A stretch of DNA of 37,745 bases from a virus, in IMG/VR virus record IMGVR_UViG_3300024496_000060, positions 1 through 37,745 of that record; one strand, given 5' to 3'. The position numbers and the translations under genes were made by a program. Shown in pieces: positions 1 through 37,745 of this stretch; within the stretch, counting starts at the first letter, position 1; each line of letters begins with the position of its first letter. Under the pieces are notes generated by a model, which had not been told where the DNA came from, made no database searches, and saw only the letters and a program-made list of their open reading frames with translations.

Positions 1-493
1 GCCCCTCGGCCGAGCCTGGTGCGAAGGAGACAACGATCCCGATGACCATGGCCGGGCCGCCAGCATTGGCCTTGCCGACCACGATCGCAACGGCGATGGC
101 CATGGCAGCACCCAGGACAAAGGTGCCCTCGACGGTCTCCAGTTCCAGCGTGATGTTGACCAGACCACCGGTCAGCTGCTGTTCCTGCGGCGGTGAACTG
201 TAGCGCCATCGTTTGGTGGCGCTGACGATGTTCGCGTCGCCGTGATTCAGCATCACCTCATCGCTTAGCAAGAATGGCTCGATGCCGCCGAACTGCTCAC
301 GCCAGTGATCACGAATCAGCTTCGCCTCGGCTGCGGTCAGGAAGGTGTAACCCAGCTTGAGCACATAGCCAATCGAAACAGCACTTTGCAGGAATCGCAC
401 CGGCTCGGCGGCGAATACCTGCTGCGTCACCATCGGATAGCGCCCCATGCTGTATGAGCGTGTGGCAGGTTCCAGCGCTGGAAAGGTGGCCAT
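1..493 (-). CDS. gpM-like distal tail protein of tail set 2, 3' end cut by window edge
   Basis: The frame opens at an ATG at 493 and runs without a stop to base 1, so the C-terminus lies outside the window. The first ~125 residues are a clear paralogue of the next gene upstream (496-918). Both begin M-A-x-F-P-A-L-x-P-x-T-R and share an I-x-D-H-x-R-x-Q-F-G motif, a following P-F-x-L and a W-R-Y-x-x-P-P motif. The pattern of a hydrophobic strand, then an acidic helix, then a G-x-x-x-F turn resembles the lambda gpM-type minor tail family, so a role at the tail tip is inferred. Unlike its paralogue it continues into a hydrophobic Ala/Val/Ile stretch (about residues 130-160) that could be a membrane-active or membrane-spanning segment. 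It starts 2 bases after its neighbour's stop. Confidence 0.6.
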   Translation of the reverse strand, partial: MATFPALEPATRSYSMGRYPMVTQQVFAAEPVRFLQSAVSIGYVLKLGYTFLTAAEAKLIRDHWREQFGGIEPFLLSDEVMLNHGDANIVSATKRWRYSSPPQEQQLTGGLVNITLELETVEGTFVLGAAMAIAVAIVVGKANAGGPAMVIGIVVSFAPGSAEG

Positions 494-495
494 GA

Positions 496-918
496 TCAGG
501 ACGCGGTTGTGATCGAGACGGTGACAGGCTCCAGCTGGGCGCCGGCTGCACCGCCTGGCACAGAGATCAGCTTGACGGTAGCCGTTGCGGTCGGACCGCA
601 ATGGTCCTCAAACTCGGGCGGCTGCGCATAGCGCCAGAGACCAGAGGGATCAACGTCCAATGGGGTGAACCCTGAGAACGTCTGAGCTGGCAGGTAGAAC
701 GGCACGAACTCGCCGAACTGCCCGCGGTAGTGATCCTCGATCGCCTGCCGATCAGCAGGGCTTAGGCGGATGAATGTCAGATCAAGCTGACCGCTCAGAG
801 TGATGGATGAATGCCGCACCCGGCTCTGCTGGCCGGACATGGATGTGTAGGCGGTGAAGGGATGACTGCCTGGCGTGAAGGTTCTGGTGCTGGGGGCGAG
901 GGCGGGGAACAGGGCCAT
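496..918 (-). CDS. gpM-like distal tail protein of tail set 2 (140 aa)
   Basis: This small complete gene lies directly after the tail-hub gene 921-3140 and directly before its paralogue at 1-493. I see no membrane segment. The central part (L-T-F-I-R-L-S-P-A-D-R-Q-A-I-E-D-H-Y-R) resembles the helix-containing core of lambda gpM-type minor tail proteins such as the one at 18716-19051 (R-T-A-A-E-R-D-E-I-R-A-F-L). That likeness and its position make a structural role at the tip of the second tail the best guess. The family assignment is by eye only. The tandem duplication with the next gene is much clearer than the assignment. Confidence 0.6.
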   Translation of the reverse strand: MALFPALAPSTRTFTPGSHPFTAYTSMSGQQSRVRHSSITLSGQLDLTFIRLSPADRQAIEDHYRGQFGEFVPFYLPAQTFSGFTPLDVDPSGLWRYAQPPEFEDHCGPTATATVKLISVPGGAAGAQLEPVTVSITTAS

Positions 919-920
919 GG

Positions 921-3140
921 CTACAAGGGGGTTACGACGAAATTGCTGATTATGAATCTGCCTCTTTGTAGATCAGAATCCACTGAATCAATCTGAAATG
1001 CAAACTTAGTGGAAACAGTGGCTGTAACAGTATGCGTTCCACTTTGATTGAATGGCCCCGCGGTATTATTAAAACCGTTAGGAAAAACTAATGTTTCTTG
1101 CGAGAAGGTCGCATCATCAAAAGGATAATTTATGAACGGAAAATCATCTTCCCATTGCATGTCATAAGATTGTGGAATAAAAGACCAATTGAACGAAATT
1201 GTGCAGGGATAAGAAATTGGAATTGATAGAATAAATGTGCGCCAGTAAGGGCCGAGAAATGGGTGGCCCGGCACCCCGACCCTAGGAGCGTATAGCGTCG
1301 CTTCGGTCGGTACGCCATTGGTGTATCCGTAGACAACATATCCTCCATACAATCCTGGGTTGTAAAAACCTGGCTCTCGCCATTCGTTATCATAGAAGAT
1401 TATTTTATGTTCTATCCAATTTTCCGGAGCAAAAGGACCTTGAAATCCTGAAACCTGTTGCGGTGGTGGTTGCGGTTCAGTCTCTGCCTCAGGCGCTGGC
1501 TCAGGTTTTTCTTCTGGCGGTTCCTCCGGTGGCGGGTCTTTCGGCTCGTTGAGAATTACGTTTGGCGGCACCTCTTCATCAATGTCAGGTGGGACCTGCG
1601 ACCATTCCTCCCAGATGCCTCCGCCGTATATGTAGCTGACTGGAGCAACGTATGTTCCAGACTGATACGTCTCCGCTGGTACGCTCGTATCGCTTGCTCT
1701 AGAAGGACTTGCGTCGCAGCTCACTCCCGTGCGATTACTGGTCAGCATAATGCCAGTCCCAAACGTTTCAGCCACTGCTAACGCAATAGGGCTCACGCCT
1801 GAACTGTTGATCGGAAAATGAACCAGATCCATGCTGACATCACCGGCTGCTGTCTTGGTGATGCGCTCGATTTGGTAAAGGTAATCCCACAACCCCGATG
1901 CTGCAATGTCGCTAGAGCGGTACAGCTTTAGTCGCACGATGTCGCCTGCCTGCAGGGTCTGCGGGAAGTCGATCGTCCGGCATGACACGCTGGCTGTGTG
2001 CGTTGTGTATTTCCGTCGCGCACGAATGTATGCGGCGATCTTCACTGCATGGTTTTCGCGTGTGCAGAATTGCGAAAGGTCATGCTGTTCGTACGGCCCT
2101 TCCTCTGCCTCTCCAGCCAGGCGCACTTCACTGGAGCGGATGATGCCATGATCATCATCAAGCTGTTGCCGCCAGATTGCACGCACGGCGAATGGCTTGC
2201 GATCGGCTGGCGGCACATAGCTGATCTGCAACTGATCCGGCAAAATATGATCTTCTGTAAACGTATAGGCCCACTCGATTGGTGTTGTCTTGATTGTGCC
2301 ATCGCTGTTGACTGGCAGCACCGGCCGTAAGCCGCGACGACCCGCAACGCGGGTTTCGGTCAGCAAGAAATATGGCGCCATGTCGGCCACCATGTCGCCA
2401 AGGTTCTGACTCTTGGTGATATTGATGTCGCAGTTAAAACCATTGACATGCAGGAATTGCGCTGCGCTTGCCAGGCTGCTGTAATCAATCTGATCGGCGC
2501 TCAGCTTGGCGCAATTACTCAGAGACCAGTTGTATAGATCGGCGAAGTTGTTGCTGGATCCTGTTACGTTATCCAACAGCCGCGTTACTTCCATTCCGTT
2601 TCGGATGAAGCAATGCACTTGTCGATCCCATTGATCAAATCCATCCGGGATCGTAACAGTAAACGACAGCGTTGACATGCCGGTATATACACCAATCGTC
2701 CCGCAATAGTACGGGCATTCCGGTGTTGTGTAGCCAGCGTGCGCCGTGATGTAGTTGCCGGGCTCCCACGTGCCAGCTCGACGGTCATACGTCTGGCTGT
2801 GGGATCCAACCCGGCAGGATCGCTGGAAGACATCACGCACTTGGATCGAACCGATGCGCCCCTCGCTCAGCACCAGGTGGTAGGACGCCGTGACGGCATT
2901 GCTGGCATCGTTGCTGAACCGTGCCTCAGTGGCGGCTGGAGAGATCAGGACACCACCCGTGCCTGCTGTCTCATCACGGCGACAGAACACGATCGGCACC
3001 GGTTCGCCGATGGCCGCTGCACGCTGCTTGCTGTCGAGCTGTGTGTCGCCCTGCGCTGCACCCTCGGCCAGTGGCGCCCGGACCATGCCTGACTCCATGG
3101 CCAGGGTCGCCAGTGGATCGCTAGAGATCAGCCCGCTCAT
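921..3140 (-). CDS. Tail hub / host-specificity protein of tail set 2 (739 aa, gpJ-like)
   Basis: The N-terminal ~80 residues carry a G-E-P-V-P-I-V-F motif like the end of lambda gpI-type proteins (compare G-L-P-V-P-I-V-Y in the gene at 16699-17307). The middle (about residues 200-460) looks like the hub domains of gpJ-type baseplate proteins, including a segment around C-T-R-E-N-H-A-V-K-I-A-A-Y-I and a later G-D-I-V-R-L. A proline/glutamate-rich hinge at about residues 530-565 (roughly 1450-1545) precedes a C-terminal domain of about 170 residues. That domain is encoded by clearly more AT-rich DNA (921-1440) and is probably the receptor-binding part. The start overlaps the stop of the upstream gene by 4 bases (ATGA). 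It is shorter than the other J-type protein here (1101 aa). Confidence 0.7.
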   Translation of the reverse strand: MSGLISSDPLATLAMESGMVRAPLAEGAAQGDTQLDSKQRAAAIGEPVPIVFCRRDETAGTGGVLISPAATEARFSNDASNAVTASYHLVLSEGRIGSIQVRDVFQRSCRVGSHSQTYDRRAGTWEPGNYITAHAGYTTPECPYYCGTIGVYTGMSTLSFTVTIPDGFDQWDRQVHCFIRNGMEVTRLLDNVTGSSNNFADLYNWSLSNCAKLSADQIDYSSLASAAQFLHVNGFNCDINITKSQNLGDMVADMAPYFLLTETRVAGRRGLRPVLPVNSDGTIKTTPIEWAYTFTEDHILPDQLQISYVPPADRKPFAVRAIWRQQLDDDHGIIRSSEVRLAGEAEEGPYEQHDLSQFCTRENHAVKIAAYIRARRKYTTHTASVSCRTIDFPQTLQAGDIVRLKLYRSSDIAASGLWDYLYQIERITKTAAGDVSMDLVHFPINSSGVSPIALAVAETFGTGIMLTSNRTGVSCDASPSRASDTSVPAETYQSGTYVAPVSYIYGGGIWEEWSQVPPDIDEEVPPNVILNEPKDPPPEEPPEEKPEPAPEAETEPQPPPQQVSGFQGPFAPENWIEHKIIFYDNEWREPGFYNPGLYGGYVVYGYTNGVPTEATLYAPRVGVPGHPFLGPYWRTFILSIPISYPCTISFNWSFIPQSYDMQWEDDFPFINYPFDDATFSQETLVFPNGFNNTAGPFNQSGTHTVTATVSTKFAFQIDSVDSDLQRGRFIISNFVVTPL

Positions 3141-3589
3141 AGTCTGCAGCCTTTGCCGATCAGGTTACTGGTCAGCGTCCGAGGTGGGATTTGCGCACCC
3201 ACTGGTGACAGGGTAGAGCCAAGGTCGATTCGTATCGCGCCGAGTGTTGCCACTGCGCGAACGATCTCGCCGGTGAAGGTCTCCACCAAAATCTGCTGCT
3301 GCTCGCGCCCTGGCGTGAACTGGTAGATGGTCAGCTCCCACCGATGCGACTGGGTGATCGCCAGCTCGATCGCATCCACCACCGCTGGCACCGCTGGCAG
3401 CGTAATGGTCACGCCAGATTCGTCACCTGTCTGGCCGGCTGTGATGCCAGACGCATCGAACGGCAGGTAGGACCACAGCGCTCCAGCGTGCTGCTGCGTG
3501 GTGTGGGCGTAGTACGACTGCCAGCGGTGGAGGGTTGCACCGGCGCTGGTGTAGACCCTGAGGAACTGGCTCTGAGAGACGACCGTCAT
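3137..3589 (-). CDS. Minor tail protein of tail set 2 (150 aa), possibly gpL-like
   Basis: The gene lies between tape measure 2 and the hub gene, where lambda-like phages place distal tail or minor tail L-type proteins. The protein is predicted soluble and beta-rich. Its last ~45 residues, with an I-P-P-R-T-L-T-x-N-L-I-G-K-G-C-R-L ending, recall the region of gpL-type proteins just before their cysteine cluster. Only one Cys is present, so it lacks the metal-binding tail seen in the tail-1 gpL protein (18023-18703). Start and stop overlap both neighbours by 4 bases, indicating translational coupling. Function is inferred mainly from position. Confidence 0.55.
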   Translation of the reverse strand: MTVVSQSQFLRVYTSAGATLHRWQSYYAHTTQQHAGALWSYLPFDASGITAGQTGDESGVTITLPAVPAVVDAIELAITQSHRWELTIYQFTPGREQQQILVETFTGEIVRAVATLGAIRIDLGSTLSPVGAQIPPRTLTSNLIGKGCRL

Positions 3590-5463
3590 CGGATGCCCAA
3601 GGCAGCGCGGCCGGCAGGGGTGCGAATGCGCTGCAGGGTGGCGGCCTCGGTGGCACGCATCGCCTGCTGCAGGTCAGCCATCGTGACCCAGTTCTGACCC
3701 TGCTGCTGCAGCACCGGGCCGGTGGTCACGTTGATGGTGCTGGGGCCAACCACCGACGCGCCGCGGGCGCCGCCGAGGTAGGCCGCGGCAGCGCCTGCCA
3801 TCTTCGACTCAGGGATGATGTACTCGCGCTCGCCACCTTCGCCAACCATGGCCAGAGTGGGGCGATCAACGACGCCGCCCTCGGCGAATCGAGGAACAGG
3901 CACCTGAGGAATAAACGAAATATCAGGGCCAGGCAGTTTATTGAAGCCGGCGATCAATACATTGATGGCACGAACTGCTGAATTGATCTGGCCAAAGAAG
4001 GCTCCAAAGAAACTATTGACAATCCCTCGCAATCCATTGATGATGCCACCCCATATTCCGGTAATAAAGTTGCCAGCATTTTGCCATGCCTGTGTGAAGA
4101 ACCCAGCAGCTGCATCCCATATGCCTCGGATGCTCTTGACGTAGGCTTCCCAGCCTTTCATAAACACATTGCCAAACCAGGACAGAAAATCTGTAATTGG
4201 CTTGACGATGTAGTTGGCCCACAGATCAACCCAGAACTTAACATAGACATTCATATACCAATCAGCGATCTTTTGAAAGCCTCCCACCAGGTTCTCCCAT
4301 ACCCAGGTCAGGAAGTTCATGATCGGCTCACGGAAGGCGATGAACAACGCCACGATCGCGGCCACCAGCAGCACGGTCAGACCGACAGGGCCAGTCACCA
4401 CCGCCAGCAGGCCAGGGATCAGCGTGCCGGTGACGAAGGTCAGGATGCCGCCGAGGGCCGCCACGATCCCACTGGTGGCGCCGATGATCGCAGGCAACCA
4501 GCCGGCGATCGTGGCAGCAATGCCGGTGCCGGCGAATGCAGCACCCAGGCCGGCGACGGCTGTGCCGATCGTGCCCAGCGCACCAACGACCGTGCCAATG
4601 ACCGTAGCGATGGCGCCGAAGCTGATGGCGAACAGCGACACCGCAACGATCGCGTTGCGGATACCTGGATCCAGCTTGTTGAACCAGTCGACAACAGCCG
4701 TGATGCCATCAGCCATCTTGTCCAGCACAGGCAGCAGGACGATTGCGATGTCAGCGCCGAGAGAACCAACCTTGCCGCCGAGCATGGTCAGCTTGTCGGA
4801 GTATTGATCAGCTTTCTCTGCGAAGGCGGTTGTCATCTTCACCTTCATCTTGTCGATCGCTTCGCCGCCAAGATTCAGCATTGGCACCAGTTCAGCGCCA
4901 GACTTGCCGAACAACTGCATCGCAAGAGCAGTTTTCTGCGCACCATCAGGCATGCCCTTGAACTTCGTCGCGATGTCGAGCATGACGGCATCAGCGCTGC
5001 GCAGCTTGCCGGTTGCATCAGTTGCGCTGACACCAAGGGTTTTCAATGCGTTTGCTGTTGGGCCGGTCCCAGTCTGCGTTGCTTCAAACATTCCCTTGGA
5101 AAGTTTGGTGATCGCCTTGGCCACCGTCTCAACATCTGTGCCGGATGTTGATGCTGCTTTCTTGAATCGCGCCAATGCCTCAACGCTCACGCCTGTCTTC
5201 TGTGACAGGTTGAACATTTCATTGCCAGCATCGAGCGTCTTCTTGGTCATGGCCACCAGGCCGCCGACGCTGAGCAGCGGTGCCAGCATGCTGAATGATC
5301 CGGCCAGGCCGCCCATGCCAGCGGCAGCCGTCAGACCCTTGAGCCCCACGCTGGCTTCAGTGGCCTTCTGCTTGATGCCACCGATCGCCCGACCCAGTGC
5401 GTTGACCTGGCCCTCGCCGGTGACATCAGCCTTGACCTGCAGCAGCGCTTGCATCACCGCCAT
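3586..5463 (-). CDS. Tape measure protein of tail set 2 (625 aa)
   Basis: It sets tail length and is threaded through the tail tube. The N-terminal half is of the minor-tail tape-measure type, with a conserved-looking segment around residues 75-110 (N-L-S-Q-K-T-G-V-S-V-E-A-L). The middle (about 240-390) contains several strongly hydrophobic segments expected to cross the host membrane during DNA delivery. The C-terminus has the F-A-E-G-G-V-V and G-E-G-G-E-R-E-Y-I-I-P motif typical of tape-measure ends. An SD sequence GGAGG precedes the ATG by 7 bases. The gene begins one base after the GT chaperone extension, the usual place. Scaling from lambda gpH (853 aa, about 135 nm tail) suggests about 100 nm. 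It is of a different type from, and less than a third as long as, the tape measure at 19097-25672. Confidence 0.88.
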   Translation of the reverse strand: MAVMQALLQVKADVTGEGQVNALGRAIGGIKQKATEASVGLKGLTAAAGMGGLAGSFSMLAPLLSVGGLVAMTKKTLDAGNEMFNLSQKTGVSVEALARFKKAASTSGTDVETVAKAITKLSKGMFEATQTGTGPTANALKTLGVSATDATGKLRSADAVMLDIATKFKGMPDGAQKTALAMQLFGKSGAELVPMLNLGGEAIDKMKVKMTTAFAEKADQYSDKLTMLGGKVGSLGADIAIVLLPVLDKMADGITAVVDWFNKLDPGIRNAIVAVSLFAISFGAIATVIGTVVGALGTIGTAVAGLGAAFAGTGIAATIAGWLPAIIGATSGIVAALGGILTFVTGTLIPGLLAVVTGPVGLTVLLVAAIVALFIAFREPIMNFLTWVWENLVGGFQKIADWYMNVYVKFWVDLWANYIVKPITDFLSWFGNVFMKGWEAYVKSIRGIWDAAAGFFTQAWQNAGNFITGIWGGIINGLRGIVNSFFGAFFGQINSAVRAINVLIAGFNKLPGPDISFIPQVPVPRFAEGGVVDRPTLAMVGEGGEREYIIPESKMAGAAAAYLGGARGASVVGPSTINVTTGPVLQQQGQNWVTMADLQQAMRATEAATLQRIRTPAGRAALGIR

Positions 5464-5464
5464 T

Positions 5465-6168
5465 TCACTTCCTCCGTTTCGCCTTGGCGATCGCGTGGGC
5501 TTCCATCACTTGCACATCATCAAGCACCTGCTCGGTCACTGTCACCCCGAGCAGACTGGCCAGCTGCAGCATCACCCCATAATCCAACCCGACCACACCG
5601 TCGATGCTGGTGCGCCATTGAGTCAGACATCGCATGAACAGATGCACTGCCGGCCAAAGATCATGCCACAGCGTGAAGTGCGCGGGCGCCAGATGATGCG
5701 ATTCCAGGATCACCCCATAAGCAGCGGCATCGCTCTGCAGCTGCGCCGTGTCACCCTTGCCAGCACGCATGAGGTGATCCACGGCGCCCGTCAGTTTTTT
5801 GCTCGCGCCTTCTCGTGCGCCTCGAAGAACGTGGCCACCAGCACGTCGGCCACGGTGGCCACCTTCAGCAGCTGCTCCTTTGTGGCGGGCGTGCATTCCA
5901 CATCGGTGCCGTCAGGGTTGGTGATGCCCTTCCAGCCGGCCAGGATCTCAGATGCGATCTCGCGGGTGGGCAGCGCGTCGATCAGCTCATCGCGTTGCAC
6001 CTCGGTCTTGATGCGGTGGTAGGCCAGCTGCACCTCCTCCATCCGATCCTGCGGCAGGCGGTTGAACACCGCCTCGAACTGATGGGTGCGGTAGCGGCCA
6101 CCGTCCACCAGCTCCCGGATCACGATCGGCCAGGAGAAGGTGGGCGATTGTTCGAGGATGAAGGCCAT
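5465..6168 (-). CDS. Tail assembly chaperone GT fusion of tail set 2 (about 234 aa, by -1 frameshift)
   Basis: This is the predicted frameshift product joining the 125-residue G-type protein (5791-6168) to a 109-residue extension read in the -1 frame down to 5465. The shift would occur at the slippery heptamer 5794-5800, directly before the G stop codon. The extension has no sensible start of its own at the junction. It contains G-L-D-Y-G-V-M-L and V-L-D-D-V-Q-V-M-E motifs that align by eye with the same part of the tail-1 extension (G-L-K-Y-E-I-L-L and M-L-E-D-L-R-L-M-E). In lambda-like phages, G and GT bind the tape measure and recruit tube subunits, and they are absent from the finished virion. 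Lys/Arg-rich C-terminal end. Confidence 0.8.
5791..6168 (-). CDS. Tail assembly chaperone G of tail set 2 (125 aa)
   Basis: This small acidic/helical protein lies between the tube and tape measure genes and ends at a slippery site, the signature of lambda gpG-like chaperones. It aligns by eye with the tail-1 counterpart at 26032-26358. Both start M-A-F and share a W-P-x-x-x-x-E-x-x-D-G-G segment, an F-E-A-x-F-x-R motif, a W-x-G-I-x-x-x-D-G-T-(D/E) motif, and end in a charged E-x-A-R/A-R-E-G-type tail. The start overlaps the tube gene stop. Confidence 0.8.
   Translation of the reverse strand: MAFILEQSPTFSWPIVIRELVDGGRYRTHQFEAVFNRLPQDRMEEVQLAYHRIKTEVQRDELIDALPTREIASEILAGWKGITNPDGTDVECTPATKEQLLKVATVADVLVATFFEAHEKARAKN
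5794..5800 (-). other. Programmed -1 ribosomal frameshift site AAAAAAC (tail set 2)
   Basis: On the minus strand the G reading frame ends GCA AAA AAC TGA. The heptamer A-AAA-AAC fits the X-XXY-YYZ rule, so a -1 slip moves ribosomes past the stop into the downstream open frame. The short inverted repeat ACGG-GCG-CCGT starts 2 bases after the heptamer and could be a weak stimulator. Position (last sense codons of G, just before the tape measure) matches lambda gene G/T. Confidence 0.8.
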
Positions 6169-7100
6169 CAGGTCAGAGCGAGGGAGAAGTCGTTGTTACC
6201 GCTGCCGCTGGGCAGCAGACGGAACGGCAGGGTGATCATCGTCACGCTGTCACCATCCTCAATGGTCGGCGCATCGAATGCACAGGTGCTGGCGTTGAAG
6301 GTGATGATGTTGCCTGCGGTGGCGCCATGCACCCAGCTGATCGCGCCGGTGGTCTGGTTGCTGGCCAGCGTGAGGAAATCCTTCGTGGCGAAGGCAGGCA
6401 GCTCGATCGTGATCGAACCGGTGGCCTTGCGATCGGTGACCAGCACCTGTTTGGTGCAGCCGGCCAGCTGGCGGAACACAGTCTCGACGCCTAGGGACAG
6501 GGTGAAGGACTGCAGGCAGGCGCTGAAGCCATGCACGCTGACGCTGGCGGTGTTGTCGGCATTGACCACCACGGGCGCAGCTTGGGCGGAGTAGGTCTCC
6601 GACGGACGGCTCAGGGCGCCGGGGGCGGCATACAGCCCCATGTGCTCAAACGCGATCGTCGGGATCTCACCCACGGTGAGGCTGATCTCTGCAGTGCCAC
6701 GGATGCCGGTGATCGCCTGACGGCTGCCGTTGTCGGCGTAGAAGTCGCAGGTGTAGGAGCTGTGGCTGGAGGATGCCGGGGCGTAGGTGACGCTGGTACT
6801 GGCGACGACCGTCTCGCTGCAGGCCGAGGCCATCATCAGCGGCGCCCAGCGGGGGGCGGTGCCAGCCGTGCCGGAGCCGGCCAGTTCAACCGTGGCCTTG
6901 AGCGGCACCGATCGCTGAGCAACCACGCTGGCGCGGTTGCCCATGTATGCCTGAATGGTTTCGCGCTCAACCAGCTCAAGCGCCAGGGGCTCGATGTCGA
7001 GCTCGGTGAACAGCAGAGCATCGGTGGCAGCGGGGCTGCTGCTGGTGCCATAGGTGGCCTCGGTCTTGACGAGGGCCAGGCGATTGCGCCACAGGGCCAT
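6168..7100 (-). CDS. Major tail tube protein of tail set 2 (310 aa)
   Basis: It should polymerise into the tail tube. It is homologous over most of its length to the tube protein of tail set 1 (26490-27653). Shared landmarks are K-T-E-(A/S)-T-Y-G-T near residue 15, a G-S-G-T-A-G-T-A-P-R motif near residue 80, a central G-x-R-G-T segment, a C-T-K-Q-V-L-(V/I)-T-D-R motif, and a C-terminal L-P-x-x-x-x-P-S-x-x-G-N-(N/D) end. It lacks the ~77-residue extra domain found in the tail-1 copy. It is followed immediately by the G chaperone, and no terminator hairpin is visible here, unlike in tail set 1. Confidence 0.85.
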   Translation of the reverse strand: MALWRNRLALVKTEATYGTSSSPAATDALLFTELDIEPLALELVERETIQAYMGNRASVVAQRSVPLKATVELAGSGTAGTAPRWAPLMMASACSETVVASTSVTYAPASSSHSSYTCDFYADNGSRQAITGIRGTAEISLTVGEIPTIAFEHMGLYAAPGALSRPSETYSAQAAPVVVNADNTASVSVHGFSACLQSFTLSLGVETVFRQLAGCTKQVLVTDRKATGSITIELPAFATKDFLTLASNQTTGAISWVHGATAGNIITFNASTCAFDAPTIEDGDSVTMITLPFRLLPSGSGNNDFSLALT

Positions 7101-7103
7101 GGG

Positions 7104-7265
7104 TCAGTCCTCAGATTCGGGGGCGGTGTCTGCAGCGGCGGCGGCGGGCGCCGTCTGCTGCACGCACAGCCAGGAGCCGCCGGAGAGGATGTAGCTGCCA
7201 CCTTCGGCGGGCGGTGGCGGCAGAGGTGCATCCTCAGCCTGCGGCTTGATCTGGGTGCGAGCCAT
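7104..7265 (-). CDS. Small protein of tail set 2 (53 aa), counterpart of the gene at 27660-27911
   Basis: A short ORF (M-A-R-T-Q-I-K-P-Q...) sits exactly between the tail terminator and tube genes, ending 3 bases before the tube ATG. An in-frame ATG at 7277 would add four residues. It is Pro/Ala-rich and acidic at the ends, with a G-G-S-Y-I-L motif in the middle. The gene in the same slot of tail set 1 carries a matching G-G-T-Y-I-L motif, which supports it as a real gene. Function unknown. Confidence 0.55.
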   Translation of the reverse strand: MARTQIKPQAEDAPLPPPPAEGGSYILSGGSWLCVQQTAPAAAAADTAPESED

Positions 7266-7306
7266 TGACGCAGACATGATCTGTGACCAGCCTAGCTTGG
7301 CCTGTG

Positions 7307-7729
7307 CTATGCAGATTCCAGGTTGTTGGCCAGGGTGCGGTAGCGCACCTGATAGGTGCAGACCAGCCAGAGGGAGGTGAGATCGGCCTTGTCGCGCTGT
7401 GGATCGGTGCCGAGCGGGATGATGTCCAGCGCCAGTCCGCCGAGGGTGCGGTCAGCCATGAGCAGGCTGTGAGCTGAGACGCGGATCGGATCGGCCAGCT
7501 GATCAGGGATGCTGCCACGGGTGTGGATGGCGATGAGCACCGGCAACGTCCAGTCGAGTTTGCAGGTGCTCATCTCGCGAGCGGTTTCACCACCGGGCTC
7601 GATCACCATGGCGGGCGCTTCATCACGAGAGAAGGCCTCCACCCTGGAGCGGTAGACGGTGCCGATGCCGGCGGTGGCCGCCAGGGTGGTTGCGATGTGA
7701 GCAAGGATCTGCTCGCTGCGGGAGGCCAT
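7307..7729 (-). CDS. Tail terminator / tail completion protein of tail set 2 (140 aa)
   Basis: The protein is clearly homologous to the gene at 28013-28438. Both start with a basic segment around (R/K)-x-E-Q-I-L-x, then share Y-R-S-R-V-E and E-(A/S)-P-A-(M/L)-V-I-E-P near residues 25-45, V-P/I-P-D-Q-x-A-D-P-I in the middle, L-M-A-D-x-x-L-G-G-L, and a C-terminal Y-R-x-R/L-Y-R-T. Its place just before the tube gene and its size suit a lambda gpU/Z-type protein that caps the tube and joins it to a head. The exact role is inferred. Confidence 0.7.
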   Translation of the reverse strand: MASRSEQILAHIATTLAATAGIGTVYRSRVEAFSRDEAPAMVIEPGGETAREMSTCKLDWTLPVLIAIHTRGSIPDQLADPIRVSAHSLLMADRTLGGLALDIIPLGTDPQRDKADLTSLWLVCTYQVRYRTLANNLESA

Positions 7730-7731
7730 GA

Positions 7732-8007
7732 TCAGGTGTCCTTGCTGTCGACGTAGGCAGGCTGCTGCTTGAGCCAGGCGTAACCGATCGCCAGCGGGTT
7801 GGGGCCGGGGGCCAGCTCCTCGGTGGGGGCGAACTCGGTGCGGTCGAGGATGGGGCTGGCGCCGGCCTTGGCGGCTGCCTCAGTGGCGTAGTGGCTGACC
7901 TGCAGCAGCAAGCCGTGCTTGTCGGCACGGAGCAGGGAGATCCTGGCGTAGGCGCCGGGGATGGCGATGCCGAACGGAGTCTCGGCGAGGTCGGTGATCA
8001 GGGCCAT
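7732..8007 (-). CDS. Small conserved phage protein (91 aa) at the fibre/tail-2 junction
   Basis: It starts at the ATG overlapping the stop of the beta-roll fibre gene (ATGA at 8007) and ends 2 bases before the tail terminator gene. It begins M-A-L-I-T and has an A-Y-A-R-I-S-L-L strand and a C-terminal A-x-x-W-L-K-Q-Q-P-A-Y/V-D-S-K motif. This resembles small proteins often seen next to siphovirus tail fibre genes, but I cannot name the family. Its tight overlap on both sides ties the fibre cassette to tail set 2 in one translational unit. Confidence 0.6.
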   Translation of the reverse strand: MALITDLAETPFGIAIPGAYARISLLRADKHGLLLQVSHYATEAAAKAGASPILDRTEFAPTEELAPGPNPLAIGYAWLKQQPAYVDSKDT

Positions 8008-9428
8008 CAGTAGGTCATCTCGGTAGTGTTGATCTTGCACACCCACCTGATGGTGGTGGATGCCGCGCCGGTGACTGTGACGGCAATGCCACCGTTGGTG
8101 GTGTCGGCGGTGACGGCCACGGTCCAGGCGGCTGCACCGGCATCGTTGTGGGTCATCGTGACGGTGGGTGTGCCGACCATGGCGGTGGTGGCTGCGCTGG
8201 CGCCGCGCTTGATGGCGCCTGAGATTGTCCAGCGGGCGGTGTTGCCTGCGCCGGTGACGCCTGCGATCACTTCGCCAGAGAAGCTGTATGCGGCGTTGTT
8301 GGGGAGGATGACTTGGTTGGTGGTGCCTGCGGCGCTGGTGTTGCTGGTGAGGACGGTGGCGGTGGCGTCGGTGGTTTGGCGACCTAGGAGTAGGAGGGCG
8401 GACTGGGTGCGGCCAGCCGCACTGGAGATGGGGGCACTACATGCCGGGAAGACGTGATACCCGGTGATACTCCGTGTGTTGCCGTAGGAGCCACCGGAGA
8501 TAAAGGAGTTCTCGCCATTGGCGGTGTTGTTGCTGCCTCCACAAATCCCGGAATAATTGCTGCTAATGACGTTGCTAACGCCGCCACCCATGAATGAGTA
8601 GGAGCCGCTTGCGTTGTGGTTGTAACCGCCACCAATTAAGGTATGTGAGCCGGAGCATGAATTGGTATCGCCACCAATAACGACAGCTCTTGAAGCTGTG
8701 GCGCTATTTGCATTTCCACCCCCCACAAACGCATACAGCCCCGACGCCGTATTGCCATTACCCCCACAAACCGTGGCGTGGGTGTTGGTTTGGGCGGTAT
8801 TGCTTTGGCCGCCGCCGATGAAGCTGTAGGCGCTGATCGCCGTATTGCTGTCGCCTCCTGAAACAGCAGTTGCCTGGGCGGTGGCCCTATTAGCACTACC
8901 TCCGCCGACGGCACTGTATAAAGCAGTGGCCCTGTTTTGATCGCCTCCAGCAATTACAGATTTGTCGCCACTTGCAACTTGTAGTGGGTCTGCACGAAAA
9001 CGCTGCCAATCGACTGCATACGCTCCCCGCTTATTCCCCCCAAACGCCGTGCCATCCGGCACCGCTGCGAGTGTTGCGCCTGTGCCCTTGGCGACGATGG
9101 CCACGTCGATGTTCGTGTAGCTCGCATCCGTCGCCGTCAGCGCATCGACCGGCACGGTCGCATTGGGCGATGCGGTGCTCTCGGACTCGACGAAGTGGGT
9201 CAGGCCGCCGCCGCCGCCACCACCTGCTGTTGCCCACGACAGCACACCAGATCCGTTTGTGCTCAGCACTTGACCGCTGGCGCCATCAGCAGAAGGCAGT
9301 GTCCAGATGCAGTTGGTGGCAATAGTGGTAGGAGCCTTGAGGCCGACATAAGCAGACGAATCCGCATCAGCCAGCCGCAGCTCGCGTCGCGCGTTTAGCG
9401 TTATGTCGGTTTCAAAAACCCTTGCCAT
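8007..9428 (-). CDS. Tail fibre / adhesin with YadA-like beta-roll repeats (473 aa)
   Basis: Residues ~1-65 form a collar module (L-R-L-A-D-A-D-S-S, W-T-L-P, T-N-G-S-G) also present in the fibre at 12246-13394. A run of seven glycines (about residues 69-75) follows as a hinge. Residues ~153-320 hold about eleven 14-16-residue repeats with GG(G/D)xxNxA and YS(A/F)(V/I) themes, like the left-handed beta-roll of YadA-type head domains. The C-terminal ~140 residues look like a globular beta domain. Probably a trimeric receptor-binding or surface-adhesion fibre; the role is inferred from architecture and neighbours. Confidence 0.75.
   Translation of the reverse strand: MARVFETDITLNARRELRLADADSSAYVGLKAPTTIATNCIWTLPSADGASGQVLSTNGSGVLSWATAGGGGGGGLTHFVESESTASPNATVPVDALTATDASYTNIDVAIVAKGTGATLAAVPDGTAFGGNKRGAYAVDWQRFRADPLQVASGDKSVIAGGDQNRATALYSAVGGGSANRATAQATAVSGGDSNTAISAYSFIGGGQSNTAQTNTHATVCGGNGNTASGLYAFVGGGNANSATASRAVVIGGDTNSCSGSHTLIGGGYNHNASGSYSFMGGGVSNVISSNYSGICGGSNNTANGENSFISGGSYGNTRSITGYHVFPACSAPISSAAGRTQSALLLLGRQTTDATATVLTSNTSAAGTTNQVILPNNAAYSFSGEVIAGVTGAGNTARWTISGAIKRGASAATTAMVGTPTVTMTHNDAGAAAWTVAVTADTTNGGIAVTVTGAASTTIRWVCKINTTEMTY
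8469..8972 (-). repeat. Coding repeats of the YadA-like beta-roll (about 11 units)
   Basis: Degenerate 42-48 base units encode the GG-x-x-N-x-A repeats inside the fibre at 8007-9428. They are diverged at DNA level but regular at protein level, so they reflect protein structure and not a young tandem expansion. Confidence 0.7.
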
Positions 9429-10219
9429 CAGCCCATCACCACCACGCGGTAGGCATTAGCCGCTGGGGCCGTGGCAAACACCAGCTGGCATGTTGTCGTC
9501 GTGGGGCGGTAGACATCAACCTCCACGTCGTCGTAGTTGCCGGAGTTGGGGAACACGCGGATGATCACGTCGCGGGTGTTCAAGCTATGCGTGATCGTGT
9601 AGCTTGTGGCGCTGCCATCGCCAATGCTGGTGCTGTACTTCCGCAGCCGGCCGGACCAGTTCGCCAGTTTGGCTGGGGTGACAATGCGAGCGTCGTCCGT
9701 TCCAGCGTCCGTTTCTGCCTGCGTGGCGATCTCGGCGATGCCAGCGGTAGTCTCGCTTGCAGCTGGCGCAACAGTACCAAACGATGACCAAATGACGTTG
9801 CTGCTCTCCAGCGTGCCATTCACCTGCGTCTGTCGGAAGGTTGCACCGGCATCGGTACCTTCCTCGACTGTCGTGACGGCCTGCTCAAGCTCGGCAAAGG
9901 TGCTGGCATCCAGCGCCCGCGTCATCGCGACAGCAGCGCCGTTCCACACATAGATGCCGTTAGCGCTCTGCGCGGTCTGGTTGCGCACCAGCACGCGATC
10001 CTGCGACGCCATCGTGACGCCATCAATCGTGGCGCCAGGGCTGCTCAGGTTGACGTTGCTTTGCGTGGCGACACGACAGCTGTCCTTCCATGCCAAGCCC
10101 TCGATGGCTGAATCGACATACGCTTTGTTTGCAGCGTCGCCGCTTGCCGTAGGCGACGGCAGGTTAATGACCTTCGAGACCGACTGCAGGTCGAGGTCGG
10201 TGAAGAACTTGCGAGCCAT
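9428..10219 (-). CDS. Tail fibre protein (263 aa)
   Basis: The N-terminus has a P-S-P-T-A-S-G-D-A-A-N-K-A-Y-V-D-S motif, a common virion-attachment motif of phage fibres. The middle carries I-Y-V-W-N-G and related beta motifs. A T-T-A-G-I-A-E-I-A-T-Q-A-E-T-D-A-G-T-D-D module around residues 160-180 is another known fibre repeat type. A C-terminal beta domain (I-T-H-S-L-N-T-R-D-V) follows. It lies between the collagen-like gene and the beta-roll fibre and overlaps the next start. Likely part of the side or tip fibres. Confidence 0.75.
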   Translation of the reverse strand: MARKFFTDLDLQSVSKVINLPSPTASGDAANKAYVDSAIEGLAWKDSCRVATQSNVNLSSPGATIDGVTMASQDRVLVRNQTAQSANGIYVWNGAAVAMTRALDASTFAELEQAVTTVEEGTDAGATFRQTQVNGTLESSNVIWSSFGTVAPAASETTAGIAEIATQAETDAGTDDARIVTPAKLANWSGRLRKYSTSIGDGSATSYTITHSLNTRDVIIRVFPNSGNYDDVEVDVYRPTTTTCQLVFATAPAANAYRVVVMG

Positions 10220-10220
10220 A

Positions 10221-10622
10221 TCAGATCAGGCGGGCGAGGCCAGCAGATGCTGGATTCAGTGTAACCACAGTCTGGTTGGCGCTTGGATGCGCTATGTCAC
10301 CGTCGATTTCTTGGCTGCCGCTATCCAGCAATTCAACCGATGGCTTATAGCCAAGATTATGGTTAATAGTCCAAGTTGTTGCGGGTATGGATTGTGTGTG
10401 AACATAGGCAGAACCGCCGGCTGGGCCTTGAGGGCCTTCAGGACCTTGAGGACCTTCAGGACCTTGAGGGCCTTCAGGACCTTGCGCACCTACGGGACCT
10501 TGTGGACCGGCTGTAAATGCTGTGACTGTAGTGGTAAGCGGCGTGGTTACAACGGTCGTTGTTCCATCACCTTCGATAAAAGTAACCGTATTATTTACAG
10601 CGGTAACGTTTACGGATGTCAT
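10221..10622 (-). CDS. Collagen-like tail fibre protein (133 aa)
   Basis: A short N-terminal beta region is followed by about nine uninterrupted Gly-Pro/Ala-X triplets (GPQ, GPE type, about residues 39-67), which should form a triple helix. The C-terminal domain has an I-N-H-N-L-G-Y-K-P-S-V motif typical of phage fibre end domains. The product would be a trimeric fibre shaft with tip. It overlaps the 3' end of the gene at 10619-10957 by 4 bases. Confidence 0.75.
   Translation of the reverse strand: MTSVNVTAVNNTVTFIEGDGTTTVVTTPLTTTVTAFTAGPQGPVGAQGPEGPQGPEGPQGPEGPQGPAGGSAYVHTQSIPATTWTINHNLGYKPSVELLDSGSQEIDGDIAHPSANQTVVTLNPASAGLARLI
10422..10508 (-). repeat. Collagen-type triplet repeat tract
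   Basis: On the plus strand the tract reads as near-perfect 18-base units of the form CCTTGAGGRCCTTCAGGA, encoding GPQ-GPE triplets on the minus strand. The low divergence suggests that copy number can change by slippage, altering fibre length. Confidence 0.75.
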
Positions 10623-10957
10623 GCGGTGTACCCCTCGCTGACGTAGATGATGCCTTCGAGGTAATACTCTTTCAGGCCGCTTGGGTTGGTAAGTAGTACG
10701 TCGTAATAGGCTTCGTTGGGGAAGGTGGCGGTGTCGGTATCGCTAAGTGCGATTTCAATGGTGCCGGTGCTGCGGTCGGTGTAGGTAACGGTAAAGTCAG
10801 CGTACTTAGTGGTGCGATTTTGATTCCAGACCTGAGCGGCGGCAGTCCAACCGGTGAGGTTGATTACGGCGTTGTTGCTGTCCTTGAACCGCAGCGTGAC
10901 GCTGTAATCCGCTCGGCGCTGGAGCGTGATGTTGTACGTGCCCGGAGAGACTGCCAT
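10619..10957 (-). CDS. Baseplate/fibre-anchoring protein, BppU N-terminal-like (112 aa)
   Basis: A small all-beta protein with Y-N-I-T-L-Q-R-R-A-D-Y at the start and an F-K-D-S-x-N-x-x-I-N-L-T-G-W motif. This pattern is common in the immunoglobulin-like N-terminal domain of phage upper baseplate proteins. It sits at the head of the collagen-like and fibre genes, so it may anchor fibres to the tip. The start ATG at 10957 is 10 bases after the stop of the small gene at 10967-11110. Confidence 0.6.
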   Translation of the reverse strand: MAVSPGTYNITLQRRADYSVTLRFKDSNNAVINLTGWTAAAQVWNQNRTTKYADFTVTYTDRSTGTIEIALSDTDTATFPNEAYYDVLLTNPSGLKEYYLEGIIYVSEGYTA

Positions 10958-10966
10958 GGCTCCAGC

Positions 10967-11110
10967 TTAGCGACCCTGGCCGCGCAGCTTTTTGCGGTTG
11001 TGGCTTGGCCTGCTATGGCGGCCATGCCCTTGACCTGCGCTAAGCTGACCCTGATTTTGACGTGTTTCATGGCCACCACTCGCGGTATCAAACCACTGCC
11101 CCCTTTGCAC
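10967..11110 (-). CDS. Small basic protein (47 aa), paralogue of the gene at 11580-11717, probably disrupted at its 5' end
   Basis: A minus-strand frame from a GTG at 11110 to TAA at 10967-10969 encodes a Gly/Gln/Arg/His-rich protein ending K-K-L-R-G-Q-G-R. The neighbouring 45-aa gene ends K-K-P-L-R-G-Q-G-R and both carry an S-R-P motif 10-15 residues earlier, so the two are homologous. The first ~14 codons lie antisense to the start of the HNH gene, and no in-frame ATG exists. The true 5' end may therefore have been replaced when the endonuclease arrived. It could be a relic or a functional shortened copy. Family not recognised. Confidence 0.45.
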   Translation of the reverse strand: MQRGQWFDTASGGHETRQNQGQLSAGQGHGRHSRPSHNRKKLRGQGR

Positions 11111-11656
11111 GAATTAGAGACGTGGTTTGCCATTGACGGATCAGACCTTGTTTGGCGTACTAGCTATTTCAAGGAACTCATAGGCAAGCGCGCTGGATAT
11201 TTGCGACCAGACGGATACATCGAGATTAGGAAACAAAATAATAAAATGCTTGCACATAGAATCGCTTACTATATTGCCACCAAGGAAAATCCTGGCAATT
11301 ACTTTATAGATCATATAGACGGAAACCCGTCTAACAACTGTCCTAGTAATTTACGAATGGCTACTGCAACAGAGAATTTGCGGAACTGCAGAAGACTGCG
11401 CAGAAACAATACGTCTGGCCGATCAGGCGTACTGTACGCCGTAGTTGGAGGCATCGAATATTGGAAGGCTTATGTAGTTGTCAAGGGTAGGCAGCTTCAT
11501 CTTGGATCATACGCGACCAAAGAAGCGGCGATTGCCGCTAGAGAAGTTGCTGAAAAATTCACTTACGGAAAATTTGCCCCTATCGCCCTTGACCCCGAAG
11601 AGGTTTTTTGCCTCTTCGCCGAGGGCGAGAGTTTTTGCCGTAGCCATCCCGTGTAG
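11069..11656 (+). CDS. HNH homing endonuclease with AP2-like DNA-binding domain (195 aa)
   Basis: This is the only supported plus-strand gene. Residues ~61-106 carry the HNH nuclease core (L-A-H-R-I-A-Y-Y, then D-H-I-D-G-N at 81-86, then N-L-R-x-A-T-x-x-E-N). Residues ~118-170 match an AP2-type DNA-binding domain (G-V-x-Y, W-x-A-Y, L-G-S-Y-x-T-K-E-A-A). I chose the ATG at 11069 because the domain begins soon after; a longer frame to 10820 is antisense to a fibre gene. The DNA from about 11100 to 11579 is clearly more AT-rich than both flanks, a sign of recent transfer. From residue 171 the frame runs antisense through the 3' end of a small minus-strand gene, so the last ~25 residues are probably read-through sequence. 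Such enzymes promote their own spread by cleaving alleles that lack them. Confidence 0.85.
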   Translation: MATTRGIKPLPPLHELETWFAIDGSDLVWRTSYFKELIGKRAGYLRPDGYIEIRKQNNKMLAHRIAYYIATKENPGNYFIDHIDGNPSNNCPSNLRMATATENLRNCRRLRRNNTSGRSGVLYAVVGGIEYWKAYVVVKGRQLHLGSYATKEAAIAAREVAEKFTYGKFAPIALDPEEVFCLFAEGESFCRSHPV

Positions 11657-11717
11657 TTTTCGGCTTGCCGGGCTGGTGCTGGACGGCGGCAGTGCCGGTT
11701 TTGCTGCGGACTGCCAT
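11580..11717 (-). CDS. Small basic Arg/Gly-rich protein (45 aa)
   Basis: The ATG overlaps the stop of the preceding 40-aa gene (TGATG). It is preceded by an SD-like GGAGG ending about 9 bases upstream, so expression is well supported. The protein starts M-A-V-R-S-K-T-G-T-A-A-V, has Q-P-G-K-P-K-T-T-R in the middle and an S-R-P-R-R-R-G-K-K-P-L-R-G-Q-G-R C-terminus with high positive charge. It could bind nucleic acid or a virion surface. Its paralogue lies at 10967-11110 on the other side of the HNH gene. I do not recognise a named family. Confidence 0.6.
   Translation of the reverse strand: MAVRSKTGTAAVQHQPGKPKTTRDGYGKNSRPRRRGKKPLRGQGR
11583..11636 (+). terminator. Possible terminator at the end of the HNH gene
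   Basis: Plus-strand arms TCGCCCT (11583-11589) and CGAAGAGG (11596-11603) pair with CCTCTTCG (11611-11618) and AGGGCGA (11622-11628). A TTTTT run (11632-11636) follows. The same bases encode the C-terminus of the small basic protein on the other strand, so the hairpin could be accidental. Confidence 0.35.
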
Positions 11718-11839
11718 CAGACTGCACCTCCCAGAAGCAGCGCTCGCAACTCATCAAGGTCGAAACCTGCGGCTTTCAAGCGCTCGGCGGCGGTCAGCGG
11801 CATAGGCAAAGCGTCGATCAAGGGAAGATACTTAGGCAC
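11717..11839 (-). CDS. Small protein (40 aa) coupled to its neighbours
   Basis: A GTG-started frame overlaps the stop of the gene at 11832-12242 by 8 bases and ends in TGATG, the start of the next small gene. The sequence contains a helix-forming L-T-A-A-E-R-L-K-A-A-G-F-D-L-D-E-L-R-A-L-L stretch (about residues 15-35). The tight overlaps and protein-like composition support a real gene. Function unknown. Confidence 0.5.
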   Translation of the reverse strand: MPKYLPLIDALPMPLTAAERLKAAGFDLDELRALLLGGAV

Positions 11840-12242
11840 TAAGCGCCTCCTTGATCTCATCCGTGGTAGTGGCTGCATCAATGGCAGATTCGATGATGAC
11901 GTACCGGGCGCGGATAGCAGCGCGAGCGGCTTCGGCCTGGTCGGCGCTGGCGCCGGGGATCTTCAGGCTGATCATGCGGTCATGCGGCGCCAGCTCATCA
12001 GCGCGGCGGCGGCGGCGAATGTCGTGCGCGATGGCCTTGGCGCGGTCCAGGTCGATCTCGATGCCATCGGGGGAGTAGACCCACGCAGCGCGGAAGGTGC
12101 GGTCGGAGGGGATCTGGTCAGCGGTGACGATGGCGTAGATGCCGTCTGGTGCGACCTGCTGGGCGACCTGCTCGATCGGCACCTCTCCGGTGGGAGTGGT
12201 GATCGCGACGCCGGTAGCGGTGGGATGGATGATGTAGGTCAT
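11832..12242 (-). CDS. Conserved phage protein downstream of a tail fibre (136 aa)
   Basis: The first ~60 residues are beta-rich, followed by a F-R-A-A-W-V-Y-S-P-D-G-I-E-I-D-L-D-R-A-K-A-I motif and a charged helical C-terminal half. This arrangement is common in small proteins encoded right after siphovirus tail fibres, and a role in fibre assembly or chaperoning is possible but not shown. It starts 3 bases after the fibre stop at 12246. Confidence 0.55.
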   Translation of the reverse strand: MTYIIHPTATGVAITTPTGEVPIEQVAQQVAPDGIYAIVTADQIPSDRTFRAAWVYSPDGIEIDLDRAKAIAHDIRRRRRADELAPHDRMISLKIPGASADQAEAARAAIRARYVIIESAIDAATTTDEIKEALSA

Positions 12243-12245
12243 GGG

Positions 12246-13394
12246 TCAGCGGAAGATAGACACGCCAACGTAAGGCATGTCTTGAAGGCCAGTTGCACTG
12301 TTATTTGTCTGAATACGGACTGAGTTTGCGGCAATGCTTGTATAAGCGTTGCCGCTGGTTGGCCACACACCGGAATAGCCAGGGTTGCCGGTAGTGCCGT
12401 CACCACGATGGATAGTCGAGTTTACACAGTAGCTTGCATCCGGCATCGCCGTCGTGAAGTTCACCGTATAGTCACCCACGCCATTGTCAGTGATGCTGCT
12501 GACGTTGTAGCTGGCGCGGATCGCCACGATGCCGGTGCCGTCGAAGTTGACCCAGGCGCGGCACAGTTGCCCGCCAACACTGCCAGGGCTGAGTGCCTTG
12601 GTGTTGTCGTAGAACCCAACCGGATCGCTGCTGAGTGTGGCGCCTGCATTGGCGCTGAGTGTGACGGTGGTGCCGCTGATGCTGGCGACCGTCGTGCCGG
12701 GTGTGATGCCTTCGCCGGTCACCACCATGCCAGCAACGATGCCGGTGGCGCTGGCGACCGTCAGGCTGGCGGTGCCGCTGGTGATGGTGCCAGTGGTGTG
12801 GATGCCATTGATGTCGGTGCGGGTGGCCACAGCGGCGCCAGCATCACCCCATGTGAGCGTGCCACTGCCGTTGGTCTTCAGCGCCTGTCCGTTGGTGCCA
12901 TCAGTAGCCGGCAGCGTCCACGTAACATTGCTCGATACTGTAGCCGGCGCTTGGAAGGCTACCCAGTTGCTGCTGTCGCTATCAGCCAGGCGCAGGTCAC
13001 CTTGACCGTAGATGGTGACATCACCGGCGCTGCTGATGCCAACGCGGCGCGTGCCGCCAGTGGCAAAGTCAAGCGCATCAGTACCGCTGCTGTAGATGCC
13101 GGTGTCAATACCGGAGTCCTTGAAATACAGCGATGGCGCTGCAGCAGTGCCGTTCTCAAGGGCAATGCTTGTCCACTCTCCATCCAGTTGGTAGAGCGTG
13201 ATCCAGGCTGAGTTTGCGCCATTGCGCATCTTCATCACGCCGGCCGTGGTATCGGCCCAGCGCATGTATGCGAAGGTGGTGCTGGGCTCAGCGGCGCCAC
13301 TGTTCTGGCTGACGATCGCAGCCAGGGCGTTGTTCAGGTCAGCGCGGAAGGCGGCCCCGGATTGGTTGGCAATCGCGTAGTCGTGCTGCGCCAT
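12246..13394 (-). CDS. Tail fibre protein (382 aa)
   Basis: The N-terminus (M-A-Q-H-D-Y-A-I-A-N-Q-S-G-A-A-F-R-A-D-L-N) is a virion-attachment type seen in phage fibres. A module at about residues 130-180 (L-R-L-A-D-S-D-S-S-N-W, W-T-L-P-A-T-D-G, T-N-G-S-G-T-L-T-W) is shared with the beta-roll fibre at 8007-9428. A Val/Thr/Gly-rich segment (about 200-260) leads to a C-terminal domain with C-R-A-W-V-N-F-D-G-T-G and V-N-F-T-T-A-M-P-D-A-S-Y motifs known from fibre tips. The start overlaps the J stop by 1 base. Confidence 0.8.
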   Translation of the reverse strand: MAQHDYAIANQSGAAFRADLNNALAAIVSQNSGAAEPSTTFAYMRWADTTAGVMKMRNGANSAWITLYQLDGEWTSIALENGTAAAPSLYFKDSGIDTGIYSSGTDALDFATGGTRRVGISSAGDVTIYGQGDLRLADSDSSNWVAFQAPATVSSNVTWTLPATDGTNGQALKTNGSGTLTWGDAGAAVATRTDINGIHTTGTITSGTASLTVASATGIVAGMVVTGEGITPGTTVASISGTTVTLSANAGATLSSDPVGFYDNTKALSPGSVGGQLCRAWVNFDGTGIVAIRASYNVSSITDNGVGDYTVNFTTAMPDASYCVNSTIHRGDGTTGNPGYSGVWPTSGNAYTSIAANSVRIQTNNSATGLQDMPYVGVSIFR

Positions 13395-16300
13395 CAGATG
13401 ACCTCCCGGCCGTAGCCGATGGCAGTGTAGCTGAACTGGCGCGAGATCATGCTATTAGCTGCGTTGTAGAAGGTGATCGAGAACCCAGACCGGGTGGGGC
13501 TGCTGATCACATAGTAATCACCCGTTGCCATGTTGTATGCGGTGATGCCAAGCTGCGGGGCCTGGTAGAAGCGGTTAGCGAACGTGACCGCATAGGCTGC
13601 TGCAGCTGTCGTCAGCGGGCCAGCGCTGGCGCTGCGTTGCTGTAACTCAAGCTCACAACCAAGCTCGTCGATGACGATGTTTTGATCGTTGCTGGTGCTG
13701 GTAGCAATGGTCTTGAACTGAAATGCGCGGCCACGGGTCAACGCATTAGCAAACTCGCGCCATGCCGTCCACGCGGGCGACGCGCCAGGATCGTCGTTGG
13801 TAGAACGTACATAAAGCGCAGCGTTGACAGCATCATAAAGCGTGCCATCAAAGGTGGGCCACGTATCAATCAATGCGGTATTGTCATCGAACAGATCGCC
13901 AGGCGCATAAGGCCGTGTGACAAAATACCGGCGCATGTCAAGGTCATATACGCCACCTAGATCAAAGGTACTGCCGAACTCGTATTCCCCAGAGCCCAGG
14001 CTGCCGCTTACGGCGTCGATGGTACCTAGTGCGTCCCAGTTGCCATCCGTTGCTAATGCGTCGATCTTGGTACCGGTGGCGAGGATCAGGCCATCTAGCT
14101 CAGCGCTGTAGATCATGTCGGTGACATTGCCCGAGAATGGCGGCGTCTCTTGATCTTCACGGTAGGACTGCACCAGTAGGCGCGGTTGCGGCGCCGGCAG
14201 TTGTACTACAGCGGTGGCAGCGGTGGCAGAACGTCGGCCACCGTCATCCTCAAACTTGACCAGATAGGTGCCGGTCAGTAATGGCACTTGCTTTTGCGTC
14301 TGGCTTCCGGCTGCTGCTGATACGATCTCTTGGCTATCCTCCCATAACGCACCAGTGCTAGCGATGTTATGGCGGATCAGTACCTTGCCGCCCAGCAACA
14401 CATCAAGCTCAGTAGCACGATCCCAGCTGAGGATAGCGCTTGCCGTGTCGATAGGGATTAGCGACAGTCCAGTTACAGTGGCAGGCGGTGCCGTCTTACC
14501 AGCGGTTACCTTAGTTAGCTCTGCCGGTTGTGTTGACGGCAGCAGTGATGCGCTGAGGCTGTAAACACGCACCGCATAGGTGCCTGGTGTGGTGTCAAGG
14601 ATCTCATAGTCCGGGCTGCTGACTGTGCGGGTATTCCAGTTATCGCTATCGCGACGCCACTGCACTTGATATTGCGTGACACCAGTAACCGCCCGCCAGC
14701 TAATGATCAGCTTTGCCTTGGCGATACCACCAGCGTCATAGAGCACTTCATTTCCTGTCAGGTCGATCGGCGGTGGCGGGACGATGTTTAGGTCTGTGAT
14801 GTCCCGTTGCTGCAGCGCGATGTCACGTTCAACGTAGGCGTACTTACTGGCGTTATAGGCCAGTGCGGTAACGCCATACTGATTGCCTTCGTCTGTTTCA
14901 GTAATAGACAGCACCCGCCATGTTGATGCTTGTATATTGCTGGTTTGATACACCCATACGCTGTTTGCATTAGGTGCGGCACTGAAATTACTGGTAACGA
15001 CGATGCTATTGCCAACAATGGATTGGATAGCGCGTGATTCAACGGCGCCGGTTGGCAAGATGACCGATAACTCAGCGCCGGCTACGGCTGATAGGCCGGT
15101 AGCATCGTCTACGGTGATAGTGGAGGCGGAGGCGGCTGCTATGCGTCCACCACGACGTACCCCAGCGCGTAGCGGATCTGCCACCTCGATCACTTGGCCA
15201 GGGCGTACAACCACACCGGCGTCGATGCTGGTGGTGAAGCTGATCACCTCAGATTCGTAGCGCTCGGAGTAGAGTAGCCATTCGCCTAGGCGATGCGCCT
15301 GTCCACGGCTAGTGCAGGCAAAAGCGTCTACTTCTTCCTTGACAACACCGTATTTGCTTATGCCATCTTGATCCTCAACTACCTCGTAAGCCTTCTCACG
15401 TGTTTCAAGGTCAAGGTAACTGACCACGGCAACAGTAGGTCGTGCCTTACGGCTGCTGCCTTGATAACTAAAGCCCTCTGCTGTGACATTGGCTAGCGTG
15501 AATAGGTATGCGCTGTCAGTTGGCTTGTCCTGGCTGATTGTTAGCGTACCAATGCCCCAGTAGGGCATCACACGCATAACGCTGCACAGATCATTGATCA
15601 GCTTGTATGCCTCAGTTTGCGTCTGGATGTTGACATTACAGCTAAAGCGTGGCTCCGTCCCGCCGAAGCCATTAGGCACCAACTCGCTGGCGTATTGCGA
15701 AGCTGCCAAGAACGCCCACTTATCAAGCTGCGCTGCTTTGATGTGATCGCCGAATCCGTAACGTGTGCTGGTGAGCAGATCCCACAGGATCCAAGCTGGA
15801 TCGCTACACCACTGCGCAGCGCCAAAGGTGCCATTCCAGATGCCGGCATAGGTCAAACGGCCGGTTGCGCTATCAACGGTGGCATTGCTAGGGATTTGTA
15901 CCTTGATGCCCCGGATGTGGTAGGCGCGTGATGGGATGTTATTGAACTGCTCTGCGTCAAGCCGTAGCGCTACCAGTGCGCTGTTTGGATACCGCAGTTT
16001 GGCGTAAATAATCTCAGTGTATGAGGTCCATTGGATTGCGCTAGAGGACTCGATAACATTGGAGTCTTGCTCAATGCGTGTGCTATCCGACACTGAGATA
16101 CGTGTTACACGAATATCAGCGGTGGTAAAGCCATCGGTTAGGTTGACGATGTAATCGGTTTGAAATGGATCAGACGTGCGCCCAGAGATTGCGTCTGTAA
16201 TCACTGTGGTAAAGCCACCGCCGTCATACTGAACAGCGATAGAATAGGTTACGGATAACCCGTAAACGTTGCCGTCTTTTGCGCTCTGCTGCAGCTGTGG

Positions 16301-16699
16301 AATTGTGAGCGTAACCCGTACTGCATTGACATTAGGGTCTGCAATTTGCCGCGTTACTGGCGTGCCATATTGCACCTCAACGCTGACAGATACCTCTTCT
16401 TCTACGTCAGGCGCAATGGCTATGTAGGACTGTGCTTGTGTGCCGGTGCGCGTATCAACCGTGATACCTTGAAAATTGTATGAGCCGTCTGGATTTTGAA
16501 GCGGTGTGTCGTTCAGGATGATTGACTGCTGGCCGGCCTTCAGGCCTTCGATCTCGCCTTCGCTGATGAGATCAACGATGGTGGCATATTGGCGCGAGTC
16601 AAGGCTGTCACCTGCGACCGTTGGAGTGCGTTGCGGCTCAGATCGTGAGGCTCCGCCGCCACTTCCTCCACCACCAGCACCGGCAATCAGTTTGCCCAT
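13394..16699 (-). CDS. Host-specificity protein J, tail tip hub of tail set 1 (1101 aa)
   Basis: Size, position after the K and I genes and domain order match lambda gpJ (1132 aa). The Gly/Ser-rich N-terminus is followed by gpJ-type hub domains (about residues 30-600, including N-I-P-S-R-A-Y-H-I-R-G-I-K-V-Q-I-P). Two fibronectin type III-like domains lie at about 645-840 (W-R-A-V-T-G-V-T-Q-Y-x-V-Q-W and the next one). A C-terminal beta region (about 880-1101) probably makes the tip contact. It mediates receptor recognition at the end of the long tail. It overlaps the I gene by 1 base and is followed directly by the fibre cassette. Confidence 0.9.
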   Translation of the reverse strand: MGKLIAGAGGGGSGGGASRSEPQRTPTVAGDSLDSRQYATIVDLISEGEIEGLKAGQQSIILNDTPLQNPDGSYNFQGITVDTRTGTQAQSYIAIAPDVEEEVSVSVEVQYGTPVTRQIADPNVNAVRVTLTIPQLQQSAKDGNVYGLSVTYSIAVQYDGGGFTTVITDAISGRTSDPFQTDYIVNLTDGFTTADIRVTRISVSDSTRIEQDSNVIESSSAIQWTSYTEIIYAKLRYPNSALVALRLDAEQFNNIPSRAYHIRGIKVQIPSNATVDSATGRLTYAGIWNGTFGAAQWCSDPAWILWDLLTSTRYGFGDHIKAAQLDKWAFLAASQYASELVPNGFGGTEPRFSCNVNIQTQTEAYKLINDLCSVMRVMPYWGIGTLTISQDKPTDSAYLFTLANVTAEGFSYQGSSRKARPTVAVVSYLDLETREKAYEVVEDQDGISKYGVVKEEVDAFACTSRGQAHRLGEWLLYSERYESEVISFTTSIDAGVVVRPGQVIEVADPLRAGVRRGGRIAAASASTITVDDATGLSAVAGAELSVILPTGAVESRAIQSIVGNSIVVTSNFSAAPNANSVWVYQTSNIQASTWRVLSITETDEGNQYGVTALAYNASKYAYVERDIALQQRDITDLNIVPPPPIDLTGNEVLYDAGGIAKAKLIISWRAVTGVTQYQVQWRRDSDNWNTRTVSSPDYEILDTTPGTYAVRVYSLSASLLPSTQPAELTKVTAGKTAPPATVTGLSLIPIDTASAILSWDRATELDVLLGGKVLIRHNIASTGALWEDSQEIVSAAAGSQTQKQVPLLTGTYLVKFEDDGGRRSATAATAVVQLPAPQPRLLVQSYREDQETPPFSGNVTDMIYSAELDGLILATGTKIDALATDGNWDALGTIDAVSGSLGSGEYEFGSTFDLGGVYDLDMRRYFVTRPYAPGDLFDDNTALIDTWPTFDGTLYDAVNAALYVRSTNDDPGASPAWTAWREFANALTRGRAFQFKTIATSTSNDQNIVIDELGCELELQQRSASAGPLTTAAAAYAVTFANRFYQAPQLGITAYNMATGDYYVISSPTRSGFSITFYNAANSMISRQFSYTAIGYGREVI

Positions 16700-17307
16700 C
16701 AGCCGCGCACCCTTACGGTGTCGATACCAGCGCTGATGACAACGCTGCCGACGATAGTTTCACCATAGACAATCGGCACTGGCAAACCTTGCCGGCTGGT
16801 GTTTTGGATGCCGCTAAAGCTAAAGCTTTCGCGTGGGTCCGCTTCGCGGTTGCCGCTTGTGCCTGGGCCTGACAGGCGTGGAGTTGGCGATAGCAATTGC
16901 GCAACACCAGTAAGGGCAAGACTAATGCCAACACCAGCCAATGCAGTGCTAACAGCCAACGGTGCAGCAAGTCCAAGCAGTCCGATAGTGGCGCCGCCGG
17001 TGAAAAAAGCACTAGCAAATAATGCCACCCCTGCAATTATCTTGCCAACGCCACCGCCAGCACCGCTGATCACCGGCATGATCTTGATTACCTGCTGCCC
17101 TACTGGATCTGCTAGTTCATCCTCGCCGAGATCGTAACCGCCGACAGTGACACGGTAGTGCTGGTCTGCCATGTGGCGCTCCAGGCCGGGGAAGTTGACC
17201 GCCAGGAAGCGCACAGCCTCGGCTGCGCTATCGACTGCGGCCTCAAAGGTGCGCTGCCCGAGGAAGGATGCCAGCTTGCCATAAACGCGGATTTTGCGCA
17301 GCATCAT
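16699..17307 (-). CDS. Tail assembly protein I of tail set 1 (202 aa)
   Basis: It has an N-terminal ubiquitin-like region ([12 protein letters not shown]), a hydrophobic Gly/Ala-rich middle (about residues 85-140) and a C-terminal G-L-P-V-P-I-V-Y-G segment, as in lambda gpI. I chose the ATG at 17307 (an ATG-ATG pair at 17307/17304) because it overlaps the K stop. A longer frame to 17358 lies entirely inside K. In lambda, I acts with K, L and J to build the tail tip complex. Confidence 0.85.
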
Positions 17308-18026
17308 CGAAGCCTTAGCCTGCCCGCATCGTAATGCCGCAGCCTTCGGCCGGTGCATTTCATCAGCCAGCCACCGTAGAGATCACGACTGCTAAGCCGA
17401 CCGCGTAGGTGGTGCAGTATCAGCTGATCACCGACGTAGACGCCAACATGATTAAGCTTGTTGTTGTCGATCGCCATCAGCAGTGCATCACCAGCCTGTA
17501 GCGGTTCATCTTCTAGCAGCTCGCGGAAGCCTGCAGAGTGCCAGTAGCGGTCGAACAACGGATCCGCCTCAAACGCTTCTGGTGTTAGCGGTCGATCCCA
17601 GTCCAGCAGCTGCAAACCATGCTCGGCGTACCAGTCGCGAGTTAGTGTCCAGCAATCCATCAGCGACCACACCCACGGCCTGCCAACCAGCGGCGGCTTG
17701 TAGCCGGTTGGGAGCAGCTCTGCGCTCCACGCGCCGGATTTCGGGTTGCAGATGTACCACGGCAGGCTGGAGCGCTCGATGCCGGCAAGGTCTGCAGCGC
17801 TTGGCACCGGCGGCATTGCCGGGTGACTGTGGATGATGGCGATGATCTCGCCGGCATCCTCAGCGGCAGCATAATCCTCGGGATCGAGGATGAACTGATC
17901 CGCGTCGGTGGATAGGTTGCGGCAGTGCCAGTAACGACGGCGACCTTTGACAACCACCAACAGACCGCACGCCTCGCGTGGGTCCTCGGCCTGTGCGTGC
18001 TGCAGCGCCGCATCTTGCCATGTCAT
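17304..18026 (-). CDS. Tail assembly protein K: JAMM peptidase + NlpC/P60 (240 aa)
   Basis: It has the two-domain layout of lambda gpK. The N-terminal JAB/MPN domain shows Glu18, the H-S-H-P motif (His66, His68) with Ser76 and Asp79, the JAMM metal site. The C-terminal NlpC/P60 domain has the D-C-W motif with Cys125 and N-H-V-G-V-Y-V-G with His193 as candidate catalytic residues. Such proteins process tail tip components or cut peptidoglycan. All key residues appear intact. It overlaps L and I by a few bases. Confidence 0.9.
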
Positions 18027-18703
18027 GCGTTGAAGGCCCCCACACCAGGGAATGATCCAAATGGCAGCTCAGCGTAAGTGCCGAAGTGCGCCTTGCACGC
18101 CGCTAGTGTCTTATCGCATGTTGCCAAGCCGCCGGTGTAACCGCACTCGGTTGATTTGTAGACCCATTGGCACACGTTCGCGATGCACTGCCGCTTCGGT
18201 GCGCGGATGCCCGCTAGGTCAAACGCCGCCGCTAGTTCAAACTCTACAATGTCGCGTGTTTCTACTACCTTGCGATCGACATAGTAGATTTCACGCGGTA
18301 ATTCAGCGGTCGGATCCGGTGCGCCGTATGGGTTGGTGTTGCCGGGGAAGTTAGCGCCGTCGATGTAACGGGCTAGTGTACGCACCCGAGTAAACTTGGC
18401 GCCTTCCAGGCCACTTGGCAAGCTGAGCAGCAGCGCGGTGATGGTGCCCATGATATTGCTGACCTGCACCTTGGGACGCGGCAGTTGACCGTTGCCGCTG
18501 TATTCAAACCCCGTCGCTTCGATTGGAAAACGCATGTAACTATTGCCGTTCCATGCCACTTCGCCATTAGCGTTGAGTGAGCTGCCAGCGTGGAAACGGT
18601 ACGTTTGCGTTATACCATGCTGCGCTGTATTTAGATCAAGCTCAAACAGCTCGATAATGGCGCTAGGCGCAATCGCCTGTAGATCGGAGACTGGTACGGT
18701 CAT
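18023..18703 (-). CDS. Minor tail protein L of tail set 1 (226 aa)
   Basis: It matches lambda gpL in size and order. An N-terminal beta domain with I-I-E-L-F-E-L-D is followed by [10 protein letters not shown] and E-I-Y-Y-V-D-R-K segments. The C-terminal cysteine cluster (Cys173, 178, 187, 196, 203) resembles the one that binds an iron-sulfur cluster in lambda gpL. It sits in the tip between the tape measure and hub. It overlaps the K start by 4 bases. Confidence 0.88.
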
Positions 18704-18715
18704 CAGCTGCGCAGC

Positions 18716-19051
18716 TTAGGGCTCGAAGACACGCCTAAATGTGGCGCGTGCCGTGTTACTTACACAGTTGCTAGCAGACACATCCCACTGCTCGCAGACA
18801 AACTTACCGGGTGTTCCCCAGGGAGGGGTCCAGTCGAAGGACTCGACACCACCACGGGCAGCCAAGAAGGCGCGTATCTCGTCGCGTTCAGCGGCGGTGC
18901 GCTCGGAAAAGGATAGCTGCCACTCCTCGGGATCGGTGTTCAGGCCGAAGCGCGTGCGCTGCTCATAGCCATCGCCGAACTGCGTCTTGCGAACACGCGG
19001 CTTGTGCGATTCGCTTACGTCGTAAGAGGCGGTCCAGGTAAACGTGGCCAT
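18716..19051 (-). CDS. Minor tail protein M of tail set 1 (111 aa)
   Basis: A small beta-rich protein with the family pattern of lambda gpM: V-R-K-T-Q-F-G-D-G-Y-E-Q-R near residue 20, L-S-F-S-E-R-T near residue 47, then F-L-A-A-R-G-G-V-E-S-F-D-W-T-P-P. It lies between tape measure and L, the lambda position. It is a component of the tail tip. Confidence 0.85.
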   Translation of the reverse strand: MATFTWTASYDVSESHKPRVRKTQFGDGYEQRTRFGLNTDPEEWQLSFSERTAAERDEIRAFLAARGGVESFDWTPPWGTPGKFVCEQWDVSASNCVSNTARATFRRVFEP

Positions 19052-19096
19052 TGGCGCAGCGCGACAGCGAGACTTAGCAGAGCAGATACAACCAGC

Positions 19097-22000
19097 TTAC
19101 GAAGCCAAGAGGCCACCGGGGCGTTTCTGATTGACCAGCTCCTGTTGCACAACAGCAGCGATCACTCGGCCAAGCGCTTGTCCTTGGCCGGCGTCGCCAG
19201 ACATCTGCTGGTTGCCGCTGGCATCCACGTTGACTTGGATCGTGATTGGGGCCGCACCACCGCCGGAGGACTCGACGCCCAGCCTGCCGCTGGGGAGGCG
19301 GCGGAGGGGCATGATCGCCTCGGGGCCGGCCTCGCCGGCCACGCCGTTACGCATAAGCCCGCCATCGGCGAACTTGAACATCGTGGGCTTGTTGACGACG
19401 CCGCCATAGGCGAATGGGACGATGCGGTTGGCTGCATCGAAGGCGCCGCCGTAGGCAAACAGGCGCGTGCCGGGATCAAACGCTAGTGGGTTGGCAGTAG
19501 CCGCACTGAAGTTGAGTTGCGGTGCGCTTAGCCCGGAGGCGCCAGATGCGGCGGGTGACGGGGCCAAGAAACCTATTGCCTGCATCAGTGAGCGCATGAT
19601 GAATTGCCGGACAATGATGCGGGTCATGTCAGCAACCAGGCTGGTGGCGAACTCGCGGAAGTTGGCTGTGCCAGTGGTCATCAGGCTGGTGATGGAGTCT
19701 TCGACGCCTTTGAAGCCAGTCTGGGCGAGGTCGGCAACGTTGGAGCGGATGGTGCCGATGGATTCGACGTAGGCAAGGGCGCCTTCGCGCAGGCCGGCGT
19801 AGGTGTTTGGATCCTGCTTGTAGCGTTGGATTTCCTTGAGGTGATCGACCGTAGTGGCCAGTTGTTCCAGGTGCTTGCGTACCGGTTCTTCGAGCTTTTG
19901 CCAAGAATCGCCGTAGTCGGCGATGAGGGTGTCGAGTGTCGTAACTTCCCCCTTACCGCGCTGCAGTTCGGTGATCTGCTTGGTAAGTGTCTCGACGGTG
20001 GAGCGAGAGGCAGCACGTTGATAGTCGGCCGTGGTGAGTTCGCCGGCTCGTTTCAAGAAAGCGGTAGCCGCTGGGCCGCCTCTCTTGGATACATCTACTA
20101 CGGCTCTTTGTACGCGGATCTGCAGGTCATCAAGTGTGCGTTCAAACTCGTTTACGTTCCGCTGGTCGAAGGGGGCACCTAGGCCGGCGAAGATTTCCTC
20201 GTTTATCTTGCTTATGTCTTCGCCGATCTGAGCAACCGTTTTGTTGTAGGCTGTTTCGATCTTCTGGCGCTCTACGTCCAGTGTCTGTAGAGACTTAGTG
20301 TAGATGTCGGGCGTAATTTGATTGTATTTTTTCTGCAGATCGAGTGCCTGCTTACGCAGAGTAAGTTCGTCAATAGCGAACTTCTTAGCAAGATTAGCGC
20401 GGTCAAACTCAGTGGCAGCTTGTTCCTCGGAGAGCTGACCGCGAGCTTTGAGCAGCTCGATGTTGGCGTTTACATATTCGTTAGCCTGCTGGAATAGGTC
20501 GCGTTGTTGTTTGGCTGCATCAGCGCCTGCACCCGCAGCGCCGGCGGCAGTCCCTGGGGGCTCGGCGAAGCCGGGCATAGAAGGCGCAGTGGGAGCGTTA
20601 GGGGCACGACGAACAAGTGTTTTGTACCGTGACTCCAGTAATGCACTCTCTGCTATAGCCGCTTGTAGGCGAGGTTCGAGTTCATTAAGCTTAGCCCCGA
20701 AGTATGTAGCCATACTGGGGGACGCCTCAAAGTCCTTCTTTAGTTGTTCTCTTTCTCGCTGTAGCTTAACAACCAAGTCCTGTACGACTTGGTAGCGCCT
20801 GCCTACGTCGTTAGCAACACGTAGTACACTCGCTCTGTCCAGAGCGAAACCGCCTATATCGCGCAGGAACTGTTCACCCGTTGCTTCCGATCTAACCTGT
20901 ATAAGGCGGTCTTTCGCCCGCTTAATCCGGTTAAAGTAGTCGATAACAAGATCAGCACCAACAATAGCGACCGAAATAATAATCGGGCCAGCTAGTGCTG
21001 CGGCGGTAGCCCTTGCTGTAGCGGCAAATAGTTTAAGTTGCCGCTCTGCCATGATTGCTTGTGCTGTGGTACGGCCAAAGGCAGCGCCCATAAGCGCAGC
21101 AGCGCCGCTGACCAGGGGGCCTAGTGCGGCGAAAGCGCGACCGGCATAGATCGTGGAGGTGAGGACGACACCGAACTTGGCAACCAAGGCGATTGCACCG
21201 GCGTTGGCGCCAAGGGCTTGAATGACCTTGGCCAGACCTTGAGCCAGGTTGATGAGTGCGGGGGTGGCGTCCTTAAGGGCCTTGGCGAAGACGGACTGGA
21301 ACTGCGCACCAAGCGGCTGCAGGGCGCGGCCTACGTCTTCGCGCATCTTGTCGTAGGCGACTTTGAGGCGTTCGCCTGCGTTTTCGCTGGAGGCAGCGAT
21401 CTCCAGGGCGGTTTGACCGTGCTTGGTGCGGAGAAGTTCAAGGAACTTCATCAGATCGTTGAGGCCGATCTTGCCCTGTTCGAGGCCCTTGGCCAGTTGA
21501 GGACCGGTGCGGCCGGTGGCCTCGGCAAAGAGGGTGTAGGTGCCGGGGAGGCGTTCAGCGATCTGGTTCAGTTCTTCGGCGCTTACCTTGCCTTTGGAGA
21601 AGACCTGCGTGAGGGCGAGCATGGCGCCATCTACCTGCTCGGCCTTGCCTCCGGTGGCGGTGACGGCCTCGGTAAGAGCGCGGAAGGCGAAGGTGGACTG
21701 GTTGACCGTGCCACCGGCGCCGAGGATGGCGGCGCTAAGGCGGGTCAGGCCGCCGATTGCGGCTTCTTGGGGGACGTTGAGTTCGCGGGTAGCGGCGTTC
21801 GCGGCAGCGAGCACCGTGTTATAGGAGGCCTGGTCCTTGACGATGCCACGCAGGGCGATCTTCATCTTGTCGAGCGACGCGGCATAGTCCGCAAAGCCCG
21901 CCAGCTGCTGACGGAACATACCGACCTGCGCACCGGCGGCGGCACCCGCAAACGCGCCGCCGACACCGCCAAAGGCCAAGCCGCCAAGACCGCCGATAAG

Positions 22001-25000
22001 ACCCTCGGGACCGCCGAAGATCCCCCCGCTGAGTGCGGCGCCGACGCCTTGGGCCATTTGCATACCGCTTAGGGGACGGCGGCGGGTTCGGTCGCGGCGT
22101 TCCAATTGCCTGTCGATTGCAGCCGTCTGCTTGTCGATCTGGCGATTGAGCGCGGCGTAGTCGGAATCGAGGGGGGAAAGCGAGGCCTGTAGCTCGTCAA
22201 GCACCGAGCGCAGATCCTGCAGGTCGCTGATCGACCGCCGGCTAAGCGGGCCGAACTCACGCAGGCGAGTGTTCAAGCGGTCCATGCCGCGATCGGCACC
22301 ACTGTCGCCAGGACCACTAGGCGGCGTGGGCGGCAAGTTGCCGCCGCCGCCTGCGGGAGGTGTACCACCACGGCCACGCATCCCAAAGGACAGGCCACTA
22401 AGGCCCAGGCTGCCAAGCTCCCTGAGGTTGGTGGTGCTTTGCTGCAGAGCGGTACTCAGGCTGGTGCGCAGCGTCTTGATAGGTGCCAAGGTCTGGTCAA
22501 CAAGCTGTTTAGCCGTGGGGACTACGCTCTTGACTGCTTCGATGTCGAGGCTGCGCAGTTTGGTGCCGGCCTGCTGCGCGGTGGTCTGGATGCTGGTGCG
22601 CAGTGTGACGAGCGGGCTGGTCACACGATCAATAAGGGTGCTTGCAGCGCTGCTTAGGGCGGCACTACGGGAACGCGACTCGCTTAGGTTCCGGGCGAGC
22701 TTGCTGGCGCCGACCTGAGCCGAAGCGCTGATGATGCGCCGCAGCGTTTCGTAGGTTCCGGTCTCGCCGTTCCAGAAGTTGTCGGTGGCGGCTCGGTACT
22801 TGATGAGCGCCTCGCGCAGAGAAGACGAGGCGGCTGCACGACCAAAGGTTTGCCCGCCTCGGGTAAGCGGTCCATCTGTCTGGAACCTGCCAAGGTCATA
22901 GGGGGCGAAAATGCCTGGAGCTTGGCGCAGCGCAGGCGCTTGCGTTCCGAATACAGGAAGCGCGGTGGCGCCGCTGGACGGGCGCGAAATGCCAGGCACG
23001 GCGCCGCTAAGCCGCGTGACGGGCTGCAGCACCTCACGACGAAGGGCGGAAGCCAAGGGACCAACGAACGCACCGGTGCGGCCTACGGCTCGCATGGCTT
23101 CGGCGCGAATCACCTCCTCCAAGCCTGCGCCGGGGATCCCGGCGGTGCCGCGCAACCCGCGACGCTGCTCTACAGGTAGGAACGTTGGAGGAACAATGCC
23201 ACCACGCTCGTAAGCACGCCGGTAGGTGGCGAGGGGTAGTGCCGCTGAGTTGGTAACGCCCTCGCCGAGAAGACGGGCAAAGGGCAGAGTGGCAGAGGGG
23301 CGGGCACTCGAACGAATAAGGAAGTTCTGCAGCTTGTCCGCTACGTCTGATACCGGACCACCTAGGCCGCCAGGCAGCGGAGCCTTGGCAGGACTACCCA
23401 GCGCAAACTGAATGGCAGCTTGGATCTGCTTACGGCCAGCCTTGATGGCATCTACGGTTCCCTTGACGATGCCTTGCCCAATAGGTTCACCGACCTCACG
23501 CCTACTTACGCCCGAAGGACTATGAATATCCCAATCACCGAAGATAAAGTCAAGGTACTTATCAACAAGCGACTTACTTCCTTTCTTAAGTGTATCACTG
23601 TCTGTGGCGCCCTTGACGATGCCCTGAGCTATACCTTCGCCAACCTGCTGACTGCGATTGTCAAGCAGATTGGTGCGGGAGCCCGTCTCGAACGAGGCAA
23701 CAATGTCGTTGTAGACCTCGGCGGGCGATTTGCCCATGAAGGCTTGTTGGCGGCGTAGGCTGGAGGAGGACAGCCCCACAACCCGTTCGTAAAGAGGTGA
23801 CAGCTCACGCCCACCGTCTACGCCAAGCGCCTCGGCCATAAGGCTGTGGCGGCGGGCAACAAGATCGCGTTGCTTTAGGCTTGCGTCAAACTGCGCTAAG
23901 AGTGCATCGTTTGCGGCTTTCTTCTTAGCCAGCTCAACTACAGCGTTGTGATCTAGGCGAGCTTGATGTTCGCGATTAGCCTGCTCTTCGATGGCACGTT
24001 TAGCAGTTTCGTGGTCGCGGACCACTTGCAACATCTGGTCGTAGGCTTCTTCCCACTTGCCGAAGGCTTCCTGAACTTCGCGCACAGCGGCGGCCTGGCG
24101 CTCGCCAGTCACACCACCGATACCTTCGTAGCGTTGGCGAACTTCGCTGGAGAAGGCACCGAAGCCACTTTGCGCTAAGGTTTCGCGCTGCGCTGCCATG
24201 CGTTGCCGGATGGCGAAGACCGCGTAGTTGGTGGGCATACGGCCCAGCTCGGTGATGCGGGTCTGGAGGCGTGTGGCCTCGGCGGCCAGACTGCGGAACT
24301 CCTCGGTACCCTCGGCGGTGGCACGGTTGACGCCGGCCATGCGCTGTTGGAGGTACTGCAGACGCTCGTTGAGCCCCTCGACGGTTACGGAGGAGCCGCG
24401 CACACGATCGCGGTATTCTTCAAGGACAGTGGCCTGAGCGCGGGCCTCACCGCGCTGCACGGATTCCAGGCCGGCGATCTGAGAGGCAAAGCTACGGCTG
24501 CGAGGGCTACCTGCCGGAACACTTGCAAAGGCTTCGCGGGCGCGGTTCAGCTGCTGCCCGATTTCCGCCATCGACATGCGACCGATGTAGTCGCCTAGGC
24601 GGGAAAGTTCGACGATTAGCTTTTGTATGTCGTCTGTGATTGCGGTAAACGATGCGTCGATGTCGGCACGTACAGCGTCCAGCTCGTTGCCTACGCGTTG
24701 ACGCATAAACGCCATGGCCGTGATTACGGATCCTGTGGCTACAGCAGCGGTGGGGCTTATACCGCTAAGCGCTGAGGTAAAGCTATTAGCAATCTCGCTA
24801 AGTGACTCTATACGGTTCTGAAAATTAGCGAACTGCGCAGAACTTTCGGCAAGATTCTTAGATAGACCACCAAGTACCTTATTCCCCAGGTCGCCGCCAA
24901 ATAGACCACTGAGTTTGTTAAGTCCAGTCTGCAGCTCGGCCACCCGTCCGCTAAGGCCGGCAAGAGCAGATGCGCCGCCGCCGAACGCGGCCGTACCGAT

Positions 25001-25672
25001 GCCAGTAGCCTGTCCCGCAAGAACACCAGCAGTAATACCTTCAAATATCCGCCCCGTGGCTCCGACAGGCGTACCCGCCTGTTCGGTCATACGCTTAAAG
25101 AAAGCGAAGGCGGAGGCGACTTTGCCGCGTGCTTGCGTTACTTGGGTGGTATCGACGTTGATGTCGAGCTTGAAGTTGTCTACGGCTTTGAGGCTGGTGT
25201 TGAGCCGGTCAACGTCAGCCGTGGTGGCGTTGATGCTGCGGGATGTGGCAGCCAGTTCTGTGCGAGTGGAGCGGAGGGATTCGGTGTAGCGCTTGACCGA
25301 GGCGACGCTGCTGCCGAATACGCGACTGCCCTGGCGGTCGAGGACTGTTGTTTGACGAGCCACTTCTTGCGTGGCTTCGGTAAACCGGGCTTTAAGCGTG
25401 CTAATGTCGGCACCTAGTTGCGTGTAGGTACGACTGTTTATTACAGCCTGGCCTTGTAGGGATTTAAGGCCAGCAATTTGTGCATCAATTATACGAGTAG
25501 TAACTTTACCTGCATCGGCGTAATTAAGAATAGCCTCGCGGGCGAGTGTAATGTCACGCTCGGAGGCTTGAGTAACGCGACTAAGCTGCCGAAAAGCACC
25601 GCGAACACTGTCGAGACTGTCGAAGCCCTTGATACCAAGGCGTAAGACAATATCCTCAACAGTCTGGGCCAC
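19097..25672 (-). CDS. Tape measure protein of tail set 1 (2191 aa)
   Basis: A GTG start at 25672 lies directly after the GT stop and behind an AAGGAGGAGG SD-like stretch. Residues 1-~500 look coiled-coil-rich. Residues ~690-770 contain two G-x-x-I-(A/G)-Q-G-I-V-K-G units flanked by S-P-S-G and G-S-P-A-K motifs common in tape measures. Residues ~1250-1470 match the general tape-measure domain (L-N-Q-I-A-E-R-L-P-G, K-A-E-Q-V-D-G-A). Hydrophobic segments lie near 1494-1530 and 1557-1577. The last ~120 residues have the F-A-Y-G-G-V-V, E-A-G-P-E-A-I-M-P-L signature of lambda gpH C-termini. Scaling from lambda gives roughly a 350 nm tail. It is unusually long and 3.5 times the length of the second tape measure. 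Confidence 0.92.
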   Translation of the reverse strand: MAQTVEDIVLRLGIKGFDSLDSVRGAFRQLSRVTQASERDITLAREAILNYADAGKVTTRIIDAQIAGLKSLQGQAVINSRTYTQLGADISTLKARFTEATQEVARQTTVLDRQGSRVFGSSVASVKRYTESLRSTRTELAATSRSINATTADVDRLNTSLKAVDNFKLDINVDTTQVTQARGKVASAFAFFKRMTEQAGTPVGATGRIFEGITAGVLAGQATGIGTAAFGGGASALAGLSGRVAELQTGLNKLSGLFGGDLGNKVLGGLSKNLAESSAQFANFQNRIESLSEIANSFTSALSGISPTAAVATGSVITAMAFMRQRVGNELDAVRADIDASFTAITDDIQKLIVELSRLGDYIGRMSMAEIGQQLNRAREAFASVPAGSPRSRSFASQIAGLESVQRGEARAQATVLEEYRDRVRGSSVTVEGLNERLQYLQQRMAGVNRATAEGTEEFRSLAAEATRLQTRITELGRMPTNYAVFAIRQRMAAQRETLAQSGFGAFSSEVRQRYEGIGGVTGERQAAAVREVQEAFGKWEEAYDQMLQVVRDHETAKRAIEEQANREHQARLDHNAVVELAKKKAANDALLAQFDASLKQRDLVARRHSLMAEALGVDGGRELSPLYERVVGLSSSSLRRQQAFMGKSPAEVYNDIVASFETGSRTNLLDNRSQQVGEGIAQGIVKGATDSDTLKKGSKSLVDKYLDFIFGDWDIHSPSGVSRREVGEPIGQGIVKGTVDAIKAGRKQIQAAIQFALGSPAKAPLPGGLGGPVSDVADKLQNFLIRSSARPSATLPFARLLGEGVTNSAALPLATYRRAYERGGIVPPTFLPVEQRRGLRGTAGIPGAGLEEVIRAEAMRAVGRTGAFVGPLASALRREVLQPVTRLSGAVPGISRPSSGATALPVFGTQAPALRQAPGIFAPYDLGRFQTDGPLTRGGQTFGRAAASSSLREALIKYRAATDNFWNGETGTYETLRRIISASAQVGASKLARNLSESRSRSAALSSAASTLIDRVTSPLVTLRTSIQTTAQQAGTKLRSLDIEAVKSVVPTAKQLVDQTLAPIKTLRTSLSTALQQSTTNLRELGSLGLSGLSFGMRGRGGTPPAGGGGNLPPTPPSGPGDSGADRGMDRLNTRLREFGPLSRRSISDLQDLRSVLDELQASLSPLDSDYAALNRQIDKQTAAIDRQLERRDRTRRRPLSGMQMAQGVGAALSGGIFGGPEGLIGGLGGLAFGGVGGAFAGAAAGAQVGMFRQQLAGFADYAASLDKMKIALRGIVKDQASYNTVLAAANAATRELNVPQEAAIGGLTRLSAAILGAGGTVNQSTFAFRALTEAVTATGGKAEQVDGAMLALTQVFSKGKVSAEELNQIAERLPGTYTLFAEATGRTGPQLAKGLEQGKIGLNDLMKFLELLRTKHGQTALEIAASSENAGERLKVAYDKMREDVGRALQPLGAQFQSVFAKALKDATPALINLAQGLAKVIQALGANAGAIALVAKFGVVLTSTIYAGRAFAALGPLVSGAAALMGAAFGRTTAQAIMAERQLKLFAATARATAAALAGPIIISVAIVGADLVIDYFNRIKRAKDRLIQVRSEATGEQFLRDIGGFALDRASVLRVANDVGRRYQVVQDLVVKLQREREQLKKDFEASPSMATYFGAKLNELEPRLQAAIAESALLESRYKTLVRRAPNAPTAPSMPGFAEPPGTAAGAAGAGADAAKQQRDLFQQANEYVNANIELLKARGQLSEEQAATEFDRANLAKKFAIDELTLRKQALDLQKKYNQITPDIYTKSLQTLDVERQKIETAYNKTVAQIGEDISKINEEIFAGLGAPFDQRNVNEFERTLDDLQIRVQRAVVDVSKRGGPAATAFLKRAGELTTADYQRAASRSTVETLTKQITELQRGKGEVTTLDTLIADYGDSWQKLEEPVRKHLEQLATTVDHLKEIQRYKQDPNTYAGLREGALAYVESIGTIRSNVADLAQTGFKGVEDSITSLMTTGTANFREFATSLVADMTRIIVRQFIMRSLMQAIGFLAPSPAASGASGLSAPQLNFSAATANPLAFDPGTRLFAYGGAFDAANRIVPFAYGGVVNKPTMFKFADGGLMRNGVAGEAGPEAIMPLRRLPSGRLGVESSGGGAAPITIQVNVDASGNQQMSGDAGQGQALGRVIAAVVQQELVNQKRPGGLLAS

Positions 25673-26358
25673 CTAGTCCTCCTCCTTCTTGTTGAGCGTG
25701 CTCAGCGCGGCGCCTTCCATGAGTCGGAGATCCTCAAGCATGGCAACGCGGTCCTCAACGCAGTATAGATCGAAGAAACCGCCAGGCATAAGCAGGATCT
25801 CGTACTTGAGGCCGAGGTAGCCCGCCATGGTGGTGTTCCACTGCGTTTGCATACGCAAGAACATAAGCACCGTGTCCCAGTTTTCGTCCCAGACCTCGTA
25901 GGTAGTAGCGGAATCGGAGGGGGAGGAGGCCGACGAGGAAAGTAAGGCGGGGTCGAGGCCGAAGGCAGCCGCGTCATCTACGGTCTTGTCTTCGACCTGC
26001 TTACCGCCGGCCCAGAACTCAGCGGCGCCTCTCAGTTTCCCTCGCGGGCTCCCTCAAAGGTGTCGGTGTAGGCAGACAGGACCCCGCGCACCCAGTAAGG
26101 GTCGTCAACAAACTCGGTGAGGGTCTCGGTGGAGAAGGGGATTTCGGTGCCGTCTTCTTCCTTGATGCCGGACCAGTCGAGGACGAGTGCTTTCAGCAGC
26201 GGCAGATCGCCCTTGGTGCTGAGCTTGGTGAACTCCTTACGGCCCATGCGTTTGAAGGTGGCCTCAAACGTGCTGGGATCGAAAGCACCACCATCGGCAG
26301 GCTCTTGAACAGTGACAGGCCACTTGAAGGTGCTGACCTTCTTGCGAACAAACGCCAT
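25673..26358 (-). CDS. Tail assembly chaperone GT fusion of tail set 1 (about 228 aa, by -1 frameshift)
   Basis: The 108-residue G protein is joined by a -1 shift at 26035-26041 to a 120-residue extension open from the shift point to 25673. The extension begins L-R-G-A-A-E-F-W-A-G-G-K, has a Ser-rich linker and then Y-E-V-W-D-E-N-W-D-T-V and a C-terminal helix with M-L-E-D-L-R-L-M-E. An internal ATG at 25870 would give only the last 65 residues, so the frameshift reading is preferred. The extension aligns with that of tail set 2 in its C-terminal half. Acts in tail assembly only, by analogy with lambda. Confidence 0.82.
26032..26358 (-). CDS. Tail assembly chaperone G of tail set 1 (108 aa)
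   Basis: I chose the ATG at 26358 (M-A-F-V-R-K-K) and not the upstream ATG at 26418. The longer frame would run into the terminator hairpin, and M-A-F is also how the tail-2 homologue starts. The protein shares W-P-V-T-V-Q-E-P-A-D-G-G, F-E-A-T-F-K-R and W-S-G-I-K-E-E-D-G-T with that homologue. It ends at the slippery site. It is separated from the tube gene by a terminator, so chaperone and tape measure are probably made at lower level than the tube. Confidence 0.82.
   Translation of the reverse strand: MAFVRKKVSTFKWPVTVQEPADGGAFDPSTFEATFKRMGRKEFTKLSTKGDLPLLKALVLDWSGIKEEDGTEIPFSTETLTEFVDDPYWVRGVLSAYTDTFEGAREGN
26035..26041 (-). other. Programmed -1 ribosomal frameshift site GGGAAAC (tail set 1)
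   Basis: The minus strand reads GAG GGA AAC TGA. G-GGA-AAC fits X-XXY-YYZ and differs from the lambda G/T site (GGGAAAG) only in its last base. The slip allows ribosomes to bypass the adjacent TGA. The bases after the site (TGA then GGCGCCG a few bases on) match those after the tail-2 slippery site. Confidence 0.85.
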
Positions 26359-26400
26359 AAGGGGTTGCGTTGAAATGTGGGTAAGTTCAGTGTAGGCATG

Positions 26401-26450
26401 AAAAAGCCACGTAGGCAAGCAGCTCTAAGGGGCTGCGTAACTACGTGGCT
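26401..26450 (-). terminator. Intrinsic terminator after the tail-1 tube gene
   Basis: On the minus strand a 10-bp outer stem (AGCCACGTAG / CTACGTGGCT) and a 5-bp inner stem (GCAGC / GCTGC), separated by a 4x4 internal loop, are followed at once by TTTTTC. It lies between the tube stop and the G start. Partial read-through would lower expression of chaperones and tape measure relative to the abundant tube. Confidence 0.8.
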
Positions 26451-26489
26451 AAGTTGCGTGGCTGCAGCGCTGCGTGGCTGCAGCGCGGC

Positions 26490-27653
26490 TTAGGCGAAGA
26501 CGAGGCGGAACTCGTCGTTACCAGCGGTCGAGGGGACGAAGGTGGCGGGCAGGGACAGCATGTGGATGCCGTCCTGGTCGGAGTAGGACGGGTCGCCGAT
26601 GTCGAGGCGGCTGGATTGCAGAGCGACAATGTTGCCGCCAGTGTTGCCGTGGATGAAGGACAACTCACCAAGGGTGCCGTCCGTGAGGGCGGCGGTGAAA
26701 TAGTCCTTCTCAGCGATGGTCGGAGCTTCGATGACGACGGTACCGGTGGTAGCACGGTCGGTGATCAGCACCTGCTTAGTGCAGTTCACCAGTTCGCGGT
26801 AGACGGTGGTGACGCCAAGGTCCATCGAGACGGACTGGAGGCAACCGCTGTAGCCCAGCAGGGTGAAAGCGCCGCTGTTGCCTGCCTTGAAGATTTGCGG
26901 GGTGGCTTGGTCCGCGTAGGTGACGGTTGGGGCAGCGGTGTCGGTGGGGGCGTTGTAGATGCCGGTCATCGTGAAGTCGATGGACGGGATCTGACCAACT
27001 TGGGGGTTGAGGGTGAAGGTACCCCGGCAACCGGTCAGCTTGTGAAGCACACCATCAATGTTGTAGTAGATGGTGGCCGAGCCAAACGAGCTGCTTACTG
27101 GGGTGTAGACCACCTGAGCGTCGATGCTGTAGACGCTGGTGTTGCTGAACGTGACCGCGCCGCTAAGGGGGCGAACCGTGGCAACTTTGGTCGAGCCGAC
27201 GTAGGCGGTGATCAGTGCGATCGTGCCGGCGCCGGAGCCGGCAGTGATGCGAATGATCTGACCTTTGTAGAAGTCGTTGGTGGCGCTGGCCCCAGCAGCA
27301 AGGGTGATGCTGTTGCTGGCGCCTGCGGTGGCGGTGCCAGTTACGGCGGGGGTAATCGTGGTCGCAGCCAGGCCGCACGCTTTCAGCACGGAGTCGTAGC
27401 GCGGAGCGGTGCCGGCGGTGCCGGAACCTGCCATCTCAACGCTGAACGTGCATTGAACGCGAGTGTTGGCCAGAAGCTGCTCAGATGCGCCCAGGTAGGG
27501 GCGAACCAGATCACGGCCCACCACATCACTCTGCATCGGAGTGATTTCCAGGTTGCGCACCAGGATGGCGTCGGCACCGCCGGGGGTGCTGTCCGTCCCG
27601 TAGGTGGATTCCGTTTTCGCCAGAATCAGGCGTTTGCGTGTAAGGAGGGGCAT
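26490..27653 (-). CDS. Major tail tube protein of tail set 1 (387 aa)
   Basis: Homologous to the tube protein at 6168-7100 in its N-terminal ~100 and C-terminal ~200 residues. Shared motifs are K-T-E-S-T-Y-G-T, G-S-G-T-A-G-T-A-P-R, C-T-K-Q-V-L-I-T-D-R and P-S-T-A-G-N-D-E-F. Residues ~101-178 are an insertion absent from the other copy, with Y-K-G-Q-I-I-R-I-T-A-G-S-G-A-G and V-A-T-V motifs typical of a small beta domain found in several phage virion proteins. It probably projects from the tube surface. The gene ends before a strong terminator, as expected for a highly expressed structural gene. Confidence 0.88.
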   Translation of the reverse strand: MPLLTRKRLILAKTESTYGTDSTPGGADAILVRNLEITPMQSDVVGRDLVRPYLGASEQLLANTRVQCTFSVEMAGSGTAGTAPRYDSVLKACGLAATTITPAVTGTATAGASNSITLAAGASATNDFYKGQIIRITAGSGAGTIALITAYVGSTKVATVRPLSGAVTFSNTSVYSIDAQVVYTPVSSSFGSATIYYNIDGVLHKLTGCRGTFTLNPQVGQIPSIDFTMTGIYNAPTDTAAPTVTYADQATPQIFKAGNSGAFTLLGYSGCLQSVSMDLGVTTVYRELVNCTKQVLITDRATTGTVVIEAPTIAEKDYFTAALTDGTLGELSFIHGNTGGNIVALQSSRLDIGDPSYSDQDGIHMLSLPATFVPSTAGNDEFRLVFA

Positions 27654-27659
27654 CGTGAA

Positions 27660-27911
27660 TCACCGCTGAGGGGAATGGGGCAGCGTCCGCTCGACAAGGG
27701 TGCGGATGCCTGTAGCCGAGTCCAAGATGTAGGTGCCACCTTGGCCGCTGTAGTCCTCTTCAAGTGTAAGAGGCGTGGTTGCAACATCCTTAGCCTCACG
27801 CTTAGCAGAGACGCTAGGTGTGGTGTCGGTGAGCACGGGAGAATCAAGCGATTCGTCGTCAGCAGAAAATGTTGAATCGTCTGCAGACGTGGGTGCCGTA
27901 GAGCGCGGCAT
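27660..27911 (-). CDS. Small protein of tail set 1 (83 aa)
   Basis: The first ~50 residues are Ser/Thr/Asp-rich and probably disordered. The end carries a G-G-T-Y-I-L-D-S-A-T-G-I-R motif matching the G-G-S-Y-I-L motif of the small gene in the same slot of tail set 2 (7104-7265). It starts after a 101-base intergenic region that holds a sequence repeated upstream of the gpW-like gene. Function unknown; possibly a tail-tube or neck accessory. Confidence 0.6.
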   Translation of the reverse strand: MPRSTAPTSADDSTFSADDESLDSPVLTDTTPSVSAKREAKDVATTPLTLEEDYSGQGGTYILDSATGIRTLVERTLPHSPQR

Positions 27912-28012
27912 AAGCCTTTGGCAGGTAAGTGTATGGTAGGCGGTGAGGGTTGTACTGCTTCGCGGTACTGCTAAGTCACTAACTAGGACGAATAGCAGCG
28001 CACCACCGCAAC
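27912..28012 (-). promoter_or_regulatory. Intergenic region with conserved element GCGAAGCAGTACAACCC
   Basis: The minus-strand element at 27947-27963 differs at one base from a sequence at 35029-35045. In both cases a CCTA...CACTTA segment and then a gene start follow. Within this copy AGCAGTAC occurs twice, 13 bases apart. The region could be a promoter or protein-binding site feeding the tail-1 tube genes. No convincing -35/-10 pair is seen, so the role is open. Confidence 0.35.
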
Positions 28013-28438
28013 TTAGGCCGCCAAGCTACTTACGGAGGTGCGGTAAAGGACGCGGTAGGTGCAGTAGATGACGCCTACAGGGGTATCGGCTGCCTCCAAG
28101 GTGAACTTGGTGGGGCCTGGTTGGATGTCGATGGTCAGACCGCCCAGGCTCAGGTCGGCCATGAGTTTGGCATGGAGCGATTCGATGATGGGATCGGCGG
28201 CTTGATCGGGAACTGTGGCTCGGATGATGATGACGATGCGGACGTTGAGGGAATGGTCGAGAGTGGGGAGGGATGTGTTCTGGGTAGGTGTGTCGGTATC
28301 GGGCTCGATGACGAGTGCAGGGGATTCGGCGCGGGTAAGAGGTTCGACACGGCTGCGGTAGATGCGTGTATCCACGCCAGTAGTACCAGCAAGCGCAGTG
28401 TGCAATGCGCTTAGGATCTGCTCACGCTTGGTAGTCAC
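28013..28438 (-). CDS. Tail terminator / tail completion protein of tail set 1 (141 aa)
   Basis: I chose the GTG at 28438, since a longer frame to 28612 lies inside the upstream gene; an AGGAG sits 9 bases before it. The protein aligns with the tail-2 copy at 7307-7729 (Y-R-S-R-V-E, E-S-P-A-L-V-I-E-P, V-P-D-Q-A-A-D-P-I, L-M-A-D-L-S-L-G-G-L, V-L-Y-R-T). Its position between the connector genes and the tube suits a tail-terminator role as for lambda gpU or gpZ. Confidence 0.72.
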   Translation of the reverse strand: MTTKREQILSALHTALAGTTGVDTRIYRSRVEPLTRAESPALVIEPDTDTPTQNTSLPTLDHSLNVRIVIIIRATVPDQAADPIIESLHAKLMADLSLGGLTIDIQPGPTKFTLEAADTPVGVIYCTYRVLYRTSVSSLAA

Positions 28439-28443
28439 GACAC

Positions 28444-29052
28444 TTAGCTCCTGACTTCGGTGGCCACGATTCGACCGCGTTGGAAGTCGATGGTAGTGGT
28501 GTCGCTGATGTTGGCGATGCGGACGCTGACTTCCTCGTTGGCGGCTACAGAGATCATCCAGCTGGTGGCCAGTTTGGCAATGGCGTTTCCGCTGGCGGAG
28601 TAGGCGCGACACTCGGAGGCGTCGATGAGGGTGCCGTTTTTGGCAAGTTTGATGCCGAGGACGTGGTTGTTACCAGCAGTGGCGTCGATGCTGGCGTAGA
28701 AGCGCAGCAGCTTGGTAGCGCCACTGGTGTTCTTGAGGGCAAAGAGGTCAGTGGTGCCAAGCGTCATACCGCTGGCGGTGGTGCTGTCAAAGGTGGCGGT
28801 GAGGCCGGTCGAGACGTAGGCGCCAGCGGTGGCGATGGCGATAGTGCCGGAGGTCATGCGACTGGCTTGGCCGCGAACGTCGGCGCCGCTTAGGTAGTAG
28901 GGGAGGGCGTTCCAGGTGGTGGTGCCATCGCCAACCTTGATGCGACGGGTATCAGTCTCGATAGCTAGTTCGCGTAAGGCGAGGACGGGGTTGGTAGAGG
29001 CCCAATTGGCGGCGGTATCGCCGCGTGGCCGCACTCGGGCGATGCTACTCAT
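28444..29052 (-). CDS. Fibre-like virion protein at the head-tail junction (202 aa)
   Basis: Residues ~8-52 (R-G-D-T-A-A-N-W, N-P-V-L-A-L-R-E-L-A-I-E-T-D-T-R-R-I-K-V-G-D-G) match the attachment domain found at the N-terminus of many phage receptor-binding and hyaluronidase-like fibres, including the tropism determinant Mtd. The remaining ~140 residues look like a beta-sandwich (jelly-roll) domain ending F-Q-R-G-R-I-V-A-T-E-V. It overlaps the connector gene start by 4 bases. Such a protein normally lies with the tail fibres; here it lies between head and tail genes, so a neck or head fibre is likely. Confidence 0.65.
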   Translation of the reverse strand: MSSIARVRPRGDTAANWASTNPVLALRELAIETDTRRIKVGDGTTTWNALPYYLSGADVRGQASRMTSGTIAIATAGAYVSTGLTATFDSTTASGMTLGTTDLFALKNTSGATKLLRFYASIDATAGNNHVLGIKLAKNGTLIDASECRAYSASGNAIAKLATSWMISVAANEEVSVRIANISDTTTIDFQRGRIVATEVRS

Positions 29053-29483
29053 GCCGCTCCACCATCGACTGTGTTTCCATCAATGTAGGTGGTAGGAGCG
29101 CTACCCCCGTCGATGTCTGGGTCGAGCTGAACTAGGCCAAGATTGGTGATTGTGCCAGCGGCACCATTAGCGTCGATAGACGTAAGAGAAGTGGTGTGTG
29201 GCGTTTCGAGATCGCGCTGTAGGCAGATTTGTACCCACGCACCATCGGTAAGTAGAGTGGTGGTTCTTACGGTGTATGGAACACCATTTACGCTTAGTTG
29301 TGCTCCGTACAGTAAACCACCAAACTTAGACGCTTCACAAGTAAGGGTGTAATCGGTACTGATTACCTGGCCGTCGAGGATCAACTCGCTGGGCATGTCG
29401 AGGATGCCCTGGCCGGTGGTGGAACCGGCGACGACATCCACGCCGAAGTCGGCTAGGTAGATGGAGGGGTCGTCAGTGAGCAT
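29049..29483 (-). CDS. Head-tail connector, lambda FII-like (144 aa)
   Basis: It begins M-L-T-D-D-P-S-I-Y-L-A-D-F-G and has a beta-rich core with F-G-G-L-L-Y-G-A-Q-L and V-N-G-V-P-Y-T-V-R, then W-V-Q-I-C-L-Q. This resembles lambda gpFII-type head completion proteins, which bind the portal/gpW ring and receive the tail. The last ~40 residues (I-T-N-L-G, T-T-Y-I-D-G-N) are an extra tail that resembles short phage fibre linkers. It starts 14 bases downstream of the terminator, so it may have its own promoter or depend on read-through. Confidence 0.6.
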   Translation of the reverse strand: MLTDDPSIYLADFGVDVVAGSTTGQGILDMPSELILDGQVISTDYTLTCEASKFGGLLYGAQLSVNGVPYTVRTTTLLTDGAWVQICLQRDLETPHTTSLTSIDANGAAGTITNLGLVQLDPDIDGGSAPTTYIDGNTVDGGAA

Positions 29484-29496
29484 GGCGGTAGGAATG

Positions 29497-29537
29497 AAAA
29501 AGCCGCTAGGCCTCGCAAAAGAGGAGGCTTAGCGGCT
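29497..29537 (-). terminator. Intrinsic terminator after the decoration-protein gene
   Basis: On the minus strand a 14-bp stem with one G-U pair (AGCCGCTAAGCCTC with GAGGCCTAGCGGCT, 9-base loop) is followed by TTTTC. It lies 20 bases after the stop at 29558. The outer bases and the GGCTTTTTCAT exit are nearly the same as in the terminator at 26401-26450. Confidence 0.82.
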
Positions 29538-29557
29538 GAGGACGGAAGCGACGCAGC

Positions 29558-29938
29558 TTACTGGTACTTCTTGACGCCGAGGCCGACCACGGAGATCACG
29601 GAGCTGGCGGTGCCCACTTTTTCGTAGACGTTGACGCGGACGTAGCGCTTCACGTCGTCCTTGGAGATGGTCGCTTTGCCGAGGTAGGCAGCGTTGCCGA
29701 TGTCGTCGAAGGCGCCGCCGGTGATGGCGGTGAAGTTGTTGGCGCTCTCGTCGCTGTGCTCAAGGCGGACCTTGAAGCCGGCAGAGGCGCCAGCGGCGGT
29801 GGCTTGCATGACGAAAACCACGTCGCCGTCGTAGCCGAGGAGGTCAACACTGGTGGCCGCGCCCGTGGCGGTCACGGTGGCGGGGGCGTAAGCAGCGAAG
29901 TGCTGCAGCGCCTCGAAGTTGCGCTGGTTGAGGGCCAT
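29558..29938 (-). CDS. Probable capsid decoration / head stabilising protein (126 aa)
   Basis: A small beta-rich protein with D-L-L-G-Y-D-G-D-V-V-F-V, V-R-L-E-H-S-D-E-S and K-R-Y-V-R-V-N-V motifs, similar in layout to small jelly-roll cement proteins encoded next to capsid genes. It lies between the capsid accessory protein and the connector and is followed directly by a strong terminator, consistent with an abundant virion protein. The family name is not certain. Confidence 0.6.
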   Translation of the reverse strand: MALNQRNFEALQHFAAYAPATVTATGAATSVDLLGYDGDVVFVMQATAAGASAGFKVRLEHSDESANNFTAITGGAFDDIGNAAYLGKATISKDDVKRYVRVNVYEKVGTASSVISVVGLGVKKYQ

Positions 29939-29940
29939 GG

Positions 29941-30198
29941 TCAGTCAGGAGCGGTGGGGGCGGGTGAACGGCGGCGCGTCGCCGGCTTGGGGGAGGGGGC
30001 GATGGCCTGCGCGTCCGTGGAATCGGCCACGGCGGGAGCAGCCGGGCTGGGGGCGGAGGCTTGGGGAGCCTGGGCGGGCTTAGCCCGACCCAGACCCACC
30101 AGGAGCTGCCCTTCTGCTTCGCTCAGGTCGAGGATCTCGCCGGTGGACCGGGGAGTGCCACGAACCATCACGTCAGTTGTCAGCTCGTACCAGTTCAT
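29941..30198 (-). CDS. Small head accessory protein (85 aa)
   Basis: Residues 1-40 have the pattern of small phage proteins found after capsid genes (V-R-G-T-P-R-S-T-G-E-I-L-D-L-S-E-A-E-G-Q-L-L). The rest is Ala/Pro-rich, probably disordered, with a basic patch (R-R-R) near the C-terminus. The start overlaps the capsid stop (ATGA). Position matches lambda FI, but similarity is not clear enough to assign that role. Confidence 0.55.
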   Translation of the reverse strand: MNWYELTTDVMVRGTPRSTGEILDLSEAEGQLLVGLGRAKPAQAPQASAPSPAAPAVADSTDAQAIAPSPKPATRRRSPAPTAPD

Positions 30199-33077
30199 CA
30201 GGCGTTACCGGAGCCGAACACGAAGGCGGCGGGATTGCGCAGCCCGAAGTCCACGTCCTGGAAGGCCACGATGCGGGTCGTGCCCTTGGTGGAGTTGGTG
30301 TAGGGATCGACGGTGATGTCGACGCCGCTCCAGAAGCCGAAGATGGCCTGCGAGAAGTCGCCGAAGAGGACGTTGGAGCCGATCAGCTGGTTGCTGACGC
30401 GGGCGCCGTAGCCGTTGACTTCGTTGTTCTCCCAGATCATCATTTCGCTGTTCGCGTTGCGCAGGGTCTGCTTGAGAGCACCGCGCACGTGAGCGTTGCC
30501 CACGTAGAACATCGAGGCCACGTCGAGGTTGGCCACGGAAACGGTGGTCTCCATGTTCACGTAGTCGGCGAAGTTGCCGAAGTAGTACGTGGTGCCGCCG
30601 ATCGACTTGTTGGTGTTGGCGTCGCTGGTGAGGGTCTCGGTACCCACGCCGGTGACGTTCTTGATGCCGAGGAGGGCGGAGGAGCCACCGGTGCCGTAGA
30701 CGCCGGAGTAGTCGATGGCCAGGGCGATCGACTCGGCGAGGTCAGCGCGGACCATGGCTTCCACGTCCATGGACTGCTGCAGCATCAGCCGGCGGGTGAT
30801 GTCCACGTAGCCGCCGAGCGACTTGGGGGTCATGGACAGCTGGCCCAGCGTGATGTTGGTCTCGCTGACCGCCACGTCCTCACCCACCCAGTAGGCGGTG
30901 GTGCTGCCGGTCTTCTTGGGGATGTCAACGTTGCCGACCAGGCCGGTGAGGGTGGTGACGTTGAGGCCGAGCAGTGCGGAGCGGTTGCGCACGAGGTCGA
31001 TAAAGCTGCCAGTCAGCAGCTGGGTGTCGACCACGTAGCCGCCGGAGGAGGCGGTGCCGACCGACTGAGGGGCGCGTTGGGCGGGGGCGGCCATCACATC
31101 CCAAGGCATGACGATGCCTTTGGCGGCGCGGCCGAGCTTGGACTCGGCGGCTTTGGAGCACTCCAGCTCGAAGGAGGCGGCTTCGCGAAGGCCGCGATCG
31201 GACGGATCGGCCAGATGGCGGATCACGTTCATCAGGCTGTAGCGCTTGACCTCAGCAGAGGTCAGGCCGATAGAGGCAGCGCCATCGTCGTGGACGCGAC
31301 CTTGAAACTCCTTGCGGGTGCGACCCAGCTGCCCGAGGACGGCCTCGCGGGCTTGATCGAGCGTGGCGTCTTCGTTGATCAGGCGCTCAGCCAGGTCGTT
31401 ACCGACTTGGTGCTGGTCGCACATGGCACGGATGGCCGAAACGCGCTCACGCTCGGATTGCCGAGCGGCGGTTTGGACCTCCTGAACGTTGATGTTGGTG
31501 TCCATAGGAGGAGGATCTTGGGGGGTGTCAGCTCCGCGCTCGGCGGTCTGCTTAGCTTCAAGTGTAGTGGTTGACGCTTGAATTGCTGCTGGACTCGTAG
31601 CTGGAGTGGCAGTGTTTTCGTTGTCACCTTGGGCGCGACCAAGGCCAACTGTTTGGTCGGCCGGCACGCTTACCGACGATACTTCCAGTACGTTCCACCG
31701 GGTTACGTGGAAATCGCCGTTGGTTGCTTCGCGGACATCGTTGATTTCATAGGCGAAGGATACGTTGGGGGTGATGCCCGCTTCGATGTCCTTACGGCGC
31801 TTGTACTCTTCGGTGCCCTTTTCGGTGGTGTTTGGGCTCCACTTTGTTTTGACGTAGAGGCGGCGGTCATCGCCGAGCCACGCTTTTTCGGCGACGCCGA
31901 GCACAACATCGCGGTTGTGGTTCCAGAGCCATGCGCCGCCGTCGTTCATGCGGGCCAGGTCCATCGAGTCTGCGTCGTGGACCAAGATTTCGCGGCCCCA
32001 CCAGCGCTCAACGGGCGCTTCGGAGCTGAAGCTAAAGGTAAGGCCGGCGTCGGTACGCTCCTCGACGCGGAGCCCCTGCGGAGCTTCCCGCCGATGGACC
32101 TCCTTATTGATGGATTTGATGTCGATGGCGATAGTCATGGCCTTACCTGTTGCGGGCTCGAACAAAATGGGCGTGTAGTCGTGATTGCTAAGCCACGTCT
32201 TAGCTTCGCTCACTGTAAACACTGCGGCATCGAATCGAAGTGCTTGTAGGCGGAGGGGGTCGTCACCACTGATTCCATAGATCGAGTCGATGCCCTGCGC
32301 AAAGTCGTTGTTCTTACGGCGGAAGCGCTCGAACTGGTCGGGGTCGAGGAGACGAGCGGCGTGCTCGTTGGGGTAGGGGCGCTGTTCGGTGGAGGAAGGG
32401 GCGGAGCGATTGTCTTCGTCGTGATTGTTGGATGAGGGCGCGGACAGGGGGTTGATTTTGCGGAGCGTGGAGAACTTGTGACCTACGAGGGTTTCCGTTT
32501 CCTCCCAACCGTCTTGCTTGGCGCGGTAGATGCGGATGAGCGCGGCGGGGTCTTCGGCGGTGGCTTCGATGCTGAAGGAGCTGTCGGGAACGCCGAGGGT
32601 GCCTTCGCGCATGATGTGCTCGATGCGACCACGGGCCGTGCCGCCGCTGGATTGCCATGACACGAAGTCCCCTTCGCTCAGGGCGTCGGGGGCAGCGCGG
32701 TAAGTGACGTGATCAGGAGGAGTGTGGGACTTGGACTCGGCGCGGTCAATGCGGGCGGCGCGGGCGTCGCTCCAGCTCTTACCGGCGTCACCTCCCCATG
32801 CAGCCCACGCGACGCGACCGGGGGAGGGGTAGCCGGGCTCTCCTTGGCTGAAGCCTTCACCCTGCTTATCGACTTCGTGGCGAGCGAACCACGCGCTCAT
32901 GGTCTTCACGGTCTCGGGACTCAGTTCGTCGCCGCTAAGGATCTGGGATGCGCGGGTGGCTGCGACATCCGTGCCACCATCGCGCCCTTCCTCTTTCCAG
33001 GCGCGGTAGCGTTCTGCCTCCTCACGCATACCTGATGTAGGCATCAGGTCGATTTCAGTGCCGTTGACGTTAGCCAT
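30198..33077 (-). CDS. Fused prohead protease and HK97-fold major capsid protein (959 aa)
   Basis: One uninterrupted frame holds several domains. Residues ~15-112 are a helical module ending W-A-A-W-G-G-D-A-G-K-S-W. Residues ~130-208 are a small barrel-like module (G-D-F-V-S-W-Q-S-S-G-G, T-L-V-G-H-K-F-S-T-L). Residues ~255-325 are a linker domain. Residues ~335-480 are an HK97-type prohead protease with likely catalytic His387 (W-L-W-N-H-N-R) and Ser440 (P-N-V-S-F-A-Y). Residues ~526-959 are the major capsid protein with its helical delta region and HK97 core. The protease should release mature capsid protein by self-cleavage. An in-frame ATG near residue 525 could start capsid protein alone, but no SD precedes it. 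It is the largest head gene and has very few CTTAG words compared with its neighbours. Confidence 0.88.
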   Translation of the reverse strand: MANVNGTEIDLMPTSGMREEAERYRAWKEEGRDGGTDVAATRASQILSGDELSPETVKTMSAWFARHEVDKQGEGFSQGEPGYPSPGRVAWAAWGGDAGKSWSDARAARIDRAESKSHTPPDHVTYRAAPDALSEGDFVSWQSSGGTARGRIEHIMREGTLGVPDSSFSIEATAEDPAALIRIYRAKQDGWEETETLVGHKFSTLRKINPLSAPSSNNHDEDNRSAPSSTEQRPYPNEHAARLLDPDQFERFRRKNNDFAQGIDSIYGISGDDPLRLQALRFDAAVFTVSEAKTWLSNHDYTPILFEPATGKAMTIAIDIKSINKEVHRREAPQGLRVEERTDAGLTFSFSSEAPVERWWGREILVHDADSMDLARMNDGGAWLWNHNRDVVLGVAEKAWLGDDRRLYVKTKWSPNTTEKGTEEYKRRKDIEAGITPNVSFAYEINDVREATNGDFHVTRWNVLEVSSVSVPADQTVGLGRAQGDNENTATPATSPAAIQASTTTLEAKQTAERGADTPQDPPPMDTNINVQEVQTAARQSERERVSAIRAMCDQHQVGNDLAERLINEDATLDQAREAVLGQLGRTRKEFQGRVHDDGAASIGLTSAEVKRYSLMNVIRHLADPSDRGLREAASFELECSKAAESKLGRAAKGIVMPWDVMAAPAQRAPQSVGTASSGGYVVDTQLLTGSFIDLVRNRSALLGLNVTTLTGLVGNVDIPKKTGSTTAYWVGEDVAVSETNITLGQLSMTPKSLGGYVDITRRLMLQQSMDVEAMVRADLAESIALAIDYSGVYGTGGSSALLGIKNVTGVGTETLTSDANTNKSIGGTTYYFGNFADYVNMETTVSVANLDVASMFYVGNAHVRGALKQTLRNANSEMMIWENNEVNGYGARVSNQLIGSNVLFGDFSQAIFGFWSGVDITVDPYTNSTKGTTRIVAFQDVDFGLRNPAAFVFGSGNA

Positions 33078-33111
33078 AAGGGGGAAGCGATGTGGTCAGC
33101 GTAAGTGGCGT

Positions 33112-33167
33112 GGCTTAGCTGCTTAGCGGCTTAGCTGCCTGGCTGCTTAGCTGCTTGGCTGCTTAGG
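33112..33167 (-). repeat. Imperfect 8-base tandem repeats spanning the portal stop codon
   Basis: On the plus strand GCTTAGCT, GCTTGGCT and close variants recur about seven times. The array encodes the last ~10 residues of the portal protein (S-S-Q-A-A-K-Q) and continues through the stop codon into the 53-base intergenic gap before the capsid gene. It also concentrates the CTTAG word that is frequent in this half of the window. Confidence 0.6.
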
Positions 33168-34735
33168 TCGGTGCGGAGGCGGATGGTGGTGTCGTCGTCG
33201 AGGTGGATCTCTTCGGTAGAACGGGCGGGTGCGGTTGGATCGCCTGAGGCCGGTGAGTCGGCTGAGGGGGTGGGGGCAGCGGAACTGAGACCTAGGTCTT
33301 GCTTAAGCTGATTCTCTTTACTAATGGTGCTGATTGTGCTCATGAAGTCGTTGCCGGTGTACTCCATGATCTGTTCGGCGTGGGTTTGGAGCTGGAGGGC
33401 ACGGGCCATTTCCATGGCCTTCATTTCCTTGGCGGGATCGACCCAGCTCCAGGCGCGGGCTTGCCAATGCGGGGCGTTGTAGCGCTCGGGCCGTGTCCAC
33501 ACGTCCGAGAACATGGGCATGGGCAGGTCGCTCAGTGCGGCAGCGGCGAGCCACTCCTCGAACACACGCTGGTGGAGCTGCTGGATGAGTACCGATTGGA
33601 TTACGCGCCAGTGGTCGCGGTCTTCCAAGATGCTCAGGCGCGAGCTGCTGTAGTTGGATTCCGAGAAATCGCGGCTCAGGGTTTCGTAGGAGCAGCCGTA
33701 ACCGGAGGCGAAGCGGCGGGCGAGGGAGCGGACCACGGCCTCGTATTGGTTGTCGTCTGGGCCGAAGGCTGGGGGGATGGCGGTTTCGCCGGGAAGCAGG
33801 AAGTTGTAGGAGCCGGGCTCGGTGTTCCAGAGACGCTTATCGCCTTCGAGGGCTGGGGTGCCGTCAGAGTTGGTGCTGCCGAATGTGTCGGGTTCTGGGG
33901 TTTGGATCCAGCCGAGGCTGTTGGCTTGAACGCGCTTACGGGTCCAGTGGGCCTCTTCGTACTTACCGAGGTTCCAGCTGGTGGTGATGACAGAGCTGAA
34001 CCAGGGGATGCCGCGTGTCTGGCCGATGCGCTCTGGAATGTAGATATGGATAAGGTCGGCAGCATCGACAAAGATGTGCTTAGCGGTGCCGTCTAGGTAG
34101 GTGCTTAGTTCGGCGTCGCCTGGGTGTTTGCGGAGAATGGCGTAGCGGGTGGGCCGGCCCCACTCGTTGAGTTCGACACCCATGCGCCATGAGTGGTTGG
34201 GGCGGTCGCTATAGCCGGTGTAATCGTCGTCGAGTTGGTCGGCTTCGATTAGTTCCAGTGCGAGGGGGACGCGACTACGGCCCATGGCTTGGCGGACCAG
34301 GCGGACGCAGACTTCGCCGGATTCGGGGAGGGCGCCGGTTACGGCGAGTTCGATGCCGTGGAAGCTGAGGCGGCCGGTTACGTCGCAGGAGTCGGCGCGG
34401 CACCAACGGTTCCAGTGGTCAAGCAGCGTAGCGTTGCGGCGCTCGTCCTTCTCGATGCCGTCGAGGCGAAGCACCTGGGGCTGCATTTGGATGCCGCGTG
34501 CGCCGACGACGTTGATCTGGGTGGTGCGCTTGGCTTGACGGGCGTAGGGGTTGTCGCGGACCAGGGCGCGGCTGCGGTTGCGCAGCACCTTGAGGCTGCC
34601 GCGTAGTTCGGCATCGGCACTGGTGTTGGGGGCTGCGAAGTCGGCGCTAAAGCGATTCCACCTGGCCGCGTCAAAGGCGCGTTTGCCGGTGCGGACGGCG
34701 CTGAGTTGGCGACGGAGCCAGGTGCGGAGGCCCAT
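33131..34735 (-). CDS. Portal protein, lambda B-type (534 aa)
   Basis: It forms the dodecameric DNA channel at the head vertex. It shows lambda-portal features: an N-terminal R-N-R-S-R-A-L-V-R-D-N-P-Y-A-R motif near residue 50, an E-L-I-E-A-D-Q-L segment, V-D-A-A-D-L-I-H-I-Y near 235, and a long helical C-terminal region with S-Y-E-T-L-S-R-D-F-S-E-S-N-Y-S-S-S-R. Length is close to lambda gpB (533 aa). The C-terminal 50 residues are Ser/Pro/Ala-rich and probably disordered. Confidence 0.93.
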   Translation of the reverse strand: MGLRTWLRRQLSAVRTGKRAFDAARWNRFSADFAAPNTSADAELRGSLKVLRNRSRALVRDNPYARQAKRTTQINVVGARGIQMQPQVLRLDGIEKDERRNATLLDHWNRWCRADSCDVTGRLSFHGIELAVTGALPESGEVCVRLVRQAMGRSRVPLALELIEADQLDDDYTGYSDRPNHSWRMGVELNEWGRPTRYAILRKHPGDAELSTYLDGTAKHIFVDAADLIHIYIPERIGQTRGIPWFSSVITTSWNLGKYEEAHWTRKRVQANSLGWIQTPEPDTFGSTNSDGTPALEGDKRLWNTEPGSYNFLLPGETAIPPAFGPDDNQYEAVVRSLARRFASGYGCSYETLSRDFSESNYSSSRLSILEDRDHWRVIQSVLIQQLHQRVFEEWLAAAALSDLPMPMFSDVWTRPERYNAPHWQARAWSWVDPAKEMKAMEMARALQLQTHAEQIMEYTGNDFMSTISTISKENQLKQDLGLSSAAPTPSADSPASGDPTAPARSTEEIHLDDDTTIRLRTDLSSQAAKQPGS

Positions 34736-34741
34736 GGTGGA

Positions 34742-34993
34742 TCAGGTGAAGCGGATGTAGAGGGAGCGACCGTCGCCACGGCCGGCGTTAAGACTATTGG
34801 CCATGCGGTCGCGGGCGATCTCGGCCTTGAGTTGATCGCGCCACTGAATCAGCTGTGCCAAGTCGGCACGTTTGACCATACGACCACCTGTAGGCGTACC
34901 GATCCGATATTCTTGCGCTCCCGAGATCAGAGTGCGGATTGCTGTTTCGACCGTTTCTAGGTCGATTAGACGTTGTGCAGCTGGAGTAGGCAT
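34742..34993 (-). CDS. Head-tail joining protein, gpW-like (83 aa)
   Basis: A short alpha-helical protein between terminase and portal, as lambda gpW. The first helix holds L-I-D-L-E-T-V-E-T-A-I and the second half L-A-Q-L-I-Q-W-R-D-Q-L-K-A-E-I. It ends with S-L-Y-I-R-F. gpW binds the portal after packaging and prepares the site for the connector. Start supported by the conserved intergenic element upstream; it ends 6 bases before the portal start. Confidence 0.8.
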   Translation of the reverse strand: MPTPAAQRLIDLETVETAIRTLISGAQEYRIGTPTGGRMVKRADLAQLIQWRDQLKAEIARDRMANSLNAGRGDGRSLYIRFT

Positions 34994-35104
34994 GTGACGG
35001 CTGCGTTTCGTCTAAGTGTAGGTGGTTTGGGTTGTACTGCTTTGCAAATAAGCTGCGTGATTGGTGTGAGGCAATTGCGTGGCTAAACCGAAAAACGCAA
35101 CTAC
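34994..35104 (-). promoter_or_regulatory. Intergenic region with conserved element GCAAAGCAGTACAACCC
   Basis: The 111-base gap between terminase large subunit and gpW holds an element at 35029-35045 that is one base different from the one at 27947-27963. A possible promoter on the minus strand is TTGCCT, 17 bases, TTATTT, just upstream of the element; it is a moderate match to bacterial consensus. The gap is large for this compact region, so separate control of terminase and head genes is plausible. Confidence 0.35.
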
Positions 35105-36982
35105 TTAGCGGCCTAGGACGTTGAAGGCGGCGGCAGAGCGGGGCTGAGGTGTTGGGGCTTCGCCGCTTACGGGGCGGAGTTTGCGCTCCAGCTGATCCCA
35201 GATCGTGCGGCGGTCGTAGAGCTGGTAGAGGCGGTGGAGAGAGGCGTAGGCGTAGACGAACTCGTCTAGTGCTTCGTTGGGGGCGGAACTCTTCTTTACC
35301 CAGACACGCTGGGGGAATCCGTTTTTGTAGCGAAGTACCTGTTTTTCGGCGGTTAGTTCCTCGAAATAGTCGAGGGGAGTCTTGGCGTGGAAGTGAATGT
35401 AGCCGGGGCCGGGTTCGTTGTGCTTTAGGCGTCCAAATAGGAGGGACTTTACGGTGTCCGAGCCGACTGGGTAGACCTGGGCGCCTTTGCGGAGTGTCTG
35501 GCCTTTGTGGTTGAGGTCTACGCGGCTGGGTTTGCCGATCGCGGGCTTGCCCTTGGTGGACATGCCTTTGATGGCGATGACGCCTTGGGCGGCGCGATCA
35601 CGGGCGTAGGCATAGACATCGGCGGTGTGATGGCCACCGGAGTCGATAGCGCAGATGCTTACACGGAGGTCGATGCCGTCTTCGCTGAGGAAGGGGCGTG
35701 CCAGTATCTCATCGAGCTGTTTCCATACGTCAGGTCTGGAGGGGTCGCCGTAGAGCTTGCTGCGGTCGATGAGCCAAGCCTCCTCTTCGCGGCCCCAAGC
35801 CCAGACGCTGAGACTTAGGCGATCGTCCTGACAGTCGCAGCCGATGGTAAGTGCAAGGGCTGCGGCGGGGACGATGAGGTGTTCGTAGGTTTCCTTGGAG
35901 GCGCGGTCCAGTAGAACATTGGCGCCGATCTTGGAGGCGTATTCGTCTTCCCAGACCTCACCTAAGACGGTGTTTACGAAGGTTTTTAGTTGCTCGGCGT
36001 CGTTCTTCGAGTCAAGGAACTCTTCGACTAGGTTGGCCCAGGTGGCGTTAGGCGAATAAGAGTAGGCGGCCCAAATGTGGAAGCTCACATGCTTACCGTT
36101 GCCGGGGACGGTAGAGCGCCATTCGCCGCGTTCCACCATCCAACGTTTCTTAGCGTGTGGGATTAGTTCGTTGCAGGATTCGCATTTGTATGCGGCGGTG
36201 GATGGGTCGCTGTCGGCCCAGGTCATTTGTGCCCAGCGGAGGTACTGCATGTGGGCGCAGTGGGGGCATGGGACGAAGTAACGCCGCTGATCGCCTTGGG
36301 CATAGAGCCGTTCGATGCGGCTGAAGTCCTTGATGGTTGGGGTGGAGCCAGCGACGATCTTGCGGTTCCAGTAATACTCGGTTCGGCGGATGCCGAGCTT
36401 GATCTGGTCGCCCTCAGTGCCTGCCGAGGGTGGGTAGCCATCTGTTTCGTCGAAGAGGACCACGCGCCGACTTACACGACGGAAGCCACGCGGCGAATTT
36501 GCACCAACAAGGCTTAGCGTTCCACCTGGAAAGTGCTTCTGTAGAATCGTATTAGCACCATCTTTGGCCTTAGCATCACTAACCAAGCCGCTTAGGCAGG
36601 GAGTATCGCGGAGCATGGGGGCGATCTCTTCCTTGGAGTAGCCCTGCGCATCTTCGATGGTGGGCTGCACCAGCATGATGGGGCAGGGGTCTTGGTGGAT
36701 GTGATAGGCGATGACGTGGTTGAGGATTTTGCTGTACCCGACGCGAGCTGATTTCATTAGCGAAACCTGTTCGATGTGAGGATCGCTAATGGCATCCATA
36801 ATGCCTTTTTGGTAGGGGAGGGTGCGCCAGCGGCCACCTTCGGCGCTACTTTCTACGCTTAGATAGGCGTAAGAGTCGGCCCACTCGCTTAGGGTGAGTT
36901 TGCGCGGAGGCTTGAAGGCGGACCAGGCAGAACGCTCTAGGCGTTGAAGGCTTGTAAGGGGTGGTGTAAGGGTTGTGGTCAT
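35105..36982 (-). CDS. terL: Terminase large subunit, lambda gpA-type (625 aa)
   Basis: It packages DNA into the prohead. The ATPase half has a Walker-A-like K-S-A-R-V-G-Y-S-K (residues 77-85) and Walker B V-V-L-F-D-E (174-179). A zinc-ribbon-like C-P-H-C ... C-E-S-C pair lies around 238-275. The nuclease half has D-residue motifs around 380 (I-G-C-D-C-Q-D-D-R) and 450 (I-D-S-G-G). Length is close to lambda gpA (641 aa). gpA-type enzymes usually cut at cos sites. The start overlaps the small subunit stop by 4 bases. Confidence 0.95.
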   Translation of the reverse strand: MTTTLTPPLTSLQRLERSAWSAFKPPRKLTLSEWADSYAYLSVESSAEGGRWRTLPYQKGIMDAISDPHIEQVSLMKSARVGYSKILNHVIAYHIHQDPCPIMLVQPTIEDAQGYSKEEIAPMLRDTPCLSGLVSDAKAKDGANTILQKHFPGGTLSLVGANSPRGFRRVSRRVVLFDETDGYPPSAGTEGDQIKLGIRRTEYYWNRKIVAGSTPTIKDFSRIERLYAQGDQRRYFVPCPHCAHMQYLRWAQMTWADSDPSTAAYKCESCNELIPHAKKRWMVERGEWRSTVPGNGKHVSFHIWAAYSYSPNATWANLVEEFLDSKNDAEQLKTFVNTVLGEVWEDEYASKIGANVLLDRASKETYEHLIVPAAALALTIGCDCQDDRLSLSVWAWGREEEAWLIDRSKLYGDPSRPDVWKQLDEILARPFLSEDGIDLRVSICAIDSGGHHTADVYAYARDRAAQGVIAIKGMSTKGKPAIGKPSRVDLNHKGQTLRKGAQVYPVGSDTVKSLLFGRLKHNEPGPGYIHFHAKTPLDYFEELTAEKQVLRYKNGFPQRVWVKKSSAPNEALDEFVYAYASLHRLYQLYDRRTIWDQLERKLRPVSGEAPTPQPRSAAAFNVLGR

Positions 36983-37587
36983 GCGGTTGCGTGATCTGCG
37001 GTGGCGGTTGTTGTGCTCAAGTCTTCCAAGGTCTCTCTTACGATGTCGTCTAAGATACTTATTGCATCGGTATCAAGGTCGGGTATGCGCTGCTTTGCTT
37101 TGGTTGGTATGCCCAAGAGCTTGGTACGGGCTAGGGTAATAATTTCTACCCATTTTGTCTCTATTTCCTCGGCTTTTACTAGGATTTTCTCCTTTTGTTG
37201 GCGTTCCAGCTCAAGAAGTTCGGCTTTTAGGTGCTCAGTTCTGGCACGTGATATGTCGTAGTCAGGGACGATCTCACTTGTTTGGCCCAAGCGAGCGTCC
37301 GTAGAGGCTGGTGAGGAGGACGTGGAGGCGGCGCGACTTAGGCGAGCTTCGACTTCGCCAGGACGTAGAGGGGTGAACTCCTGCGTACCTGCAGGAGGCT
37401 TAGGGCCACGGCCGATGCGTTTTTGCGTGTTGCGCTGCCACTCGTCGCGCATGGTCGAGGAGTTTACGAGTTCACGACCATCTCCTGTACGCACCACTGA
37501 TAGGCGGTTTGTGCGTATTGCTGCGTAGACCGCTTCTCTGGTTACTCCAAGCACCCGAGCGGCTTCTGCTTTTGTGATCAGGGCCAT
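36979..37587 (-). CDS. terS: Terminase small subunit, Nu1-like (202 aa)
   Basis: The N-terminus has a winged helix-turn-helix of the Nu1/excisionase type (K-A-E-A-A-R-V-L-G-V-T-R-E-A-V-Y near residue 6). A low-complexity linker (about 60-105) and a helical region rich in Glu/Lys (about 115-165) follow, expected to bind the large subunit. It recognises the packaging site, which in lambda-like phages lies next to this gene, here to its right. No SD is seen before the ATG. Confidence 0.85.
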   Translation of the reverse strand: MALITKAEAARVLGVTREAVYAAIRTNRLSVVRTGDGRELVNSSTMRDEWQRNTQKRIGRGPKPPAGTQEFTPLRPGEVEARLSRAASTSSSPASTDARLGQTSEIVPDYDISRARTEHLKAELLELERQQKEKILVKAEEIETKWVEIITLARTKLLGIPTKAKQRIPDLDTDAISILDDIVRETLEDLSTTTATADHATA

Positions 37588-37745
37588 GTTTCTGATTGTA
37601 GCGTGACTTGTACCCCACGGACTGTTTTCCGTGGTATCATGGCCGGTTTTTCATTTTGTTAGGGGTAGGGGTAGGTGTGCCCTTGCGCCTAACGAAACAA
37701 CTTATCAACGCTGTGCCTAGGAAAAAATTGCGCTACGAAACCCCT
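37588..37745 (-). promoter_or_regulatory. Upstream region of the terminase operon with hairpin and short G-rich repeats
   Basis: There is no gene in these 158 bases. An inverted repeat CCACGGA / TCCGTGG (37615-37634, 6-base loop) lies 28 bases before terS. A TACAAT hexamer (minus strand, 37595-37600) ends 7 bases before the ATG, which would give a leaderless or near-leaderless transcript; its -35 partner is poor. TAGGGGTAGGGGTAGG occurs at 37660-37675. A packaging site is expected near here by analogy with lambda but no known cos sequence is recognisable. Confidence 0.3.

Follow-up and report, generated by a model that had tools for sequence, protein, structure and literature searches.

An HNH endonuclease gene within a small conserved phage gene: a probable compact homing element with a replacement gene end

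The DNA analysed here, called the window, comprises the 37,745 nucleotides of the IMG/VR virus record IMGVR_UViG_3300024496_000060; related loci are named by number (L002 and so on). An open reading frame (ORF) of 195 aa for an HNH endonuclease lies on its plus strand (positions 11069–11656), opposite to the strand of the neighbouring genes. It is flanked by two small minus-strand ORFs (10967–11110 and 11580–11717), both ending with KK(P)LRGQGR, as an earlier note on this DNA had described. The nuclease part of the HNH ORF consists of residues 1–170 (11069–11578) and matches PHROG 99 over residues 12–172 (E 2.6e-43). The match to the Pfam domain HNH_3 passes the Pfam cut-off (E 7.7e-12). The earlier note had recognised an AP2 domain ending at residue 170; this domain end is in good agreement with the PHROG match, but AP2 itself is matched weakly and below the Pfam cut-off (E 0.02). 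The residues D81 H82 I83 D84, N89 N90 and N94 L95 R96 are invariant across six diverged HNH members, and the HNH domain together with the conserved D-H and N residues identifies the protein as an HNH endonuclease. The GC content of the HNH core goes down to 37–41 %, which bears out the AT-richness noted before. Values of dN/dS for the core (0.057 versus L007 and 0.070 versus L006) point to purifying selection; dS was saturated and hence not computable for most distant HNH pairs. A promoter scan gave three promoter-like sites versus 0.8 expected; none of the three lies ahead of the HNH start, for which no convincing promoter was seen. No match was obtained for the HNH protein in a PDB sequence search (E<=0.01), no relative of its clade was confirmed in bacterial and archaeal genomes, and megablast of window positions 8000–14500 against phage records had no match.

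The two small ORFs belong to PHROG 516, a family of unknown function. The right-hand gene matches a hidden Markov model (HMM) of its relatives at positions 1–44 (E 1.2e-20) and the left-hand ORF at positions 24–44 only (E 8.2e-8; both in the near-identical contigs). Since both ORFs match a model built from relatives, their shared ending is not a product of chance. A tblastn search found the PHROG 516 gene in 93 phage records, the names of which begin with Synechococcus in 76 cases, Cyanophage in 15, Marine in one and uncultured in one. PHROG 516 is a cyanophage family, and the viruses with the HNH gene are thought to infect cyanobacteria. Four further IMG/VR contigs with four different sample numbers (L002–L005) are 99.5–100 % identical to the window in this region; thus, the arrangement is no assembly accident.

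An uninterrupted allele, which the earlier note had proposed to look for among relatives without the HNH gene, is present in the contig IMGVR_UViG_3300007177_000028 (L009; L012 is the same contig). L009 is 95.4 % identical to the window over positions 9420–11032 and 96.5 % over 11658–11801 and lacks everything between these two flanks, which agrees with the view of the HNH gene as an insertion. Instead of two small ORFs L009 has a single uninterrupted gene of 44 aa, MAVRSKTGTAAVQHQPGKPK-LTRQGHGRHSRPSHNRKKLRGQGR. This gene joins the first 20 codons of the right-hand gene of the window to the tail of its left-hand "gene"; a single gene was thus interrupted by the HNH unit, somewhere between codon 20 and about codon 23. 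In L009 the sequence corresponding to window position 11032 is followed by 9 bp and then by position 11658; in the window these 9 bp (codons 21–23) are absent or changed, and the junction is thus not perfectly clean. The unit is therefore polymorphic for presence and absence at one site in near-identical relatives (window and L009), with L007 and L020 as a supporting pair. A second difference between both contigs lies beside the element (window 11802–12909 versus L009 5367–6151). Here a tail-fibre-assembly-like gene of 110 aa is intact in L009, and the window keeps only its C-terminal part (ORF 11717–11881), which adjoins an unrelated gene of 136 aa; this seems to reflect an exchange of tail modules. 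Also beside the tail genes of the window, the minus strand (10221–10622) encodes a small protein that contains a collagen-like repeat (GPQGPEGPQ); its Pfam Collagen match is below the cut-off.

The inserted unit has a size of about 0.62 kb (about 11033–11657), and the interrupted gene is distributed over three segments on the minus strand. The native 5′ part (11658–11717; codons 1–20, MAVRSKTGTAAVQHQPGKPK) has 57/60 nucleotides in common with L009/L012. It is continued by a captured C-terminus of "type B" (11580–11657; codons 21–45 and stop, TTRDGYGKNSRPRRRGKKPLRGQGR). Beyond the HNH gene follows the displaced native 3′ end (10967–11032; codons 24–44 and stop, QGHGRHSRPSHNRKKLRGQGR), which is identical to L012 (66/66 nt). 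Between the HNH start and this displaced end lies the outer left end of the element (11033–11068), which is absent from L009 and partly common to L007 and L008. The captured C-terminus agrees in 73/78 nucleotides with L103 and in 71/78 with L106, both without HNH gene, and in 40/78 with the native end of L009 (94 % identity to the L103 end versus 51 % to the L009 end). For a ranking of the segments a panel of 149 loci was reduced to 123 distinct HNH-less genes with a K-P-K/P-P-K anchor, duplicates and unanchored genes being left out; these were divided by the KPLRG ending into 68 of "type A" and 55 of "type B". Nearest-neighbour ranks were preferred to a tree because the C-termini are only 25 codons long. 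L012 ranks first among the 123 genes for both the N-terminal part and the remnant but 108th for the captured C-terminus, for which L103 is first.

The similarity of the window DNA to L103 and L106 ends at position 11579, directly past the stop codon of the small gene, so 11579/11580 is the seam between the nuclease and the captured gene end. The earlier note had placed the edge of the insertion here; the seam is real, but the outer edge is located at 11657/11658, where the stop codon of the HNH ORF abuts the junction. Accordingly, HNH residues 171–195 result from reading the captured C-terminus in antisense (88 % to the antisense of L103 in tblastn). With a foreign C-terminus in frame with the native gene and a displaced native end nearest to uninvaded relatives, the right-hand gene is a chimera of native codons 1–20 and a C-terminus that came with the element, and the displaced native 3′ end makes up the left-hand "gene", a fragment without a start of its own. 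The GTG start of the left ORF is situated in sequence antisense to the HNH gene, and the suggestion that the left copy lost its own start to the insertion holds. The direction of the capture could also be the reverse: the C-terminal end of L103 and L106 may come from an element that later lost its HNH gene. L103-like phages may thus be either the donors or descendants of such an element.

A scan with the C-terminal half of the HNH protein delimited a clade of 12 contigs, L002–L008 and five new ones, whose HNH proteins are about 56–61 % identical over the aligned parts. In 12/12 of these contigs the HNH gene overlaps the PHROG 516 gene in antisense. They represent six genomic contexts (the window type, L007, L008, L263/L264, L265 and L266/L267), L263/L264 and L266/L267 each being merged on the basis of similar sequence. 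A displaced C-terminal fragment was recognised by the family HMM in eight of the 12 contigs versus none of 151 loci without the element. Among the four others, the fragment is decayed in L008 (by eye ...QKLIGQGS, stop), L263 lies at a contig edge, and L266 and L267 have none. L264 and L265 possess a stop codon just ahead of the displaced fragment, which is therefore untranslatable in place. Neither a second full copy nor an extra C-terminal fragment occurs in the 151 fetched loci where the PHROG 516 gene is full and an HNH gene of this kind is absent; three of them have an extra N-terminal fragment. The scans for relatives gave the best 80 of 558, 267, 191, 404 and 252 confirmed matches, and all counts refer to the loci fetched. 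Among 162 HNH loci of all identities, a match to the PHROG 516 family is restricted to clade members (17 loci, which are redundant views of the same contigs). L010 and L011 were set aside: their HNH genes are distant relatives, and no PHROG 516 family gene was detected beside them. Other HNH genes with 30–35 % identity were found at most about 1.5 kb away from a PHROG 516 gene without overlapping it (L100 2472–2888, L128 3064–3531, L079 367–882). A truncated PHROG 516 N-part followed by a full copy and lacking any HNH gene is present in L145 (3409–4078), L155 (3409–4075) and L114 (3534–4075); in L145 and L114 another small gene lies in between.

L007, a contig of 62 kb, has the same arrangement as the window. 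Homology around the site is limited to window positions 10963–11723 (blastn), weaker matches appearing about 2.6 kb further in tail genes. The HNH sequences agree in 466/511 nucleotides, the captured C-termini in 73/78 and the N-parts in 42/60, which indicates that the unit is mobile independently of the sequence around it. The remnant in L007 is nearest to L018 (60/69). L020 has no HNH gene and the same small protein as L007, and is 91 % identical to the right flank and the remnant of L007. In L008 the HNH protein is 71 % identical to that of the window, and the left flank is 85–87 % identical to the HNH-less L058 and L078. Its N-part is closest to the type B gene of L120 (52/60); therefore, the target in L008 may have been of type B.

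On the level of sequence comparison, a mobile unit, a single interrupted gene, a chimera, a displaced native end and recurrence at one codon are established, and so is the occurrence of the same unit at the same gene position in phages with unrelated flanks. We therefore consider it highly probable that the locus harbours a compact homing-endonuclease element of about 0.62 kb, inserted in the PHROG 516 gene at codon 20/21 and equipped with a replacement gene end. Cleavage and homing would be functions of the HNH protein. During co-infection it would cut the uninterrupted PHROG 516 gene near codons 20–23, and repair from the occupied allele would copy the unit into the cut one. The diverged replacement end would keep the PHROG 516 product whole and working and would at the same time abolish the cut site, shielding the occupied allele. 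In this way the element could persist within a conserved gene as neither intron nor intein; as it brings its own gene end, it would need neither splicing nor an intergenic site.

Other explanations have to be measured against these data. The HNH gene might lie between two tandem small genes, the left of which decayed, with L009 having lost the HNH gene and one copy by recombination. This would account for the two related C-termini on both sides of the HNH gene, and a gene joined from the right N-part and the left C-part, as in L009, is what one expects of such a recombinant. However, 0/151 HNH-less loci have two full copies or an additional C-terminal fragment, the N-part is present in 0/8 of the detected displaced ends, and the captured end matches another subtype (L103), while the remnant is of the local subtype. 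A tandem origin, the first of two possibilities offered in the earlier note, is therefore very unlikely, the HNH-less relatives having a single gene. The second, duplication of the small gene along with the HNH gene, holds in so far as small-gene sequence did travel; this was the C-terminus only and not a whole gene. It could also be that an ordinary free-standing HNH gene beside a type B gene was moved by chance recombination, the chimera being a by-product and not part of an element. The small-gene region does recombine in other ways and without HNH, as the truncated copies in L145, L155 and L114 illustrate. Nevertheless, we regard passive transfer of this kind as very unlikely, since the codon-20/21 junction, the antisense fusion and the displaced end recur across HNH proteins of only about 56–61 % identity, and the antisense fusion is found without exception in the clade.

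HNH genes within conserved genes are typical of group I introns and inteins. Splicing of such an intron or intein from the small gene can practically be dismissed at this locus. No Rfam match at E<=1, and hence no group I ribozyme core, was found in positions 10500–12200, and splicing would be pointless for an insert with its own gene end and stop codon. An in-frame intein is further contradicted by the antisense orientation of the HNH gene and by the host gene, which stops inside the insert (11580–11582) instead of being read through in frame.

A homing element with a replacement end has its closest counterpart in the mobile endonuclease ORFs (mORFs) of fungal mitochondria, in which a foreign C-terminus is fused to the native gene, the native end is displaced and the identity between both ends is low (PMC3630166). 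Examples given there are atp6 of Allomyces macrogynus, credited as the first case, and atp6, atp9, cox2 and nad3 of Glomus sp. Common features are an endonuclease ORF in a conserved gene, a diverged C-terminus and a displaced end close to uninvaded relatives. However, the mORFs described there are LAGLIDADG or GIY-YIG enzymes and are in phase with the host gene in atp6 and nad3 (PMC3630166), whereas the window, from a dsDNA phage, has an HNH_3 enzyme on the opposite strand, and the same DNA encodes part of this enzyme and the captured end. Thus, the element appears to work like mORFs without being a member of their lineage.

Free-standing phage homing endonucleases such as the T4 seg and mob genes resemble the window element in being HNH-type genes that some relatives have and others lack, and mobE in nrdA of Aeh1 and mobA in the T4 topoisomerase also sit inside genes (PMC2988022). 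In the accounts given there these insertions leave the gene split and the product consists of two polypeptides, whereas the window element supplies an end and the gene stays whole. ShiLan, an in-frame HNH-coding insertion in the gene of a phage DNA methylase, belongs neither to the introns nor to the inteins (PMC11855218). The host gene frame runs through it, HNH being encoded in another frame, and the available text describes no replacement end. Likewise, replaced gene ends do not appear in the accessible parts of a survey of lactococcal HNH genes (PMC12724721) and a study of cryoconite phages (PMC7468147). A literature search, with thin coverage of subscription journals, found no phage case of the replacement-end strategy. 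The strategy as such has already been described for fungal mitochondria; the window and its relatives show it in phages.

A second target gene came out of a flank-against-flank protein comparison of 107 deduplicated HNH loci of the 162, short-flank and duplicate loci being left out (null distribution: 99 % at score 46, maximum 72). The comparison recovered the PHROG 516 composites at scores of 52–67 and a group formed by L324 (96), L332 (91), L334 (80) and L326 (74), in which a truncated N-terminus of rusA, the HNH gene and a full rusA gene follow each other. L273, with a score of 78, was left out of this group; it looks Arg-rich and of low complexity. The element in rusA comprises 553 bp (L324 2243–2796, L326 2077–2630, L332 2903–3456, L334 148–701), and in L332 the HNH stop and the rusA start overlap as ATGA. 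The N-terminus after the HNH gene is 96–100 % identical (78 nt) across the four loci; their upstream flanks are only 44–49 % identical and the orphan N-termini 59–87 % to each other. For comparison, 14 uninterrupted rusA genes from the 72 HNH-less loci were used; L419 (PF05866, E 4.7e-32), L353, L386 and L359 are uninterrupted relatives. The orphan N-termini reach identities of up to 97 % (L324), 86 % (L332) and 94 % (L334) to uninterrupted genes, the replacement N-termini of the same three loci 62–77 %. The case of L326 is less strong, with no more than 69 % for the orphan, although the upstream flank has an identity of 91 % to the HNH-less L359. The rusA element is an N-terminal replacement and thus the mirror image of the C-terminal one in the window. 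A different HNH gene is present at an earlier rusA codon in L189, L190 and L199 (about 3850–4500); it is preceded by a short, truncated N-terminus of rusA and followed by a full rusA gene. The flank scores of L190 (51) and L199 (45) are near the null limit, and L189 has no separate score.

If the proposed reading is correct, a selfish endonuclease can inhabit a conserved phage gene without splicing, the spare, diverged end leaving this gene whole and presumably immune to re-cutting. The reading predicts a cut site and would explain chimeric small genes as well as orphan gene ends liable to be annotated as paralogs. The comparison of flank against flank, which led to rusA, is a simple test for further cases. 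With PHROG 516 (3′ end) and rusA (5′ end) as examples, we lean towards the view that homing elements with replacement ends of the invaded gene are a general third solution in phages beside introns and inteins, which would continually swap the ends of conserved genes between lineages and thereby make chimeras.
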